The notes beneath the pieces were generated by a model. It made no database searches and was not told the DNA's origin. It was given only the letters and a program-made list of their open reading frames with translations. Positions 1 to 64,000 of a stretch of 64,000 nt of DNA are shown here, piece after piece. The translations under genes were made by a program, and so were the position numbers. This DNA comes from Lachnospiraceae bacterium AB2028 (GTDB lineage: Bacteria; Bacillota; Clostridia; Lachnospirales; Lachnospiraceae), in assembly GCA_000621425.1 (NCBI GenBank), contig KK211276.1, positions 186,001 through 250,000 of the forward strand, in the 5' to 3' direction. Position 1 is the stretch's first letter. Each line of letters begins with the position of its first letter.

Positions 1-2
1 TC

Positions 3-659
3 CTTGTACTTGTTCTTGTAGTACTTATGCCCTATGCATCACTCATACCCATGCCGACTATTGCAGCCATACTCTTTATGGTTGCTTACAATATGTGCCA
101 GTGGCGTACCTTCGTACACCTGTGCAAGACCGCGCCCAAGAGCGACATTATAGTCCTTATCACCACCTTCGTCCTTACAGTTGCCTTTGACCTGGTAATA
201 GCAATCGAAGTAGGAATGGGAATCGCACTGATACTCTTTATGAAGCGTATGAGTGAAGAGACACACATCGAAGGCTGGGTATCCTATGACCCGGATGAAG
301 ATCCCGACGGAATGAACTTAAAGCCACTGCCCAAGCATGTCCGCGTGTATGAGATCTCAGGCCCGCTTTTCTTCGGTGCAACAGACCAGATTGCCGCCAT
401 CGACTTCAGCAAAAACACTAAAGTCATCATCATGAGAATGCGTAGCGTTCCTGCCCTTGACGCATCCGCTATGCACACTCTTGAAGAATTCTACGGCAGA
501 TGCAAAAATGCAGGCATCCAGCTTGTATTCTCGCATGTTAATGAACAGCCCATGCACACAATGCAGAAGGGCGGTTTTGTAGAACTTATCGGTGAAGAGA
601 ATTTCCGTCCCCATATCGACGATGCCGTAGACTGGGCCGGCGAGCTGGTAAAGAAATAA
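3..659 (+). CDS. SulP family anion transporter, C-terminal part with STAS domain (5' end outside window)
   Basis: The frame is open from the left edge, so only about 218 C-terminal residues are present. The first 90 or so residues are strongly hydrophobic and form the last transmembrane helices of a SulP/SLC26-type transporter core. They are followed by a soluble domain that starts near KHVRVYEISGPLFFGATDQ and contains SVPALDASAMHTLEEF. This fits the STAS fold, where the D-A-S loop corresponds to the phosphorylatable loop of anti-sigma antagonists. SulP proteins move sulfate, bicarbonate or other anions across the cytoplasmic membrane, and the STAS domain is a cytoplasmic regulatory module. 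The substrate cannot be assigned from this fragment. The gene converges on the alkD-like gene across the foldback element at 669-930. Confidence 0.85.
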   Translation, partial: LVLVLVVLMPYASLIPMPTIAAILFMVAYNMCQWRTFVHLCKTAPKSDIIVLITTFVLTVAFDLVIAIEVGMGIALILFMKRMSEETHIEGWVSYDPDEDPDGMNLKPLPKHVRVYEISGPLFFGATDQIAAIDFSKNTKVIIMRMRSVPALDASAMHTLEEFYGRCKNAGIQLVFSHVNEQPMHTMQKGGFVELIGEENFRPHIDDAVDWAGELVKK

Positions 660-668
660 TCATTTACA

Positions 669-930
669 AAAACTTCCCACACCGTGTAGTCTTGTCTGAC
701 GGTGTTTTAGTGAGCCTTAGCAGTTCTCGAAAATGTTACAATACACTATGAACGGACCGCCATGGAAGGCGGGACGAGTGAACAACGCTACATGGATGTA
801 GCGTGTGAACGGTTCCGGAAATATACCATAGATAGGGGCATTTTCGTGAGAACTGCTTGGCGAACGGCACCACCGTCAGGCAAGCTACCGGTGTGGGGAA
901 GTTAGTGGTATACAACAAGTGGGAAGTTTT
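669..930. other. Long foldback element, possible structured RNA or MITE-like repeat
   Basis: Almost the whole gap between the SulP gene and the alkD-like gene folds back on itself. Bases 671-684 pair with 889-903 (one bulged G), 686-689 with 885-888, and 691-704 with 871-884, giving an outer helix of about 32 bp. After an internal loop of about 15 nt per side, 720-735 pairs with 839-856 (a two-base bulge). The tip carries 746-750/827-831, a hairpin 757-761/768-772 and a perfect hairpin 786-793/796-803. The 5' arm 669-680 has a second exact partner at 919-930, so two outer helices are mutually exclusive. T-runs flank both ends, so either strand could be transcribed and terminated. The shape, a long stem with a central bubble, recalls 6S-like RNAs, but I do not recognise a family. 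A mobile foldback (MITE) is the main alternative. Confidence 0.6.
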
Positions 931-932
931 AG

Positions 933-1631
933 TTATTTAACCTTCAGCGTCTTCAGATACACTTTCTGCTCTGCCGTGATACGGTTGCTTTCCACAGCCT
1001 TCTGTATAGCCTTGTTGTGAGTCCATTCAGCCAGCCTTTGTTCCAAAATAAAGGGAAGTATGGTCTCATACTGCTTTGCAAGAGCCGTAGCAAAATACCA
1101 GGCGATCATCATATTGATGTAGTATTCTTCAGACCGTATCTTTGCAACCATTTCAGGATATACCGGATCAAAGTCATCATCCAGGTAATGCTCCATTAAC
1201 ATCCCTATGCCGAACCTTACAGTATATGTCTGATCACTCCTGATCCATTCCCTGATCTGATCCAATAATTCCGTCCGGTGCTTTTTAAACACTTTCGGCG
1301 ACATCTGGTCGCAGGTAGCCCAGTTGTCAACATACGGAAGAAACCTGTTCAGTTCCGTAACACAGCTTTCATAATCCTTCATCCCCGAAATGATAAAGGC
1401 ATGGAGCTGGTTTTCATCAAAATATTTGTGGGGCAGGGAATTTAAAAATACCGGGGTATCTTCCTGCTTTGCCAGGGCAGATGCATACTTTCTTAAATCA
1501 GGTGTACGCACACCGATAAAATATTTCGCATCCACCGTAGGTATCAGCTTTGACTGAAAATCCCGGTACTCCTCATCCTGCATCTCAAACAGATGCGCCT
1601 GTATTTCTTTACACTTTTTTGAAATCCCCAT
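933..1631 (-). CDS. AlkD-like DNA alkylation repair protein
   Basis: 232 residues, made almost entirely of alpha-helical repeats, with the family signatures GVRTPDLRKYA near the N-terminus and DNWATCD in the middle. The length and motifs match the AlkD/DNA-alkylation-repair family (HEAT-like repeats). Its characterised members are glycosylases that remove bulky or positively charged alkylated bases by wrapping the DNA rather than flipping the base. The W and D of DNWATCD correspond to the conserved catalytic-face residues, but substrate range is not predictable. A G-rich Shine-Dalgarno run lies just upstream of the ATG. The gene is the last of the murI-side run and probably shares its transcript; 32 bp separate it from murI. 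Confidence 0.85.
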   Translation of the reverse strand: MGISKKCKEIQAHLFEMQDEEYRDFQSKLIPTVDAKYFIGVRTPDLRKYASALAKQEDTPVFLNSLPHKYFDENQLHAFIISGMKDYESCVTELNRFLPYVDNWATCDQMSPKVFKKHRTELLDQIREWIRSDQTYTVRFGIGMLMEHYLDDDFDPVYPEMVAKIRSEEYYINMMIAWYFATALAKQYETILPFILEQRLAEWTHNKAIQKAVESNRITAEQKVYLKTLKVK

Positions 1632-1663
1632 CTATCCCCCCATAATCAAATTAGCTTTGATAA

Positions 1664-2461
1664 TTATTCCTCATCCAGATGGCGTAAAAGCTTTTCATAA
1701 AACTCCGCAGTCTCAGTCCCCGTCACCTCTCGTCCGGAAACAAAGTACCTGACAGAGCCTTTATCTTCGCTCTTTGCGCCTCTTTCCGCCATAGTGTGCT
1801 GAAGGTTTTTTATGGTTCCTTCCGCACCGTCTATCATTATCATTTCTTTCCTGAAGAACGGCCTTAATGCCTTTTCAAAATGATTGAAATGAGTACAGCC
1901 GAACACAAGGATGTCATAATCCTTCAGCTCCACATCGTTTTCCGCATGTTCGGAAATATACTTACTCAATTCTTCTGAGATATACGATCTGACCTTTTCA
2001 GAATCAAACTCGCCACGCTCCGCAAAGCTGACCAGTTCCGGAAGCGCAAGCATATCCACCTTATGCCGGTCATCTACCCGGTCTAAAAGATCCCTGAATT
2101 TCTTTTCCCTTACTGTTATGGGTGTTGCTATCACAAGAACACGCCCATCGGAATTCATTTCCACCGCAGGCTTAACTGCCGGCTCTACTCCGATGATAGG
2201 CACAGAATATTTTTTTCTAAGAAGATTGGCCGCAACAGAGGTTGCCGTATTGCAGGCTATGACAATAGCTTCGCATCCCTGTTCCAGAAGGAATTCAACT
2301 GCTTCATCAGAATACTCCGCAACTTCTTCTTTATCCCTGATGCCATATGGAACATGATCCGAATCCGCATAATAAAAGTATGCCTCATCAGGCATTATCT
2401 TTAATGCTTCATGAAGTAATGTGAGTCCTCCGACACCGGAGTCAAACATACCTATTTTCAT
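1664..2461 (-). CDS. murI: Glutamate racemase
   Basis: 265 residues, normal length for MurI, a cytoplasmic enzyme that interconverts L- and D-glutamate to supply D-Glu for peptidoglycan. The N-terminal FDSGVGGLT motif, the first catalytic cysteine in ACNTATS (Cys70) and the second in FGCTHF (Cys189) are all present. These two cysteines act as the acid/base pair in the cofactor-independent mechanism. The start codon lies 5 bp after the rluB stop and the two genes are co-directional, so translational coupling is likely. Its place in a run with lysA, which makes lysine from meso-diaminopimelate, puts two cell-wall-related amino acid genes together. Confidence 0.96.
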   Translation of the reverse strand: MKIGMFDSGVGGLTLLHEALKIMPDEAYFYYADSDHVPYGIRDKEEVAEYSDEAVEFLLEQGCEAIVIACNTATSVAANLLRKKYSVPIIGVEPAVKPAVEMNSDGRVLVIATPITVREKKFRDLLDRVDDRHKVDMLALPELVSFAERGEFDSEKVRSYISEELSKYISEHAENDVELKDYDILVFGCTHFNHFEKALRPFFRKEMIMIDGAEGTIKNLQHTMAERGAKSEDKGSVRYFVSGREVTGTETAEFYEKLLRHLDEE

Positions 2462-2466
2462 CTATA

Positions 2467-3192
2467 TCACACTTTCCCCTTTTGGAGAGCTTTCTTTAAT
2501 GCAGCCACCTGCTTGTCATCCAGGATACTGTACTCGCCGGGCCTTAAGTCACCGAGCCCCACATTCACTACCCTTACGCGCTTAAGGGACTTTACCTCGT
2601 AGTTCTCAGTCTTCCACATGCGCCTGATCTGCCTGTTAAGCCCCTGGGTAAGCACCATACGCACCACGTTCCTGCGTATCTTCTCTATACGGCAGGACCT
2701 GGTCTTCTTCTGAAGGTCAGTAAGGTATACACCCTTGGAAAGACGATCTATAGCCTCCTGTGTTACCTCATGATCCAGGTATACTATATACTCCTTCTCA
2801 TGGGCATTCTTCCCGCGCATCATCTCATCAATGAGAGATCCGTCATTTGTAAGCAAAAGCAGTCCTTCGGAATCCTTATCCAGTCTTCCCGCATAAGTCA
2901 GTCTTTCGTTTAAGTCAATATAGTCGAAGACGGTTTCTTCGGCATGCTCATCTGCTGCCGTAACCGTGACTCCCTTAGGCTTATAAAAGGCTACCACGAT
3001 CTTCTTCTCCGGACCGCGGACAAGCACACCGTTTGCAATGATATTCTCATCACCGGTTACCATATCGCCAAGCTTTGCTTTTTTACCGTTGACGCTTACC
3101 TTGCCGGCCTCAATAAGGCGGTCGGCCTCACGTCTGGATGCAATGCCGCATTCCGCAAGATATTTATTTAATCTCACCTGTCCGGATTCCAT
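2467..3192 (-). CDS. rluB: Ribosomal large-subunit pseudouridine synthase, RluB/RsuA type
   Basis: 241 residues. An S4 RNA-binding domain occupies roughly residues 5-65 (RLNKYLAECGIASRREAD). The catalytic domain of the RsuA/RluB/E/F family follows, with AGRLDKDSEGLLLLTNDG, whose aspartate is the nucleophile that forms the covalent intermediate with uridine. A later motif, GLNRQIRRM, is also typical. The enzyme isomerises uridine to pseudouridine in rRNA. In Firmicutes the member with this layout is usually RluB, acting on the 23S rRNA, but an RsuA-like target cannot be excluded from sequence. The gene sits 17 bp downstream of lysA and 5 bp upstream of murI, on the same strand. Confidence 0.9.
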   Translation of the reverse strand: MESGQVRLNKYLAECGIASRREADRLIEAGKVSVNGKKAKLGDMVTGDENIIANGVLVRGPEKKIVVAFYKPKGVTVTAADEHAEETVFDYIDLNERLTYAGRLDKDSEGLLLLTNDGSLIDEMMRGKNAHEKEYIVYLDHEVTQEAIDRLSKGVYLTDLQKKTRSCRIEKIRRNVVRMVLTQGLNRQIRRMWKTENYEVKSLKRVRVVNVGLGDLRPGEYSILDDKQVAALKKALQKGKV

Positions 3193-3209
3193 AGATCATC
3201 CTCTGGCCA

Positions 3210-4481
3210 TTATTTTGTAAGGCCTTCAAATTCAGGGAAGCAGTCTAAGGTTGAAAAATAATCCTTCGGCTCTTCCTTACGCCTTATAAGCTGCACGCTT
3301 CCGTCTTCCTTAAGCAGAAGCTCCGCACTCTTTAACTTACCGTTGTAATTGTAGCCCATTGCAAAGCCGTGAGCGCCCGTATCATGAATTGCAATATAGT
3401 CGCCGATCTCAATTTCGGGAAGCATACGGTCAATTGCAAACTTATCATTATTTTCACAAAGCGATCCGGTCACATCATACTTGTGGTCGCAGGGAGCATC
3501 TTCCTTGCCCAGCACTGTTATGTGATGATATGCACCGTACATTGCAGGACGCATAAGGTTTACGGCACAAGCATCCACTCCGATGTAGTCCTTGTATATC
3601 TTCTTCTCATGAATAACCTTGGTAACAAGCATGCCGTAAGGTCCTGTCATGAAACGTCCCATCTCGGTATAGATCTCCACATCCCCAAGGCCAGCCGGTA
3701 CAAGTATCTCATCATAAACCTTGTGAACACCTTCACCGATAACCTTTATATCATTAGGTGTCTGCTCAGGCTTGTAAGCTATTCCTACTCCGCCTGAAAG
3801 ATTTATGAAATTAAGGCTTACGCCTGTCTCATTCTTTATCTCAACAGCCAGTTCAAAAAGCTGCTTTGCAAGTACAGGATAATAGTCGTTTGTAACGGTA
3901 TTGCTTACAAGGAATGCATGCATGCCGAATTCCTTTACGCCCTTATCCTTAAGTATCTTGTATGCTTCAAAGAGCTGTGCCTTTGTCATGCCGTACTTTG
4001 CATCGCCGGGGTTATCCATAATGCCATTGCTGATGGTAACGATTCCGCCGGGATTATATCTGAGGCTCAGCCTCTCTGGAAGCTTGCCAAGTACTTTTTC
4101 AAGGAATGCTATATGTGAAAAGTCGTCAAGGTTTATGGTTGCCCCAACCTTTGCCGCATATTCAAAATCCTCTACGGGCGTATCATTGGAAGAAAACATT
4201 ATGTCATTGCCCGTGATGCCGCACTTTTCAGCAAGCATAAGCTCCGTAAGTGAAGAGCAGTCGGAACCAACGCCATACTCCTTTAACAATTTCATGATAA
4301 AAGGATTGGGCTCAGCCTTTACCGCAAAAAATTCCTTATAGCCCTTGTTCCAGGCAAATGCCTCCTTTACTGCTGCCGCATTGGCACGCAGCCCCTTTTC
4401 ATCGTAAATATGAAAAGGCGTGGGATAGGTCTTAACGATCTCCTCGATCTGTGCTTTGCTAAAAAACGGTTTCTTTTCCAT
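3210..4481 (-). CDS. lysA: Diaminopimelate decarboxylase
   Basis: 423 residues of a fold-III PLP-dependent decarboxylase, the last step of lysine synthesis (meso-diaminopimelate to L-lysine plus CO2). The PLP-binding lysine is Lys55 in FFAVKAEPNP. The glycine-rich phosphate-binding loop appears in NLSGGVGIAY, and the C-terminal barrel has ACAVNLMRP, GSLCENNDKFA and HGFAMGYNYNGKLKSAE. These are the positions that carry the substrate-contacting Cys and Tyr in characterised LysA. The Cys-Glu pair in SLCEN favours DapDC over ornithine/arginine decarboxylases of the same fold. A good AGGAG lies upstream of the ATG. The 122-bp upstream gap holds no lysine riboswitch that I can recognise, only a short possible leader ORF. 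Confidence 0.94.
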   Translation of the reverse strand: MEKKPFFSKAQIEEIVKTYPTPFHIYDEKGLRANAAAVKEAFAWNKGYKEFFAVKAEPNPFIMKLLKEYGVGSDCSSLTELMLAEKCGITGNDIMFSSNDTPVEDFEYAAKVGATINLDDFSHIAFLEKVLGKLPERLSLRYNPGGIVTISNGIMDNPGDAKYGMTKAQLFEAYKILKDKGVKEFGMHAFLVSNTVTNDYYPVLAKQLFELAVEIKNETGVSLNFINLSGGVGIAYKPEQTPNDIKVIGEGVHKVYDEILVPAGLGDVEIYTEMGRFMTGPYGMLVTKVIHEKKIYKDYIGVDACAVNLMRPAMYGAYHHITVLGKEDAPCDHKYDVTGSLCENNDKFAIDRMLPEIEIGDYIAIHDTGAHGFAMGYNYNGKLKSAELLLKEDGSVQLIRRKEEPKDYFSTLDCFPEFEGLTK

Positions 4482-4501
4482 AGTTTTCGTTCTCCTTAGT
4501 T

Positions 4502-4555
4502 TTATACTCCCCTGACCGCTTTCCGGCCAGTAATTAAATACTTCGCAATTTTCAT
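4502..4555 (-). CDS. Possible 17-codon leader ORF upstream of lysA
   Basis: An ATG at 4555 opens 17 codons (starting MKIAKYLITGRK) that stop 20 bp before the lysA start. AGGGCAGG lies just upstream and could serve as a weak ribosome binding site. There is no lysine-codon run of the kind used in classical attenuation, and no terminator hairpin with a T-run in the gap. The ORF may be chance. It is listed because it fills the only sizable gap in the murI-hisH gene run and lies directly before a regulated amino acid gene. Confidence 0.2.
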   Translation of the reverse strand: MKIAKYLITGRKAVRGV

Positions 4556-4603
4556 AGCCTGCCCTTTTGCATCCTCATCAGCAGATGCTTTAGGCGGTTA
4601 CAG

Positions 4604-5275
4604 TCAGTCTTCTATCTGCCAGTCTATTTCTTCCACCCCGTGGGCTTTCAGGAACTCGTTCGCCCTGCTGAAATGCCTGCATCCGAAAAATCCTCTGTAT
4701 GCTGACAATGGGCTTGGATGCGGTGCTCTCAAAACCAGGTGTGCCGGGTTGTTAAGCATCTCTGCCTTTTTACCGGCAGGACTTCCCCACAGCATAAAGA
4801 CTATGGGACGATTCTCCTCATTTACTTTCCTTATCACGGCATCAGTAAATGTTTCCCAGCCTATCCCACGGTGCGACATTGAATTATGGGCACGGACGGT
4901 CAGTACTGTATTCAGCAGAAGTACGCCCTGCTTAGCCCACTTTGTCAGATCACCTGATGTAGGTATACTGCATCCCAGGTCATCATGAAGCTCCTGATAG
5001 ATATTCTGCAGTGAAGGTGGCGGATCTGTAGGTTTCTTTACGGAAAAACACAGGCCATGAGCCTGTCCTTCATTTATGTAGGGATCCTGTCCTAATATCA
5101 CCACCTTAACCTCATGCAAGGGGGTCAGGTGAAAAGCATTGAAAATGTCTGCTGACGGCGGATATATCAGATGGGAATGATACTCATCCCTGACCTTCTG
5201 ATACAGGACCTTATAATAATCTTTTTTAAACTCGTCAGACAGGGCATCTGCCCAGTCATTGGATATAGGTGCCAA
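4604..5275 (-). CDS. ung: Uracil-DNA glycosylase, family 1
   Basis: 223 residues, typical length. The water-activating motif GQDPY is at residues 62-66 (Asp64), and the DNA-intercalation and uracil-recognition loop appears as HPSPLSAYRGFFGCRHF near the C-terminus. The enzyme removes uracil from DNA that arises by cytosine deamination or dUTP incorporation and starts base excision repair. VFMLWGSPA corresponds to the conserved VFLLWG core strand. The gene lies 16 bp downstream of hisF on the same strand, so it is probably co-transcribed with the hisH-hisF pair although it has no functional link to histidine synthesis. Confidence 0.96.
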   Translation of the reverse strand: MAPISNDWADALSDEFKKDYYKVLYQKVRDEYHSHLIYPPSADIFNAFHLTPLHEVKVVILGQDPYINEGQAHGLCFSVKKPTDPPPSLQNIYQELHDDLGCSIPTSGDLTKWAKQGVLLLNTVLTVRAHNSMSHRGIGWETFTDAVIRKVNEENRPIVFMLWGSPAGKKAEMLNNPAHLVLRAPHPSPLSAYRGFFGCRHFSRANEFLKAHGVEEIDWQIED

Positions 5276-5291
5276 AATCCCACCGCCTTTT

Positions 5292-6053
5292 TTAAAGCCT
5301 AACGGATACTCCGCGGTCTCTTAAGTATTTCTTCAGATCTTTTATCTCCATCTCTTTAAAATGGAAAAGTGATGCCGCAAGAGCTGCGTCGGCACCACCT
5401 TCTGTAAGCGCATCATAAAAATGATCCATTGTTCCTGCTCCGCCGGATGCTATCACCGGCACAGAAACATTTTCAGAGATTGCTTTTGTAAGCTCGATAT
5501 CATATCCTGCCTTGGTTCCGTCACAGTCCATGCTGGTCAGAAGTATCTCGCCGGCACCTAAGCTGCAGGCTTTCATAGCCCATTCCACAGCGTCGATCCC
5601 CATATCGACTCTTCCGCCGTTTTTATAAATGTTCCAACCGTCGGAACCTTCACGCCGCTTGGCATCAATTGCCACAACCACGCACTGGGAACCGAATTTA
5701 TCGGCCGCATCCGAAATAAGATCAGGATTCATTATGGCCGCGGAATTAACGGATATCTTGTCTGCGCCCTCTCTCAAAAGCGCCCTGAAATCATCAACAG
5801 TACGGATGCCTCCGCCTACGGTAAAGGGAATAAAGACCTGCTCTGCAACCCTTCTTACCATATCCACTACAGTAGCCCTGGCATCGCTTGATGCAGTTAT
5901 ATCCAGGAAAACCAGCTCGTCGGCCCCTGCAGCATCATAAGCAGCTGCAACACTTACCGGATCACCGGCATCCACAAGATTGACAAAATTTATACCTTTA
6001 ACAACACGCCCGCCGTTTACATCAAGACAGGGTATTATCCTTTTAGTGTGCAT
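5292..6053 (-). CDS. hisF: Imidazole glycerol phosphate synthase, cyclase subunit
   Basis: 253 residues forming a TIM barrel. The start motif [17 protein letters not shown] contains the catalytic Asp of the first strand (Asp11). VAIDAKR carries the second catalytic Asp near residue 130, and FTVGGGIRT and IASGGAG are the phosphate-binding loops. HisF uses ammonia from HisH to turn PRFAR into imidazole glycerol phosphate and AICAR, linking histidine and purine synthesis. The gene is 11 bp downstream of hisH, as expected for a heterodimer whose subunits are made together. No other histidine biosynthesis gene is adjacent, so the pathway is scattered in this genome; a PHP-type histidinol phosphatase is at 32984. 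Confidence 0.96.
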
Positions 6054-6064
6054 TGGAATTCACC

Positions 6065-6670
6065 TCAAATCTTTAAAAAATTCTCCAGTATTTTAAGTCC
6101 CACTGATGAGCTCTTCTCCGGATGGAACTGGGTTGCAAAAACATTTCCCTTTTCCACGGATGCATGGATATGCGTCCCGTATTCTACGGAAGAAGTAACT
6201 ATGCTCTCATCCTCTGCTTTCAGATAAAATGAATGGACGAAATACACATATGCACCTTCGTCTATTCCATCCAGGATGACTGACTTGTTTTCCAGATGCA
6301 GGGAATTCCATCCTATCTGGGGAACCTTTATCCCGTCAGCTGCCGGTATCTTCAGTACCCTGCCCTTAAAAATACCAAGGCCGTCTACCCCCGGCGATTC
6401 CTCACTTCCTTCAAAAAGGAGCTGTAAACCAACACAAATAGCCATAAACGGAGTGCCTGCATCTATCACCTGATGGATGACCGGCACCAGGCTATATTCC
6501 TCAAGCTTACCCATAGCATCACCGAATACGCCGACACCGGGAAGCATGACTTTGTCCGCGCCCTTGATAACAGCAGGATCCCTGGTGACAACAGCTTCTT
6601 CACCAAGGGATATTACCGCTTTCTCCACGCTTTTTATATTGCCTGCATCATAATCTATTATAGCTATCAT
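6065..6670 (-). CDS. hisH: Imidazole glycerol phosphate synthase, glutamine amidotransferase subunit
   Basis: 201 residues of a class I glutamine amidotransferase. The nucleophile is the Cys in FMAICVGLQLLFEGSEE, and the His-Glu pair of the triad is in ATQFHPEKSS near the C-terminus. MIAIIDYDAGNIKSVEKA at the start and MLPGVGVFGDAM are typical of HisH. The subunit hydrolyses glutamine and channels ammonia through the HisF barrel. It is followed after 11 bp by hisF. Its start lies 15 bp after the stop of the large acidic membrane protein, so the three genes may form one transcript. Confidence 0.96.
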   Translation of the reverse strand: MIAIIDYDAGNIKSVEKAVISLGEEAVVTRDPAVIKGADKVMLPGVGVFGDAMGKLEEYSLVPVIHQVIDAGTPFMAICVGLQLLFEGSEESPGVDGLGIFKGRVLKIPAADGIKVPQIGWNSLHLENKSVILDGIDEGAYVYFVHSFYLKAEDESIVTSSVEYGTHIHASVEKGNVFATQFHPEKSSSVGLKILENFLKI

Positions 6671-6685
6671 ATTTTATTACTGCTC

Positions 6686-9421
6686 CTAAAACTGCTCGCT
6701 GTCTATCTGAACCTGAACATTATCGTCAGTATCAACAATTATATTGGTTGAATTCTGCTCCGCCGTATTATCTTCAGGCTGATCGTTTTCCGGAGTATTT
6801 TCTTCTGTCGTACTCTCTTCGTTATTTTCCCCCGGTGCATCCGTAGCATTAGAAAGATTCGGATCAGTACCGTTCTCAAGTATGTACTGCTCTTCCTCCG
6901 GAAGCATATCAGGAAGTCCCGGATCCGAAACATCGCCTTCTTCCGGCATTTCCGGCTCCACGCTGCTGCTGCCGCCGCCAAGACCGTACATTGCATTTAC
7001 AGCATCCTGCATCTTCACATAAGGCTCACCCATCAGTATGGCATTTACAGCTCCGGTGTAGTCAGTCTTGCTATATCCTATTATTTCCATAGCCTGCGCT
7101 TCCGACACACCATAGTCATTCTGAAGCGCAAGAAGTATGTTATTCCTGGTAGCATCAATGTCGCTGATCACGCCCAAAGTTTCCGCATCCGCTTTCAGTG
7201 CTTCATAACGCTTTAAGCCCTGGAAAAGCGCATCAAGTGCCTTATCATTCATACCCATAGCCTTGTACTGGCCATAGGACTCATACTTACGGTCCATAAG
7301 AATAATGGTCTTGGAACGGTCATAGATCAGCTGATCGCTCTCATTCAGTTTCTTTCCGTACATGGAATAAAAAGCTTCCTTATAGTCTTGGTCATAGTAC
7401 GCCGCTCTTGCAGACTTCATAACATTTGCCTTCGGCAGTAGCACAGCAAGGACTATAGCTGCAGCCAAAACAGATACTGCAAAAGCTGCAGACCTTACAA
7501 TATATTTCCTGGGAATCTTCGGTCCCTTTTCCTCTTCCCCTGCAGGCTTTTCCTTTTTAGGTTTCTTTTCCTTAGGCTTCTTGGGTTTCTTTTCCTTGGG
7601 TTTCTTTTCTTTCTTTTTCTTCTTTTTCTTGCCCTTTTCTTCGCCCTCAGCATCAAGCTCATTCAGGATCTGCTTGTTCTCATCGCTAAGCTTGGTCTCA
7701 TTTTCTTCAGGTGATCCCTCTTCATCTTCCTCATAAAATACAGCCTCTAAAAGTGCCGCAATCAGGCCTTTCTTTTTATCGCCCTTTTCTTTTTTCTTCT
7801 TTTTATTGTCAGATGAGTCATCTGCTCCGTCAGCCGCCGCAGAATCTCCATCCGATGCAGATTCCTCTGACATGTCACCGGGTATATCTGAAATATCATC
7901 CAAAAGATCCATATCAGATGATGCACCGGCATCAACATCGGCAGACTCAGACGGTGTTTCACCATCAGTGTCAGTTTCTGCATCTTTATCCTTTTTCTTT
8001 TTTCCAAACAATTTTGCAAAGATGGAATCGCCTTTTTCCTTCTTTTTCTTTTCTTTCTTTTTCTTCTTGGATTTCTTTCCGCCATCAGACTCTTCTTCGT
8101 CAGAATCGTCGTCAAAGCTTTCCGGATCAACATCCGGCTCTTTTAAAAGATCAGCATTTACTGCCTCATTGTTGTCAGACTTTTCAAGAACATCTTTTAT
8201 ATCACCCAGATCACCATCCAGCACATCCATATCTGAAAGCATATCCAGTATATCCGCATCCCCTTCAGTACTGGGCAGGCTTTCGCCGGGAACGTCTGCT
8301 TCTGCAGCCGCTATACGTGCCTCCAGATCATCAGGATCCATATCAGCCAGTTCACTTAAGTCACTCTGTATACCATCCCCGGCACCATCGCCCTTAAGCA
8401 ATGACATCAGATCATCGGCTTCGCCCTCGGCATCAACATCCTCGGAGAAGTCAGAAATAGCCTCATCATCAATAAGTCCGTTTTCTCCAACAGCCGATAA
8501 TAAATCATCGACAGCATTTATATCATCGATATCACTGATTCCATCAGCCGCCTCGTTTTCAGGCGCATCACTATCAGCCGGTACTTCCTCCGGTACGGCA
8601 TCATCTATTTCTTTCTGAACATCCGCAGGGATTTCATCTAAGATTTCATTTACTGCAGCATCTATTGTTTCTTCGTCTGAACCTTCAACAACAGTTTCTA
8701 CATCAGCTATACCGTCACTATCTTCTTCGCCAGCAAAATCACCAGCAATATCTTCCGGTAACTCTGTTTCCGGAGCAGACTCTTCCGACATATCTATATT
8801 TTCGTCCTGACTTTCACCCACAGGCATATCAGGATTTTCGGATAAATCAGCATCCTCCGGCACGGCATCCAGATCACTTACAGATTCTGCCATGTCAGAC
8901 ATTGGGCTGCCTTCACTTGCCGGGTCTTCATCCGCAGAAATATTAGTTTCCGCAACATCAGAAACATCCCCGATGCCGGCATTCTCTGCCCCTTCGCCAA
9001 CTATATCACCTTCGGGCTCTACCGCTTCGGAAATATCCCCGGGAACATCATAGCTTTCACCGGTAGGAAGAACACTATCATCTGCATCTTCTTCAAATGC
9101 CTCGATCTCGCTTGCAAGCTCATCCGCTGAAATCCCATCAAGATTAAAATCTTTTGCTCCCTGGGAATTAAGATCCAACTCAGGAACATCGGCAGTTTCC
9201 GGCACATCAAAATCACCGGGAACATTGTCTGCTACATCTGCTGCTACAACATCATCTGATGTAATCTCTTCTGTTACAGATTCCGTTACGTTTTCAGCAA
9301 CAGCATCAGCAGGAACAGCCACATCAACAGTAGCATTTTTTTCTTCCGGTTCCTTTTTTTCTTTTTTCGGATTTAATGCTTGAGCAAGTAATTGATCAAG
9401 GTACTCTTCTTCTGAACTCAT
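6686..9421 (-). CDS. Very acidic single-pass membrane protein of unknown function
   Basis: 911 residues from the preferred ATG at 9421, which has GAGGG seven bases upstream. An ATG nine codons earlier has no ribosome site. Residues 1 to about 440 are an Asp/Glu/Ala/Ser-rich, presumably disordered stretch with many short repeats of the type ADVPE, DVAE and SDMD. Several Lys-rich blocks (KKKKKEKKKKEK, KEKKPKKPKEKKPKK) follow, then one transmembrane helix (VRSAAFAVSVLAAAIVLAVL) and an approximately 240-residue C-terminal region. That region starts with a helical, TPR-like segment (ARAAYYDQDYKEAFYSMYGKKL) and ends in an acidic, Asn/Glu/Thr-rich tail. The topology is probably N-in, with the basic block next to the membrane. 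I do not recognise a functional domain. The N-terminal MSSEEEYLDQLLAQAL segment looks conserved-type and could be an interaction motif. Confidence 0.75.
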   Translation of the reverse strand: MSSEEEYLDQLLAQALNPKKEKKEPEEKNATVDVAVPADAVAENVTESVTEEITSDDVVAADVADNVPGDFDVPETADVPELDLNSQGAKDFNLDGISADELASEIEAFEEDADDSVLPTGESYDVPGDISEAVEPEGDIVGEGAENAGIGDVSDVAETNISADEDPASEGSPMSDMAESVSDLDAVPEDADLSENPDMPVGESQDENIDMSEESAPETELPEDIAGDFAGEEDSDGIADVETVVEGSDEETIDAAVNEILDEIPADVQKEIDDAVPEEVPADSDAPENEAADGISDIDDINAVDDLLSAVGENGLIDDEAISDFSEDVDAEGEADDLMSLLKGDGAGDGIQSDLSELADMDPDDLEARIAAAEADVPGESLPSTEGDADILDMLSDMDVLDGDLGDIKDVLEKSDNNEAVNADLLKEPDVDPESFDDDSDEEESDGGKKSKKKKKEKKKKEKGDSIFAKLFGKKKKDKDAETDTDGETPSESADVDAGASSDMDLLDDISDIPGDMSEESASDGDSAAADGADDSSDNKKKKKEKGDKKKGLIAALLEAVFYEEDEEGSPEENETKLSDENKQILNELDAEGEEKGKKKKKKKEKKPKEKKPKKPKEKKPKKEKPAGEEEKGPKIPRKYIVRSAAFAVSVLAAAIVLAVLLPKANVMKSARAAYYDQDYKEAFYSMYGKKLNESDQLIYDRSKTIILMDRKYESYGQYKAMGMNDKALDALFQGLKRYEALKADAETLGVISDIDATRNNILLALQNDYGVSEAQAMEIIGYSKTDYTGAVNAILMGEPYVKMQDAVNAMYGLGGGSSSVEPEMPEEGDVSDPGLPDMLPEEEQYILENGTDPNLSNATDAPGENNEESTTEENTPENDQPEDNTAEQNSTNIIVDTDDNVQVQIDSEQF

Positions 9422-9474
9422 CTCCAAACCCTCTGTGCCATAAAACACGCCAATTTATTTTACCACAAATATAC

Positions 9475-9488
9475 TGTTATTTGTAACA
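9475..9488. promoter_or_regulatory. Inverted repeat TGTTA-N4-TAACA upstream of the acidic membrane protein
   Basis: The bases TGTTATTTGTAACA form a perfect 5-bp inverted repeat with a 4-bp spacer, about 55 bp upstream of the chosen start codon. On the minus strand TTACAA (inside the repeat) and TAAAAT 18 bases further on could be the -35 and -10 of a promoter, so the repeat may be an operator. The site is short and could be chance. Confidence 0.3.
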
Positions 9489-9558
9489 AAATCTTATCAC
9501 ATCGGCCAGGGGAATCCTGCCCACTGATGCGTTGCCAATCAAATAAGCTGGAATGCAA

Positions 9559-9591
9559 AAAGGCATCCCTTCATCAGCTGGGATGCCTTTC
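9559..9591 (-). terminator. Rho-independent terminator of cheV
   Basis: On the minus strand AAGGCATCCC and GGGATGCCTT form a 10-bp stem with a 9-base loop, followed by a T-run. It lies about 25 bp downstream of the cheV stop. Confidence 0.85.
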
Positions 9592-9617
9592 ATAAAATTT
9601 AATGTTCAGATTCCTTA

Positions 9618-10538
9618 CTATTCTTCTTCAGCACTTGCTGCGTTAATGCCAAGAATAGTATCAATAGTGCGGACGAGATTTCCTATCTCAGGCTTGGTAA
9701 GCTGTGCATCTGCACCAAGCTGCTCGCCCTTGCGACGCATTTCCGTATTTATCAGGGATGAGAAGATTATAACAGGAATGTCCTTTAATTCATCATCATC
9801 CTTTATGAGCTTTGTAAGCCTGTGGCCGTCCATCTGAGGCATTTCAATATCGGTGATAACGCACTGGCAGTTCTTTGCGACGGTTCCCTGTGACTTCCAC
9901 ATTACGAGATGATCCCATGCCTGCTGGCCGTTCTCGGTATGAGTAGTATTCACGTATCCTGCCCTGCGAAGACTCTCAACGATAAGCTTGTTAAGAAGTG
10001 CTGAATCCTCAGCGATAAGGATAGGAGTCTCATTTCTTGAGCGTCTGCCCATCTCATCGATTTCCTGAACCTTAAGGCCGGTCTCAGGATTGATATCCGT
10101 AACGATCTTCTCGAAGTCGAGGATGATTATAAGCTTTCCATCCTTCTTTATGATACCGGTGGATACGCCGTCTTCAGTATTGTTGATAGTTGAATCCGGC
10201 TTTATGATCTCTGTCCAGGATACTCTGTATATTCCGATAACGGAGTCAACATGGAAAGCCATATTAAGGCCGTTAAAGTTGGTGATAATGAAAAGACCCT
10301 TAGGCTCTGACTGTCCCCTCTGAAGGCAGTTCTTAAGGTCTATTGCAGTGATCATGCTTTCACGGGGCATGAACACGCCCTCTACGGAAGGATGTGAATT
10401 GGGAACCGGAGTAACCGCCTGGTAAGGAATTATCTCACGGATCTTGGCAACGTTTATTCCGTAGGAATTGCCATCAAGCATGAACTCAAGAATTTCCAGC
10501 TCATTGGTGCCGTTTTCAAGTAGTATCTTTGTATCCAT
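9618..10538 (-). CDS. cheV: Chemotaxis protein CheV (CheW domain fused to receiver domain)
   Basis: 306 residues from the ATG at 10538; a GTG three codons upstream is an alternative. The N-terminal half, about residues 10-160, is a CheW-like coupling domain (LEFMLDGNSYGINVAKIREII, VPNSHPSVEGVFMPR) that docks CheA to chemoreceptors. The C-terminal half is a response-regulator receiver with ILIAEDSALLNKLI (acidic pocket), CVITDIEMPQMDG (phospho-acceptor Asp) and VIIFSSL. CheV proteins help couple receptors to CheA and, when phosphorylated, contribute to adaptation. The gene stands alone between its own promoter and terminator. Two chemoreceptors are in the window (35541 and 60229), but no flagellar or core che operon. 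Confidence 0.95.
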   Translation of the reverse strand: MDTKILLENGTNELEILEFMLDGNSYGINVAKIREIIPYQAVTPVPNSHPSVEGVFMPRESMITAIDLKNCLQRGQSEPKGLFIITNFNGLNMAFHVDSVIGIYRVSWTEIIKPDSTINNTEDGVSTGIIKKDGKLIIILDFEKIVTDINPETGLKVQEIDEMGRRSRNETPILIAEDSALLNKLIVESLRRAGYVNTTHTENGQQAWDHLVMWKSQGTVAKNCQCVITDIEMPQMDGHRLTKLIKDDDELKDIPVIIFSSLINTEMRRKGEQLGADAQLTKPEIGNLVRTIDTILGINAASAEEE

Positions 10539-10636
10539 ACGCTCCACCTCATCTGTTTTTTTTAATTAAGGCCCAGTCCCTAAATTAAGCTACTGTTCCT
10601 AAATCGCTCACAGCTATTGTTCACGACATCATAAAC

Positions 10637-10665
10637 ATTATACAAAACATTGTTTCAAAAGTCCA
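10637..10665 (-). promoter_or_regulatory. Promoter of cheV
   Basis: On the minus strand TGGACT (10665-10660) and TATAAT (10642-10637) are 17 bases apart, about 100 bp upstream of the cheV start. The -10 is a perfect match; the -35 is moderate. Confidence 0.6.
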
Positions 10666-10695
10666 CTTGTTTTGTCTATTTTTATCAAATTACTA

Positions 10696-11454
10696 CTAAT
10701 CCAGAGATAATTCAGCACGGTCGCTTCCATTTCTCATCACCATCGTCACCGATGAAACATCCGCCTTTGACTCTTCCACTTCTATCAAAAGCACCAATTC
10801 ATCGCTTGCGCCTGCCTCAAGTGTCTCACGGCAGGATGAAAGGTCATTTAAGAGCAGAGTGGTAAGCGCCGCCTTGGTACTGCCATCTCCCAGCTTAAAT
10901 GCAAAATGTGCATCCATTGAGGCCATATCCAGCAGCTTATCTTCTCCTGATGAATTAACCGCAGAAAACTTAAATACAACAAGCTTATTTCCGGGCGATG
11001 CAGTTACGATTCCCTGCCAGTCGCCTTCAGTCGTTGCCTCCGGATACTTATCACAAACAGTATACCCTGCACTTTCTATATCTATACCACTTATCCCGAA
11101 AAACTCATCAATATCCGTATAAACAGGTTCCGGCGGCAGCACTTCACCTGAGTCTTCACCGGAATCCTCATCGCTGCTATCCTCTTCCTGCTTTGCAGCT
11201 TCCTCCTGTCTGCGCAGTTCAGCCGCCTGAGCCTGCATTGCTGCCTTGCGTTCCAGCTTAGCCTGCTCTTCCGCATACTCTTCGGCCGTTACCATAGATT
11301 CTGAGTAATTTGCATCATACTTCAAAAGCAGCCCTGCAGCATACTCCTCCACCTTCCTCATATCCTCTTCCGGAAGGTCAGGAATCGCATTACCGCAGCC
11401 GCAAAGACATACCGCAGCCAGACTTATGATTAGAAATTGAATTGTTCTTTTCAC
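10696..11454 (-). CDS. Secreted lipoprotein of unknown function with coiled-coil segment
   Basis: 252 residues with a type II signal peptide: basic start MKRT, a hydrophobic core and a lipobox LCGC that puts the lipidated cysteine at residue 20. Residues about 55-100 are an Ala/Glu/Lys/Arg/Gln-rich heptad-like stretch (AEEQAKLERKAAMQAQAAELRRQEEAAKQ in parts), followed by an acidic Ser/Glu linker. The C-terminal 130 residues look like a beta-rich globular domain; in its middle is VVFKFSAVNSSGEDKLLDM, of the sort seen in extracellular immunoglobulin-like (DUF4352-type) domains. No enzymatic motif is visible. It is most likely anchored to the outer face of the membrane. It has its own promoter just after the histidine kinase gene. 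Confidence 0.7.
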   Translation of the reverse strand: MKRTIQFLIISLAAVCLCGCGNAIPDLPEEDMRKVEEYAAGLLLKYDANYSESMVTAEEYAEEQAKLERKAAMQAQAAELRRQEEAAKQEEDSSDEDSGEDSGEVLPPEPVYTDIDEFFGISGIDIESAGYTVCDKYPEATTEGDWQGIVTASPGNKLVVFKFSAVNSSGEDKLLDMASMDAHFAFKLGDGSTKAALTTLLLNDLSSCRETLEAGASDELVLLIEVEESKADVSSVTMVMRNGSDRAELSLD

Positions 11455-11532
11455 TTTTTTCCTCTGTTTATTTTTTGCGCCCCTGCTGTAAGTATACTTT
11501 TACAGCATCCACTACTTTGGACACTTTAAAAC

Positions 11533-11561
11533 ATTTTATCATTTGAAAGTTGCTTAGACAA
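11533..11561 (-). promoter_or_regulatory. Promoter of the lipoprotein gene
   Basis: On the minus strand TTGTCT (11561-11556) and TAAAAT (11538-11533) are spaced by 17 bases, beginning directly after the histidine kinase stop codon. Confidence 0.5.
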
Positions 11562-11566
11562 GTAGA

Positions 11567-13063
11567 CTATTTCGACGCAAACTCGCACCAGAATTCCACC
11601 CCGTCGTCATAGTTTACCACACCATATCGGCCTTTCATTGATTCCATTATCGCTTTTACGATAGACAACCCTAGGCCGCTGCCGCCATACTCCCTAGTCC
11701 TTGCCCTGTCCACCTTGTAGAATTTATCCCAAAGCCGGTCTATGCTTTCCTCCGGAATAGGAGACCCGCTATTGAAAACGCTTATCCTTACAGCCTCACC
11801 TTCAGATCCGGCTTTTATATGTATTTCTTTTTTTCCGTCACAGTAGTGAATCGCATTGCTGATATAGTTTCTCAGGACTTCCTCTGCCTGATACTCGTCA
11901 GCCCATACGAACAGCCCCTGTTTCTCCGTATAGAAAACCTTTATTCCCGATTCTTCTGTCACCATGTCAAAGGACTGTATGCAGTTCACAATAAGCTCAT
12001 TAATGTCAAACCGCTCCATCACCATCCCGTCCCGGCCGCTCTCAACCTGATTCAGGAGTATCAGCCGCTTTACGAGATGATCCATTTTCTCTGCCTCATC
12101 CATTATTACATCGCAATAAAATTCACGGCTTTCTGCGTCATCGTTTACGCCTTCCTTGAGCCCTTCCGCATATCCTTTCACAAGGGCGATGGGTGTCTTA
12201 AGCTCATGGGAAACATTAGCTATGAACTCTGACCTGCGTTCATCCGCGCGTTCCCGCTCTTCAATATCCTTTAACAGTTCCAGCTGGGTACTCTTAAGAT
12301 CCGATATAGTGGTTTCCAGCTTTTCAGACATTGTATTAATATCGGCTCCCAGCAGCGCTATCTCCTTTGCGCCTCCACCGTCATATTTTTCACTGAAATC
12401 AAGTTCACTAACCTGCCTGGAAATTCTTGAAAGCTTTTCCACCGGATCCGTTATCTTTTTTGCGGCATACCATATGACCAGGGCAGATATCAGGACGGCA
12501 GCAATGCCGACTATATGGAAAAAGCGGATGGACATCCTTACGCTTTCCCTTATGCTTTCCATAGGGGTCCTAATCAGGAAAAAATTATCAACATCCATAT
12601 TTCCCCATATTATCAGGTACTCGCTGCCGCTAAAGGGATCCTTTACTTTGGATATCACATAATTCTCAGCACTTTCTATAATTTCAGACCGGTTCTGCTC
12701 CCTCTCAAAGATCATGCCCCTGAGCTGCATCGTGATCTGATCCGAATCGCTCATTGTGGAATACACGGTATTAGATGCAGCATCCGTTATTATGAAATCC
12801 ATATTATTGATGCTGCAGATCTTGATCATCTCGGAATTGAATTCATCAGTTCCTATAGTGCCTGCATCATAACTGGTTTTAAGCGCCCTATAGGTTTCCA
12901 CTAACTTTTTTTCCTTATCCCTGAGATAAAAATCTTCCAGAAAAAAAGAATTAACAATACCGCAGACAACCAGCGTTCCCGTAAGCAGCAGAACAAAAAT
13001 AATAATAAGCTCTTTTTTCAATGAAAGTCTGCCAATATGACCTTTTTCTTGCAGCAAAATCAT
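11567..13063 (-). CDS. Membrane sensor histidine kinase of a two-component system
   Basis: About 498 residues from the ATG at 13063, which follows the response-regulator stop by one base and uses the GGAG inside that gene's last codons. A TTG start six codons earlier is unlikely. Layout: a transmembrane helix near residues 20-40, an extracellular sensor region of about 130 residues, a second helix (FFHIVGIAAVLISALVIWYA), a HAMP domain, a dimerisation/phospho-acceptor helix with FIANVSHELKTPIALVKGYAEG, and a GHKL ATPase with N-box NYISNAIHYC and G-boxes including GGSGLGLSIVKAIM. This is the HPK1/VanS-like class. The ligand is unknown. It forms an operon with its regulator and with a small membrane protein upstream. 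Confidence 0.93.
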   Translation of the reverse strand: MILLQEKGHIGRLSLKKELIIIFVLLLTGTLVVCGIVNSFFLEDFYLRDKEKKLVETYRALKTSYDAGTIGTDEFNSEMIKICSINNMDFIITDAASNTVYSTMSDSDQITMQLRGMIFEREQNRSEIIESAENYVISKVKDPFSGSEYLIIWGNMDVDNFFLIRTPMESIRESVRMSIRFFHIVGIAAVLISALVIWYAAKKITDPVEKLSRISRQVSELDFSEKYDGGGAKEIALLGADINTMSEKLETTISDLKSTQLELLKDIEERERADERRSEFIANVSHELKTPIALVKGYAEGLKEGVNDDAESREFYCDVIMDEAEKMDHLVKRLILLNQVESGRDGMVMERFDINELIVNCIQSFDMVTEESGIKVFYTEKQGLFVWADEYQAEEVLRNYISNAIHYCDGKKEIHIKAGSEGEAVRISVFNSGSPIPEESIDRLWDKFYKVDRARTREYGGSGLGLSIVKAIMESMKGRYGVVNYDDGVEFWCEFASK

Positions 13064-13064
13064 C

Positions 13065-13745
13065 TTATTTCTCCGGTTCAAACTTGTAGCCGAGTCCCCA
13101 GATCGTATGGATATAGTTTCCCCTTGCGCCCAGCTTACTCCTGAGCTTTTTTACATGGGTATCAATAGTCCTTGCGTCCCCGAAATAATCATAATTCCAT
13201 ACGCTGTTGAGTATCTTTTCACGGGACAGGGCTATGCCCTTATTCTCCATAAAGTACACTAACAGTTCAAATTCCTTAATGCTTAAGTCCACCGGATCCC
13301 CGTCCACATAAACTATGTGGGCAGTCTGGTCCACACGGATTGCGCCGCATTCTATCATCTCCTCGGTCACTGCATCAGATGTACGCCTGAGTATCGCCTC
13401 CACTCTTGCCACAAGGATCTTGGGAGAAAAAGGCTTGGATATATATTCATCCACACCCAGCTTAAAGCCTAAAAGCTCATCCTTTTCTTCCGCCCTTGCG
13501 GTCAGCATTATGATGGGAAGGGATGATGACTTCCTTATTTCCTTGCAGACCTCCCAGCCGTCCATTTCCGGCATCATTACATCCAGGATCATCAGTGAAA
13601 TATCCTTTTCCTTATAGAAAATATCAAGTGCCTGCTTTCCGTTCTCCGCTTCCAGCACGCTATACCCTGTTTTCGTAAGGAAGTCCGAAAGAAGCTTTCT
13701 CATCCTGCTTTCATCATCTACTATCAGTATTGTCTGTTTTGCCAT
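13065..13745 (-). CDS. OmpR/PhoB-family response regulator
   Basis: 226 residues from the ATG at 13745, chosen because AGAAGG lies eight bases upstream; a GTG three codons earlier is possible. The receiver domain has LIVDDES (acidic pocket), LMILDVMMPEMDG (phospho-acceptor Asp55), MLTARAEEKDE and YISKPFSPK (conserved Lys). The winged-helix DNA-binding domain (VDLSIKEFELLVYFMENKG, LNSVWNYDYFGDARTIDTHVKKLR) is of the OmpR/PhoB type, binding direct repeats upstream of target promoters after phosphorylation. The partner kinase starts one base after its stop, so the two are co-transcribed and probably translationally coupled. No target is evident in the window. Confidence 0.94.
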   Translation of the reverse strand: MAKQTILIVDDESRMRKLLSDFLTKTGYSVLEAENGKQALDIFYKEKDISLMILDVMMPEMDGWEVCKEIRKSSSLPIIMLTARAEEKDELLGFKLGVDEYISKPFSPKILVARVEAILRRTSDAVTEEMIECGAIRVDQTAHIVYVDGDPVDLSIKEFELLVYFMENKGIALSREKILNSVWNYDYFGDARTIDTHVKKLRSKLGARGNYIHTIWGLGYKFEPEK

Positions 13746-13760
13746 TCTTATCACCTTCTA

Positions 13761-14372
13761 TCACTGAGCCTGTATTTCGGCCGCCCTTTCCCTGAGCTCG
13801 GCCTCGCGCTCCGTCAGTTCCGCATCCCATGCAGCATACTTATTCTGTAATGCCGTTTCATAATTCAGGATATTAGGAGTATCGCTCTTAAATGCTATGA
13901 TAAACATTACAACGATCGCCGCAGCAAGAAAGCCTATTACTATCCTATGGGACAATATTTTATTTTTACTTTCCTGCTTTTCCTTTTTCAGGCTCCGCCT
14001 CAGCTTGTTGAAATTTTCTTCCGTAAGCTGCTGGTCATTTACAGCCTCCGTTTCCCGGGTCTTGGTTATCCCTGAAAACATCTCCACCGGAATCCCCCTA
14101 AGCTCATGGTCCAGCTCCGTGGAATGTTCCTTAAGGAATCCATACATTTCCGCCATATATATCAGGCCTTCGGGAGTACGCAAAGAAGAAGAATTTATAA
14201 TCTTGTCATAAAGAAGATGCACCACCTTAGGCTTGGTGTAGTCTATCTGCTGCTCAAGCTTATGTATGCGCTTAAGCTCCCTTTCGGCATCATCCGCAAC
14301 CACTTTGTCCGCATAAGAAAAAGCCCCCAGCTCAAACCGTTCTTCTTTTTTTTCTGAATCCTTATTTTTCAT
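13761..14372 (-). CDS. Small membrane protein of unknown function, first gene of the two-component operon
   Basis: 203 residues from the ATG at 14372, six bases after GGGTG; a GTG three codons upstream is the alternative. The first 140 residues are soluble, charged and helical. One transmembrane helix follows (IVIGFLAAAIVVMFIIAF), then about 40 residues ending in a Glu/Arg/Ala-rich coiled-coil tip (LTEREAELRERAAEIQ). The long soluble part is therefore probably cytoplasmic. No domain is recognised. It sits 15 bp upstream of the response regulator with no terminator between, so it may be an accessory sensor or regulator of that system. That role is inferred from position only. Confidence 0.6.
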   Translation of the reverse strand: MKNKDSEKKEERFELGAFSYADKVVADDAERELKRIHKLEQQIDYTKPKVVHLLYDKIINSSSLRTPEGLIYMAEMYGFLKEHSTELDHELRGIPVEMFSGITKTRETEAVNDQQLTEENFNKLRRSLKKEKQESKNKILSHRIVIGFLAAAIVVMFIIAFKSDTPNILNYETALQNKYAAWDAELTEREAELRERAAEIQAQ

Positions 14373-14411
14373 TCTGTTCACCCAAAATCATATGCCCACG
14401 GTACAGTTATG

Positions 14412-14417
14412 ATTATA
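14412..14417 (-). promoter_or_regulatory. -10 element for the membrane protein/two-component operon
   Basis: A perfect TATAAT on the minus strand lies about 40 bp upstream of the 14372 start. No good -35 is visible at the usual distance; the upstream sequence is A/T-rich. Confidence 0.4.
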
Positions 14418-14468
14418 CCAAAAATTTTTGTGAATAAATTTCTTACACATTCCGATGGATATAAAAAA

Positions 14469-14491
14469 GCTCTTCTGCATGGCAGAAGAGC
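14469..14491 (-). terminator. Terminator downstream of nrdR
   Basis: GCTCTTCTGC and GCAGAAGAGC form a 10-bp stem with a 3-base loop, followed on the minus strand by a run of six T. The other side also has a short T-run, so it may act in both directions. Confidence 0.88.
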
Positions 14492-14509
14492 CCTTTTCAT
14501 CCTCACAGA

Positions 14510-14962
14510 TCAGATACCGAGCGTCTTTTTCAGCTCGTCAACAAACACATTCACATCCCTGAATTCCCTATATACAGATGCAAACCTGACATAGGCAACA
14601 GCGTCGATTTCCTTGAGCTTGTTCATAACCAGCTCACCCACAACACTGCTGGAGATTTCCTTATCCTCCATAGAGAAAAGCTCTGTCTCGACCTCATCCA
14701 CTATGTTGGTAAGCTGATCCGCACTAATGGGACGCTTATGGCATGCCCTGAGTATTCCGTCTTCGATCTTTCTTCTGTTGTACGCTTCACGATTGTTATC
14801 TTTCTTGATGATAATGAGCGGTATTGTTACCACTTTCTCAATCGTGGAAAAGCGCTTATTGCACTCAAGGCAGATCCTACGGCGTCTGATGGATGAATCA
14901 TCATCCGCCGGTCTTGAATCTGATACTTTTGTTTCTGCATATCCGCAAAAAGGACATTTCAT
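14510..14962 (-). CDS. nrdR: Transcriptional repressor NrdR
   Basis: 150 residues, standard length. An N-terminal zinc ribbon uses Cys3, Cys6, Cys31 and Cys34 (KCPFC and ICLEC), followed by RRRRICLECNKRFSTIEKV and an ATP-cone domain from about residue 45. NrdR senses ATP/dATP and represses ribonucleotide reductase genes through NrdR boxes. No nrd gene is in the window. The gene starts 15 bp after the pnp stop and is followed by a clear terminator, so it is the last gene of a pnp-nrdR transcript. Confidence 0.95.
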   Translation of the reverse strand: MKCPFCGYAETKVSDSRPADDDSSIRRRRICLECNKRFSTIEKVVTIPLIIIKKDNNREAYNRRKIEDGILRACHKRPISADQLTNIVDEVETELFSMEDKEISSSVVGELVMNKLKEIDAVAYVRFASVYREFRDVNVFVDELKKTLGI

Positions 14963-14977
14963 AAATTCTACCCTCTG

Positions 14978-17071
14978 TTAAATCTGTGAACAATCCTTGA
15001 TGGAGAAGCTCATGCGACCCATCTTATCCTTACCGAGACAAACAACCTTAACCTCATCGCCGATGGAAAGTACATCCTCCACCTTGTCGATCCTGCGGTC
15101 AGCGATCTTGGAGATATGAACCATACCTTCCTTGCCGGGTGCAAACTCTACAAAGCAGCCGAATTCCTTAATGGAAACTACCTTGCCGGAGAAGATCTGG
15201 CCAGCCTCGAAATCAGTTACGATGGTCTCGATCATCTTCTGTGCATCAGCCATTGCAGCCTTATCTGTACCGCAGATGCTTACTGCACCTTCCTCGTTGA
15301 TATCGATCTTCACGCCTGTGCGTGCGATGATCTCGTTGATTGTCTTACCTCTCTGACCTACTACATCACCGATCTTCTCAGGATCGATCTGGATGCGGTT
15401 GATCTTAGGAGCATATGCATTAACTTCTTTCCTGGGCTCTGCGATAGCCTTCTTCATGCAGTTCTCCATGATGAAGAATCTTGCATCACGGCATCTTGCG
15501 ATAGCGCCTTCTACGATTGGACGGGTAAGACCATGGATCTTGATATCCATCTGAATAGCAGTGATACCATCCTTAGTACCTGTTACCTTGAAATCCATGT
15601 CGCCGAAGAAATCTTCAAGACCCTGGATATCGGTAAGAAGTACGAAATCATCATCAGTCTCGCCTGTTACAAGACCGCAGGAGATACCTGCTACCATCTT
15701 CTTAATGGGCACGCCTGCTGCCATAAGTGACATACAAGAAGCACAGGTAGAAGCCATTGATGTGGAACCGTTGGACTCAAAAGTCTCGGATACGGCCCTT
15801 ATTGCATAAGGGAACTCTTCCTCTGAAGGAAGTACCGGAAGAAGGGCACGCTCAGCAAGTGCACCGTGACCGATCTCACGACGTCCGGGTCCTCTTGATA
15901 CCTTTGTCTCACCTACAGAATATGCAGGGAAGTTGTACTGATGAATATATCTCTTATTCTTTACGAATTCGTCAAGTCCTTCAACCTTCTGAACCTCTGA
16001 AAGAGGAGCCAGGGTGATGACATCACAGATCTGAGTCTGTCCTCTGGTAAACATAGCAGAACCATGTACTCTGGGGATAATATCAACCTCAGCTGCAAGA
16101 GGTCTGATCTGGGTCAGCTCTCTTCCGTCAGGACGCTTGTGATCCTTGAGTATCATCTTACGAACAGTCTTCTTCTCATACTGGTAAACTGCCTCATCGA
16201 TAAGTGGAAGCCACTCTTCCTTGTCTGCAAACTTCTCTGCAAGGGTATCCTTGAGATTTCTGATGCGTGCTTCCCTTTCCTGTTTCTCAGGTGAGAACAT
16301 AAGAACTTCCATATCTGCAGGAGGCTCAACCTCTTTGATAGCAGCAAAAAGTTCTTCAGGTATAGCACAGCTTGTGTACTCATGCTTTTCCTTGCCAACT
16401 TCTGCAACAATGCCCTTGATCCACTCGATAAGCTTCTGGTTCTGGTCATGAGCCATATAGATAGCCTCAAGCATCCTGGACTCAGGAATCTCGTTTGCAC
16501 CAGCCTCGATCATTATTACCTTCTGTGATGTAGATGCAACTGTAAGCTTTAAGTCCCCCTTGTTCCATGCTTCCTGACCGGGGTTGATGATGAACTCGCC
16601 GTTCTCATCCATACCAACCTGTGTCATTGCGCAAGGACCGTCGAAAGGAATATCTGAAATGCAGGTTGCGATAGCAGAACCCAGCATAGCTACAAGCTCA
16701 GGCCTGCACTCAGTATCAACGCTCATTACAAGGTTGTTGAGCGTAACGTCATTTCTGTAATCCTTCGGGAATAAAGGTCTCATAGGACGGTCAATAACAC
16801 GGCTTGTAAGTACTGCATTTTCAGAAGCCTTACCTTCGCGCTTGTTAAATCCGCCAGGCATCTTGCCTACTGCGTAATACTTCTCCTCGTACTCAACTGA
16901 AAGTGGGAAGAAATCGATACCGTCACGGGGCTTTTCAGATGCAGTCGCTGTTGAAAGCACTGTTGTATCCCCGTAATGCATGAATGCTGCTCCGTTTGCC
17001 TGGGCAGATACTCTTCCGATGTCAACGGAAAGTGTCTTGCCGCCTACTTCAATACTGTAAGTCTTAAACAT
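14978..17071 (-). CDS. pnp: Polyribonucleotide nucleotidyltransferase (PNPase)
   Basis: 697 residues from the ATG at 17071, preceded by AGGAGG; an in-frame ATG six codons earlier would place that site inside the gene. The order is as expected: the first RNase PH-like domain with GRVSAQANGAAFMHYGDT and PLSVEYEEKYYA, a helical linker, the second RNase PH-like domain with GQTQICDVITLAPLSE and GPGRREIGHGALAERAL (phosphate and catalytic site), then a KH domain (IGDVVGQRGKTINEIIARTG) and an S1 domain (SGKVVSIKEFGCFVEF). The trimeric enzyme degrades RNA 3' to 5' with phosphate. A stem in its leader (17126-17161) could serve in autoregulation. nrdR follows on the same transcript. Confidence 0.98.
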   Translation of the reverse strand: MFKTYSIEVGGKTLSVDIGRVSAQANGAAFMHYGDTTVLSTATASEKPRDGIDFFPLSVEYEEKYYAVGKMPGGFNKREGKASENAVLTSRVIDRPMRPLFPKDYRNDVTLNNLVMSVDTECRPELVAMLGSAIATCISDIPFDGPCAMTQVGMDENGEFIINPGQEAWNKGDLKLTVASTSQKVIMIEAGANEIPESRMLEAIYMAHDQNQKLIEWIKGIVAEVGKEKHEYTSCAIPEELFAAIKEVEPPADMEVLMFSPEKQEREARIRNLKDTLAEKFADKEEWLPLIDEAVYQYEKKTVRKMILKDHKRPDGRELTQIRPLAAEVDIIPRVHGSAMFTRGQTQICDVITLAPLSEVQKVEGLDEFVKNKRYIHQYNFPAYSVGETKVSRGPGRREIGHGALAERALLPVLPSEEEFPYAIRAVSETFESNGSTSMASTCASCMSLMAAGVPIKKMVAGISCGLVTGETDDDFVLLTDIQGLEDFFGDMDFKVTGTKDGITAIQMDIKIHGLTRPIVEGAIARCRDARFFIMENCMKKAIAEPRKEVNAYAPKINRIQIDPEKIGDVVGQRGKTINEIIARTGVKIDINEEGAVSICGTDKAAMADAQKMIETIVTDFEAGQIFSGKVVSIKEFGCFVEFAPGKEGMVHISKIADRRIDKVEDVLSIGDEVKVVCLGKDKMGRMSFSIKDCSQI

Positions 17072-17125
17072 TTTTCCTCCTTCTGCCATTTTTATGGCTT
17101 CTTATGGAATCCGGCCTCCCGAAAA

Positions 17126-17161
17126 CACTGAAGAAAACATTTGCCCGTATTCTCTTCAGTG
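17126..17161 (-). promoter_or_regulatory. Hairpin in the pnp 5' leader
   Basis: CACTGAAGA at 17126-17134 pairs with TCTTCAGTG at 17153-17161, forming a 9-bp perfect stem about 55 bases upstream of the pnp start codon. On the minus strand it is followed by GTTTTC, too short for a strong terminator. In other bacteria a leader stem is used for PNPase autoregulation; whether that holds here is inference. Confidence 0.5.
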
Positions 17162-17203
17162 GTCTCGCGAACGGCCGTCATCCTTTTTTTCATATATGCA
17201 AAA

Positions 17204-17237
17204 ACGGATGGCAACATTTCATTCTGCTGCCAACCGT
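17204..17237 (-). terminator. Terminator of rpsO
   Basis: On the minus strand ACGGTTGGCA pairs with TGCCATCCGT with one T/T mismatch, followed by a T-run. It lies about 20 bp downstream of the rpsO stop. Confidence 0.8.
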
Positions 17238-17256
17238 CTTTAACATCCTAGAACTA

Positions 17257-17523
17257 TTATCTTCTTAAGCCAAGCTTCTCAACGATTGCACGATATCTCT
17301 CAATGTCAACATTCTGAAGATAATTGAGAAGTCCACGCCTGCGACCGATCATCTGGTACATACCACGTCTTGAGTGGTGATCGCCGGGATGGCTCTTAAG
17401 GTGAGCTGTAAGCTCCTCGATCCTTGCTGAAAGTACTGCGATCTGTACTTCAGGTGATCCTGTGTCACCTTCTGAACGCGCATACTCTTTCATGATTGCC
17501 TGTTTCTTTTCTGCTGAAATCAT
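17257..17523 (-). CDS. rpsO: 30S ribosomal protein S15
   Basis: 88 residues, exact family length. The sequence carries the S15 signatures [37 protein letters not shown] and RRGLLNYL, which cover the helices that bind the 16S rRNA three-way junction. It is a primary assembly protein of the small-subunit platform. The gene is monocistronic, between a near-consensus promoter and its own terminator, directly upstream of pnp as in many bacteria. The 5' leader of about 110 bases contains small GC-rich inverted repeats and could hold an S15 autoregulatory site. Confidence 0.98.
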
Positions 17524-17637
17524 TTCTTTTTCTCCTTTGTTTTTAATTCGGCCGGATCCGTGAGTACGGTCGGAATTCCATATTCTCAGAACCGGTTAAG
17601 TTAACGTAATGCAGACACTATGCCCACACAAGAGCGT

Positions 17638-17666
17638 ATTATACCACTCGTGGCTCACGTTGTAAA
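17638..17666 (-). promoter_or_regulatory. Promoter of rpsO
   Basis: On the minus strand TTTACA (17666-17661) and a perfect TATAAT (17643-17638) are 17 bases apart. This is one of the best sigma-A-type promoters in the window, as expected for a ribosomal protein gene. Confidence 0.85.
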
Positions 17667-17676
17667 TATCAAAAAT

Positions 17677-18855
17677 CTATGGCAGTAATGACACCATTTT
17701 GGCCGGCTGACGGTAGTACATGCTTGATATCTTTATTCCCGTCTTCGGGCTTGATGCATGCAGCACCTGTCCGTTGCCGATGTATATGCCCACATGGTTT
17801 ATGCGGCCGCCCTTTGAATAAAAGATCAGGTCGCCGGGACGTATGGTGGAATCATCCACTTTGGTACCGTAATTCGCCTGGGTTGCAGCATGATGTGGAA
17901 GCGTTACGCCATATTTTTTATAGATGCTGAGCACAAAGCCTGAGCAGTCGCAGCCCTTTGTAAGGGATGTGCCTCCCCACACGTACGGATTGCCCACAAA
18001 CTGTTTTGCGTATTCCACCAGGCTAACTCTTGTATCAGATATACCGTTGCCGTATAAAAGTTCCTTCATGGTAACGGCAGTTGCCAGCTTTTCTTCTATG
18101 CATACGTAATCAAGGGAAACATAAGCTGTCTCATCATCCAGTTCGAACTGTACCCATCCGTCTGCATATCCGGTTACCAGCATCTCCTCTCCTTCAGGTA
18201 TCAGAGTGATGACAGGAGCCTCGGTATTAGGCTCCTCCCTTACCCTAAGGGTAGTAGTATTTACCACTGCAACAGTATCTATAACCTCACGGGCCTTTGC
18301 AAGCGCCGCTGTTCCCGTAAGAAGATAATCCGCACTGACATAGCCTTCTACAGAGCCAGACTTTATATGAGCCCATCCGTCATCAGTAACATCCAGGATT
18401 TCACAGGCAGCGCCGTTGGACATCTTGCCTACCAGATCTCCGTCAACAGGCTCCTTGCGCACGTTCAGATGGTTGTCAACAACCGCTATGCCGAGATTCT
18501 GGTATCCATAGATGCTTATCTCTTCCTCAATGGCATTCTGCCTTGAGATAACAGCGTCTATATCCGCCTCTATTCCCGCTAAAGCACATGGATTTTCCGC
18601 GTCAACGTATCCCGTGACGCCTACGGCCGCATTTCTGCTAAGAGCCTGCATTATAGGAAGGTCAACTACTTTCAGGGTTTCGTCTTCCGAAACGGATCCG
18701 TCAGAAATATCAACAGCGGACAGACCGTCCTCTGACACAGCAGGAGCGCCGGCATCCTCTCCCAGCCATTCCTGTCCGAACATTAGAACCATTAACAAAC
18801 ATATAACCGCAATGGAACCAGCCACAGCGGTAATTTTAAGTCTCTTTCTATTCAT
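17677..18855 (-). CDS. NlpC/P60 peptidoglycan hydrolase with SH3 domains
   Basis: 392 residues. A signal-anchor segment (ITAVAGSIAVICLLMVLMF) is followed by an approximately 100-residue linker, two bacterial SH3-like domains (about residues 125-180 with HLNVRKEPVDGDLVGKM, and 195-250 with TLRVREEPNTEAPVI), and a C-terminal NlpC/P60 domain. That domain has the catalytic Cys in GCDCSGFVLSIY and the His in RINHVGIYIGNG. Such enzymes cut within stem peptides of peptidoglycan, usually between D-Glu and the diamino acid, and the SH3 domains bind the wall. It is probably secreted or membrane-tethered. No Shine-Dalgarno is seen before the start, and a TATAAT ends seven bases from the ATG, which suggests a leaderless message. 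Confidence 0.92.
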   Translation of the reverse strand: MNRKRLKITAVAGSIAVICLLMVLMFGQEWLGEDAGAPAVSEDGLSAVDISDGSVSEDETLKVVDLPIMQALSRNAAVGVTGYVDAENPCALAGIEADIDAVISRQNAIEEEISIYGYQNLGIAVVDNHLNVRKEPVDGDLVGKMSNGAACEILDVTDDGWAHIKSGSVEGYVSADYLLTGTAALAKAREVIDTVAVVNTTTLRVREEPNTEAPVITLIPEGEEMLVTGYADGWVQFELDDETAYVSLDYVCIEEKLATAVTMKELLYGNGISDTRVSLVEYAKQFVGNPYVWGGTSLTKGCDCSGFVLSIYKKYGVTLPHHAATQANYGTKVDDSTIRPGDLIFYSKGGRINHVGIYIGNGQVLHASSPKTGIKISSMYYRQPAKMVSLLP

Positions 18856-18862
18856 GTTGTAT

Positions 18863-18868
18863 ATTATA
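18863..18868 (-). promoter_or_regulatory. -10 element immediately upstream of the NlpC/P60 gene
   Basis: A perfect TATAAT on the minus strand ends seven bases before the ATG at 18855, so transcription would start at or next to the start codon. The -35 region (TTAAAC, 17 bases upstream) is weak. Confidence 0.45.
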
Positions 18869-18934
18869 TACCATTATGCGGATATGTTTAATCAGGAATT
18901 ATGGTAAACCAAAAAACATGTCCGTCAGGCATAT

Positions 18935-20575
18935 TTATTCCGTATTCTCTCTCTTTATAATGTATACTGCGATGTTAAATGCATGGTCTCCCACCCTCTC
19001 AAGCGCGGTTGCAACATCCGAGAAGATCATTCCCGCTTCAGGCGAGCACTCCTGCCTTGTGAGCCTGTCCACATGATGCTGCTGAATTTCCTTTTCCTTG
19101 GCATCAATGGCATCTTCCATTGCAGACATACGCTCCATATCTTCCTCGCTGCCGGAACCCACGATGACTTTTATGGCCTGTCCCATCAGGTCATTTACCA
19201 GGTTAAGCAGCTCTGTCATTTCCTTTATGGCATCGTCACTGAATGTCGCCCCTATTTTCTTACGGCGCTCCGCAAATTCCGCAATGTTTTCCGCATGGTC
19301 GCCGATACGCTCAATATCGTTTGCCACATGGAAAAGGGAACCTAAGCCCTGCAAGTCGTCTATGGGAAGCGGCGACTGGTTTATCTTTATAAGATATCCT
19401 GTTATGGACTTATTCAGGAAGTTGATGTTTTCTTCCATGTCACGGACTTCCTGTATATCCTCCTCATCCAAAGTAACAAGCGCGTTCATGGCACGGTTCA
19501 GGTTATCACTGGCAAGTGAAGCCATACGCTCCAGTTCCTTGAGACCATCCACAACAGCTGTTGAAGGATTGAAGATGACCTTGTTGCCGATATACTTAAG
19601 CTGGAATGTATCCCTGTAGCCGACCTTCTGATCTTTACCGGGAATAACGATATAAGTAAGCTTTACGATCCAGTTGGAGAACGGCAGGAGCATAACTACC
19701 TGTAATATCTTTATTATGGTATGGGCATTTGCCACAAACCTTCCCTCGTCTGCCGAGAAACTGTGCAGCCAGAGTGAAATGGGATCGATTGCGATCTGGA
19801 AAATGATGAACATTATCACAGTACCTATGATATTGAACAGAAGATGGATCATTGCCGCGCGCTTTGCATCCTTCTTACCTGCAAGGGATGCTAAAAGTGC
19901 AGTGGTACATGCGCCTATGTTACATCCAAGGATTATATACAGGCAGATATTTACATCGCCGAAAAGTCCCTGCTGCGCCATAAGAAGTACCAGTGATACC
20001 GTAACTGATGAGCTCTGCACAACAGCCGTTATAACCAGTCCCGCAATTACCGCAAGGACCGGATTCTCAAGACCTGAAAGCAGGTTTATCACCTGTTCGG
20101 AATCCTTAAGGGCACTCATGCCCGAAGACATGGTTGAAATGCCAAGGAAGAGCACACCAAAACCTGCAACGATGTCCGCGATCTTTTCCACCAGCTGGTT
20201 CTTAGTTGCCATGGAAACCACAACACCGGTAATAAGTATGATAGGTGCATATGCTGAAAGATTAAATGAAACAAGCTGTGAAGTAACAGTAGTACCGATA
20301 TTGGCGCCGAATATGACACCGGCTGCCTGAAAGAGAGTCATAAGGCCTGAGTTAACGAAACTCACGACTAAGGATGTACAGGCTGAGGATGACTGCATTA
20401 TCGCAGTGAACACAAGACCAACGATCATTCCGGTCACTCTGTTCGTGGTAAACATCTCCAGTATGCCACGTAGCTTTGCGCCGGCTGCCTTTTCAATACC
20501 CTCACTCATCAGCGTCATGCCCATCAGGAACAGTCCCAGTCCAGCGCATAACGACATTATCTCTGCGAATCCCAT
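18935..20575 (-). CDS. Na+/phosphate symporter family protein with C-terminal PhoU-like domain
   Basis: 546 residues. The N-terminal 310 residues have 8-9 hydrophobic segments with the two inverted Na/Pi-cotransporter repeats, including QSSSACTSLVVSFVNSG and QSSSVTVSLVLLMAQ, the paired Q-S-S motifs that form the substrate site in this family. FGANIGTTVTSQ and LGCNIGACTTALLAS are further family signatures. The C-terminal 200 residues are helical and PhoU-like (DLQGLGSLFHVANDIERIGDHAENIAEF and ALERVGDHAFNIA, each with the E-R-x-G-D-H metal-binding type motif). It probably imports phosphate with sodium and is regulated through the PhoU part. It lies between the NlpC/P60 and ribF genes with gaps on both sides. 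Confidence 0.9.
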   Translation of the reverse strand: MGFAEIMSLCAGLGLFLMGMTLMSEGIEKAAGAKLRGILEMFTTNRVTGMIVGLVFTAIMQSSSACTSLVVSFVNSGLMTLFQAAGVIFGANIGTTVTSQLVSFNLSAYAPIILITGVVVSMATKNQLVEKIADIVAGFGVLFLGISTMSSGMSALKDSEQVINLLSGLENPVLAVIAGLVITAVVQSSSVTVSLVLLMAQQGLFGDVNICLYIILGCNIGACTTALLASLAGKKDAKRAAMIHLLFNIIGTVIMFIIFQIAIDPISLWLHSFSADEGRFVANAHTIIKILQVVMLLPFSNWIVKLTYIVIPGKDQKVGYRDTFQLKYIGNKVIFNPSTAVVDGLKELERMASLASDNLNRAMNALVTLDEEDIQEVRDMEENINFLNKSITGYLIKINQSPLPIDDLQGLGSLFHVANDIERIGDHAENIAEFAERRKKIGATFSDDAIKEMTELLNLVNDLMGQAIKVIVGSGSEEDMERMSAMEDAIDAKEKEIQQHHVDRLTRQECSPEAGMIFSDVATALERVGDHAFNIAVYIIKRENTE

Positions 20576-20737
20576 CTCAATCCTCGTCCCCGGGGCTCAC
20601 CCGGAATTCTAATTCACTCTTATCTTATCCACTCGTCCTACTCGTACATCCTAAAGTTTAGTTTATAGTTAACAAAGTGGCAATATGTATTTTTACACAA
20701 AAGATTTTCCCTGTCCGCGCTTTTCGTAGTAAAAATG

Positions 20738-21655
20738 CTAAATCCGGCGGCCTGCTATATCCGCCCGCAGCACATTCTTAAGCTCAAACAGATCCGAAAA
20801 TTTCTGCTCCGGCCTCCTGAACTCACGCAGCATGACAGTAATCTTCTCACCGTATATATCACCGGAAAAATCCAGCAGATACGACTCTATGTTTACTTTT
20901 TTATCATCTTTCACAGTCGGTTTGCAGCCTATGTTGGTCACAGCCTTAAATTTCCGTCCGTCCGAAAGCTCAACATCGGTATAATATGCACCATACGGCG
21001 GTATCACCCGTCCAGGAAGGGGATCAATATTAGCCGTAGGAAAGCCTATTGTCCGTCCCAGCTTTTTCCCCGTATTTACTATGCCGCTGAAGGAATAGGG
21101 ACGGCCCAGCATTTCTTCTGCCGTATGCATATCGCCCCCCGTAACCGCATTTCTTATGGTAGTGGAACTGACCACAAAGCCCCCATGCCGAACCTTGTCC
21201 ACCATGACTGTTTCGTAACCAAGCTCTGCCTTCAGGCTGTCCAGCAAGTCAAAATCACCCTTGCCGCCTTTTCCGTATGAAAGATCTGCCCCGGCAGCAA
21301 TAAAGCCCATATTCAGCTGTTCCTTCAGACACTTCCTTATAAATTGTTCCGGCGAGACTGAAGCTGTCTGCTCGTTCATCGGGTACTCTATCAGCAGGTC
21401 TATACCGCAGGATTCAAAGTATTCCCTCTTTTCATCCCTTGTCATAAGCACGCCACAGTCCGGTGCGCCGAAAAAGATTTCCGGCGAAGGCTCAAAAGTA
21501 AATATCACTTTCTTAAATCCATTTTTACCGGCTTTCAGCACTTCCGAGAGTATCTTTTTATGCCCGATATGAATGCCGTCAAATTTGCCGATGGCAATGG
21601 CAGTCTTTTCCTTTACGCTGATTCCTTCAGGATCAGTAACTATCTCCATGCTCAT
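20738..21655 (-). CDS. ribF: Bifunctional riboflavin kinase / FMN adenylyltransferase
   Basis: 305 residues. The N-terminal nucleotidyltransferase domain has AIGKFDGIHIGHKKIL (the H-x-G-H type motif of FAD synthetase) and VVSSTTIRNAVTGGD. The C-terminal flavokinase domain starts near residue 185 with YSFSGIVNTGKKLGRTIGFPTANI and GAYYTDV. The enzyme phosphorylates riboflavin to FMN and then adenylates FMN to FAD. Its start overlaps the truB stop by 4 bp, so it is the end of the nusA-infB-rbfA-nrnA-truB-ribF transcript, a gene order common in Firmicutes. Confidence 0.96.
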   Translation of the reverse strand: MSMEIVTDPEGISVKEKTAIAIGKFDGIHIGHKKILSEVLKAGKNGFKKVIFTFEPSPEIFFGAPDCGVLMTRDEKREYFESCGIDLLIEYPMNEQTASVSPEQFIRKCLKEQLNMGFIAAGADLSYGKGGKGDFDLLDSLKAELGYETVMVDKVRHGGFVVSSTTIRNAVTGGDMHTAEEMLGRPYSFSGIVNTGKKLGRTIGFPTANIDPLPGRVIPPYGAYYTDVELSDGRKFKAVTNIGCKPTVKDDKKVNIESYLLDFSGDIYGEKITVMLREFRRPEQKFSDLFELKNVLRADIAGRRI

Positions 21656-22554
21656 AAAAACATCTTTTCCGGGACAAAAGCCCCTCTGTTTAATTTATAG
21701 GAATAAACCGCTACAAAATTCCCGCGGTCATTTATCACCCTGATCCTGTCACCGTCCTTTGGCTCAAATGCCTCCACATCATCAAAAGCATCAGGTGGCA
21801 GCATGTTCCCGTTGTCTATGGCTACTGCCATTTCAGGCTTAACCTTAAGCGCCGGAACATCCTTGAAAAACGTTTCCGTAGGAAGTATCAGTTCATCAAG
21901 GTTTCCGTTTTTTGCAGCCGCCTCAATTTCAGACAACCTGTAGGACTTATCGATATAAAAATCACCGCTGCGTGTCCTTAGCAAATGCTCCATTGCAGCT
22001 CCGCAACCCAGCTTTTCACCGATATCCCTGCAGAGGGACCTTATATATGTGCCCTTTCCGCATTCTATGCTCATGGTCACCCTGTCACCGTCAATATCCT
22101 TTATTTCAATGGAATAAATATCAACATGTCTTGGAGTGCGCTGCACGGTTCCACCTGCCCTGGCAATATCACACATTTTTCTTCCGTTTATTTTCAGAGC
22201 CGAATACATAGGTGGCAGCTGGTCATATCCGCCCACAAATGACATGACCGCATTCCGTATGTCATCAGGGGTACAATCAACTGCTGAAGTCTTAAGCACC
22301 TCACCGCTCATGTCCTCGGTATCGGTTTCCACGCCCAGGCGCATTACGCATTCGTAAACCTTCACCTTATCCACCAGCCGTTCAACAAGCTTTGTGGCAT
22401 TTCCAAGACACACCAAAAGCACGCCCTCCGCATCCGGATCGAGCGTGCCCGTATGACCGATTTTTTTCTGATGAAGTATTCCGCGAAGCTTAGCGACTAC
22501 ATCAAAGGAAGTAAAACCGGCTTCCTTATAAACATTTATTGCACCGTTATACAT
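21652..22554 (-). CDS. truB: tRNA pseudouridine-55 synthase
   Basis: 300 residues. The catalytic aspartate is in KKIGHTGTLDPDAEGVLLVCLG, the TruB motif II. GYDQLPPMYSALKINGRKM and the RSLCRDIGEKLG block further down are also characteristic. The enzyme modifies U55 in the T-loop of nearly all tRNAs. A C-terminal PUA-like extension (VYSYKLNRGAFVPEKMF) is present in part. The gene is 12 bp from nrnA and overlaps ribF by 4 bp, in the conserved translation operon. Confidence 0.97.
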   Translation of the reverse strand: MYNGAINVYKEAGFTSFDVVAKLRGILHQKKIGHTGTLDPDAEGVLLVCLGNATKLVERLVDKVKVYECVMRLGVETDTEDMSGEVLKTSAVDCTPDDIRNAVMSFVGGYDQLPPMYSALKINGRKMCDIARAGGTVQRTPRHVDIYSIEIKDIDGDRVTMSIECGKGTYIRSLCRDIGEKLGCGAAMEHLLRTRSGDFYIDKSYRLSEIEAAAKNGNLDELILPTETFFKDVPALKVKPEMAVAIDNGNMLPPDAFDDVEAFEPKDGDRIRVINDRGNFVAVYSYKLNRGAFVPEKMFL

Positions 22555-22566
22555 ATATCGCAGTTG

Positions 22567-23520
22567 TTAAAGTTGTTTGGCAATCTCTGTCAGAATGATA
22601 TAAACCATATCCTCCATTGCGCCCTTATATTCACAGCCCGCAGCCCGCACATGACCGCCGCCGCCCAGGCTTTCCGTAACTTTTGCCACATTTACCTTAT
22701 CAGACGATGCCCTAAGGCTTGCCTTGTAAAGTCCGGGGGTCTTTTCATAGATAAAGACAGCACATTCTATTCCGTGGATATTCCTCAGCTCGTTAACAGC
22801 ACCATCAGTGTCATCCTTGCCGGCACCCATGGCATCCATGAACACCTTATCCGCTGTTCCCACAATTACCCTGTCTTCCAGGTATCTTCTGGCATTCAGA
22901 AGCACCTGAGCCTGAAAGCGGCTCTGAACATAAGTCTTTACATAAAAGGTCTCATCTAAGAGCATCGGAAAATCAAATCCGTAAGAGATAAGCTTTCCGG
23001 CAATTTCCATGGTCTTCTGTGATGTATTTGAAAACCTGAACACGCCGGTGTCATGAGCCATGCCCATATATATAAGTTCAGCAATGACAGCATCCACCCT
23101 GTTCTCGTCCATCAGATCATACAAAACTTCTGCACAGGAAGAAACCTTAGGGCAAACATGGTTAACCATCGCTGAGCCATCCTTATTGCTTATATGATGG
23201 TCTATGTTTATGGTCTTGGCAGCAGGCTCAAAGTATTTCCATGCCTCACCTATACGTTCCTTGCTGCCGGTTGTGTCACATACGATAAATACATCAAAAG
23301 CATCCCTGTCAGGGAAATCGCAAATCAGACGGTCACGCTCCTTGATATGAGCAAAAGACCTGCCGGGATCCTCCAGAAACACTTCCGTTTCTGCATCCGG
23401 CATACAGATTTCCAGATAATGCAAAAGAGCCAGGCAGGAACCTACACAGTCCCCGTCCGGCCTTACATGTCCTGTTATACCTATTCTTTTTGCACCTTCC
23501 AATTCCTTCAGAAGATCCAT
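22567..23520 (-). CDS. nrnA: DHH-family phosphoesterase, NrnA-type oligoribonuclease / pAp phosphatase
   Basis: 317 residues. The DHH domain has GHVRPDGDCVGSCLALL (motif I), IVCDTTG (motif II), INIDHHISN (the D-H-H motif) and SSCAEVLYDL. The DHHA1 domain ends with LGGGGHVRAAGCEY. These ligands bind two manganese ions. Family members degrade nanoRNAs of 2-5 nucleotides and dephosphorylate 3'-phosphoadenosine 5'-phosphate. The place between rbfA and truB is conserved in many Firmicutes and supports an RNA-turnover role. Which of the two activities dominates cannot be judged here. Confidence 0.93.
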   Translation of the reverse strand: MDLLKELEGAKRIGITGHVRPDGDCVGSCLALLHYLEICMPDAETEVFLEDPGRSFAHIKERDRLICDFPDRDAFDVFIVCDTTGSKERIGEAWKYFEPAAKTINIDHHISNKDGSAMVNHVCPKVSSCAEVLYDLMDENRVDAVIAELIYMGMAHDTGVFRFSNTSQKTMEIAGKLISYGFDFPMLLDETFYVKTYVQSRFQAQVLLNARRYLEDRVIVGTADKVFMDAMGAGKDDTDGAVNELRNIHGIECAVFIYEKTPGLYKASLRASSDKVNVAKVTESLGGGGHVRAAGCEYKGAMEDMVYIILTEIAKQL

Positions 23521-23571
23521 AACTGCCTCCTAAAAGCCTGTAACAGCTCAGCCCTAAATAGTTACAAAAGA

Positions 23572-23964
23572 CTAATCCTCTTCTTCGCCGCGTTTCTGAC
23601 GCATCATTGCATCTTCCTTTGAAACCTTATCAATCACACTGTTCATATGATTGCCGTAGGCAATGGAATGATCTGCAACAAATGTAAGCTCCGGCGTATT
23701 GCGAAGGTTAAGTTCTCTCGCCAGTTCCCTGCGCATGAAACCTTCAGCACATTTAAGTCCCTTCAGCGCTTCCTTCTCCTGGTCTTCATCACATAGAAAG
23801 CTTACCCACACTTTACATGTCTTAAGATCCGGCGCCACTATGACATCCGTAACAGATGTAAATGCCGGCACCCGGGGATCCTTTATCTCGCTGCGTATGA
23901 GCTCAGCCAAGACCTTCATGACTTCGGAATTAATCCGCGTATTTTTTATACTGTCTTTTTTCAT
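23572..23964 (-). CDS. rbfA: Ribosome-binding factor A
   Basis: 130 residues, typical length, with a KH-like fold. Recognisable are NSEVMKVLAELIRSEIKDPRV near the start, VTDVIVAPDLKTCKVWVSFL and RRELARELNLRNTPELTFVAD. RbfA binds the 30S subunit during late 16S rRNA maturation and is needed at low temperature. The C-terminus ends in a short acidic and basic tail. The gene follows infB by 32 bp in the nusA operon. Confidence 0.96.
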   Translation of the reverse strand: MKKDSIKNTRINSEVMKVLAELIRSEIKDPRVPAFTSVTDVIVAPDLKTCKVWVSFLCDEDQEKEALKGLKCAEGFMRRELARELNLRNTPELTFVADHSIAYGNHMNSVIDKVSKEDAMMRQKRGEEED

Positions 23965-23996
23965 TATTCCTCTTTATGCCGTAATTCTTTTCAAAC

Positions 23997-26912
23997 TCAG
24001 TCTCTCGGAACCTCAACCATGATATAAGCCTCTACCATATCAAGTTCCTGGATCTTATCGAATCCGTCAAATACGAGACCGCACTCAAAACCTTCCTTAA
24101 CTTCTTTTACGTCATCCTTGAAACGCTTAAGCGATGCCAGGGGTCCTTCGAATATCTGCTCACCCTCTCTGGTGATCCTTACCTTGCAGTCACGGGTGAT
24201 GCGGCCGTCCATTACGAAGGAACCTGCAATATTACCGATAGCAGATGCCTTGAATATCTGACGCACCTCTGCATGTCCGATAACCTTCTCCTCATAGATA
24301 GGCTCAAGCATCCCCTTCATGGCAGCTTCCACATCCTCGATAGCCTGATAGATGACTTTGTAAAGTCTTATATCAACACCTTCACGGTCTGCAGTCTGCT
24401 TAGCCACTGCATCAGGTCTTACATCGAAACCAATTATGATGGCATTTGATGCACTGGCAAGTACAACATCGGACTCGTTTATGGCACCAACGCCACCGTG
24501 TATAACCTTAACCAGTACTTCGTCATTGGAAAGTTTCTCCAGGGACTGCTTAACGGCCTCAACCGAACCCTGAACATCAGCCTTAACGATAAGGTTGAGC
24601 TCCTTAAGATTTCCTTCCTTGATCTTATCGAAGAGATCATCAAGGGACATCTTAGCCTTGGTATCAGCAACCAGTTTCTCCTTATTCTGTGCCACAAAGG
24701 TAGCAGCAAAGCTCTTAGCTTCCTTCTCGCTGGAATGACATATGAATACTTCACCCGCATTAGGCACGTCACTTAATCCAAGTATCTCAACAGGTGTGGA
24801 AGGACCAGCCTCCTTCACCTTGTTGCCCTTATCATCAATCATTGCTCTCACTTTACCGTGAGAAACACCGGCGGATACGAAATCACCCACACGAAGGGTT
24901 CCCTTCTGAACCAATACGGTTGCAACAGGGCCGCGTCCCTTATCAAGCTCGGCTTCAATAACAAGTCCTCTTGCCCTTCTGTTAGGATTAGCCTTGAGTT
25001 CAAGCACATCCGCAGTAAGAAGGATCATCTCAAGAAGCTGCTCAATACCTTCACCGCTCTTAGCAGATACAGGAACAAATACAGTAGTTCCGCCCCAGTC
25101 CTCTGCTACCAGTTCATACTCAGTAAGCTCCTGCTTTACCCTGTCGATATTTGCACCGGGCTTATCGATCTTATTAACAGCAACGATAAGTTCTATGCCG
25201 GCTGCCTTAGCATGGTTTACAGCTTCTACTGTCTGGGGCATAACACCGTCATCGGCTGCAACTACAAGAACTGCTATATCCGTTGCATTTGCACCACGCA
25301 TACGCATTGCCGTAAATGCTTCATGACCGGGCGTATCTAAGAATGTGATCTTGCGGTCACCGACCTTAACTGTATATGCACCGATCTTCTGGGTGATACC
25401 ACCAGCCTCATGATCTATTACATTAGTCTTTCTAATTGCATCAAGCAGGGATGTTTTACCATGGTCAACGTGTCCCATTACGCAGATAACAGGAGGACGT
25501 GAAACCATCTTGGACTCATCCTCTTCGTCTTCCTTAAGAAGCTCTGCGATAACATCAACCTTCTCTTCCTTCTCGCACATGATTTCATAATCAAGTGCAA
25601 TTTCCTCAGCCTCTTCAAAAGAGATTTCCTGGTTGACTGTCACCATCTTACCCTGCATGAAGAGCTTTTTAACAATCTCAGCAGGTTGGATATGCATACG
25701 CTCAGCAAATACCTTAATGGTAACCATTTCAGGAAGCTTTATGAGCTTGATATCATCAACAGGCTCTTCAACCTTCTTTGCTACAGGCTTAACGAACCTT
25801 CCGGCATTACTGTTACGGTCTCTTCCGCGTCCGTCATCATCCATGTATCTGGAATCGCGGCGGCTCTCGCGGTCACGATCCTTCTCAGAATGCTTATTTC
25901 TTCTATTATCCTGCGGAACAGGAGCTGCTTCAGCCCTTCCTGCCGCAGGCCTTGCTCCCGGCATGGGACGGCCGCCGTTCGGCCTTCCGCCGGCCGCCTG
26001 ATTACCGCCAAAACGGTTAGGTGCTCCCTGCTGCTGGCGGTTTCCCTGGAAACGGTTCTGTCCGTCAGGCCGGTTTCCCTGATAGCGGTTTGCACCATTA
26101 TTCTGCTCTCTCTGCTGGAATCTGCCGGCCTGATTCTGTGGCTGACGATCCGTATTCTCACGGCTGACAGGCTTGTTCTCTGCTGCCGGACGTTCCGTTA
26201 CGGCAGGCTTGCTCTCTACTGCCTGAACCTGTTCTGCCTGAGTATTCTCAACAGTCTCTGCTGCTGCCTTAGCTGCATTTTCTCTCTCAGCCTCTGCTCT
26301 TGCGTCTTCTTCACGCCTTGCCGCAGCTCCGGCCCTATCTATCATGTTTTCTCTAGGTCTGATAGGTCCACGTGCCCTATTATCGGCACCACGTCCGGGA
26401 TAGGCACCATTTCCTGACGGCTTGCTGTATGATCCGGCTTTTCCGCCATCTCTTCCGACTATAATAACGCCTGATAATTTCTTTTTCTTAACAGGCTGAG
26501 CATTCCCTGCCTGGGGCTGACCTGCTGTCTTGGGTTCTGCCGGCTTATTTACTTCAGACTTAGGTGCTGCCTGCTTATTTACTTCCTGCTTTGCAGACTC
26601 CGGCTTCTTTTCAGCTGTTTTTGCAGCCGTTTCAGTCTTTACAGGCTGTGCCGGTTTCTTCTCTTCCTGCTTAGCCGCACTTTTTTCAGCAGCAGGTGCT
26701 GCAGCAGGTGCATCGCCGTCCTCAGCATTTTTGTAGCCCTGAGCCTTAATATCAGGTATGATCAAGGCTATATCTGCATCCTCAATATTGCTGCTGGCGG
26801 TTTTTCCCATGACGCCATGATTTTCCAGAAGTGATATGGTCTGCTTATTACTCAAAGCATCCCCTTTTTCGTTTATCCACTTCTTAGAAAAATTACTGAT
26901 TCTCATTGCCAT
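23997..26912 (-). CDS. infB: Translation initiation factor IF-2
   Basis: About 971 residues from the ATG at 26912. The AGGAGG site is 11 bases upstream, and an ATG ten codons earlier is less likely. The first 50 residues ([14 protein letters not shown]) match the IF2 N-domain. An unusually long disordered region of nearly 350 residues follows, first Ala/Lys/Pro-rich and then Arg/Gly/Asn/Gln-rich. The GTPase domain has [14 protein letters not shown] (G1), [12 protein letters not shown] (G3), NKIDKPG (G4) and SAKSGEG (G5). The C-terminal domains bind fMet-tRNA. The start lies inside the last 20 bp of ylxQ, so the two are translationally coupled. Confidence 0.97.
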
Positions 26913-27240
26913 TGATCTGACTACCTCCTGTATCTGCTGCATTGAGCTGCTTCATTACTCCTTTTGCAAAACCCGCATCATTGACTGAAACCGCAGCTCT
27001 GTATTCTTTTCCTATAGCGTGTCCCAGACTGTCCATATCGCCGTATTTGTAAAGCGGTACTTCGTAGTATGAACACATGTCCCTGTATTTTTTCTCCGAC
27101 CCTTCCGATATATCAGAAGCGATAATCACAAGACTTGCCGAGCCACTCTTTACACTCTCACTGACCTGGAAGGAGCCGCCGGAAATTTTCCCGGCTTTCT
27201 GTGCCATCCCCAAAAGGGACAGAACCTTATCACCCTTCAT
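26893..27240 (-). CDS. ylxQ: L7Ae-family RNA-binding protein YlxQ
   Basis: 115 residues from the ATG at 27240, which has AAGGAG seven bases upstream. A longer frame exists but would run through ylx[41 protein letters not shown] matches the L7Ae/L30e/S12e fold in pieces, including the conserved GK-x-x-x-G start and the A-S-D-x-S loop. The protein is a kink-turn-type RNA binder of the translation operon. It overlaps ylxR by 11 bp and infB by 20 bp, a compact arrangement typical of this operon. Confidence 0.9.
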
Positions 27241-27496
27241 TTTCAAACTCCTTTTCCAGCCTGTCGTAAATTTCAGACTGTATCTGCATGGAAAAAGCCC
27301 TTGCAAGTCCATTTCTTTTCCTGAGTTTTTTCATGCACTCTGCATCCCGGCAAACATATGCCCCCCGTCCGTCAGCTCTTCCCCTGACATCAAGGATAAT
27401 CTCACCGTCAGCCGTCCGTACAATACGCATCAGTCCGGATTTATCCTTCACTTCACCGCATCCCATGCATGTTCTCTGAGGGATTTTTTTCGGCAT
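27230..27496 (-). CDS. ylxR: YlxR family nucleic acid-binding protein
   Basis: 88 residues. RTCMGCGEVKDKSGLMRIVR near the start and GRADGRGAYVCRDAECMKKLRKRNGLARAF carry the family's Cys-x-x-Cys and G-R-G-A-Y-V-C motifs. The fold is known to bind RNA; members of the family have been linked to control of other genes and to RNase P, but the role here is inferred only from the family. It lies 10 bp after nusA and overlaps ylxQ. Confidence 0.92.
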   Translation of the reverse strand: MPKKIPQRTCMGCGEVKDKSGLMRIVRTADGEIILDVRGRADGRGAYVCRDAECMKKLRKRNGLARAFSMQIQSEIYDRLEKEFENEG

Positions 27497-27506
27497 TTCC
27501 TACCTC

Positions 27507-28709
27507 TTACTCTTCAGTCTCACCATTGCCGCCTTCTGCGGGTTCCTCTTCATAAACCTCTTCAGCAGGAGCTTCCCCGGCATACTCTGTTTCGAACTCT
27601 TCCTCGTAATACTCTTCCTCGCCGTCGCTCATGTAATCCTCAAGCCTGAATCCGAATGCATCCTGAGCCTGGGTCTCTGACTTGATGTCAATCTTGTATC
27701 CTGTAAGCTTTGCAGCAAGCCTTGCATTCTGGCCTGCCTTACCGATAGCAAGTGAAAGCTGGTTATCGGGAACAACAACATTTGCTGTCTTCTCTTCAGG
27801 ATTTGCAAAAACGTTTACGATCTTTGCAGGTGAAAGAGAATTCCTGATAAGCTCACCGGGGTTCTCATCCCAGTTGATTATATCTATCTTCTCGCCATAA
27901 AGCTCATTAACTATAGCATTTACCCTGATGCCGTTAACACCGACACAAGCACCAACAGGATCTACATTCTCGTTGTAGGATACAACAGAGATCTTCGTCC
28001 TGCTGCCGGGCTCTCTTGCTATATTCATTATCTCAACAGTTCCGTCCTTGATCTCGGTAACCTCATCTTCAAAGAGACGCTTAACCAGCTCCGGATGTGT
28101 CCTGCTGACAGTGATCTTAGCGCCCTTGGTCGTAGCCTTTACTTCCAGAACATATACCTTTACACGGCTGCCGGTCTTTAAGTGTTCTGAAGGAACAGTT
28201 TCTGAATCGGGAAGCAGAGCATCTGTCTTTCCTAAGTTCACACTCCAGCCCTTGTTTACCCTACGCTGTATTACACCGGTCACCACTTCACGATGTTTCT
28301 GGACAAACTGATTATAAACTGTAGTCCTTTCCTCTTCACGCAGTTTCTGGGTTATAACATTCTTGGCATCCTGAGTAACAATACGGCTGAACTTCTTAGG
28401 ATCCACCTCCACCTCGATCATATCCCCAACATTAGCATCCGGTTTCAGCGCCCTTGCATCCTCAAGGCTTATCTCTATCTCGTCATCCCTTACAACCTCG
28501 TCTTCACTGAGAACTTCCTTTTCAGCCCAGACATGGTAAATGCACTCTTCCTTATCAATCTCTATACGGATATTTTCCGTACTGAGAAAAAGCTTTTTGC
28601 AGGCTTTCATAAGAGAATCCTCTATAGCTGCAAAAATAGCATCCCTGCTGATATCTCTTTCCTGTTCAAGATAATCCAGCGCATCCTTGAGTGTTGTTTC
28701 AGTAGCCAT
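27507..28709 (-). CDS. nusA: Transcription termination/antitermination protein NusA
   Basis: 400 residues. An N-terminal RNA polymerase-binding domain (DALDYLEQERDISRDAIFAAIEDSL) is followed by an S1 domain near residues 130-200 and two KH domains with VDPVGACVGVNGIRVNAIVNEL and LAIGKAGQNARLAAKLTGYKI. The last 45 residues form a strongly acidic Glu/Tyr-rich tail, unlike the short tails of most Firmicutes NusA proteins. NusA modulates pausing and intrinsic termination, relevant to the many hairpin-controlled leaders in this window. It stands between rimP and ylxR. Confidence 0.97.
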   Translation of the reverse strand: MATETTLKDALDYLEQERDISRDAIFAAIEDSLMKACKKLFLSTENIRIEIDKEECIYHVWAEKEVLSEDEVVRDDEIEISLEDARALKPDANVGDMIEVEVDPKKFSRIVTQDAKNVITQKLREEERTTVYNQFVQKHREVVTGVIQRRVNKGWSVNLGKTDALLPDSETVPSEHLKTGSRVKVYVLEVKATTKGAKITVSRTHPELVKRLFEDEVTEIKDGTVEIMNIAREPGSRTKISVVSYNENVDPVGACVGVNGIRVNAIVNELYGEKIDIINWDENPGELIRNSLSPAKIVNVFANPEEKTANVVVPDNQLSLAIGKAGQNARLAAKLTGYKIDIKSETQAQDAFGFRLEDYMSDGEEEYYEEEFETEYAGEAPAEEVYEEEPAEGGNGETEE

Positions 28710-28750
28710 TTTCTTTTTTCCTCCTGAAAAAGTTTGTTAAATGTGTTTAT

Positions 28751-29296
28751 TCAAAATTCAACGACTAATCTTACCGTCGATATTTCTTTACGTTTGAATG
28801 TCATTTCTTTTATTTCCGATGGAGCCGCAGCAGCTTCTTCCAGGGCTTTCTTTGAAATTTTCCTGCCCTTATTGTTTTTAGGCGGTACAAGCACTTCTGC
28901 ATCACTTACGGTGATGCTGTCCGCATCGTAAGCCTTTAAAATTCCTGTAAATTCCTTACTGCCATCTACAGCCTCAAAAAGCTTTATCTCTACCTTTTCG
29001 CCAAGGCTCTTTTCAAAATGTCGGTCTTTTTTAAGTTTCCTTCCAAGCCCCGGGCTGCTTACTTCTAAAATATATGCATCCGGTATCGGATCCGCTTCAT
29101 CAATCTTATCCGAAAATGCCCGGCTTACTGTCTCGCAGTCATCTATGGTCACTCCGCCCGGCTTATCAATATATAAACGAAGATAAAATTCACCGGCTTC
29201 CTTTACATACTCTACATCGTAGATATCTATGTCCAAAGGATCTGTAATGCCTTTTGCAATATCTTCAGCTATTTTCTCGTAATCTCTTGCCGCCAT
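28751..29296 (-). CDS. rimP: Ribosome maturation factor RimP
   Basis: 181 residues. The family features DPLDIDIYDVEYVKEAG, LRLYIDKPGGVTIDDCETVSR and YILEVSSPGLGRKLKKDRHFEK are present. RimP helps S12 and other proteins assemble on 16S rRNA. It is the first gene of the rimP-nusA-ylxR-ylxQ-infB operon and lies just downstream of the tpiA terminator. Confidence 0.96.
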   Translation of the reverse strand: MAARDYEKIAEDIAKGITDPLDIDIYDVEYVKEAGEFYLRLYIDKPGGVTIDDCETVSRAFSDKIDEADPIPDAYILEVSSPGLGRKLKKDRHFEKSLGEKVEIKLFEAVDGSKEFTGILKAYDADSITVSDAEVLVPPKNNKGRKISKKALEEAAAAPSEIKEMTFKRKEISTVRLVVEF

Positions 29297-29334
29297 ACTC
29301 TCCGCGGACTTGTAAAGTCCCTACGATAAATAAT

Positions 29335-29359
29335 AAGAGTAGGCAGAAAGCCTACTCTT
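29335..29359 (-). terminator. Terminator of tpiA
   Basis: AAGAGTAGGC and GCCTACTCTT form a perfect 10-bp stem with a five-base loop. The T-run on the minus strand is interrupted (ATTATTTAT), so it may be leaky into rimP. It lies between tpiA and rimP. Confidence 0.75.
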
Positions 29360-29436
29360 AATAACAACCCTACGCTTGGAATTCTAACACTATGCGTAAG
29401 CAAATTCAAGTATTTATTTTATGGACAGTCCTAAGC

Positions 29437-30183
29437 TTATGCGTTAACGATCTGGCCAAAATCAGGCTTTAAGGAAGCGCCGCCGATGAGACCACCGTCG
29501 ATATCATCCTTTGAAAGAAGCTCTGCTGCATTACCTGCGTTCATTGATCCGCCGTACTGGATACGAACAGCTGCTGCTGTAGCATCATCATAAAGCTTAG
29601 CAATGAGATCACGGATAAGCTTGCATACTTCCTGTGCCTGGTCAGCTGTAGCAGTCTCGCCTGTTCCGATAGCCCAGATAGGCTCGTAAGCGATAACAAG
29701 CTCCTTAACCTGATCAGCTGTTACGTCTGTAAGATCCCACTTGATCTGTCTCTCGATCCACTCTTTGTAAGTACCAGCCTTGCGGAGCGCAAGTGACTCA
29801 CCGCAGCAGAGGATGGGCTTAAGACCTGCAGCAAATGCCTTCTTAACCTTTGCATTGATAAGGATATCATTCTCACCGAAGATATCCCTTCTCTCAGAGT
29901 GGCCGATGATGATGTACTCAACACCTGCATCCTTGAGCATAGGAGCAGAAATCTCGCCTGTAAAAGCGCCCTTGTCCTCGATGTAGAAATTCTCTGCACC
30001 AACCTTTACGTTAGTTCCCTTTACAGCTTCAACAACAGGTACAATGTCGATAGCGGGTACGCAGTAAACTACATCCACATCATCATTCTTTACAAGATCC
30101 TTAAGTGTAGCGCAAAGCTCAACTGCCTCAGAGGGAGTCTTGTTCATCTTCCAGTTGCCGGCTATGATTCTTCTTCTTGCCAT
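29437..30183 (-). CDS. tpiA: Triosephosphate isomerase
   Basis: 248 residues. The catalytic Lys is in [11 protein letters not shown] (Lys12), the His in [14 protein letters not shown] (His95) and the Glu in [15 protein letters not shown] (Glu167), and [14 protein letters not shown] closes the phosphate site. It interconverts dihydroxyacetone phosphate and glyceraldehyde 3-phosphate in the cytoplasm. It is the last gene of the gap-pgk-tpiA set. A perfect 12-bp stem lies in the gap to pgk. Confidence 0.98.
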
Positions 30184-30239
30184 TTTTATTCTCCTTTTTA
30201 TTCTTTTAGCTATTCTATCCGAACCGCAGCCTCACATGT

Positions 30240-30288
30240 TTCCGTTTGCGGACCAAACAGTAAATTGCCCTTTATCCCGCAAACGGAA
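30240..30288 (-). promoter_or_regulatory. Intercistronic stem between pgk and tpiA
   Basis: TTCCGTTTGCGG (30240-30251) pairs perfectly with CCGCAAACGGAA (30277-30288) around a 25-base loop. No T-run follows on the minus strand, so it is not a terminator. It may stabilise or process the glycolytic mRNA. Confidence 0.55.
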
Positions 30289-30339
30289 CACACGATCCGG
30301 TGCAGTCATCTGTCTGCCAAATATCAACAGACAGTTTTA

Positions 30340-31572
30340 TTATTTGTCGTCAGCTGCGTATACGCCGGGAAGTTCCTTACCCTCAAGGAACTCAAGGGAA
30401 GCGCCGCCACCTGTTGAGATGTGGCTCATCTTGTCAGCAAAACCAAGCTGGTTGCATGCAGCTGCGGAATCACCACCACCGATGATGGTAGTAGCATCTG
30501 TCTCAGCAAGAGCCTTTGCAACAGCGATAGTTCCCTTTGCAAGGGTAGGATTCTCGAATACACCCATAGGTCCGTTCCAAACAACAGTCTTAGCTTCCTT
30601 AACAGCGTTAGCAAAAAGCTCCTGTGTCTTAGGTCCGATATCAAGACCTTCCTTGTCAGCAGGGATCTTTGTAGAATCAACATACTCTACCTGGATCTCA
30701 GCATCGATAGGATTAGGGAAACCATCAGCTACTGCAGTATCGATAGGAAGGAGCAGCTTCTTGCCAAGCTTGTCAGCCTTCTCCATCATTTCTTTACAAT
30801 AGTCAAGCTTCTCGTCATCAACAAGAGACTTACCGATCTCATATCCCTGAGCCTTAAGGAATGTGAAAGCCATACCGCCACCGATGATGAGAGTATCGCA
30901 CTTCTCAAGAAGGTTATTGATAACGTTGAGCTTATCAGCAACCTTTGCTCCGCCAAGGATAGCAACGAAAGGACGAACAGGATTCTCTACTGCATTGCCA
31001 AGGAAGTCGATTTCCTTCTGCATAAGATAACCAACTGCGTTTGTGCCACCCTTCTCTGTGATGTACTTTGTTACTACAGCAACAGAAGCATGTGCTCTGT
31101 GAGCTGAACCGAAAGCATCACATACATAATCATCAGCAAGGTCTGCAAGCTCCTTAGCAAATGCTTCACCGGCATCCTGGGGCTTTGTCTCTTCCTTGCC
31201 GCGGAAACGTGTATTCTGAAGAAGGACAACATCACCGTCGTTCATAGCTGCTACAGCGTTTGTAGCATCAGCGCCGGTAACATTGTAATCAGCGATGAAT
31301 TTAACTTCCTTGCCAAGTTTCTCGGAAAGTCTCTTTGCAACAGGTGCAAGTGACTCGCCTTCGTTAGGGCCATTCTTAACCTTGCCGAGGTGAGAGCAAA
31401 GAATAACCTTTGCACCGTCATCAACAAGCTTCTTGATTGTAGGAAGAGCAGCAACGATACGTGTCTCGTCTGTGATAGCACCGTCCTTAAGGGGTACGTT
31501 GAAGTCGCAACGTACAAGAACTCTTCTTCCCTTTGCGTTAAGATCGTCAACGGATTTCTTGTTTAATGCCAT
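30340..31572 (-). CDS. pgk: Phosphoglycerate kinase
   Basis: 410 residues. The N-domain has [15 protein letters not shown] and [13 protein letters not shown], and the hinge and C-domain have [30 protein letters not shown] and [12 protein letters not shown], the standard substrate and nucleotide sites. It transfers phosphate from 1,3-bisphosphoglycerate to ADP. The order gap-pgk-tpiA is common in Firmicutes. A GC-rich hairpin with a short T-run separates it from gap, and a perfect stem separates it from tpiA. Confidence 0.98.
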
Positions 31573-31609
31573 AATCTTTTCTCCTTTGTTTTTGTAATGT
31601 ACATCAAAA

Positions 31610-31634
31610 GGCCCGGCCCTTGCCGGACCGGGCC
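31610..31634 (-). terminator. Partial terminator between gap and pgk
   Basis: GGCCCGG and CCGGGCC form a GC-rich stem followed on the minus strand by only four T residues. This suggests a leaky terminator or 3'-end stabiliser that would give more gap than pgk message. Confidence 0.6.
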
Positions 31635-31663
31635 CCTACTTCATTTATAACAGCTTCCGCTAA

Positions 31664-32680
31664 TTACTTAAGGAGGCTACCGAAGTGCTTGATGGTACGA
31701 ACCATCTGAGATGTGTAGCTGTTCTCGTTATCATACCATGAAACAACCTGAACCTGAGTTGTGCCATTGTCAAGAGGCAGAACCATTGTCTGAGTTGCAT
31801 CGAAGAGAGAACCGTATGTCATACCAACGATATCGCTGGAAACGATCTCATCTGTGTTGTAACCGAAGCTCTCGTTTGAAGCAGCCTTCATAGCGTCGTT
31901 GATCTGCTCCTTTGTAACATTACCTTCTACAACAGCTGTAAGGATTGTTGTAGAACCTGTAGGAGTAGGAACACGCTGTGCAGCGCCGATAAGCTTGCCG
32001 TTCAGCTCAGGGATAACAAGGCCGATTGCCTTTGCAGCACCTGTTGAGTTAGGAACGATGTTGCAAGCTGCAGCACGTGAACGTCTCTTGTCGCCCTTTC
32101 TCTGAGGTCCGTCAAGAGTCATCTGATCACCTGTGTAAGCGTGGATTGTGCACATGATACCGGACTTGATAGGAGCCAGATCATTAAGAGCCTTAGCCAT
32201 AGGTGCAAGGCAGTTTGTTGTGCAGGATGCAGCAGAGATGATCTTGTCATCAGATGTAAGTGTCTGATGGTTAACGTTGTATACGATAGTAGGCAGATCA
32301 TTACCTGCAGGAGCAGAAATGATAACGTGCTTAGCACCAGCGTCGATGTGAGCCTGTGCCTTATCCTTGCTGGTGTAGAATCCTGTACACTCAAGTACAA
32401 CGTCTACGCCAAGCTCGCCCCAAGGAAGGTCAGCTGCCTTAGCCTCTGCATAGATTGTGATCTTCTTTCCGTCAACAGTGATGCTGTTCTCGTCGAAAGA
32501 AACCTTATCAGCTAATGCATACTTACCCTGTGTTGAGTCATACTTAAGAAGATGTGCAAGCATCTCAGGAGATGTAAGATCGTTGATAGCTACGATTTCG
32601 AATCCCTCTGCGCCAAACATCTGTCTGAAAGCGAGACGACCGATACGGCCAAAACCATTGATTGCAACTTTTACTGCCAT
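31664..32680 (-). CDS. gap: Glyceraldehyde-3-phosphate dehydrogenase, type I
   Basis: 338 residues from the ATG at 32680, which has GGAGG eight bases upstream; an in-frame ATG five codons earlier would absorb that site. NAD-binding [14 protein letters not shown] is at the start, with [19 protein letters not shown]. The catalytic cysteine is Cys153 in [12 protein letters not shown]. The general-base His is about 27 residues later in [10 protein letters not shown], and [10 protein letters not shown] is near the end. The Asp in INDL favours NAD over NADP. A good promoter lies upstream, and pgk and tpiA follow. Confidence 0.98.
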
Positions 32681-32743
32681 GTTTTGTTCCTCCATAAATT
32701 GTGAAATTTGCGGGAAGACCGATTTCCGCCCGCGACAAAAATT

Positions 32744-32772
32744 ATTTTATCCAATTACGTTGCAAAATTCAA
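32744..32772 (-). promoter_or_regulatory. Promoter of the gap operon
   Basis: On the minus strand TTGAAT (32772-32767) and TAAAAT (32749-32744) are 17 bases apart, about 65 bp upstream of the gap start. A GC-rich stem lies in the leader between them and the ribosome site. Confidence 0.7.
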
Positions 32773-32856
32773 GCAAAAATCCTTATTTTTTCTATGTTTG
32801 AAGTTATGTAAACGAGTTTGGATATTCACTCAAGAAGTATAAATTTTCACACCCAT

Positions 32857-32885
32857 TTGAAAATACCCCAAGCGAAGATTATAAT
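32857..32885 (+). promoter_or_regulatory. Promoter of the histidinol phosphatase gene
   Basis: TTGAAA (32857-32862) and a perfect TATAAT (32880-32885) are 17 bases apart. The leader of about 90 bases to the start codon shows no clear structure. Confidence 0.75.
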
Positions 32886-32983
32886 ACCAGGCAGAGAAAT
32901 TATCATTTGATTTTAATTATGGTAAACATCCAAAAGCAAAAAGACTTTTTTCACACGAAAATAGAACAGCAGGTAAAACACTT

Positions 32984-33802
32984 ATGTCCATAATCGCAGA
33001 CTGCCATCTTCATACTTCATTTTCAGGAGACTCTGAAGTCCCCATGGAAAGCATGGTTGAGAGAGCCATCTCCCTGGGTCTGAAAGAAATCACCTTCACA
33101 GAGCATATGGATCTTGATTTTATATATGAAGAAGGCGAACCGGAAGGATTTTTCGAAGTTGATACGGATGCCTATATGAAAAAACTCATGGAATGCCGTG
33201 AAAAATATTCTGATAATATCAGGATCAATTTCGGCATAGAGTTGGGCATGCAGACTCATATAAACGAAAAAAACCTTGCCTATGCAAAAAAATATCCCTT
33301 CGACTTCATAATAGCATCATCACATCTCGCCGAAGGCATGGATCCTTACCTAAAGAACTACTGGGAAGGCCGCAGCAAGGCTGATTCCTGGCACGCCTAT
33401 TTTGCATATATATATGATGTAGTGTCCAGCTATGACGATTTTGATTCTTACGGACATTTAGACTATGTTCTAAGATACGGCCCCGGCGGAAAAGAAGGAT
33501 TTATTTTCGATGAATATAAAGAAGATATAGACCGTATACTAAAACAGCTCATATCCATGGGAAAAGGAATCGAAACCAATACCAGCGGATATTATTATAA
33601 AATGGGCGGGCCCCATCCCTGTCGTGAAATCCTGATGCGATATAAGGAACTGGGCGGGGAAATCCTCACTATCGGTTCGGATGCACACAAGCCTGACAAT
33701 ATGGCCCAGTATTTCAACGAAGCCGAGGAATTACTGAAAAGCTGCGGATTCACTCGCTACTGCATCTTCCACAATAGAAAACCCGAATTTGTGAAATTCT
33801 AA
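32984..33802 (+). CDS. hisK: PHP-family histidinol-phosphatase
   Basis: 272 residues of a PHP metal-dependent phosphatase. Metal ligands are seen in IADCHLHTSFSGDSEVP (motif I), ITFTEHMDL (motif II), FGIELGMQTH (Glu ligand), IIASSHLAEG (motif III), YGHLDYVLRYG and TIGSDAHKPDNMAQYF at the C-terminus. HisK/HisJ members remove phosphate from L-histidinol phosphate, the penultimate part of histidine synthesis in many Firmicutes. It is one of the few plus-strand genes, with its own promoter and a strong bidirectional terminator. hisH and hisF lie elsewhere in the window, which fits a dispersed pathway. Another phosphoesterase role cannot be excluded. Confidence 0.85.
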   Translation: MSIIADCHLHTSFSGDSEVPMESMVERAISLGLKEITFTEHMDLDFIYEEGEPEGFFEVDTDAYMKKLMECREKYSDNIRINFGIELGMQTHINEKNLAYAKKYPFDFIIASSHLAEGMDPYLKNYWEGRSKADSWHAYFAYIYDVVSSYDDFDSYGHLDYVLRYGPGGKEGFIFDEYKEDIDRILKQLISMGKGIETNTSGYYYKMGGPHPCREILMRYKELGGEILTIGSDAHKPDNMAQYFNEAEELLKSCGFTRYCIFHNRKPEFVKF

Positions 33803-33827
33803 ATTATCCATTTCATGGACTAAAAAA

Positions 33828-33872
33828 GATACCCGCGCATGTTCCGGATCATCCGTAACATATGCGGGTATC
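33828..33872. terminator. Bidirectional terminator between hisK and mgtE
   Basis: GATACCCGCGCATGTT pairs with AACATATGCGGGTATC (15-16 bp with one mismatch). A run of A precedes it and a run of T follows it, so it can end transcripts of both converging genes. Confidence 0.9.
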
Positions 33873-33905
33873 TTTTTCATAAACTGTATTTTAAAGTTTC
33901 TGTAC

Positions 33906-35258
33906 TCACCCTATATGCAGCAGGCTCGTTGCCAGATTGAAATAAACCATCAGCGACAGGGCATCCACTATCGTGGTAATAAACGGACTCGCCATTACAG
34001 CCGGGTCAAAGCCTATCTTCTTTGCAAGCATGGGAAGTGTGCATCCCACCAGTTTCGCTATCAGTACTACAATAACAAGTGTCAGGCATACCACAAGAGC
34101 AACGGAAAATCCCACTTTGTCAAAAAGCATAAGCTTCGCAAAATTCGCCAGTGCCAGTACGGTGCCGCACATAAATGCAACCCTTATTTCTTTCCAAAGA
34201 ACTTTAAATATGTCTTTGAATTCCACCTCATCAAGCGAAAGTCCACGGATAACAGTAACCGAAGACTGGGATCCCGCATTTCCGCCGGTATCCATGAGCA
34301 TGGGAATATATGCCACAAGTATAGCACAGGCACTGAGCGAATCCTCAAATTTGGATATTATGCTCCCGGTGAAAGTTGCCGAAACCATGAGAAGAAGCAG
34401 CCAGGGCATACGCTTCTTCCATATTTCGAAAGCATTGGTCTTCATATATGGCTTATCCGACGGCACAATAGCTGCCATCTTTTCAATATCCTCGGTAGCC
34501 TCTTCTTCCATAATGTCCACAACGTCATCGACGGTTATGATGCCCACCATACGGTTTTCATTGTCCACTACCGGCATGGCCGTGAAGTCGTACTTCTGGA
34601 ACATATGGGCCACTTCTTCCTGGTCGGTCAGTGTATGTATAGACACGACATTCTCATGCATTATGTCGCCGATCACTTCATCTTCATCCATCAGCAGCAA
34701 ATAGCGAAGTGCAACCGTTCCCACAAGCTTTCTCTTGGAATCCAGCACATAGCAGATATTTATGGTCTCGGAATCTATTCCGACCTTCCTGATCTGCTCT
34801 ATGGCCTGCTTTACGGTATAGTCTTCCTTGAGATCCACATACTCCACAGTCATGACAGAACCCGCAGAATCCTCAGGGTAGTTCAGCAGATGGTTTATAT
34901 CCCTGCGGGCCTCAGCGCTGGCTCCCGCCAGAAGACGCTTAACAATATTTGCCGGCATCTCTTCCATAAGGTCTGCAGCATCATCCGCCATGAGATTGTT
35001 GATAATGCCTGCAGCATCCTTTTCAGAAAGACGCTGGATAAGTGTGGTCTGGTTTTCAATTTCAAGATACGAAAAAACATCTGCCGCCATAGACTTGGGC
35101 AGTATGCGCAGAACCTTTACGGCATCCTCGATATCTATCTCTTCAAGGAATGCAGCCACATCCGCGTCATTCATCTCAGACAGATCCTGACGCAGAGTCG
35201 TATACTGTTTTGTATTTATGAGTTCATTTAGACTTGTGAAATCTTCCTGTCTCTCCAT
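33906..35258 (-). CDS. mgtE: Magnesium transporter MgtE
   Basis: 450 residues from the ATG at 35258, which has AGGAGG six bases upstream; a longer frame lacks a site. The helical N-domain (DADVAAFLEEIDIEDAVKVLRILP, and DAADLMEEMP with its acidic faces) and two CBS domains (about residues 130-250, AMPVVDNENRMVGIITVDDVVDIM) form the cytoplasmic Mg2+ sensor. Five transmembrane helices follow, with YIPMLMDTGGNAGSQSSVTVIRGL, the conserved pore and Mg-binding signature. MgtE dimers import Mg2+ down the membrane potential and close when intracellular Mg2+ is high. Its mRNA leader contains an upstream ORF and a terminator placed directly before the start codon. Confidence 0.96.
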   Translation of the reverse strand: MERQEDFTSLNELINTKQYTTLRQDLSEMNDADVAAFLEEIDIEDAVKVLRILPKSMAADVFSYLEIENQTTLIQRLSEKDAAGIINNLMADDAADLMEEMPANIVKRLLAGASAEARRDINHLLNYPEDSAGSVMTVEYVDLKEDYTVKQAIEQIRKVGIDSETINICYVLDSKRKLVGTVALRYLLLMDEDEVIGDIMHENVVSIHTLTDQEEVAHMFQKYDFTAMPVVDNENRMVGIITVDDVVDIMEEEATEDIEKMAAIVPSDKPYMKTNAFEIWKKRMPWLLLLMVSATFTGSIISKFEDSLSACAILVAYIPMLMDTGGNAGSQSSVTVIRGLSLDEVEFKDIFKVLWKEIRVAFMCGTVLALANFAKLMLFDKVGFSVALVVCLTLVIVVLIAKLVGCTLPMLAKKIGFDPAVMASPFITTIVDALSLMVYFNLATSLLHIG

Positions 35259-35292
35259 AAAAAACCTCCTGCGGACACCGTCACGCAGGAGG
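35259..35292 (-). terminator. Attenuator hairpin of mgtE that also sequesters the Shine-Dalgarno
   Basis: On the minus strand CCTCCTGCG (35292-35284) pairs perfectly with CGCAGGAGG (35273-35265), followed by six T and immediately by the mgtE ATG. It has all features of an intrinsic terminator, and the mgtE ribosome site AGGAGG is its 3' arm. When it forms, both transcription and translation initiation would be blocked. Confidence 0.85.
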
Positions 35293-35334
35293 TTCAAAAG
35301 ACATCCTAAACATTCAACCGATCACATGCACAAA

Positions 35335-35427
35335 TCAGCAAGCGATCAGATGATGCTCTGCGGCGGTTCCGATATATTCATTCATATTGCATCGTCGACT
35401 ATCCGTGTCCGGTAAACCTGAATCCAC
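35335..35427 (-). CDS. Upstream ORF (30 codons) in the mgtE leader
   Basis: A GTG at 35427 with AAGGTGG four bases upstream opens 30 codons that begin V-D-S-G-L-P-D-T-D-S and end in TGA at 35335, 76 bp before mgtE. The early Pro/Asp-rich codons resemble leader peptides used to sense Mg2+ through ribosome destabilisation in enteric bacteria. This is an analogy, not homology. Bases 35356-35367 inside the ORF (ACCGCCGCAGAG on the minus strand) are complementary, with a small internal loop and a bulge, to the 5' arm and loop of the mgtE terminator. They could form an antiterminator when no ribosome covers them. Confidence 0.5.
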   Translation of the reverse strand: MDSGLPDTDSRRCNMNEYIGTAAEHHLIAC

Positions 35428-35464
35428 GAAACCACCTTCTTTCTGAAAATATTAATGTCCAGAT

Positions 35465-35473
35465 ATTATAGCA
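35465..35473 (-). promoter_or_regulatory. Extended -10 promoter element for mgtE
   Basis: TGCTATAAT on the minus strand is a perfect extended -10, placing the transcript start about 200 bases upstream of mgtE and just upstream of the leader ORF. The -35 region is poor, as is usual for extended -10 promoters. Confidence 0.6.
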
Positions 35474-35540
35474 TTGTCTTTAATTCCAAACACCTCACTA
35501 ATTATATCACTCAGAAAACTCTTGTCCACCCAAATCATTA

Positions 35541-37556
35541 TTAAACCGTATACTGGGACAGATTCGAATTGATCTCATCCGCATAGCGGTTCAGGCTTTC
35601 TGATATGCTGGTTATGTTCTCTGTCTCCGTGCGGAGCTTGTTGCTCTCCGTCACGATCTCATCACTAAGGCTTAAAACCTCATTAATGTTGGAAGCCTGT
35701 TCCTGGGTAGTAGCCGCATTGCCTGATGCAACACCGCTGATCTTCTCTATGCCGCCGGCAATCTCGATGATGCCGTCCGTTGCCTTCGCAACATCACCAT
35801 AAATCTTGTCAAAGGAATCGTTTGCACCTGCAACGCCTTCCATGCAGGCATCCATGTCCTTTGCACAGATATCAGCCTTGTTGTTGATATCAACTATGTT
35901 CTTTGTGATATCGTCAACCAGCTTGCGGATAGTCTCCGTAGCCTCTGAAGACTGGTTGGCAAGCGTTCCTACCTCGGCAGCAACCACTGCGAATCCCTTG
36001 CCCATTTCGCCTGCCCTTGCAGCCTCAATTGATGCATTTAACGACAGAAGGTTGGTCTGCTCGGATATTGCATTTATGGTATCCGTTATGCCGGTAATCT
36101 CCTCAACTGATTTAGCCGTTGCACGGATAAGTGCGGTAAGCTCACCCATAGTATCGTTAAGGGTACTTACATTATCAGTCATGCTTGCCATTTCGTCCTT
36201 GCCCTTTGCGGATGCCTCAAGAGTCTCATCACAAAGAGCCTTAACATCCTGTGCATTCTTTGCCAGCTGTCCGGATGTGGAAGCAAGGTCAGTAGCAGCA
36301 AAGGCAACCTCTTCTATGGAAGTATTCATGTCTGAAAGGGTAGCATTAAGTTTCTCTATTGAATCACCCTGGTTCTGGCATGCATCCGAAAGAATATGCG
36401 AAATATCAAAGCACTCTCCTGCCCTGCCGTTCATTTCACCGGAAATATTGGACAGGCTGTTCAATGTGATCCGCATCTTTCCAATGTATTCGTTCAGGCT
36501 CTCGCTTAAGGTCGTTATCTCATTATTTCCTTCAGGCACAAGAGTAACCGCGAAATCTCCCTTGCTTATATCCGTAATACGCTCCGTTACTGTAGTAACA
36601 GGATTGATTGCCTTACTGATCGACAGATAGATAATAACAGAGAAAATTATTATCAGTAATATTGCGCTTAAGAATGTTATGAACATAACCTTCAGGATGC
36701 TGTTGCTTAATAAACTTGAAGGAACAGCGCTTACTACAACCCATGATGTTTCTTCTATGTCAGTAGCAGTAAACATCATTGACCCCGCCTTTGTCTTAGC
36801 AGTCTTGACTTTACTTCCGCCGGCATCAGCACTTGTTTCCAATGAATCAAAGACCTTTCCCAGACCTGCTGCTACAGGATCGGTCGTATCCATAAGAGTC
36901 TGTCCAACGCTTTCGGACACATTGCTTATGAGAATATCCTTTGTTTCCTTATTGATTATGTAGTACTTTGCGTCGGGAGAAATAGATTCAAAATCATTAA
37001 TCTTTTCAGCAACCTTGTCAAAATTGATGTCGCTGCTGAGCACCACATTGTCACGCACCATTACAGCGCATGCAAGACAGGTCTTGCCTGTAGATGCATC
37101 AACATAAGGCTCAGAAGAATAAATAGCGCCCTTCTTTTCAAGCGCTCCCTGATACCAGGGTCTGTCTGTGAACACAAAACTATCGTCGGGAACCCAGCCG
37201 GATCCGTCAAGGAATTTATTTGTTTCACCATAAGCCATATATATGTCCTGTGAGTCAGGATCTGCTTTTGTCAGCTCAAGCAGCATTGCCTGTGTATCAT
37301 CATAGGACATCTCGGGACTGTTTTTTATCACCTTTGCAGTCTGCCCCACTCTTTCCTCTATGCCGCTCCACCAGTTATGCACTTCGCTGGCACAAGTAAC
37401 TGATTCCCTTGCCAGGATATTGTTGGTCAGCGACTGGATATTATCCGCAGCAAGTTTGATGCTTATCTGTGTGCTTATCACAATGATGATCGTAACATAG
37501 ATGATGATCTTGGTAAGCAGTGTTTTTTTCAATGATCCTCTCTTCTTAGTTTGCAT
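35541..37556 (-). CDS. Methyl-accepting chemotaxis protein with extracellular Cache-type sensor
   Basis: 671 residues. A transmembrane helix near residues 13-35 and another near 295-320 ([24 protein letters not shown]) enclose an extracellular region of about 260 residues with dCache_1-like features ([19 protein letters not shown] and [17 protein letters not shown]). A HAMP domain follows, then the signalling hairpin with [38 protein letters not shown] in parts, the hallmark of the CheA/CheW contact tip. The W-Y-Q motif of the Cache domain suggests an amino-acid-like ligand, though that is tentative. It has AGGAGG before the start and a TATAAT about 25 bp upstream. No terminator is seen after the gene before the mgtE leader. 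Confidence 0.95.
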
Positions 37557-37606
37557 TATTTTTAACCTCCTAATGCCCTATTATACCATATGGGTACGCT
37601 GACCGT

Positions 37607-37693
37607 TTATTTCTTGTCTTTCTCTTTATTTCCGGTCTTCTTTTTCTTTTCAGCCGGCTTTTCTTTATACTCTACAACATTTTTTATTTTTCA
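37607..37693 (-). other. In-frame coding-like extension after two tandem stop codons
   Basis: Directly after the TGA that ends the 468-residue protein there is a second TGA and then 27 sense codons in the same frame. They encode a Lys/Glu-rich tail (KIKNVVEYKEKPAEKK, then a further Lys-rich part) that ends in TAA. The composition continues that of the annotated C-terminus. It could be a former C-terminal tail cut off by mutation, or simply A-rich spacer. Confidence 0.35.
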
Positions 37694-39100
37694 TCAGTCA
37701 TCTTCTTTAGCCTTCTTTTCTTTATCCTTTTCGCCTTCTTTAAGCTCCTCGTCTGCCTCTGCATTGAAGTCTCCAAGAATGCCTTCCAGCTCATCCTGTG
37801 CGCTCTGGAAGTTTTTAAGAAGTTTCTCTTCGTTATCTGTTTTTTCTATGGTTCCGGCTTTCTCAATTTCCTTCAGGTCAATATAATTCTTATAAAAGCC
37901 AAGACCGCGCATGATATTTTTTACTCTTGCGCCTATCCCCTGGAAAAGTTTGCCGGATGCCTTGTATACCTTGTCAGTCTTTTTTGACTTTCCTGAGACT
38001 TTCCTGAAAATATATGGAAAGCCATGTGTCAGCGATTCATACATGCCCACCGGAAGTGCAACCAATCCCTTGGAACAGTCCCTGAATATCTGACGGCTTT
38101 CCGTTAGTCCGGCCCAGCCCTTTGTAAAGCTATAATCAACTGTCCAGCTTTTCTTGAGTTTATACTTTCTGGATACGGTGTTAAATGCCATAGAAAGGAG
38201 CTTAAGTGGCATCTTTGCCAGCTTTCCCGCAAAGATGAGAGCATTAGAAGCTATCATTGTACCGACACCGATAGTATGGTCTACTAATCCGCCGGCCACA
38301 TTATATACAACCTTCGCCCGGTCCCAGTTATTCTTCATTGCAGTTTTCCACCACTCGCCATGGCGCTGTGAAAGACTGGGAAGCTCATCATTTTTAGCCT
38401 GTTTCTTTCTGGTGTCATTATAGATCTGATTCCTGTTGCTAATGGAATCTGCGGCATGAACAGCCTTAAGTAATGTGGGGAATCCCATACTGCCCTCATA
38501 TTTTCCATCAAAGGACTCCATCATTCCCCTTCTTCTATCAGACAACATGAAGAACCTGTTATCCATATGAATAAGTTCCTTGATGCGCGCCATCTTCTTA
38601 AGCCTGCTTTTGCCTTTGCCATACTTTTCCTGGTCACTATGGGCAGCAACATATGCATCTACTAAACGTTCCAGCTGCTCGTAGGCGCCTCCAAGTACCT
38701 CCCTTTCTTCAGCAGATAAACTATCATCATTTTTGCCCGCGAGTACACTTTTTCTAATTTCAATATAGTTATGCAGTGCCTTCTTAACATTCCCACGCAT
38801 AGCAGATTCAGAATGATCAACATTTAACGCGGAAAGATTCATGCCCATGCCCAACTGCGGAAGATCCAGTTTCCCCTTTCCCATGATGTAATCATTCTCT
38901 TCTTTACTAAGCTCGGGAATCTGCAGCCCATCAGCAGGAACCTCCTGATGTTTAAGAAGGACATCCTGAATTTGTTCAGTCTTATGGACATCTCCGTTTT
39001 GGAGCTGGTCGACATTAACCTCTTTCTTCTCCTGATTTATCTCCTGCTCTTTATTCAGATCTTTTTGTAATTCTTTATTTTTTTCTAAAAAATTATCCAT
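37694..39100 (-). CDS. Protein of unknown function, 468 residues
   Basis: The first 60 residues are charged and coiled-coil-like (Lys/Glu/Gln-rich). The central part has helical stretches (MRGNVKKALHNYIEIRKSVLAGK, AYEQLERLVDAYVAAHSDQ). Residues about 265-320 contain a mildly hydrophobic segment (VAGGLVDHTIGVGTMIASNALIFAGKLAKMPLKLLSMAFN) that might be one or two membrane-associated helices. The C-terminus is strongly acidic/basic mixed. No signal peptide and no family is recognised. It follows the GNAT-like gene by 41 bp on the same strand, so both may belong together. The reading frame stops at a double TGA, beyond which the same frame stays open for 27 codons. Confidence 0.65.
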   Translation of the reverse strand: MDNFLEKNKELQKDLNKEQEINQEKKEVNVDQLQNGDVHKTEQIQDVLLKHQEVPADGLQIPELSKEENDYIMGKGKLDLPQLGMGMNLSALNVDHSESAMRGNVKKALHNYIEIRKSVLAGKNDDSLSAEEREVLGGAYEQLERLVDAYVAAHSDQEKYGKGKSRLKKMARIKELIHMDNRFFMLSDRRRGMMESFDGKYEGSMGFPTLLKAVHAADSISNRNQIYNDTRKKQAKNDELPSLSQRHGEWWKTAMKNNWDRAKVVYNVAGGLVDHTIGVGTMIASNALIFAGKLAKMPLKLLSMAFNTVSRKYKLKKSWTVDYSFTKGWAGLTESRQIFRDCSKGLVALPVGMYESLTHGFPYIFRKVSGKSKKTDKVYKASGKLFQGIGARVKNIMRGLGFYKNYIDLKEIEKAGTIEKTDNEEKLLKNFQSAQDELEGILGDFNAEADEELKEGEKDKEKKAKEDD

Positions 39101-39141
39101 TTTTTCTGCCTCTAAACTGCTGTTCTACAAGCCACTAATTT

Positions 39142-40584
39142 TTATATTCCCATGAACTTTGCAAGCTTATCCATTCTTTCCTCTGAAAAATCTCCTTCTT
39201 CAGGCTCCCCGGAAGGAATCTTTTCATCCGAAAGGCCGGCCTCCTTGCGGAGTACATCCCACTGCTTGCTGCTTATTACTTCCTTCTGTAGGGGGGCAGA
39301 CAGTTCGCCATGATACTGCATCATCGTTCTTGTCATCGGGAAAAGTTTCCTTATGGTAGCAACGCCTTCATCGCTTTCGAAATTACCATACAGAATCGAC
39401 TGGTCACCGTCGATCTTTATTGCCGCCCTGCAGGCAAATCTTATCAGCTTTATGATCGTACTGGGATTATGGTCAGGCAGACTGCGGACTGTCTCATATC
39501 TGTAGTAACCCTTTTCCTGCCGATGGAATAAAAGCACCGCCTTGATGGTCATATTCTCCACTATGGCACAGCTTACTTTTGGATCGAAAAAGCTGTGTGA
39601 ACTGGCCATCAGCTCTGCATCATAACTGTGATTGAGAGTCTTGAAAAACCTCTTAAGCATCATCTCCCCGCCGACGCCAAGCTCCTCAAGGGACTTTACT
39701 CCGTCTGTCGGGCCGCTCATATATTCGCCATCCTTTATGTCTGACACTTTCAGATAAAAATTGTTTCCGGCATGCAGCCTGAACGAGAATTTCCACGAAT
39801 CAAGGAAATTCTCAAGTACGGCGAACCTTTCCCTTTCTTCCTCGCCGGAAAGATCAGGAACATTCATATTAATGCTTATAATGCTGCCCTCGGCCTGAAT
39901 GGCATATCCTGCAAGTTCTGCCATCAGCATATTTCCTACTCCGCTCTTTTTATAAGCATCGGCTACATATATCCACTCAAGCTTTATATTGTTGCCGTCA
40001 GCTCCGGGAATTGGATTGATACTGAAAACCACCACTCCGGCCACAACCATTTTCTTGCCTTTGTGCCTGACTGCTCCAAGAGCTTTCTTTCTCCCTTCAA
40101 CCACATCATCATAGTGTTCTGCAGATATAAGATTGAGGAACGCCTGTACATTATTCTTAGTAACCTTGCTGACAAGCGGCCAGTACTTTTTCTCAAAACT
40201 CCTGAGCATCCCCAGTCCGGCCTCCAGCCTGTCCTTTCCGAAACCGGCTAAGGGATTGATCACTTTTGCGGTTTCAAAGCAGGTATCCATAAGTGACAGA
40301 TACGGTGCCTCCTTCTGTTCCGGCTCCATTTTCTCCCCCGACATTTCAATGATATTTACCAGCGAAAGCTTGTCCGAGAGTTCCTCCAGAAGATAGTCAT
40401 CATCTGCAAGAATCCCCATAATATCGTTTTCTTCCTCATCATAGGCTGCAATAATATTTTTTAAAACTTCGCCTATTTCCTCCGCCTGCGCAGCAGCCTC
40501 TGCATCTATCTCTTCACTCTCATCTCCCCAGTCTGAAAGCTCCGACAATAAGCTGTTAAATTCCTTTTCAAGATCTTTTCGCAT
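39142..40584 (-). CDS. GNAT-like acetyltransferase domain protein, 480 residues
   Basis: The first 170 residues are helical and acidic at the start (LEKEFNSLLSELSDWGDESEEIDAEAAAQ in parts) with no recognised domain. Around residues 180-260 there is a GNAT-type fold: VAGVVVFSINPIPGADGNNIKLEWIYVADAYKKSGVGNMLMAELAGYA fits beta-4, the acetyl-CoA loop (K-K-S-G-V-G-N) and the following helix. A second, weaker GNAT-like half may occupy the C-terminal 200 residues (CAIVENMTIKAVLLFHRQ). GNAT enzymes transfer acyl groups from CoA to amines; the substrate is unknown. The gene precedes the 468-residue protein. A terminator (40789-40808) separates it from the radical SAM cluster upstream. Confidence 0.65.
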   Translation of the reverse strand: MRKDLEKEFNSLLSELSDWGDESEEIDAEAAAQAEEIGEVLKNIIAAYDEEENDIMGILADDDYLLEELSDKLSLVNIIEMSGEKMEPEQKEAPYLSLMDTCFETAKVINPLAGFGKDRLEAGLGMLRSFEKKYWPLVSKVTKNNVQAFLNLISAEHYDDVVEGRKKALGAVRHKGKKMVVAGVVVFSINPIPGADGNNIKLEWIYVADAYKKSGVGNMLMAELAGYAIQAEGSIISINMNVPDLSGEEERERFAVLENFLDSWKFSFRLHAGNNFYLKVSDIKDGEYMSGPTDGVKSLEELGVGGEMMLKRFFKTLNHSYDAELMASSHSFFDPKVSCAIVENMTIKAVLLFHRQEKGYYRYETVRSLPDHNPSTIIKLIRFACRAAIKIDGDQSILYGNFESDEGVATIRKLFPMTRTMMQYHGELSAPLQKEVISSKQWDVLRKEAGLSDEKIPSGEPEEGDFSEERMDKLAKFMGI

Positions 40585-40788
40585 GGCTCTTAATCTCCTT
40601 TTAAAATATGACTATCCAGATTCACGGCCCTTTTAATGGCCTATTTTGTAATCCGTCCCACATCCGTACAACGGCATAATCCACCTAATATGATACCCTA
40701 CTATGGCAATGTTACTACCTCTAGCGTACCCGATTCGTACCTTAGCTCCACAAAGGTTAATATTCTGTCCCATAACATGAAAAAAAGC

Positions 40789-40808
40789 CAAATACTGACC
40801 TGTATTTG
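40789..40808 (-). terminator. Terminator at the end of the radical SAM cluster
   Basis: CAAATAC and GTATTTG form a 7-bp stem with a six-base loop, followed on the minus strand by GC and seven T. It lies about 60 bp after the last radical SAM gene. The rest of the 282-bp gap (40585-40866) holds nothing I can assign. Confidence 0.75.
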
Positions 40809-40866
40809 ACCTATTCCTCCGCAATGACACTGCCCGTCCAGATATAAATTTTGAATCTCTATAAAA

Positions 40867-42186
40867 TCAGACTATGTTCGGTACTATGCCGTGTTTGATG
40901 TGCTTACGGTAAAAAAGATTTACCCCAAGGTAGAAAAAAGATGTTAGCGGTCTTCTGAAGAAATTCTTCACAAAGATGGTGCGCTTAAGTATGCTCCTAT
41001 AGGAATAAACTTCGTTATAAAGCTCCCAGTATGCCTTGGTCAGCTCCTCCGGAGTCATATTCTTAGGGATGTGAACAGCCTCGCAGGCATTGTAGGAATA
41101 CATATCCGTGTTGTAAATGCGGTTCTGCTCCTTCATCTCATCATAGAACTGTGTGCCGGGAATAGGTGTCAGGATATAAAATCTCGGCACGGTTATCTTA
41201 TTATCTTCGATAAATTTAGCCGTCGCCCTTATGGACTCCAGAGTGTCTCCCTCGGCACCCACCACCATTTCGGTGGATACATCTATACCGTATTTCCTGA
41301 TGATCTTAAGCTGTTCGGAATACTGGTCCGGATGGGCCCAGCCTTTCTGCATACCTAAAAGGCTTTCTCTGCTGATGCTTTCCAGTCCAAAGCTAAGTAC
41401 ATAGCAGCCGCTGTCCGCAACAACTTTCAATAATTCCTCATCTTTGGAAATATCAATAGAACACTGCGTCATCCAGTGCATCTTGAGCTTCTTTATTTCG
41501 CTGCAAAGTGCAAAGGCATAGTCCCTGTTTGAAAAAAGATTGTCGTCCAGCAGAAGGAACTGCTTAAAGCCCAGCTCTTTGACACGTTTTATGTCCCGGA
41601 TTACATCCGGTATCTCACGCCTCAGATACTGCCCACGGTACAGGCAGTATATTGAGCAGAAACTGCAGGTTTTAGGGCAGCCGCGGCCAGCCTGAACAGG
41701 AAGGAAATTTCCTATCTTTTTTTTCAATACCAGTTCATACCTTGGAAGGGGAGTTTCCAGCTTAGTCAGTTTCTTCTGGTATACCTTCTTAAGTGTACCG
41801 TTGCGGTAGTCCTCTATCATCTGTCCCCAGGTTTCTTCGGCGTCACCTATCATAACGCTGTCGCAGTACTTCTTTGCTTCCTCAGGCATCAGCGAAACCA
41901 TATATCCGCCAAGGATAACAGTCTTGCCCAGTTCCCTGAACTTATTTGCAATGTCAATGGTACGCATTACAGCATGTCCCATGCTGCTAATGCCTATCAG
42001 CTCCGCATCAGTGTCAAAAGGCACGTCCTCTATGGTCTCGTAGCAGAGTTCCACCTCAAAGTCATCCGGCGTAAGTGCTGCCAATAGTGGAAGAGCAAGC
42101 CCAACGAAATAAAGCCTGCTCTTTTTTACGAGATTTCCATACTGGTCGTATGGGGTAGGTTGAATTAATAAGATCTTATTTTTCAT
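40867..42186 (-). CDS. B12-binding-type radical SAM protein (distant member of the cluster)
   Basis: 439 residues. The N-terminal 140 residues have the B12-binding Rossmann pattern (LIGISSMGHAVMRTIDIANKF, VILGGYMVSLMPEEA) without the classical D-x-H-x-x-G cobalt-ligand motif. The radical SAM domain has the 4Fe-4S motif C-x3-C-x2-C at Cys170, Cys174 and Cys177 in GRGCPKTCSFCSIYCL, followed by LLLDDNLFSNRDYAF, VLSFGLESI and TEMVVGAEGDTLESI. Such enzymes often methylate unreactive carbons, but several subfamilies do other radical chemistry. This copy is more like the BchE/hopanoid-methylase type and clearly differs from the four tandem paralogues upstream. It follows the lipoprotein gene by 18 bp and ends before a terminator. 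Confidence 0.88.
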   Translation of the reverse strand: MKNKILLIQPTPYDQYGNLVKKSRLYFVGLALPLLAALTPDDFEVELCYETIEDVPFDTDAELIGISSMGHAVMRTIDIANKFRELGKTVILGGYMVSLMPEEAKKYCDSVMIGDAEETWGQMIEDYRNGTLKKVYQKKLTKLETPLPRYELVLKKKIGNFLPVQAGRGCPKTCSFCSIYCLYRGQYLRREIPDVIRDIKRVKELGFKQFLLLDDNLFSNRDYAFALCSEIKKLKMHWMTQCSIDISKDEELLKVVADSGCYVLSFGLESISRESLLGMQKGWAHPDQYSEQLKIIRKYGIDVSTEMVVGAEGDTLESIRATAKFIEDNKITVPRFYILTPIPGTQFYDEMKEQNRIYNTDMYSYNACEAVHIPKNMTPEELTKAYWELYNEVYSYRSILKRTIFVKNFFRRPLTSFFYLGVNLFYRKHIKHGIVPNIV

Positions 42187-42204
42187 TTCCTGAAAACAGT
42201 AACC

Positions 42205-42978
42205 CTATTCTTCCTCTTCGCCCCAGTCATCTGAATCGGTAGAATAAATAACCTCGCCGCTTGCTTCGTTTACAAAATCAACATGTACATTGCCAACCGC
42301 ATCTCCCGAATAAACTGAATATGTATATCCCAATGTATAGAAAGTAATGACGGACATCAGTTCGCCAAGACCCACCTCTTCATTTTTGGTCGTGACCGTA
42401 AATACTGTATAATCGTCATTATGTGTGATAGCGGTAACCTCAGGGCACTCCTCTGACCCTATCATCTCATCCAGTGCATCATCTACTGTTTTCTTTACCC
42501 CAGCCAGAAGGTCTTCATATTGGTCATTAGACATCACGAAGGTCACGCTTCCGTCGCTGTTAAGTTTGCCGGACTCATAGCCTTTTTCCTTTATAGCCGC
42601 ATCAACTGTTTCCTGGGTTGCAATATTTAAATAACCTGCAGGAAATGTGATGGTTACCTTACCAGCCTCTTTATCAACAACAACATCTGACAGGTTTTTC
42701 AGTGCATCACCAAGGGACGTGTCTGAATTGCTTTCCGGAGCATCAGTTGTTTCACTTTCATTGTCAGATACTGCATCTGCTGTTTCATCAGCAGGTGCCT
42801 CTGTCACTTCTTCCGCTTCTTCTGTTGCCTCAGCCGTTTCAGTTTCTTCAGTTGTTTCGGTTTCAGCCGCTTCAGTGCTCTGTGCAGAAGTGTCAACATC
42901 AGGCTTTATCGAGCATCCTGCAAGCGTTGTCAGTGCAAGAACCGCAGTCATCATAAATACAATAATTCTCTTTTTCAT
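42205..42978 (-). CDS. Lipoprotein of unknown function with Thr/Glu/Ala-rich linker
   Basis: 257 residues. A type II signal peptide ends in the lipobox LAGC (lipidated Cys22). Residues about 30-85 are a low-complexity Thr/Glu/Ala/Asp linker that would hold the rest away from the membrane. The C-terminal 160 residues form a mixed alpha/beta domain (VTITFPAGYLNIATQETVDAAIKEKGYES in parts) ending in an acidic tail. I do not recognise the domain. It has its own promoter, a good ribosome site and is followed closely by the fifth radical SAM gene, so the two may be expressed separately from the upstream cluster. Confidence 0.75.
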   Translation of the reverse strand: MKKRIIVFMMTAVLALTTLAGCSIKPDVDTSAQSTEAAETETTEETETAEATEEAEEVTEAPADETADAVSDNESETTDAPESNSDTSLGDALKNLSDVVVDKEAGKVTITFPAGYLNIATQETVDAAIKEKGYESGKLNSDGSVTFVMSNDQYEDLLAGVKKTVDDALDEMIGSEECPEVTAITHNDDYTVFTVTTKNEEVGLGELMSVITFYTLGYTYSVYSGDAVGNVHVDFVNEASGEVIYSTDSDDWGEEEE

Positions 42979-43043
42979 TTTTTCCTTTCTGCCATTTTTA
43001 ATGGCAATCCCTCCCCTTTATATTTTTTTTAATCATAGCATTC

Positions 43044-43071
43044 ATTATATTATTATGTTTTCAAATATCAA
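43044..43071 (-). promoter_or_regulatory. Promoter of the lipoprotein / fifth radical SAM unit
   Basis: On the minus strand TTGATA (43071-43066) and a perfect TATAAT (43049-43044) are 16 bases apart, about 65 bp upstream of the lipoprotein start and downstream of the preceding radical SAM gene. Confidence 0.7.
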
Positions 43072-43108
43072 TCCCAAACTTTGTATCCTCATCAAAAGGT
43101 GCATTCCA

Positions 43109-44479
43109 TTACAGCACGATCATCCTTTTCAGCTTCACAAAGAACACCTTTATGATATACAGAACTGCCCCGGGGTAGTTATTGTCTTTATATAAAGGGG
43201 ACTTCCGGTTCTTGAAGGCAAGACCTAAGGAAAGCTTGTAATACTCCCTTGTAAATGCTCCCACGCTCATATGCTCAGGTTTCAGAAGGCAGTGGAAAAG
43301 ATCCTGCTTGGTCACATCCCGGTCTATCATCTGATCCTCGTATTTCTTGTACATGGCAGAGCCCTGCATAGGTGTAAATACAGAAACGGTCGGGATAATG
43401 TTCCTTGCCGCGATCCAGTTGTAAAGCTTTTTAAAATCCTCTTTGGTCATTCCAGGGTGGACTATAAAAAGCCCGGCGCAGATCACATTATTTTCAGAAA
43501 GGATACGTATGCATTCTTCATTCTCTGAAACAGTGACCCTCTTGTTATAGGAATCCAGCTCTTCCTCGCTGGTGGCTTCCAGCCCCACCATTATAAGCGA
43601 AAGACCGATCTCAGCAAACTCCTTTATTATGTCTTCATTATGAGCGATAAAATCTGCCCTTCCGTAGATCAGATATTTCTTATGAATATCTTTTTCTTTT
43701 ATAAGACGAATAAACTCTTTCAGGTAATCCCGGTCTATCAGGAAGTCATCATCCGTTATATGAATAGCCGGCACATCAAGGGATGCTATCTCATCTACCA
43801 GGCTCTCCACGCTCCTGCAGGCATAGCGTCCACTGTTCCTGTTAGTGCAGAAACAGAAATTGCAGGCCTTCCTGCAGCTGTAGGAATTCTTTACCAGAGC
43901 AAGCGGCCTGAAACACAGGTACCTGAAACGATGCTTATTTTTATAAAAATATGTTCTGTCAGGAACCGGAAGATCGGCCGGCGTCTCCACCACCTTGGGA
44001 TTGACTACCCACTCACCGTTTTCTCGGTAACAGATTCCGGGGATATCTTTTAAAGAAATGGATGTATTCCCATGTTTCTCCTGCTCTATATAGCTGACAA
44101 GTTTTTTCTGGTTTTCCAGTCCGCTAAGGTGATAAAGAAAGTCAGCCTTCGACTCAAAATAATTCGCATAATTTATTTCAACATTCGATCCGCCTAAAAT
44201 GATCTGTATCTTCGGATCATAGGACTTTATCACATCGCAGTACTTTATCACCAGTTTCTGCTGTGTTATATAACCTGTAACACAGACCACATCCGGCTTA
44301 ACTTCCTTAAGCTTCTTCTTCATGGAAGTAAGCTCATACCTTCTGTCGTAAATGACCGCATGATGCCCCATGGCGGTGAATACCGTATAGAGATACTCCA
44401 TCTCCAACGGTTCATGCTCCACCAGATATGTATAACTGAATATTCCTACAGTCTCAGGTTTTATCAGGAGTATGTTCAT
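43109..44479 (-). CDS. B12-binding-type radical SAM protein, tandem paralogue 4
   Basis: 456 residues. An N-terminal Rossmann-type domain (MNILLIKPET, HEPLEMEYLYTVFTAMGH, VVCVTGYITQQ, IILGGSNVEINY) resembles B12-binding domains but lacks D-x-H-x-x-G. The cluster motif is Cys202, Cys206 and Cys209 in YSCRKACNFCFC, with a further Cys two residues on. Shared with the three neighbouring paralogues are the ITDDDFLIDRDYLKEF block, YGRADFIAHNEDIIKEF, LIMVGLEATSEEELDSYNKRV and a C-terminal TPMQGSAMYKKYE segment. The reaction and substrate are unknown. It is translationally coupled to the gene upstream by a 4-bp overlap and is the last gene of the four-member array. Confidence 0.88.
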   Translation of the reverse strand: MNILLIKPETVGIFSYTYLVEHEPLEMEYLYTVFTAMGHHAVIYDRRYELTSMKKKLKEVKPDVVCVTGYITQQKLVIKYCDVIKSYDPKIQIILGGSNVEINYANYFESKADFLYHLSGLENQKKLVSYIEQEKHGNTSISLKDIPGICYRENGEWVVNPKVVETPADLPVPDRTYFYKNKHRFRYLCFRPLALVKNSYSCRKACNFCFCTNRNSGRYACRSVESLVDEIASLDVPAIHITDDDFLIDRDYLKEFIRLIKEKDIHKKYLIYGRADFIAHNEDIIKEFAEIGLSLIMVGLEATSEEELDSYNKRVTVSENEECIRILSENNVICAGLFIVHPGMTKEDFKKLYNWIAARNIIPTVSVFTPMQGSAMYKKYEDQMIDRDVTKQDLFHCLLKPEHMSVGAFTREYYKLSLGLAFKNRKSPLYKDNNYPGAVLYIIKVFFVKLKRMIVL

Positions 44480-45801
44480 TGATTGTTCCTGTACTTACGA
44501 TTAAACATATGGGTTATCCCGGCCCAGTAAATGCGCGGATAATTTACATAGTACAAAAAGTGGAATTCCAGCTTGAACAGAAGCATAGGCATACTGCTCG
44601 GTTTCATCAGCACACTGGTTCCACCGGTCCTTCTGTATGTATAGTTGTAAAGCCTGTCCTTGTTTTCCTCATATACGCTTGTCCCCTTAAAGGGAATAAG
44701 TATACTGAAGAGAACCCAGATCAGTCCTTCATCCCTTATGAACTTGTTTATGTTCATGAAATCCTTATGCTTGAAATCATAGTTGATAACAAAGAGACCC
44801 ACGCAGAGCATATTGTGTTCTCTTAATATGCGGACAGCATTCTTGTTGATTACCACACTTGAATTTTTATTGTATTTTTCAAGGGTAGAATCCTCCACTG
44901 CTTCCAGTCCCACCAGCATGTCCCGGATGCCTGCCTTGTAAATAAGCGGCATGATATCCTCGCAATTTACAATGCTGTCTGCCCTGGAAAAAATCATAAA
45001 GGTCTTGTGACAGCCCAGCGCCAAAAGCCTTTCGCAGAATTCCTTAACACGATCCTTATTTACCAGAAAATCATCATCTATGATAAAGATCTTGTCATTA
45101 TCAAGATTAACGATTTCATTTATCACATCATCCAGCTCCCTTACCCTATAGGCACAGCTGTTGAACTGCCTGGATATGCAGAACTTACAGTTCTGCGGAC
45201 AGGAGAAAGCCGTCTTCATCATGGAAAAACAGCCCTTTGCCAGCACCTTAAATTTATCCCTATTGTCATAGAAGTGACTTCTGTCCGGCAGTATCCCGTA
45301 ATCGCTTACAGGCTCGCCCTTAAGATTCTGCACCCAGTTTCCGTTTTCATCCCGGAATGAAATACCGCTGCATTTCTTAAGTGTTTCGATCTCCATATCA
45401 TTCCTGACAGCAAGACGAAAAGAATCAAGACCGTTGTCATAAGAAACATAATCAACTTCATCCAGCAGGAAGTCTTCATGATTAATAACCACTTCCGGAC
45501 CTCCTACCATTATCTTTACATCGGGGCGTTTTTTTCTTAAGAATTTTATGAGTTTCAGAACATACCAGGCTGTATTGGACATAACAGAAAAACCGGCAAC
45601 GGTAACACCGTTGTTATCTATTTTTTTTAAGAGCCTGGAATATCTTCCTATGGGGCTCTCTATGCTCTCGTCATAGATAAAGCCCTCCCTATCCTCTGCC
45701 TTGACACAGGCCATAAGGTACTCAAGCCCCAGGGGTTCTAAGCTTGCCACTCTCTTATCGTAATGAACTCTCACAAACATGTATTTCTGTTTCATGATCA
45801 A
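44476..45801 (-). CDS. B12-binding-type radical SAM protein, tandem paralogue 3
   Basis: 441 residues with the same build as its neighbours. The N-terminal segment has LEPLGLEYLMACVKA and IMVGGPEVVINHEDFL, and the middle has SYDNGLDSFRLAV. The 4Fe-4S motif is Cys201, Cys205 and Cys208 in FSCPQNCKFCISRQF. IFIIDDDFLVNKDRVKEFC, IFSRADSIVNCEDIM and MLVGLEAVEDSTLEKYNKNSS follow. The B12 cobalt-ligand motif is missing. It overlaps the flanking paralogues by 4 bp on each side, so the three are made from one message with coupled translation. The array probably arose by duplication, and the members may act on the same pathway. Confidence 0.88.
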   Translation of the reverse strand: MIMKQKYMFVRVHYDKRVASLEPLGLEYLMACVKAEDREGFIYDESIESPIGRYSRLLKKIDNNGVTVAGFSVMSNTAWYVLKLIKFLRKKRPDVKIMVGGPEVVINHEDFLLDEVDYVSYDNGLDSFRLAVRNDMEIETLKKCSGISFRDENGNWVQNLKGEPVSDYGILPDRSHFYDNRDKFKVLAKGCFSMMKTAFSCPQNCKFCISRQFNSCAYRVRELDDVINEIVNLDNDKIFIIDDDFLVNKDRVKEFCERLLALGCHKTFMIFSRADSIVNCEDIMPLIYKAGIRDMLVGLEAVEDSTLEKYNKNSSVVINKNAVRILREHNMLCVGLFVINYDFKHKDFMNINKFIRDEGLIWVLFSILIPFKGTSVYEENKDRLYNYTYRRTGGTSVLMKPSSMPMLLFKLEFHFLYYVNYPRIYWAGITHMFNRKYRNNQ

Positions 45802-47141
45802 AACCAGCCTGTTCTCTTTGTGTCATAACCTGTGCCGAAAAATGTCCTGACCATTATCTTCGGATAGGTCAGCACATGTATCCAGTAGTAACGGAACATA
45901 TACTCAAGGGACGACATATTAGTCGGTTTGATGGTGATGTGTGTTCCGTCAAGCCTCCATGATTTGAAATGAACTACCATATCCTTGTATTCATCATAGG
46001 CATCAGTCCCCTTGTAGGGGGTAAATATTCCAAATACCACCCAAAGAAGGTTATTGTCTTTGATAAATTTCATAAGATTACGGAAATCTTTTCTTGTAGC
46101 CGTATAGCTTATTACAAAAAGTCCGTCACAGACTATATTGTTATCCAGGAGATTTTTTATAGCCCTTTCATTTATCTCCTTTGAAGTCTGTTTGTTATAC
46201 TCATCCAGCAATTCATCCGTAATAGCCTCAAGTCCCACAAGAATATCCCTGAATCCCGCTTCATACGCAAGCGGCAGCACATCAGGATTCTCTGCAATAA
46301 AGTCAGCCCTGGCGTATGCCATGAACTCCTTCTTTATTCCCCTCCGTATCACCTCATTGCAGAACTCTATGACACGCTCCTTGTGGAAGAAGAATGTATC
46401 ATCAACAAACCATACTTTGTCGTGCTTAAGTTCTTCCAGCTCATCCAGGACTTCATTCATGTCACGCTCAGTGTATACACCACTGTTCATCTTCGTGCAG
46501 TAACAGAAACTGCAATTAAACGGGCAGGAAAAAGATGCTTTGCTAAGAGCATATTTCCCCTTCATGAAAATATAATTCTTCTTAAGTCCTCTGTAGAAAG
46601 CGGTCCTGTCAGGTTTATTTATAAAACCACAGACCGGATCCCCTTTTTCTTTTACGACCCACTCGCCGTCCTTCTTGAAAGCAATGCCTGTCTGCTTGTC
46701 CATTACATCAATATCAAGGCCTGCTGACCAGATTGCCTTTAAAGACCTCAACCCATTATCGTAATAAACTATGTCGATATCATCAGTCAGAAACTCACGA
46801 TAATTCATCTCCGCTTCCGGGCCGCCCACCATTATGGTTATTCCCTGGAATTTCTGTTTAAGCTGCTTCGCCCTTTTTGTTATGTAGTCAACAGTATTCG
46901 CATTTGCATTCAGCCCGACAAAATTATATCCACCCTTCTTAATGATGCGGCACATTCTGCTGAAACGGAAAGTCCAGGGCCTGTCAAACTCATCATGTAT
47001 CTCGCAGGGAATCCCCAGCTCCTTCGCCAGCCCCGCAAGATACTCCAGCCCTAACGGTTCCAGATGTGCCACCAGGGATGAATACTTCGGACGTATGAGA
47101 AGAACTTTCAGCTCTTTTTTTGAATCATTTAACTGTGACAT
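45798..47141 (-). CDS. B12-binding-type radical SAM protein, tandem paralogue 2
   Basis: 447 residues. LKVLLIRPKYSSLVAHLEPLG opens the B12-binding-type domain, with VGLNANANTVDYITKRAKQ and IMVGGPEAEMNYREFL. The cluster-binding cysteines are Cys206, Cys210 and Cys213 in FSCPFNCSFCYC. VWFVDDTFFFHKERVIEFC, YARADFIAENPDVLPLAY and ILVGLEAITDELLDEYNKQTS are the conserved paralogue blocks, and FGIFTPYKGTDAYDEYKD lies near the C-terminus. It is closest to paralogue 3 by eye (GGPE and YYDNGL motifs are shared). No function is assigned beyond radical SAM chemistry. Confidence 0.88.
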   Translation of the reverse strand: MSQLNDSKKELKVLLIRPKYSSLVAHLEPLGLEYLAGLAKELGIPCEIHDEFDRPWTFRFSRMCRIIKKGGYNFVGLNANANTVDYITKRAKQLKQKFQGITIMVGGPEAEMNYREFLTDDIDIVYYDNGLRSLKAIWSAGLDIDVMDKQTGIAFKKDGEWVVKEKGDPVCGFINKPDRTAFYRGLKKNYIFMKGKYALSKASFSCPFNCSFCYCTKMNSGVYTERDMNEVLDELEELKHDKVWFVDDTFFFHKERVIEFCNEVIRRGIKKEFMAYARADFIAENPDVLPLAYEAGFRDILVGLEAITDELLDEYNKQTSKEINERAIKNLLDNNIVCDGLFVISYTATRKDFRNLMKFIKDNNLLWVVFGIFTPYKGTDAYDEYKDMVVHFKSWRLDGTHITIKPTNMSSLEYMFRYYWIHVLTYPKIMVRTFFGTGYDTKRTGWF

Positions 47142-47154
47142 ATAAACTCTCTTT

Positions 47155-48531
47155 CTATCTCCGTTTCCGCTCCCCCATGATCAGTTTCTTCCAGTACTGG
47201 TTATTTACCATAGCGGCTCCCCATGTCAGTTTAAGGGTGTCATGCAGTCCGTATTTCTTCACCATATACCACCAGCTTACAGGATTGGCAGTGATCAGAT
47301 AATACAGAACCATCGTATACCAGTAATACCGTCTTACGGAAATGTGGTCCGGCCGCACCACCAGATGTGCCAGGTCCCACTTCTCGTACTCATCTTCTCC
47401 CACGATAAATCTCGGCCTGTATTTCTCGTAAATGTCGGTCCCGCGAAGGGGTGTCAGCGGCTGAAGGTTTACGAATACCAGCCCCAACTTTTTTATCCAT
47501 TTATGAAGAGCCGAGAAATCCGCCCATGTCCAGTCAAGTCCCAGGATAAAAGTCCCGTAGCATTCGACATCATATTTCCTGAGTGTGCCGACCGCCTTTT
47601 CATTTATCTCCACGTTTGTACGCTTGTTGTAATCATCCAGCTGCCTGCTGTCGCAGGATTCAAGGCCTACTATGACAGCCCGCAGTCCTACTTCCTTAAA
47701 ACGTTTGATGACATCATCGTTTGCTGCTATAAAATCCGCCCTGCCGTATATCAGGTATTTTTTCATAATCCCACGTTTTTCCAGCAGGTCGCAGAATTCC
47801 AGTATACGATTTCTATCTACAAGGAAATCATCATCCACAATATATATTTCAGTCTCCTTAATAGATTCCAATTCCTCCACTATACTTTCAAGACTTCTGG
47901 CAAAATACTGGTCATCCATTATCTGTCTGCAAAAACAGAACTTGCAGTTGTAGGGACATCCGAAAGATGTCTTTATAAGGCTGCAGTTCCTGTGGAACAT
48001 GTAATAATATTTTGAACGGTATATGTCCACCTTGCTTCTGTCCGGAAAACGGTAATCAAATACAGTATCCTTTTTAGGTGCAGGCTTTTCCCCGGAATAA
48101 ACGCACTCTATTTCTTTTTCCGGCTTTTTTCCTTCCAGGGAATTCAGGATATCTATAAAGGTCCTGATACCGTTAGCACGTATTATAAAATCCACATATT
48201 CACTTTCAAAATCTCCCGGATTAACCTCCGCATGCACACCACCGATAATGGTCTTGATGTTCGGATCCACTTCCTTGGCCTTTTTAGCATAGTCCTTCAT
48301 GATATTCACATGAGAGATATATCCTGTGATTCCCACCACATCAGGCACATACTTTTTCACAAAATACTTCACATCTTTTTTTTCGATGATCATATCGATT
48401 ATGGTGCATGTATGCCCCAACGGTTCTATATTTGCGGAAATATACTCAAGCTCCAAGGGCTCGCAGATCATAACATTCTGCAGTCCTATGGTCTCTTTAT
48501 CCGGTCTTGGTCTGAATAAAAGTACGTTCAT
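47155..48531 (-). CDS. B12-binding-type radical SAM protein, tandem paralogue 1
   Basis: 458 residues. MNVLLFRPRPDKETIG and EPLELEYISANIEPLGHTC start the Rossmann domain; VVGITGYISHVNIMKDY and TIIGGVHAEVNPGDFE complete it. The 4Fe-4S ligands are Cys192, Cys196 and Cys199 in FGCPYNCKFCFCRQ. IYIVDDDFLVDRNRILEFC, YGRADFIAANDDVIKRF and VIVGLESCDSRQLDDYNKRTN match the other paralogues, and LQPLTPLRGTDIYEKY is the C-terminal block. It is closest to paralogue 4 by the shared ITGYI and GG-x-x-E motifs. It is the first of the four, 47 bp after the acyltransferase-like gene. Confidence 0.88.
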   Translation of the reverse strand: MNVLLFRPRPDKETIGLQNVMICEPLELEYISANIEPLGHTCTIIDMIIEKKDVKYFVKKYVPDVVGITGYISHVNIMKDYAKKAKEVDPNIKTIIGGVHAEVNPGDFESEYVDFIIRANGIRTFIDILNSLEGKKPEKEIECVYSGEKPAPKKDTVFDYRFPDRSKVDIYRSKYYYMFHRNCSLIKTSFGCPYNCKFCFCRQIMDDQYFARSLESIVEELESIKETEIYIVDDDFLVDRNRILEFCDLLEKRGIMKKYLIYGRADFIAANDDVIKRFKEVGLRAVIVGLESCDSRQLDDYNKRTNVEINEKAVGTLRKYDVECYGTFILGLDWTWADFSALHKWIKKLGLVFVNLQPLTPLRGTDIYEKYRPRFIVGEDEYEKWDLAHLVVRPDHISVRRYYWYTMVLYYLITANPVSWWYMVKKYGLHDTLKLTWGAAMVNNQYWKKLIMGERKRR

Positions 48532-48578
48532 TAGTTCCTCTGATATCTTGATTCAGAATATATCATTCCTAAAAAATG

Positions 48579-49640
48579 TCATCCCATCCGGAATACTTTA
48601 AAATCCGGAAAATCATATCTGTATTCAAGCAATCTCTTTCCCAATATTGCAAACATATTCAGGAAGGGATTTGTGTGGTGCGCATAAAAGTATCTCTTTG
48701 ACAGTTCCGCGCCGAACTTCATTTTTGTAAGCTCCGATGTCTGTCCGAAGTCTATGATCTTTTTATTCTTCTCAATAGCAAACCCGACTATGTGAAGCAG
48801 CATGAAGAAATACAGATCTGCAGTATTTGCCATGCATTCGTAATCCATTCCGCAGAACTGGAAAACCAGCTTTTCACCTTCCTCATGCAGCAGTACGAAA
48901 CCGGCAGCCTTATCATCTTTTACGAATACCAGCCTTGTGCCTTCGCTTTCTTCAAAAAACTTTCTGTCCAGGCATTCCAGCTTATACTCTGATTTCCGGT
49001 ATGTATTTAAATACAGCGGGTAAATATCCCAGCTGTCGTTTTTCATGCTCCCCTCTGATACTTCAACCCTATATACGCTGATATCGCTGCATCGTTTCTC
49101 TGCCAGTCTTATCCTTCTTCTGTACTGGCTGCGCAATGATGCCACATAATCATCTATCGTGCGGTATTCATCTTTTATCGGCAGCACGCAGCTCGGCAGT
49201 GTCTCACCGAAACCCATGCCCTTTATTTCTACCGGCTCATCCACATTTAAGATAAGCTTACCGCCCTTTATCCTTTTGCAGTACGAAAGCAGAAATTCAA
49301 GGTCATTGGTTATATAACCGCTGTTGCTCAATGAACAGGGAAACCCGATAGTCTTTACATTCATCATCCATTCAGAATTCCCCAATGTCATTATATTCAT
49401 CCGGCTTTCATAGATTATGAAAAAAGCAAAGCTTTCACCGGATTCAATGTAGTGGTATGTCTGCCTGAAAGGATTTGTCTCCTTAAGCAGCTTTAGCATC
49501 CCTTCCGTATACGGATATTTTAATTCACAGAACACAGGCCTTTTTTTCAGAAAAGCAAACATATCATCCGGCTGCTCACAGCTGAAAACCTTTATCCTGT
49601 CTTTTTCGTTTTTAACCGATTTCTTTTTCATATACGGCAT
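48579..49640 (-). CDS. GNAT/FemAB-like acyltransferase, Acetyltransf_6 type
   Basis: 353 residues (an ATG three codons later is equally possible; neither has a clear ribosome site, so translation is probably coupled to the upstream gene, whose last 29 bp it overlaps). DDYVASLRSQYRRRIRLAEKRC followed by YPLYLNTYRKSEYKLECLDRKFFEE, AAGFVLLHEEGEKLVFQFCGMDYE and KIIDFGQTSELTKMKFGAEL are hallmarks of the double-GNAT proteins related to FemAB and the BioF2-like acetyltransferases. These transfer aminoacyl or acyl groups to amines. In this context it may take its acyl group from the ACP encoded two genes upstream. The C-terminal aromatic HHTNPFLNMF segment may touch the membrane. Confidence 0.75.
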   Translation of the reverse strand: MPYMKKKSVKNEKDRIKVFSCEQPDDMFAFLKKRPVFCELKYPYTEGMLKLLKETNPFRQTYHYIESGESFAFFIIYESRMNIMTLGNSEWMMNVKTIGFPCSLSNSGYITNDLEFLLSYCKRIKGGKLILNVDEPVEIKGMGFGETLPSCVLPIKDEYRTIDDYVASLRSQYRRRIRLAEKRCSDISVYRVEVSEGSMKNDSWDIYPLYLNTYRKSEYKLECLDRKFFEESEGTRLVFVKDDKAAGFVLLHEEGEKLVFQFCGMDYECMANTADLYFFMLLHIVGFAIEKNKKIIDFGQTSELTKMKFGAELSKRYFYAHHTNPFLNMFAILGKRLLEYRYDFPDFKVFRMG

Positions 49641-50703
49641 AGTGCTTATATCGTCCGTCCGTTATCATCTCGCAGATACTGTTTGAATCTTCGTTCTCCT
49701 CCAGTATCCAGGACGACTCCATAAAGGAGCAGTTATAATTTGATAATGTCTGATATACACAGTCAACAAGCGCCACCGGAAGTCCGCAGCCCCTGTATTC
49801 ATCAAGCACTCCCCATTCCATGACCTTGACTGTCTTTATCTTTTTTCCTTTAAGCTTATTCAGGAAAAAGTGCTTTGTTCCAAAGGATTCCCCCGGCTTT
49901 GCCAGTTCATTATAATCAGGATACCAGAGGATGAACCCCACAGGCCTATCACCGTCAAAAGCAAAATAAAGTGAGTCCTCGTTTATAAAGAAAAACAGTT
50001 CCTTCAGCATCTCCAGGTCATCTTCATAATCCCTGTGATAATAATATCTATGTTCAGTGAAACATGCATTGTTAAGATCGGTATACGCTTTTGCATAATA
50101 CTCAAATTTTCTTTTATCAAAAGTCCTGAAATCATACTTGCGTCTGAGCTTAGATATCAGAGCACTGTACCTGTCCAGCTTGTGGTCGAGTGTTTGTGCA
50201 TAATAAGAATTCAGCTTTATGGTCTGACAGCCCAGCCCCTTAAAATACTCGTTATAGTACTCTGCATTTCCGGGAGAAGAAAACGAATTCACCTTATCAT
50301 AATGTGAAGCAAGAAATCCCAGACCGTAATTAACATGTCCTGAAAGCCCTATAACGATCCTTTTGCAGCCATATTCCCTGCCAAGTTTAGCAGCATGATC
50401 AAGCAGCATTTCAACCGCATCCCTGCAGCCTTCCAGCGTTTCGAAAAAACATACCTGTACATATTCAGGAAGTAACGGTGCATATGCGATGATTGCTTCA
50501 CAGAGTACATTTTCTCCGTCATCCAGTATCATGACCGGCGTGATCTTAAGCCCTTTGGTAAAATGAAGCTTCTCTGCAAAGATCGTCTCTATCATATAAT
50601 AACTATTGTCAATGTACCTGGCTTCGCTTTTATATTTTTTTTCACGAAAGGAAAGAAACTGCTTTTTTTCTTTTTTTCCTTCAACGACCTTAATCTGCAT
50701 CAT
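49612..50703 (-). CDS. GNAT-like N-acyltransferase
   Basis: 363 residues. The N-terminal half has VKVVEGKKEKKQFLSFREKKYKS-type sequence and RIVIGLSGHVNYGLGFL. The C-terminal half is a GNAT domain with SLYFAFDGDRPVGFILWYPDYNEL (beta-4) and VMEWGVLDEYRGCGLPVALVDCVY, where R-G-C-G-L fits the acyl-CoA or acyl-carrier loop. It overlaps the ACP gene by 14 bp at its start and the next acyltransferase by 29 bp at its end, so all three are tightly coupled. A plausible role is transfer of an ACP-bound acyl chain to an amine, but this is inferred from neighbours. Confidence 0.75.
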   Translation of the reverse strand: MMQIKVVEGKKEKKQFLSFREKKYKSEARYIDNSYYMIETIFAEKLHFTKGLKITPVMILDDGENVLCEAIIAYAPLLPEYVQVCFFETLEGCRDAVEMLLDHAAKLGREYGCKRIVIGLSGHVNYGLGFLASHYDKVNSFSSPGNAEYYNEYFKGLGCQTIKLNSYYAQTLDHKLDRYSALISKLRRKYDFRTFDKRKFEYYAKAYTDLNNACFTEHRYYYHRDYEDDLEMLKELFFFINEDSLYFAFDGDRPVGFILWYPDYNELAKPGESFGTKHFFLNKLKGKKIKTVKVMEWGVLDEYRGCGLPVALVDCVYQTLSNYNCSFMESSWILEENEDSNSICEMITDGRYKHYAVYEKEIG

Positions 50704-50923
50704 TCCCTACCAGCGTTTCCAGATAATCACAAAGCTCACCTACCGTAACGATATGAATATACTTTTCCTCATCCAGTTCCACTCCGTATTTTTCCTCAAA
50801 GATACAGATAAGATTAAGGAAATCAAAGGAACTGAGTCCCAGTTCTTTTTTAAAATTGGTCTCTTGGCTGATACCGGTGATGTGGTATTCTTCATCAAGT
50901 ATTTTTTTTATCTCATCAAACAT
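50690..50923 (-). CDS. Acyl carrier protein
   Basis: 77 residues, the standard size. The phosphopantetheine-attachment motif appears as KELGLSSFDFLNLICIFEEKYGVEL, where Ser32 occupies the position of the Ser in D-S-L. The change from D-S-L-D to S-S-F-D is unusual and marks it as a specialised carrier rather than the fatty-acid-synthesis AcpP. The four-helix pattern with acidic helix 2 is present. The gene lies 21 bp downstream of the adenylating ligase and overlaps the first acyltransferase, which points to loading by the ligase and delivery to the acyltransferases. Confidence 0.88.
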   Translation of the reverse strand: MFDEIKKILDEEYHITGISQETNFKKELGLSSFDFLNLICIFEEKYGVELDEEKYIHIVTVGELCDYLETLVGNDAD

Positions 50924-50944
50924 ATACTCACCTTATCTCCAATA

Positions 50945-52516
50945 CTATGAATATAATTTTCTGATTATCTTCTTTGAACTGTTCTTCTGAAATTCTTCCG
51001 CCATGATCTCGTAATCATCTATCCTCATATATGACGGCAGACTTTCATTCAACGCTTTCAGGTCTTCTTTGAACTTTTTCTCATTCTGCTTGCCGTTCTC
51101 TCCCAAGTAAACCTTTGCACAGACAATGCTTACATTGTTTACCCGCTTTGATACCACCAGACTTTCTTCCACTTCATCGAAGGAATTGATCTTGGCCTCA
51201 AGATATTCCGGAGCAATATTTTCGCCATTTTCCGTAATGATCAGATTCTTTTTACGTCCGGTGATAAATACCAGCTTTCCCAAGGTATAGCCTATGTCTC
51301 CGGTCTTAAAATATTCACCTGACATTGCTGCACGTGTTGTTTCCTCGTCCTTATAATAGCCCAGCATTACATTAGGACCCTTAACTAATAATTCACCGTC
51401 TTCTGCCACCTTGACATCTATGTTTTTCATAATTGTTCCGGCACTTCCGGGAACATTATTGATAGTCCGACTAACAGCTATAGTAGGCGAGCATTCAGTC
51501 AGGCCATACCCGTTAAGGATCGTGATACCAATCTCATCAAACTTATCCACATATTCCCTACGGAGTGGCGCACCGCCACTAACCACCAGCCTAAGCCTTG
51601 GCGTAATGATATTGCCAAAGAATTTATGCCGCAGGTCTATTCCGACTTTTCGAAGGGCATTACTCAGTTTAATAAGACGCTGAAGTGATTTCTCTTTGTT
51701 CTGCTTCTTAGCTTCCCTTAATATATTGTCATACATTCCTTCGATGACCATAGGCACCGCACCAAAAAAGAAGGGATCAAAAGCCTTGATGTCCCTGAAC
51801 AGTTTCTTTACATCGCGGTTGATGCATAGCGTTGTACCGTTATATAAGGTTGCAAGTATGCAGGGATTAAATCCGTAGGTATGGTGCATGGGAAGAAATG
51901 AAAGAGTCGGGGATTCAAGCACATTATTCTCAAGCGTACCCCTGATGTTAGTTATCACATTATACTGTGTCAGCATTACACCCTTCATCCGTCCGTCAGT
52001 ACCGGAAGTAGATGCAAGCACCGCAAAGCGGTCTTTATTTGTCTTTTGGGTTTCTTCAAAGAATTGAGTGACAGAAGTTTCCGTTTTTAGGATGTCCTGA
52101 AAATCCCGGTCTATATTAAACTCTTTTATTCCTTTTTCCCGGTCTATTTTCTTTGCGGTTTTATCTGTAACAAAGACAGCCGACACATCGAAGCGTTCCA
52201 TCATTTCACTTAAGACACCGGGCTCCGCCTCACGGTCCAAAGGAACTATTACCGCATCAAGTATTGTTGCCAGATAGATTATTATGTATTCATATCTATT
52301 CTCAGACAATATGGCAATATGCTTTCTGCTCAGTCCTTCCTTTTGCAGGAACGCATAAACCGCAGCCACTCTCTCAACCATTTCAGAATATGTGACATCA
52401 ATAATCTTGTCACCTTCAAAATAGCGCAAAGCAATCACATCAGAAGATTCTTCATATCTTCCTCTTAGCATTGCCGAAAAATCGTCATATATTACTGTAT
52501 TCAGGTACTGTTCCAT
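50945..52516 (-). CDS. AMP-dependent acyl ligase (fatty-acyl-AMP / acyl-ACP synthetase type)
   Basis: 523 residues of the adenylate-forming superfamily. ASTSGTDGRMKGVMLTQYN is the phosphate-binding loop, LNGYGLTECSPTIA the A5 motif, YFKTGDIGYTLGKLVFITGRKKNLIITENGENIAPEYLEA the A7-A8 hinge region, and SSKKIIRKLY ends with the A10 lysine context. The missing CoA-binding landmarks are compatible with loading an ACP instead of CoA, and a dedicated ACP follows directly. The substrate is likely a fatty or other carboxylic acid. It starts 6 bp after yigZ and heads the biosynthetic part of the cluster. Confidence 0.9.
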   Translation of the reverse strand: MEQYLNTVIYDDFSAMLRGRYEESSDVIALRYFEGDKIIDVTYSEMVERVAAVYAFLQKEGLSRKHIAILSENRYEYIIIYLATILDAVIVPLDREAEPGVLSEMMERFDVSAVFVTDKTAKKIDREKGIKEFNIDRDFQDILKTETSVTQFFEETQKTNKDRFAVLASTSGTDGRMKGVMLTQYNVITNIRGTLENNVLESPTLSFLPMHHTYGFNPCILATLYNGTTLCINRDVKKLFRDIKAFDPFFFGAVPMVIEGMYDNILREAKKQNKEKSLQRLIKLSNALRKVGIDLRHKFFGNIITPRLRLVVSGGAPLRREYVDKFDEIGITILNGYGLTECSPTIAVSRTINNVPGSAGTIMKNIDVKVAEDGELLVKGPNVMLGYYKDEETTRAAMSGEYFKTGDIGYTLGKLVFITGRKKNLIITENGENIAPEYLEAKINSFDEVEESLVVSKRVNNVSIVCAKVYLGENGKQNEKKFKEDLKALNESLPSYMRIDDYEIMAEEFQKNSSKKIIRKLYS

Positions 52517-52522
52517 ATGTAT

Positions 52523-53146
52523 CTACCAGTCGATCTCCACCGGTCTCGGATCGGATATCTCTATTTTCCCGCCTGTCAGATCCTTAAGTTTTTTTATCGC
52601 ATCATCATATGCTGACTGCTCAAAAGCGCAGGTATAGGTCACATCTGCACCATATTCCTGTGCGCATATCCTTGCATCAGCAGCCTCGATATAATTCTTT
52701 ACAGCACCCACATCAGCATAGGAAAAAACTATATCGGTTTCCAGTCCTGCACGTATAGGAACTATCTCACTGACAGCTATCGCTTCCTTCAGTGCCTGCG
52801 TATATGCCCTTACCAGACCGCCGGTTCCTAAAAGCGTCCCGCCAAAATACCTGGTGACTACCACAACCGCATCATGAATCCCCTCGGAAACCAATGTTTC
52901 CAGCAGCGGACGCCCTGCTGTTCCCGACGGTTCCCCGTCATCAGAGCATCTGGATATCTCATTATTTTTCCCTATCACAAAGGCATAGCAATTGTGTTTC
53001 GCATCCCAGTACTGTTTCTTTATGGACGCGATCAGCTCAGATGCCTCATTCTCGTCCTTTACGGGACATAGCCTGGCTATGAAACGGGATTTCTTTTCTT
53101 CATATTCACCGATACCCTCGGTCCTTACGATCCTGTACTCTGCCAT
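52523..53146 (-). CDS. yigZ: YigZ/IMPACT family protein
   Basis: 207 residues. EYEEKKSRFIARLCPVKDENEASELI, AKHNCYAFVIGKNNEISRCSDDGEPSGTAGRPLL and VTRYFGGTLLGTGGLVRAYTQALKEAI are typical of the IMPACT N-domain, and the C-terminal DUF1949-like domain follows. The family is related to yeast YIH1/IMPACT and has a ribosomal S5-like fold; its bacterial role is not settled. It is the first gene downstream of a promoter and only 6 bp from the adenylating ligase. It is probably a housekeeping gene to which the biosynthetic cluster is appended rather than a pathway member. Confidence 0.9.
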   Translation of the reverse strand: MAEYRIVRTEGIGEYEEKKSRFIARLCPVKDENEASELIASIKKQYWDAKHNCYAFVIGKNNEISRCSDDGEPSGTAGRPLLETLVSEGIHDAVVVVTRYFGGTLLGTGGLVRAYTQALKEAIAVSEIVPIRAGLETDIVFSYADVGAVKNYIEAADARICAQEYGADVTYTCAFEQSAYDDAIKKLKDLTGGKIEISDPRPVEIDW

Positions 53147-53180
53147 CCGGCCTCCAACATAACATTTTTCACTATCTTAA

Positions 53181-53210
53181 ATTATACACTTTTTCCAGGA
53201 ATCACTGTAA
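53181..53210 (-). promoter_or_regulatory. Promoter upstream of yigZ and the biosynthetic cluster
   Basis: A perfect TATAAT (53186-53181 on the minus strand) has TTACAG 18 bases upstream (53210-53205). It is the only clear promoter before yigZ, and no terminator is seen between yigZ and the radical SAM genes. Confidence 0.5.
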
Positions 53211-53241
53211 TAAAAACATATTTCCCCCAGAAGCCGGTCAG

Positions 53242-53271
53242 TTGATTATCAGCAGCCGGATTTGGTATAAT
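53242..53271 (+). promoter_or_regulatory. Promoter of the class A penicillin-binding protein gene
   Basis: TTGATT (53242-53247) and a perfect TATAAT (53266-53271) are 18 bases apart, ending about 35 bp upstream of the start codon. AGGAGG lies in the short leader. Confidence 0.75.
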
Positions 53272-53304
53272 TATTTGATGTAATTTAGGAGGTTTCTACC
53301 TATT

Positions 53305-55923
53305 ATGAATTATACAAGAAGAGGCATCATAAATAAACAGCATGCACTCAGTTCCAAAGGTGTGAAGTTCAAAAAGATGATCTGGATCACCATACTGAAG
53401 GCATTACTGATATGTACGATATCTTTCATAGTCATAGGCAGCTGCATGGGAATCGGTATGTTCAAGGGCATCATCGCAGGAGCCCCCAGTATCGCAACCA
53501 TAGACGTAACGCCTACAGGCTACGCTACCATGCTCTACGACAGCGAAGGACATCTCATGACAAAGCTGGTGGCCGAGAATTCCAACAGAACCTATGTGTC
53601 CATGGATAAGATCCCCCAGGACATGGTTGACGCCTTTGTTGCCATAGAGGATGAGCGTTACTATGAGCATAACGGTATAGATATCAAAGGTATCATGCGT
53701 GCTGCTGCCCTTGGCGTGAAAAATAAATTCGAATTTTCACAAGGTGCAAGTACCATAACCCAGCAGCTCATCAAGAACAGCGTGTTTGATAAGTGGGCTA
53801 CTGGCGAGACCAAGATGGAGCGTGTAAAGCGTAAGATCCAGGAACAGTATCTCGCCACGGAGCTGGAAAAAAACATGACCAAGGAAGAAATACTTGAGAT
53901 TTACTTAAGTACTATCAACTTAGGCCACAATACTCTTGGCGTGCAGGCAGCATCCCTTCGTTATTTCGGAAAACCTGTTTATGAGCTCAATCTTTCCGAA
54001 TGTGCAGCTATAGCCGGCATAACCAAGAACCCTTCAGCATATGACCCCATCAGCCACCCGGAAAAAAATAACGAACGTCGTGTCACGGTGCTTAAGAAAA
54101 TGCTGGAGCTGGGTTATATAGACCGTGCAACCTATGACGCTGCAGTAGAAGACGATGTTTATTCCCGCATAACCGAAATAAATACACAGTCAAATGAAGA
54201 AACCATATATACATATTTCGAAGACGAGGTGATTGAACAGGTAGTCGAAGACCTTACCGAAATGTTCATCAACAGCGGCTATACCGAGTCACAGGCATCC
54301 ACAAAAGCTTATACCCTGCTTTACAGCGGCGGCTTAAGCATATATACCACCCTTGATCCCACCATACAGTCTATGTGTGATGAGATCTACGCTGATGAAA
54401 CAAACTATCCCGAAGGAACAAAGTGGTACCTGAATTACAAACTCACCGTACAGCATGAAAACGGCGAGGCCCAGAGTTTCTCCAACGAGATGTTCAAGGC
54501 ATATTATAAAGAGCAGAATCCTAATTTCAATCTTCTTTATACTTCTCAGGATGATGCCTATGCCGCTATAGAAGAATATGCGTCTTCAGTCATGGTTCCC
54601 GGCGATGAGATACTGGCCGAAAGCATAAGCCTGACACCACAGCCGCAGGTATCCCTTACCATAGAGGATCAGTATACCGGACATATACTGGCAATGATCG
54701 GCGGACGTGGCACAAAGGAATCCAGCCGTTCCCTTAACCGTGCATCCAATACCACGAGACAGCCCGGATCCACATTCAAGGTTGTCTCCGCATATGCACC
54801 TGCCATTGACATCGGTGCCACCACCCTTGCTTCAGTTTACATTGACGCACCCTACAATTACACTAATGGGCGTCCGGTAAACAACTGGTACGGAGCTAAT
54901 TACAGGGGCGCAGTCACTGCACGTTACGCCATAGAGCAGTCCATGAACATCATAGCCGTAAAGGTGCTGACGCAGATCACTCCCCAGGTAGGATTTGACT
55001 ATCTGAAGGATTTCGGTTTCACCACATTAGTTGAACGCCGTGTAGAGGCGGACGGGCGCGTAACAAGCGATATCCAGCAGCCCCTTGCCCTTGGCGGTAT
55101 CACCGACGGTGTCACAAACATGGAACTTAATGCTGCGTATGCTACCATCGCAAACGGCGGCATGTATATGGAGCCAATACTCTATACCAAGATTTACGAT
55201 CACGACGGAAACATCCTTATAGATAAAACCGCTATCCAGGATCAGCACCGCGTACTCAAAGAAACCACAGCATTCCTTCTCACGGACGCAATGGAAGGCG
55301 TTGTTACTTCAGGTACCGGCGGAGCTGTTAATTTCGGCGGCATGGCAATTGCCGGAAAAACCGGAACAACCACCAGCAATAAGGACGTATGGTTCGCAGG
55401 CTACACACCTTACTACACTGCAACCACATGGACAGGATTTGATAATAATGAAAAACTCACAGGCCAGGAAACATCCCTTTCTAAGAAGATGTGGAAAATC
55501 GTCATGAGCAGGCTGCATGAGAACTTAGAATACAAGTCCTTTGACATTCCTGCCGGCATAACCCAGGTTACTGTCTGCTCAAGATCAGGCTACCTGCCTG
55601 TGGCAGGACTTTGTGACGGAACCCTGCGCACAGAATACTTTGCAGAAGGCACAGTTCCTTCACAGACTTGTGATGTACACTATAATGGAAACATCTGCCT
55701 TGCAACCGGCCTCCCGGCCTGCGACACCTGCCCGTTCAAGGTACCCGGCATACAGGAGCTTACACATGCTGAACCGGCATCTGTAGGTTCTTCCAACGGC
55801 GGAACAGCAAGATGCCCGCATGATGCAGCATTCTTTGCAGATCCTGCCCATGTTGCCATACTGCAACAGCAGCAGGCCGCATTAGCAGCACAGGGTTATA
55901 ACTTCTCAATTGAGGGTTACTAA
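53305..55923 (+). CDS. Class A penicillin-binding protein (PBP1A-type)
   Basis: 872 residues. A membrane anchor (ILKALLICTISFIVIGSCMGIGMF) is followed by a GT51 transglycosylase domain with the catalytic Glu115 in FVAIEDERYYEHNGID and GASTITQQLIKN. The transpeptidase domain has the nucleophile Ser489 in PGSTFKVVSA, the S-x-N motif at Ser546 in EQSMNIIAVK, and K-T-G at Lys685 in IAGKTGTTTSN. It polymerises glycan strands and cross-links peptides outside the membrane. After residue 745 there is a Cys-containing tail with eight cysteines up to the end of the domain (VTVCSRSGYLP, LCDGT, QTCDV, GNICLA, PACDTCPFK and ARCPHDA). It has its own promoter and terminator. Confidence 0.96.
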   Translation: MNYTRRGIINKQHALSSKGVKFKKMIWITILKALLICTISFIVIGSCMGIGMFKGIIAGAPSIATIDVTPTGYATMLYDSEGHLMTKLVAENSNRTYVSMDKIPQDMVDAFVAIEDERYYEHNGIDIKGIMRAAALGVKNKFEFSQGASTITQQLIKNSVFDKWATGETKMERVKRKIQEQYLATELEKNMTKEEILEIYLSTINLGHNTLGVQAASLRYFGKPVYELNLSECAAIAGITKNPSAYDPISHPEKNNERRVTVLKKMLELGYIDRATYDAAVEDDVYSRITEINTQSNEETIYTYFEDEVIEQVVEDLTEMFINSGYTESQASTKAYTLLYSGGLSIYTTLDPTIQSMCDEIYADETNYPEGTKWYLNYKLTVQHENGEAQSFSNEMFKAYYKEQNPNFNLLYTSQDDAYAAIEEYASSVMVPGDEILAESISLTPQPQVSLTIEDQYTGHILAMIGGRGTKESSRSLNRASNTTRQPGSTFKVVSAYAPAIDIGATTLASVYIDAPYNYTNGRPVNNWYGANYRGAVTARYAIEQSMNIIAVKVLTQITPQVGFDYLKDFGFTTLVERRVEADGRVTSDIQQPLALGGITDGVTNMELNAAYATIANGGMYMEPILYTKIYDHDGNILIDKTAIQDQHRVLKETTAFLLTDAMEGVVTSGTGGAVNFGGMAIAGKTGTTTSNKDVWFAGYTPYYTATTWTGFDNNEKLTGQETSLSKKMWKIVMSRLHENLEYKSFDIPAGITQVTVCSRSGYLPVAGLCDGTLRTEYFAEGTVPSQTCDVHYNGNICLATGLPACDTCPFKVPGIQELTHAEPASVGSSNGGTARCPHDAAFFADPAHVAILQQQQAALAAQGYNFSIEGY

Positions 55924-55961
55924 GATTTTCCAATAGCCGCATAAGGATACAGACAACAGCA

Positions 55962-55995
55962 AAATGCCGATGAGATTCCATCTCACCGGCATTTT
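55962..55995. terminator. Bidirectional terminator after the PBP gene
   Basis: AAATGCCG...TGAGA pairs with TCTCA...CGGCATTT around a short loop, with A-run before and T-run after. It can end the PBP transcript and that of the converging SH3-protein gene. Confidence 0.85.
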
Positions 55996-56027
55996 TAATT
56001 CGATATCATATGAACTATTCTGAATAT

Positions 56028-56594
56028 TTACCCATCACCTTCATTTTCTTCATCAGTTTCAGCTGTATCAAAAAAAGTATCAGACGGTACAGCAGGATTA
56101 GCCAAAAAATATTCAGCCACTGCATCTTCCAAAGGCATCTCCGTAAATTCAGTCCGCCCCGAAGCACTTTTTACTATCAGACCATAGACAAGAAAATCAT
56201 CACTGATATATCCACCACGGGAACCATACATAACATAATTCCATCCATCATCCCGGAGCTTTGTAACCTGAACATACTGTCCGGGAGAAGCACTCAGGAC
56301 TATATCCCCTTCCTTTGACGGAAGAGTACGGATATTAACACCAGTATTCGCTGATATTACAGCCCCTAACATCACCTCTGTCTGAGCCTCTTCCATAGCT
56401 ATCTGTTCATCTATGAGCTCCTGCTCAGAGGCAAAAACAACGCCATTAGAAGACATAGGCAACGGCATAGGCTCCTTGCTATTTTCAAGTGTTACCGATC
56501 CCTTCTGGATAATAAGCGCCGCCAACACCACTATCATAACACTGAGTGCCACGATGGCAAGCGTTAAAAATCTGTTCAATCTTTTATCGTTCAT
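56028..56594 (-). CDS. Membrane-anchored SH3-domain protein
   Basis: 188 residues. An N-terminal signal anchor (LTLAIVALSVMIVVLAALII) is followed by an approximately 45-residue linker and one bacterial SH3 domain (about residues 75-140) with VISANTGVNIRTLPSKEGDIVLSASPGQYVQVTKL. The C-terminus is acidic. Such proteins sit on the outer face of the membrane and often bind peptidoglycan, but no catalytic domain is present here. It starts 10 bp after the PAS-repeat protein gene on the same strand, so the two are likely co-expressed. Confidence 0.8.
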   Translation of the reverse strand: MNDKRLNRFLTLAIVALSVMIVVLAALIIQKGSVTLENSKEPMPLPMSSNGVVFASEQELIDEQIAMEEAQTEVMLGAVISANTGVNIRTLPSKEGDIVLSASPGQYVQVTKLRDDGWNYVMYGSRGGYISDDFLVYGLIVKSASGRTEFTEMPLEDAVAEYFLANPAVPSDTFFDTAETDEENEGDG

Positions 56595-56604
56595 ACTGTC
56601 CTAA

Positions 56605-58515
56605 TTAAACATTCTCCCTGTCTGCATCGCGACCCATTATAAGCACCCTGCCTTTTCCCATCTCTTCGTAATAATGGAATGCATACATGAAAAGTCTGTA
56701 TTCACCGGTTCCCCTGCTATCCCTAAGGAAGACATGAGACACTGTCTTTCCCTTGTTGAAGTTCTCCCTTATTGTTTCCTGTGAGAGTGCCATCCTAAAT
56801 ACATTCATATCATCAGGATGTATCGTAAGATCCGTAGGCACGTCACTCTCAACATTTTCCCATTTTGCCTCCCTTATTATACGCTGTCCGTCAAAAGCCA
56901 GCAAATAAAACACACCTGTGTCAGCATCATATTCATACATAACATCGTAGTCAGCCAAAAGCGTTGCATTATATATAAGCGACAACTCATGCTGTTCCAT
57001 CATGTCATCATAATTCTCAAAGGCAATGACAACTTCGGTCAGCAACCCTGACGCAGATCTGATAGGGAAGAAATTTAACCTTATCCATTTATCCTGTACA
57101 GTACGATATACATATTCACGTTTAGCATATTCCTCTATGCGCCCTTTGAAATCATCCTCACTGGAGAATTTGAAGAAATCCCTGTACTGTTCTATAACAT
57201 ACGCTTTTGCATAATGCTCCATAGCGTCCACAAACTTAGAAAACTGCTTTTCAATATATCTGTATTCCTGTGGCACTCTTATGGAATGGAATGAACCATC
57301 CAGCACACTCACAAAATAAACACAGATATATCTCGATGAAAGAATGTCTATTACTATGTTCTTTTCGTTACGCTCTGCCTCAACCCTTTTATGTTCGGTT
57401 ATGTCCATAAATGTAAGGACACACTTATTTTCCATCCCCGGCATATAAGGCGGCTTAAACGCATTGGCCCCCATCCAGCCTTCATCCGTATTTATGTTGC
57501 TGTTATATTCCCTGCCCACATTTTCCGCGCCGTCCTTGAACGCAGAACGCAGACCATCAAGGGAAAAATACTCCATATAATCATTCTTCTGTCCATCATC
57601 AGGTATAAACTCACTAACAAGCTGGCGCAGCACTTCATAATCACCGTCCAAAGGAATTCCGAAAAGAAACTCATCCTGTTTCACAGTGGTATAGCGTCCG
57701 GTTTTCATGTCCAACAGATACACTGACCTATATGCATTGCTTAAGGACTTCATTATGATTTCATTTTCGCGTTCTTTTTCATTTGCAGTCTCTTCGCCGT
57801 CAATACTGCGTTCCGAACAGACTACCTTGCCCTCCATCTCATCAAGACGAAGGAAACGCATTTCCACCCAAATATAGTCTTCCTTTGATTTTTTTCTGTA
57901 ACGGAATGCATAGTCACTGCCTGAAGAAATCTCACGGTTTATTCTGGCGGCATCAAAGTACTCTTCCACCTGGCTGCGGTCATCGGGATGAACATAGTTT
58001 GACATAATCTCGCCGCACCATTCATCAAAGCGCACAGGGTGATAATATACCGCACGATATGGGTTTTCGCCATTATCCAACGGTTTTAATAATGTGGTGA
58101 CCTCACCTTTCATCATATCCAACAGGAAGATGCTTCTATAGGAACGTCCAAGTATGCCGAATATCTTTTCCCTTTCTTCTTCTTCACGGTCATCAACATG
58201 GGATGTCAGTAGAAATGCATATGCAAGCATTCCCTGGTTCCAGACCACCTTGCAGACCGTAACATTCTTGCGGCCACCAAAGTTTGATTTTTCCACAAGG
58301 TAACGATATGCGCCGCCCTGATCCACATGACTGATGGCCTTACGCATATCCTCCTGATCCCATACCCTTGATGCATCTACGCCGGCATGAGCATTCGTAC
58401 ATACCGTTACCAGGTGGTTGCAGTACAGGATCTTTGAATCCCTTGCTCCCACAACAAACAATGCCACATCATCAGCATTGTCAAGGATATTCATAATACT
58501 CCAAAGTTCCTTCAT
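56605..58515 (-). CDS. Multi-PAS protein without recognisable output domain
   Basis: 636 residues, soluble, no signal peptide. I see at least four PAS-like units. Unit 1 (about residues 1-110) contains ALFVVGARDSKILYCN. Units 2 and 3 begin with nearly the same phrase, YRSIFLLDMMKGEVTTL and YRSVYLLDMKTGRYTTV. Unit 4 has CVYFVSVLDGSFHSI, and a possible fifth near the end has DVMYEYDADTGVFYLL. PAC-type ends such as FRYRKKSKEDYIWVEMRFLRL follow the units. No GGDEF, EAL, kinase or DNA-binding domain follows, and the protein ends 12 residues after the last PAS strand. It may be a sensor whose output domain was lost or that works through a partner such as the SH3 membrane protein downstream. Confidence 0.7.
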   Translation of the reverse strand: MKELWSIMNILDNADDVALFVVGARDSKILYCNHLVTVCTNAHAGVDASRVWDQEDMRKAISHVDQGGAYRYLVEKSNFGGRKNVTVCKVVWNQGMLAYAFLLTSHVDDREEEEREKIFGILGRSYRSIFLLDMMKGEVTTLLKPLDNGENPYRAVYYHPVRFDEWCGEIMSNYVHPDDRSQVEEYFDAARINREISSGSDYAFRYRKKSKEDYIWVEMRFLRLDEMEGKVVCSERSIDGEETANEKERENEIIMKSLSNAYRSVYLLDMKTGRYTTVKQDEFLFGIPLDGDYEVLRQLVSEFIPDDGQKNDYMEYFSLDGLRSAFKDGAENVGREYNSNINTDEGWMGANAFKPPYMPGMENKCVLTFMDITEHKRVEAERNEKNIVIDILSSRYICVYFVSVLDGSFHSIRVPQEYRYIEKQFSKFVDAMEHYAKAYVIEQYRDFFKFSSEDDFKGRIEEYAKREYVYRTVQDKWIRLNFFPIRSASGLLTEVVIAFENYDDMMEQHELSLIYNATLLADYDVMYEYDADTGVFYLLAFDGQRIIREAKWENVESDVPTDLTIHPDDMNVFRMALSQETIRENFNKGKTVSHVFLRDSRGTGEYRLFMYAFHYYEEMGKGRVLIMGRDADRENV

Positions 58516-58563
58516 TATAACCCTCCAAACCGGACTGATCCGTCCCCAATAAAAGTACAGCCT

Positions 58564-60018
58564 TTACGCTGACAAAACTTTAAGCAGGTACTCCCACACC
58601 CGCTCCGTACTCTTTATCGATAACTTTTCTTTAGTCGTATGTATATCTAAAATATCAGGCCCAATAGAAACCGCATCAAAGCCCTCTATCTTCTGAGCAA
58701 GTATGCCACACTCAAGACCTGCATGTATGACCTCTATCTTCGGCTCAACAGAATAAATCTCCTTATATATCCGGCACATTTCATCCCGAAGGGGTGAAGA
58801 CTCGCGGTATTCCCATTCAGGATACTGGGCTGAATTCTCGCAGACTGCACCGAAAGCATCTGCTATCGCCGTTACGCTCTTGTTTAAGTTCCGCAGGCTG
58901 CTACCCATCTGGCTCCTGAGTTCATGGTATGTATAAACAACATTGTCTTTTCTCTCTATTATTCCCACATTCAATGAAGTAAGCGGAAGCCCTTCGGTCC
59001 ATCCACACATAGCCTGTACACCATCCGGCATAGCCATAATAAATGAAGCAAGTTTCTTTAACGAACTTCCCGTAAATACACTTCTTTCATCTAATGAACT
59101 TTCTGAAACCGTTATCTTTATGCCATCATCCTTTTGGCTGTATTCATTCTTGATTTCATGTTCTATATCAGCTATAACAACTTTCAAATCAGAAATGTCA
59201 TTGCTATTAACAAGTATCTCAAATTCAGCCTTATCCGCAATGGCATTGCTCTTTGTTCCCCCTTTTATATCTACAAAGTCCACATCAAATCTGTCACATA
59301 TATCACAAAGGAGCCGCCCGCATATCTTAATAGCATTTGCTCTGTTCTTTATTATCATTTCGCCTGAATGGCCGCCTAAAAGTCCACTTACCGAGACTTT
59401 GACACAGACTTTCTCCGATGCAACTCCACTCTCTAAAATCGCCAGTTCAATACCAGCCTTCATTTTGATGCCGCCTGCACAGCCTGCTATAAATATGCCT
59501 TCCTCTTCTGAATCAAGATTTATAAGCCTCTTTCCCTTAAGAAAACTTGCATCAAGCGCTATGGCTCCATCCATGCCCACTTCTTCATTTGTGGTAAATA
59601 CAGCCTCCAAAGCCGGCGCCTTTATGCTGTCATCGTCAAGTATAGCAAGCATATAGGCTACTGCTATACCGTCATCACCGCCAAGACTTGAGCCTTTTGC
59701 ATAAATATATTCACCGTCATGGCAGACATCCAAAGGAGTCACATCCATATCGACTTCAGGATCATCATTTACTGCCACCATATCCATATGTCCCTGCAAT
59801 ATAGTAACCGGCTTTTCTTCGTAGCCCTTCGATGCATCACGGTAAATTATCACATTGTTTTCTTTGTCTCTAATGACCTTGAGGTTTCTCTTTACAGCAA
59901 AATCCTCCAGATAACGGCTTATCTCATCTACATGATACGAGCCGTGGGGAATGCTGCATATTTCTTCAAAAAAACGGAATACTTTTGACGGTTCAAGACC
60001 TTCTAATCTGCCAGACAT
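58564..60018 (-). CDS. pepD: Aminoacyl-histidine dipeptidase (PepD-type, M20 family)
   Basis: 484 residues from the ATG at 60018, preceded by GAGGA at seven bases; longer in-frame starts lack a site. Metal ligands and catalytic residues are seen in VTILQGHMDMVAV (His and Asp), KGSSLGGDDGIAVAYMLAIL (bridging Asp), AVFTTNEEVGMDGAIAL (catalytic Glu-Glu) and INLDSEEEG. GLECGILAQKI and SIGPDILDIHTTKE are near the C-terminus. The length and G-S-S-L-G-G-D-D-G motif match PepD rather than PepT. It hydrolyses Xaa-His dipeptides, notably beta-alanyl-histidine, in the cytoplasm. It stands alone between its own upstream gap, where a TATAAT is at 60131-60136, and the PAS gene. Confidence 0.93.
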   Translation of the reverse strand: MSGRLEGLEPSKVFRFFEEICSIPHGSYHVDEISRYLEDFAVKRNLKVIRDKENNVIIYRDASKGYEEKPVTILQGHMDMVAVNDDPEVDMDVTPLDVCHDGEYIYAKGSSLGGDDGIAVAYMLAILDDDSIKAPALEAVFTTNEEVGMDGAIALDASFLKGKRLINLDSEEEGIFIAGCAGGIKMKAGIELAILESGVASEKVCVKVSVSGLLGGHSGEMIIKNRANAIKICGRLLCDICDRFDVDFVDIKGGTKSNAIADKAEFEILVNSNDISDLKVVIADIEHEIKNEYSQKDDGIKITVSESSLDERSVFTGSSLKKLASFIMAMPDGVQAMCGWTEGLPLTSLNVGIIERKDNVVYTYHELRSQMGSSLRNLNKSVTAIADAFGAVCENSAQYPEWEYRESSPLRDEMCRIYKEIYSVEPKIEVIHAGLECGILAQKIEGFDAVSIGPDILDIHTTKEKLSIKSTERVWEYLLKVLSA

Positions 60019-60163
60019 GTTTGATCCTCTACTATAACTGTATGGTTTCATGCGTGTTCCATCAGTTACATTATCCTCTGCTTTAATCCTGTGGCATACC
60101 AGGTTGCCACTGTTCAATACTTATGTAAATATTATACCCCATTTCGGCCGTTCCCACCATATA

Positions 60164-60192
60164 AAAACGCAGCCATAAAATGGCTGCGTTTT
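60164..60192. terminator. Terminator between the second chemoreceptor and pepD
   Basis: AAAACGCAGCCAT and ATGGCTGCGTTTT form a perfect 13-bp stem with a 3-base loop and A/T-runs on both sides. It ends the chemoreceptor transcript on the minus strand. Confidence 0.88.
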
Positions 60193-60228
60193 AGAATTAT
60201 AATTCAGTATTTTTATCTTACTTAACCC

Positions 60229-62283
60229 TTAAACCTTGAAGAACTCTATTGCTGCGCACATATCATCATTGATGACACGCATCTCACCGGTAGATGTCTG
60301 TGTATCCACGCATGCCTCAGTAACTGTCTGACAGGAGGCAGCAACCTCTTCTGCAGAAGCGCCGAGCTCCTCAGAGATAGCGCCCAACTCAGTTGTAGTA
60401 CTGGTAAGCTCTGCCTTGATCGTATCAAGCTGGATTGCAAGAGAACGGATTCTGTCTATCTCAGTAATGGATGCCTCAACAGAATCGGACAGTACATGGA
60501 ATTTCTCCTGCGCCTGCTCTATATCAGCCTGTTCCTTTGTAATGACATCAAATACTCTGTTGCTTATCTCAACAGTTTCAGCTGACAACGCGATAACATT
60601 TTCTATGATCTGCTTGATCTCGCCTGCTGACTGTCCCGAAGAATCAGCCAGGGACCTGATCTCATCAGCCACAACCGCAAAACCTCTGCCTGCCTCACCG
60701 GCACGAGCGGCTTCTATGGAAGCATTCAGAGAAAGAAGGTTTGTCTGCTCTGCAATTGATTCTATAGCCTGTATTGCAGAACCGATATCACCGATAGCGG
60801 AATTGGTCTCTGCGATCTTATCAGCTATGCTCTTCATCGCATCTACAGAATCATCAGCTACCTTATGTACGAATTCCATGCACTCCGAAGCTTCACTGTT
60901 TGCACTCTTTATAGTCTGGGATGCATTATAGAGATTCTGTACATTCTCATTGAGTATCTCTACATCATTTCCAAGATCGATAGCCTTCTCCGCCATGGTC
61001 TGGGCATTTTCTGCCACGCTCTGTGAAGTGGTAGCTACCTCGTTGATAGCGGTATTGATCTGGGTTATGGAATCAACATTCAGCCCGGTCTTGTTATCAA
61101 CGCTTATGATGGAATCATTAAGCCTGAATGCAGAATCTTTAACTGAACTCATGGATGAGGAAAGCGCCTGCTTCAGATCCCTGAATGCATTGATAATGCT
61201 TACTGTCTCCTTAATATTCGACTTAGCATCACACTCGACCGTCACATCACCGGTACTGAGTATCTCTACAGCCTTGGCGATCTTTCTGAGCGGAGATGCG
61301 ATAAGATTCTCAACCAGAAGTGCCAAAACAACGAATACTACAATGCAGAGAACACAGATGACAACAGTCCACAGCTTTGTGGCATTGATACCGGACATTA
61401 CATCTTTTCTGTCAGCAGTAAGCACCGCAATATAAGTATCGTCCTTGCCTACATAGTATGCCGCATACTTCTTGGCACCCTTATACTTATAGGTTATACA
61501 TGCAGGCTCGGGATGCTCACCGGCTTCAAGCTTTGCAACCAGACCCTTTACGGCTTCATTCTCAACGGGATTACCGATCTTGGACTCGTCAGGATGGTAA
61601 AGCATGGTTCCGACACTATCAACATAATAGATATATGCCGTGCTATGTCCAAGTGCAGAAACATCTGAGATCTTTGCGGCAATATCTTTAACGAAAATAC
61701 CTCCGCCAACATAACCTATGGGCTCACCATTATCCATAACAGGATAGTAAAGTGACATTACCAGCTCTCCCGATGAAGGGGATGTCATTACACCGGTATT
61801 GTATGTTCCGTCTACAGATAATATCTGGTTACGGAGCGTTGTAAGTGAATCACCCTCTCTGAGCACCTTTCCTATGATAGCAGGTGCGGCAGAATGTGTC
61901 ATAACCTGCGTATTCCAGTCAGCTATATATAAGCCTTCCCAGCCTTCAAGGGATGATGCGAAATCAACGGTATACTGCTGAGCTTCCTCAGCAAGCTTTG
62001 CATCATTGGGATTCTTTAAATATTCCTTAACGATAGGTGCTGAAGCATAAGACTGCAGCAGATTCTCATCAGTGATTACTGCCGTATCAAATGCCGCTCC
62101 GGTCTGATCAATAACCTGCAAAAGCGAATTATTCGTCAGGGTATTCATTTCTTTTGTACTCTTGCTTATGAGCACAACGCTCAGAATGACCGTAGCACAC
62201 AAAAGCGGGATGATTGCATACATGATAAGAGTAATTTTCAGATTCAGTATGCCCTTACTTCTTGAATTGTTCTTTTCGTTCAT
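60229..62283 (-). CDS. Methyl-accepting chemotaxis protein with Cache-type sensor
   Basis: 684 residues from the ATG at 62283, eight bases after AGGAG; a GTG three codons earlier would lie on the site. A first transmembrane helix ([23 protein letters not shown]) precedes an extracellular sCache/dCache-like region of about 260 residues with [27 protein letters not shown] and [25 protein letters not shown] second helix ([20 protein letters not shown]), a HAMP domain and the signalling domain with [31 protein letters not shown] follow. It has no C-terminal CheR-tether pentapeptide. It is clearly a different receptor from the one at 35541, with unrelated sensor sequence. Confidence 0.95.
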
Positions 62284-62404
62284 ATACTTCACTCCTTTGA
62301 CTGTATATTTGATTGAAGTTCTCTTATATTAGAACTGACAACCACTACAATTTTACCACCAATTTAGCTGAATACAAACAAAAATTTATTAAAATTGCAC
62401 AAAA

Positions 62405-62434
62405 AAGACCGTTTCGAACATCCGAAACGGTCTT
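62405..62434 (-). terminator. Terminator of the infC-rpmI-rplT operon
   Basis: AAGACCGTTTCG and CGAAACGGTCTT form a perfect 12-bp stem with a six-base loop, followed on the minus strand by a T-run. It lies about 30 bp after rplT. Confidence 0.92.
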
Positions 62435-62462
62435 TGATAGAATTCTTAACCTAATAATCGAT

Positions 62463-62819
62463 TTATGCGATCTTGCCCTTAGCGAGCTCTGCAAGAGATG
62501 CAAAACCTTCTGCATCATTTACAGCCATCTCAGCCAGCATCTTACGGTTGATATCTACGCCTGCAAGCTTAAGACCATACATGAACTTGCTGTAAGAAAG
62601 TCCGTTCAGCCTTGCAGCTGCATTGATACGAGTGATCCACAGTGATCTGAACTGACGCTTTCTCTGCTTTCTTCCTTCATAAGAAGATGCAAGAGCTCTC
62701 ATTACGGACTGCTTTGCAATACGATACTGCTTTGATCTTGCTCCATAATAGCCCTTTGCTAACTTCAGTACTCTGTTATGTCTCTTCTTGGCATTTACGC
62801 CACCTTTAATCCTTGCCAT
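62463..62819 (-). CDS. rplT: 50S ribosomal protein L20
   Basis: 118 residues, standard length. [32 protein letters not shown] at the start is the long RNA-penetrating extension, and [37 protein letters not shown] the globular part (given in pieces). L20 is essential for early 50S assembly. In Firmicutes it represses its own operon by acting on the infC leader. It is the last gene of infC-rpmI-rplT, 61 bp after rpmI, before a strong terminator. Confidence 0.98.
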
Positions 62820-62880
62820 TTTTACGCCTCCAAATCTTTCTTTTTACTTATATGAAATAACTCAGTCTTATTCCCGTCGA

Positions 62881-63078
62881 TCAGATATACGGCAGGATCT
62901 TCTTCATATTCTTTGAATTGGTGATGTCTGTTACCGTTGACTGACGAAGAGTACGCTTTCTCTTTGTAGACTTCTTTGTCAGAATATGACTCTTGTATGC
63001 CTTGTTACGGATAAGCTTACCCGTACCGGACACTTTGAATCTCTTTGCTGCTGCTTTGCTGGTTTTCATTTTAGGCAT
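62881..63078 (-). CDS. rpmI: 50S ribosomal protein L35
   Basis: 65 residues, exact family size. [26 protein letters not shown] and [18 protein letters not shown] carry the expected basic pattern. L35 binds the 23S rRNA domain near the exit region. The order infC-rpmI-rplT and the spacing are conserved; it begins 28 bp after infC with a good ribosome site. Confidence 0.98.
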
Positions 63079-63106
63079 TTCTTTTTCCTCCTGAATTCTC
63101 CTGTTC

Positions 63107-63610
63107 TCAGCGCTTAGCTAAAAACATTGTCATAGTGCGCCCTTCTTGCTTCGGCGCCTTCTCAACTGTAGCGATATCCTTAAGCATTTCTGCGACATCG
63201 TCCAGAATATGTTTGGATGCTGACATATGAGCCATTTCACGACCACGGAATCTCAAAGTGAACTTTACCCTGTCGCCCTTGGTAATGAACTTTCTTGCAG
63301 CGTTTACCTTGGTATTAAGGTCATTGGTATCGATATTCGGAGAAAGTCTTATCTCCTTGATCTCAACCACATGCTGCTTACGCTTTGCTTCCTTTTCCTT
63401 GCGCATCTGTTCATAACGGTACTTGCCATAATCGGCTAACCTGCAAACAGGCGGCTTAGCGGTAGGCGCAACCATTATCAGGTCTACATCTGCCTCCTGA
63501 GCCATGTTCATAGCTTCCTGAATGGAAACCACACCGATCTGCTCACCGTGCTCACCTATAACACGCACTTCACTTTCACGGATCTGTCCGTTGATCAATA
63601 AATCGCTAAT
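63107..63610 (-). CDS. infC: Translation initiation factor IF-3, probable AUU start
   Basis: 167 residues from an ATT at 63610 (first residues [12 protein letters not shown]). GGAGGG at 63623-63618 lies seven bases upstream, the ideal spacing. A GTG at 63625 would swallow this ribosome site and add five residues unlike other IF3 proteins. The N-domain has [24 protein letters not shown], and the C-domain has [44 protein letters not shown] in pieces. IF3 checks start codons and keeps subunits apart. AUU starts of infC are known from E. coli and bacilli, where IF3 represses its own synthesis by discriminating against that codon. Confidence 0.93.
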
Positions 63611-63687
63611 TGTCTTGCCCTCCACATATGCTCACGAACGGGATAATTAATCCTCTGTCCGCCACACGGCCTACCGGCCTATGCGTA

Positions 63688-63841
63688 ATAAAAAAGCGGA
63701 TACGTTACACAGCGCATCCACTCACGAAGTTTCTATATCATTCAACACTCATCGTGTCGTATAATGTTCAAAACTTAACACCTGAAACCCAATCGTCGCA
63801 GGGTGAGAGCAAATGCTCTGCTTGTTGTTGTACTTGCGTAC
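63688..63841 (-). promoter_or_regulatory. infC leader with terminator, candidate L20-type leader
   Basis: From the predicted start near 63841 the minus-strand leader runs about 150 bases to a terminator and another 60-odd bases to infC. It contains small helices AGAGC/GCTCT, CACCCTG/CAGGTG around an A/G-rich loop, and CACGA/TCGTG. The terminator stem is GTGGATGCG/CGTATCCGC (two G-U pairs, 63696-63721) followed by six T. In Firmicutes an L20-bound leader in this position folds so that the terminator forms when free L20 is in excess. I assign the family from gene context and layout rather than a confident sequence match. Confidence 0.65.
63696..63721 (-). terminator. Leader terminator upstream of infC
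   Basis: A 9-bp stem with two G-U pairs and an eight-base loop, followed on the minus strand by TTTTTT. It lies between promoter and first gene, so it is an attenuator. Confidence 0.8.
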
Positions 63842-63847
63842 CCGAGA

Positions 63848-63877
63848 AGAATACCACAAGTACATACCGTCCGTCAA
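63848..63877 (-). promoter_or_regulatory. Promoter of infC-rpmI-rplT
   Basis: On the minus strand TTGACG (63877-63872) and TATTCT (63853-63848) are 18 bases apart. The -35 is five of six to consensus. It begins about 24 bp after the aat stop codon. Confidence 0.7.
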
Positions 63878-63900
63878 GAGTTTTTTCTTACTATATATAA

Positions 63901-64000
63901 TTATCGAAGCAAATTTTCCATATACACTTCATAGGATATGTACTCACCGCCCATGCTTTCCAGGAAATCCGTATGAAACTGGCAGTCTATCATGGGAGTT
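63901..64000 (-). CDS. aat: Leucyl/phenylalanyl-tRNA-protein transferase, C-terminal end (5' part outside window)
   Basis: Only the last 32 codons are present, in a frame that stops with TAA at 63903-63901. The segment T-P-M-I-D-C-Q-F-H-T-D-F-L-E-S-M-G-G matches the C-terminal Aat signature (I-D-C-Q followed by H-x-x-S-x-G) that lies near the active site of these transferases. Aat adds Leu or Phe to N-terminal Lys/Arg of proteins, marking them for ClpAP-type degradation. The fragment is short, so the call rests on this signature. Confidence 0.7.
   Translation of the reverse strand, partial: TPMIDCQFHTDFLESMGGEYISYEVYMENLLR

Follow-up and report, generated by a model that had tools for sequence, protein, structure and literature searches.

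A conserved quartet of GNAT, FemABX-fold and B12-type radical SAM genes in a candidate aminolipid operon of Lachnospiraceae and relatives

A ten-gene operon in the 64-kb stretch of DNA analysed here (the window) carries a constant core of four genes, encoding a tandem GNAT, a FemABX-fold protein (FemAB) and two B12-type radical SAM proteins (rSAM1 and rSAM5). The locus is genuine and conserved as a system, its core occurring across several phyla in bacteria from the gut and the environment. The gene content, the assignments to family or fold, the co-occurrence and the split into core and accessory parts were observed directly. There is about an even chance that the operon makes an N-acylated amine or aminolipid whose carbon skeleton has been modified by radical chemistry. 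More tentatively, and at slightly less than even odds, the quartet may be what stays constant across an undescribed class of N-acyl aminolipids spanning several phyla. Two obligatory B12-radical reactions would build the skeleton, and a class I methyltransferase and combinations of at least three further ancient radical SAM paralogues would decorate it in a lineage-specific manner. Narrow-term searches of the open literature, most subscription papers and preprints lying outside their scope, returned no description or product of this gene set, and one may exist elsewhere.

Operon layout and conserved core

All ten genes are open frames on the minus strand, running from 52516 down to 40867 in the order acyl ligase, ACP, tandem GNAT, FemABX-fold protein, rSAM1 to rSAM4, lipoprotein-like gene and rSAM5 (Table 1). 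The preliminary description had read a single strand with a ligase, an ACP, two GNAT/FemAB-like proteins, and four B12-type radical SAM proteins in tandem plus a fifth, and open reading frames, Pfam and NCBIfam confirm this. It was also right that spacing in the core is mostly 21 bp or less or overlapping, with one gap of 47 bp between FemAB and rSAM1; the other spacings are 21 bp (LIG-ACP), -14 bp (ACP-GNAT), -29 bp (GNAT-FemAB), 13 bp (rSAM1-rSAM2), -4 bp (rSAM2-rSAM3 and rSAM3-rSAM4), 130 bp (rSAM4-lipoprotein) and 18 bp (lipoprotein-rSAM5). The interval 40867..53146 also covers, 6 bp upstream of the ligase, a gene at 52523-53146 that we take to be YigZ-like and that adjoins the ligase only in the source stretch and three very similar loci (L036-L038). 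The lipoprotein-like gene, initially counted as a cluster part, has no Pfam match and no homologue in operon-neighbour clustering of relatives. Neither it nor the YigZ-like gene is part of the conserved cluster. A 480-aa GNAT and a 468-aa protein downstream of rSAM5 were likewise rejected as members, since of the loci compared only L037 and L038 have them adjacent to the cluster.

Table 1. Genes of the operon, with positions in the window.
Gene	Assignment	Position	Strand	Basis or remark
LIG	acyl-AMP ligase, acyl-CoA/acyl-ACP synthetase family	50945..52516	-	NCBIfam; adjoins cluster ACP in relatives
ACP	dedicated acyl carrier protein, Ser in LGLSSFD	50690..50923	-	PF00550 2.1e-8
GNAT	tandem-GNAT N-acyltransferase, YghO family, core	49612..50703	-	
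FemAB	FemABX/MprF-fold transferase, core	48579..49640	-	
rSAM1	B12-binding radical SAM protein, core	47155..48531	-	Pfam, motif, tree
rSAM2	B12-binding radical SAM protein, accessory paralogue	45798..47141	-	Pfam, motif, tree
rSAM3	B12-binding radical SAM protein, accessory paralogue, rSAM2 sister clade	44476..45801	-	Pfam, motif, tree
rSAM4	B12-binding radical SAM protein, accessory paralogue	43109..44479	-	Pfam, motif, tree
lipoprotein-like	small gene (signal judged by eye)	42205..42978	-	within operon
rSAM5	B12-type radical SAM protein, core	40867..42186	-	

The preliminary description had staked its cluster reading on co-occurrence across genomes, and on this point it came through strongly. 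Among 391 Clostridia genomes, rSAM5 orthologues occur in 13 and FemAB orthologues in the identical 13, absences holding within the best 4 or 5 first-look candidates scored per genome. The rSAM5 search returned 27 genomes at E 1e-70; those counted are 12 above 500 bits (520-943 bits) and a contig-edge fragment in G686 (298 bits), and the remaining 14, with best scores of 244-277 bits, were left out, next-best proteins reaching at most 277 bits. Of 35 congeneric species, 16 have the GNAT, 15 have rSAM5 and 15 have FemAB; the whole trio occurs in 14, and 19 have no member of it. One of these core-gene searches listed 18 genomes, three of which (G310, G314 and G316, 253-259 bits) were not counted. 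The exceptions are G317, lacking rSAM5 in a genome that is 72% complete and on a contig that ends inside the cluster, and G320, lacking FemAB and the ligase. A further congener (G315) retains FemAB on another contig amid unrelated genes.

Scanning genome contigs with an rSAM5 alignment yielded 80 loci, the best 80 of at least 104 relatives, their spread being a lower bound. Some contigs were retrieved twice (e.g. L037/L056, L098/L141 and L099/L142), and the counts use L056-L135 only. Loci with less than 7.5 kb on one side or more (26 of the 80) were excluded, which left 54. Within these well-flanked loci from the best 80, rSAM1 is present in 54/54 and the complete quartet in 52; open reading frame calling gave 49, and tblastn recovered the missing gene in L081, L118 and L135. 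The two non-holders are L058, which begins at FemAB and is undecidable, and L104 (Electrothrix), without GNAT and FemAB. The bare quartet, in the order GNAT, FemAB, rSAM1, rSAM5, makes up 11 annotated loci. Gene order varies widely among loci, yet the set stays together, and co-occurrence excludes a chance tandem array of unrelated genes. Quartet records among the best 80 are titled Clostridia, Fibrobacteres, Gastranaerophilales and Desulfobacterota, among others, although many of the 80 are metagenome bins and possibly misassigned. The titles include Clostridium, Alkaliphilus, Acetivibrio, Sedimentibacter, Desulfosporosinus, Fibrobacter, Gastranaerophilales, Desulfobulbus and Desulfarculales, and within this set the closest rSAM5 records are titled Lachnospiraceae. 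Carriers with species or strain names include Clostridium tunisiense, Alkaliphilus transvaalensis, Acetivibrio mesophilus and Lachnospiraceae bacterium G41.

The remaining genes are variable. By script score thresholds, the same best 80 of at least 104 relatives hold the ligase in 17, the ACP in 12, rSAM2 in 18, rSAM3 in 16 and rSAM4 in 14 loci; a class I methyltransferase is found in 32. Fourteen of the 17 ligase-bearing loci are titled Lachnospiraceae or Butyrivibrio, the other three being an uncultured Ruminococcus, an Oscillospiraceae bin and a Fibrobacter bin. Among the 35 congeners the ligase occurs in 11 (15 genomes listed, with G004, G314, G321 and G324, at best scores of 360-411 bits, not counted). 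An orthologue is absent from G308, G325 and G329 as well as G320, and the copy in G311 is divergent. Ligase and ACP, stressed in the preliminary description, are a dispensable add-on found mostly in Lachnospiraceae, and the defining set is the quartet. In two loci, L098 (Acetivibrio mesophilus) and L099, the strand opposite to rSAM1 and rSAM5 carries rSAM4, 3 and 2 in divergent orientation, which suggests that these three form a separate module.

Protein families and known relatives

The GNAT, in which Pfam finds Acetyltransf_1, is by alignment a member of the YghO/bCerS N-acyltransferase family. It aligns over its full length with YghO, at an hhalign probability of 99.5% for the proteins of K-12 (349 columns) and BL21 (357 columns). 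FemAB scores just below the Pfam cut-off for FemAB_like and Acetyltransf_6, and its sequence has no PDB match at E 0.1. It has the FemABX two-domain GNAT fold, shared with FemABX, MprF and streptothricin-type aminoacyl-tRNA transferases (FemX, Sba18), and its top fold match is to aminoacyl-tRNA-dependent antibiotic synthases. This is the fold of aminoacyl-tRNA transferases, aminoacyl-tRNA use by FemAB being putative. The ligase falls among acyl-CoA-ligase-type adenylating enzymes in NCBIfam, under every curated cut-off in the 25 matches listed, and the ACP carries a PP-binding domain (Pfam). Its S-S-F-D motif had been called atypical and is only mildly unusual; the attachment Ser is kept in 12/12 ACPs of the relatives listed, with S, N, T or D before it and F after it.

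The ceramide module provides a close comparison for this part of the operon. Published work assigns yghO/CC_1154 to N-acylation in ceramide synthesis alongside aasR and acpR, which neighbour yghO and encode a dedicated acyl-ACP synthetase and ACP (PMC9386255). The module of Caulobacter and E. coli B, comprising AasR, AcpR and Aca/bCerS (YghO), likewise brings ligase, ACP and YghO-family GNAT together (PMC9386255). The YghO match and this published role strengthen the acyl-amine reading of the preliminary description, which is supported in part overall. However, AasR shares only 24% identity with the cluster ligase over 331 columns, AcpR cannot be aligned with the cluster ACP by BLASTP, and the FemAB and radical SAM genes are extra here. 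A serine palmitoyltransferase/alpha-oxoamine synthase search (TIGR01825, E 1e-20) found none in the 35 congeners; the same profile matched 8 of 14 control genomes, 2 of them above cut-off. An E. coli B SPT query, run without a control, also gave 0/35 at E 1e-10. A ceramide product is unlikely because no gene of the serine palmitoyltransferase family was found in these congeners, and ceramide synthesis by a known SPT was rejected.

Pfam finds B12-binding and Radical_SAM domains in all five radical SAM proteins, the B12-binding domain of rSAM5 being slightly below cut-off (30.7 vs 32.1 bits), and CX3CX2C is present in each. Among the NCBIfam matches listed, all five stay below the cut-offs of the named families. 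HpnR and other class B (B12) radical SAM enzymes share domain order and distant similarity with them, and rSAM1 comes nearest to HpnR (TIGR04367) at 179 bits against a cut-off of 650; in contrast to HpnR, there are five radical SAM genes in one cluster here and none in the operon is recognised as a hopanoid gene. The best scores are 78 bits for the ladderane-type family (cut-off 360), 136 for BchE (481), 89 for HpnJ (578) and 91 for PhpK (600). The most conserved gene is rSAM5, with 79-98% identity in near relatives and 60% in the divergent L051. Searching the host genome with rSAM1 (E 0.001) returned five matches only, rSAM1 itself and rSAM2, 3, 4 and 5. In a tree of 82 proteins from 24 hand-chosen loci, rSAM1 to rSAM5 occupy separate clades common to distant loci, with support from 0.72 (core rSAM1) to 1.0, and recent tandem duplication of a single radical SAM gene was rejected on this tree. 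By this phylogeny rSAM2, 3 and 4 are ancient paralogues, variably present. Extra accessory clades in the tree are still labelled rSAM1 or rSAM4 by best match.

Proposed pathway and competing readings

From these families and folds we infer the catalytic steps, their order, the acceptor and the product. The ligase would adenylate a free carboxylic acid and load it onto the dedicated ACP, from which the YghO-type GNAT would move the acyl group to an amine. The FemABX-fold protein would add a second unit. Aminoacyl transfer from tRNA, as by FemX, MprF and streptothricin-type synthases, is the likeliest case, with a second acyl group as the alternative. Two obligatory changes at unactivated carbons would be made by rSAM5 and rSAM1, and further changes, probably C-methylations, by rSAM2, rSAM3 and rSAM4. 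The target of the radical enzymes may be the acyl chain, the amino part or something else.

Genes added to the cluster in relatives provide further clues. In L102, a FeeM-family N-acyl amino acid synthase (PF21926) and a phosphatidylserine-decarboxylase-family gene sit between rSAM5 and another radical SAM gene, each junction overlapping or below 10 bp, whereas PF21926 is found in none of the ten source-stretch proteins tested (Pfam, E 0.1). PLP decarboxylases of the Orn/DAP/Arg family lie beside core genes in L097, L114, L080 and L146, and a large AMP-binding/ACP/ketosynthase megasynthase follows rSAM5 by 356 bp in L085. The FeeM, decarboxylase and megasynthase add-ons agree with acyl and amino-acid chemistry. 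Such cases are few, and Orn/DAP/Arg-family decarboxylases are also common as housekeeping genes. Among transporter-like neighbours, L039 and L108 each have an ABC ATPase, and L115 has a permease-like gene behind the core that resembles one lying 208 bp after rSAM5 in L087. Operon-neighbour clustering found no transporter or regulator recurring in more than two loci, and the lack of a recurrent transporter weakly suggests that a cell-retained (membrane) product is somewhat likelier than a secreted one.

This absence also weighs against a diffusible lipo-amino-acid or lipopeptide-like product, i.e. a signal or antibiotic assembled from an acyl chain and aminoacyl-tRNA units and tailored by radicals rather than a structural membrane lipid. 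We regard such a product as unlikely but worth serious attention, as it would fit the patchy spread (19/35 congeners without GNAT, FemAB and rSAM5), the varying set of tailoring radical SAM genes, the antibiotic-synthase fold match of FemAB, the add-ons in L085 and L102, and the permease-like genes in L087 and L115. It is decidedly improbable that the quartet instead modifies a cofactor, RNA or protein, with GNAT and FemAB transferring short acyl or aminoacyl groups. The GNAT's nearest solved structures are tandem GNATs, e.g. MAB_4324 and the acetyltransferase mycothiol synthase, the core works without a dedicated ligase or ACP, and rSAM5 has a low-scoring likeness to MiaB and RimO; however, the GNAT is YghO-like over its full length, and the add-ons (ligase/ACP, FeeM, phosphatidylserine decarboxylase, ketosynthase) suggest acyl chemistry. 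A slim chance is given to the radical enzymes joining two acyl chains or cyclising one, as with Mss, Tes and GrsA-type enzymes, to form a membrane-spanning or macrocyclic aminolipid. Diabolic acids, which would speak for this chemistry, are said to come from rumen Butyrivibrio. Two sources report that radical SAM proteins take part in the Tes reaction and GDGT cyclisation and that Mss couples fatty acids (PMC8941075, PMC11868695). Against chain coupling, profile searches of the PDB started from rSAM1 and rSAM5 returned, up to E = 10, no entry named Tes, as judged by entry names. The PDB presumably includes a Tes structure.

If the N-acyl aminolipid reading is true, lipid surveys may have overlooked a family of radical-tailored acyl amines or aminolipids made by anaerobes of gut and sediment, and presence and absence across the 35 congeners would let comparative lipidomics find the product directly. 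The cluster would also offer a natural series of B12-radical enzymes within one pathway for asking how site choice evolves.

Defence, carriage and regulation

A PADLOC scan of nine proteins matched three of the five radical SAM proteins to PDC-M51A at 26-42 bits, in a library that gives no cut-off, and the other six had no match at E 1e-5. With matches this weak, an anti-phage defence system was considered unlikely. No viral carrier was found in one viral-contig scan with the GNAT protein, a scan sensitive to close relatives only. Control of the cluster by a cobalamin riboswitch was also rejected, as the window holds none and only one of seven relative loci scanned has one (L071, about 3 kb downstream of rSAM5). 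The host genome, in keeping with the proposed pathway, carries one cobalamin riboswitch, away from the cluster and near genes that we take to be ABC transport and cobalamin synthesis genes.

Enzymes beside the core quartet in relatives

In related genomes, several loci carrying genes of the core quartet (the YghO-family GNAT, FemAB, rSAM1 and rSAM5) encode further acyl or amino-acid enzymes. One quartet locus (L102:5363-13985; L numbers denote individual loci) additionally encodes an N-acyl amino acid synthase of the FeeM family, along with a protein of the phosphatidylserine-decarboxylase family. In L085:11665-21305, rSAM5 is followed by a megasynthase with AMP-binding, ACP and ketosynthase parts and by a second protein of 1919 aa. 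PLP decarboxylases also occur beside core genes (Table), and a Pfam check covered the copies in L097, L080 and L146. The lipoprotein-like protein of L063 contains leucine-rich repeats and belongs to the same family as the L043 copy.

Table. Genes neighbouring the cluster in relatives, with positions within each locus
Feature	Position	Placement	Basis
Lipoprotein-like gene, unrelated to that of the window	L050:2965-3738	within or at end of cluster	
Lipoprotein-like gene, unrelated to that of the window	L043:2964-4022	within or at end of cluster	
Lipoprotein-like gene, unrelated to that of the window	L044:1753-2826	within or at end of cluster	
Permease-like gene (DMT/EamA)	L087:11534-12472	directly after core	by eye
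Permease-like gene (DMT/EamA)	L115:2622-3560	directly after core	by eye
PLP decarboxylase, Orn/DAP/Arg family	L097:13306-14448	adjoins core genes	Pfam
PLP decarboxylase, Orn/DAP/Arg family	L114:13284-14456	adjoins core genes	
PLP decarboxylase, Orn/DAP/Arg family	L080:1388-2560	adjoins core genes	Pfam
PLP decarboxylase, Orn/DAP/Arg family	L146:4735-5892	adjoins core genes	Pfam

Candidate cofactor-support genes

In L071:6700-8794 and in L072:7305-9435, rSAM5 is separated from the other radical SAM genes by genes for an ABC-type ATPase, a GTPase of the CobW type and a putative FeS-cluster protein; the L072 copies were analyzed with Pfam. These proteins perhaps serve to reactivate B12 or the FeS cluster.

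Partial gene sets and the surroundings of yghO

A ligase and a weakly similar GNAT occur in two genomes belonging to the same family (L025:7762-10273 and L026:9107-12125), accompanied by an ACP in L026; within the stretch compared, neither locus matched the radical SAM proteins of the window, and both are possibly simpler acyl-amine loci. An Electrothrix contig (L104) holds orthologues of rSAM1 and rSAM5, with both GNAT and FemAB absent within the locus. In L054:6009-9969, an rSAM1-like gene at a contig edge adjoins genes for a CDP-alcohol phosphatidyltransferase and for a fusion of NTP-transferase and Fe-ADH, neighbours that suggest a lipid head-group locus.

In E. coli BL21 (L149:21283-26886), yghO adjoins fatty acyl-AMP ligase, epimerase, ACP and spt genes. 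In E. coli K-12 (L136:11044-12216) it adjoins an IS5 element, and ligase, ACP and SPT genes are absent from the annotation of the surrounding stretch.

RNA element in the window

The window also contains a TwoAYGGAY RNA at 706-864 (+), whose score of 81.6 bits exceeds the gathering score, 43.
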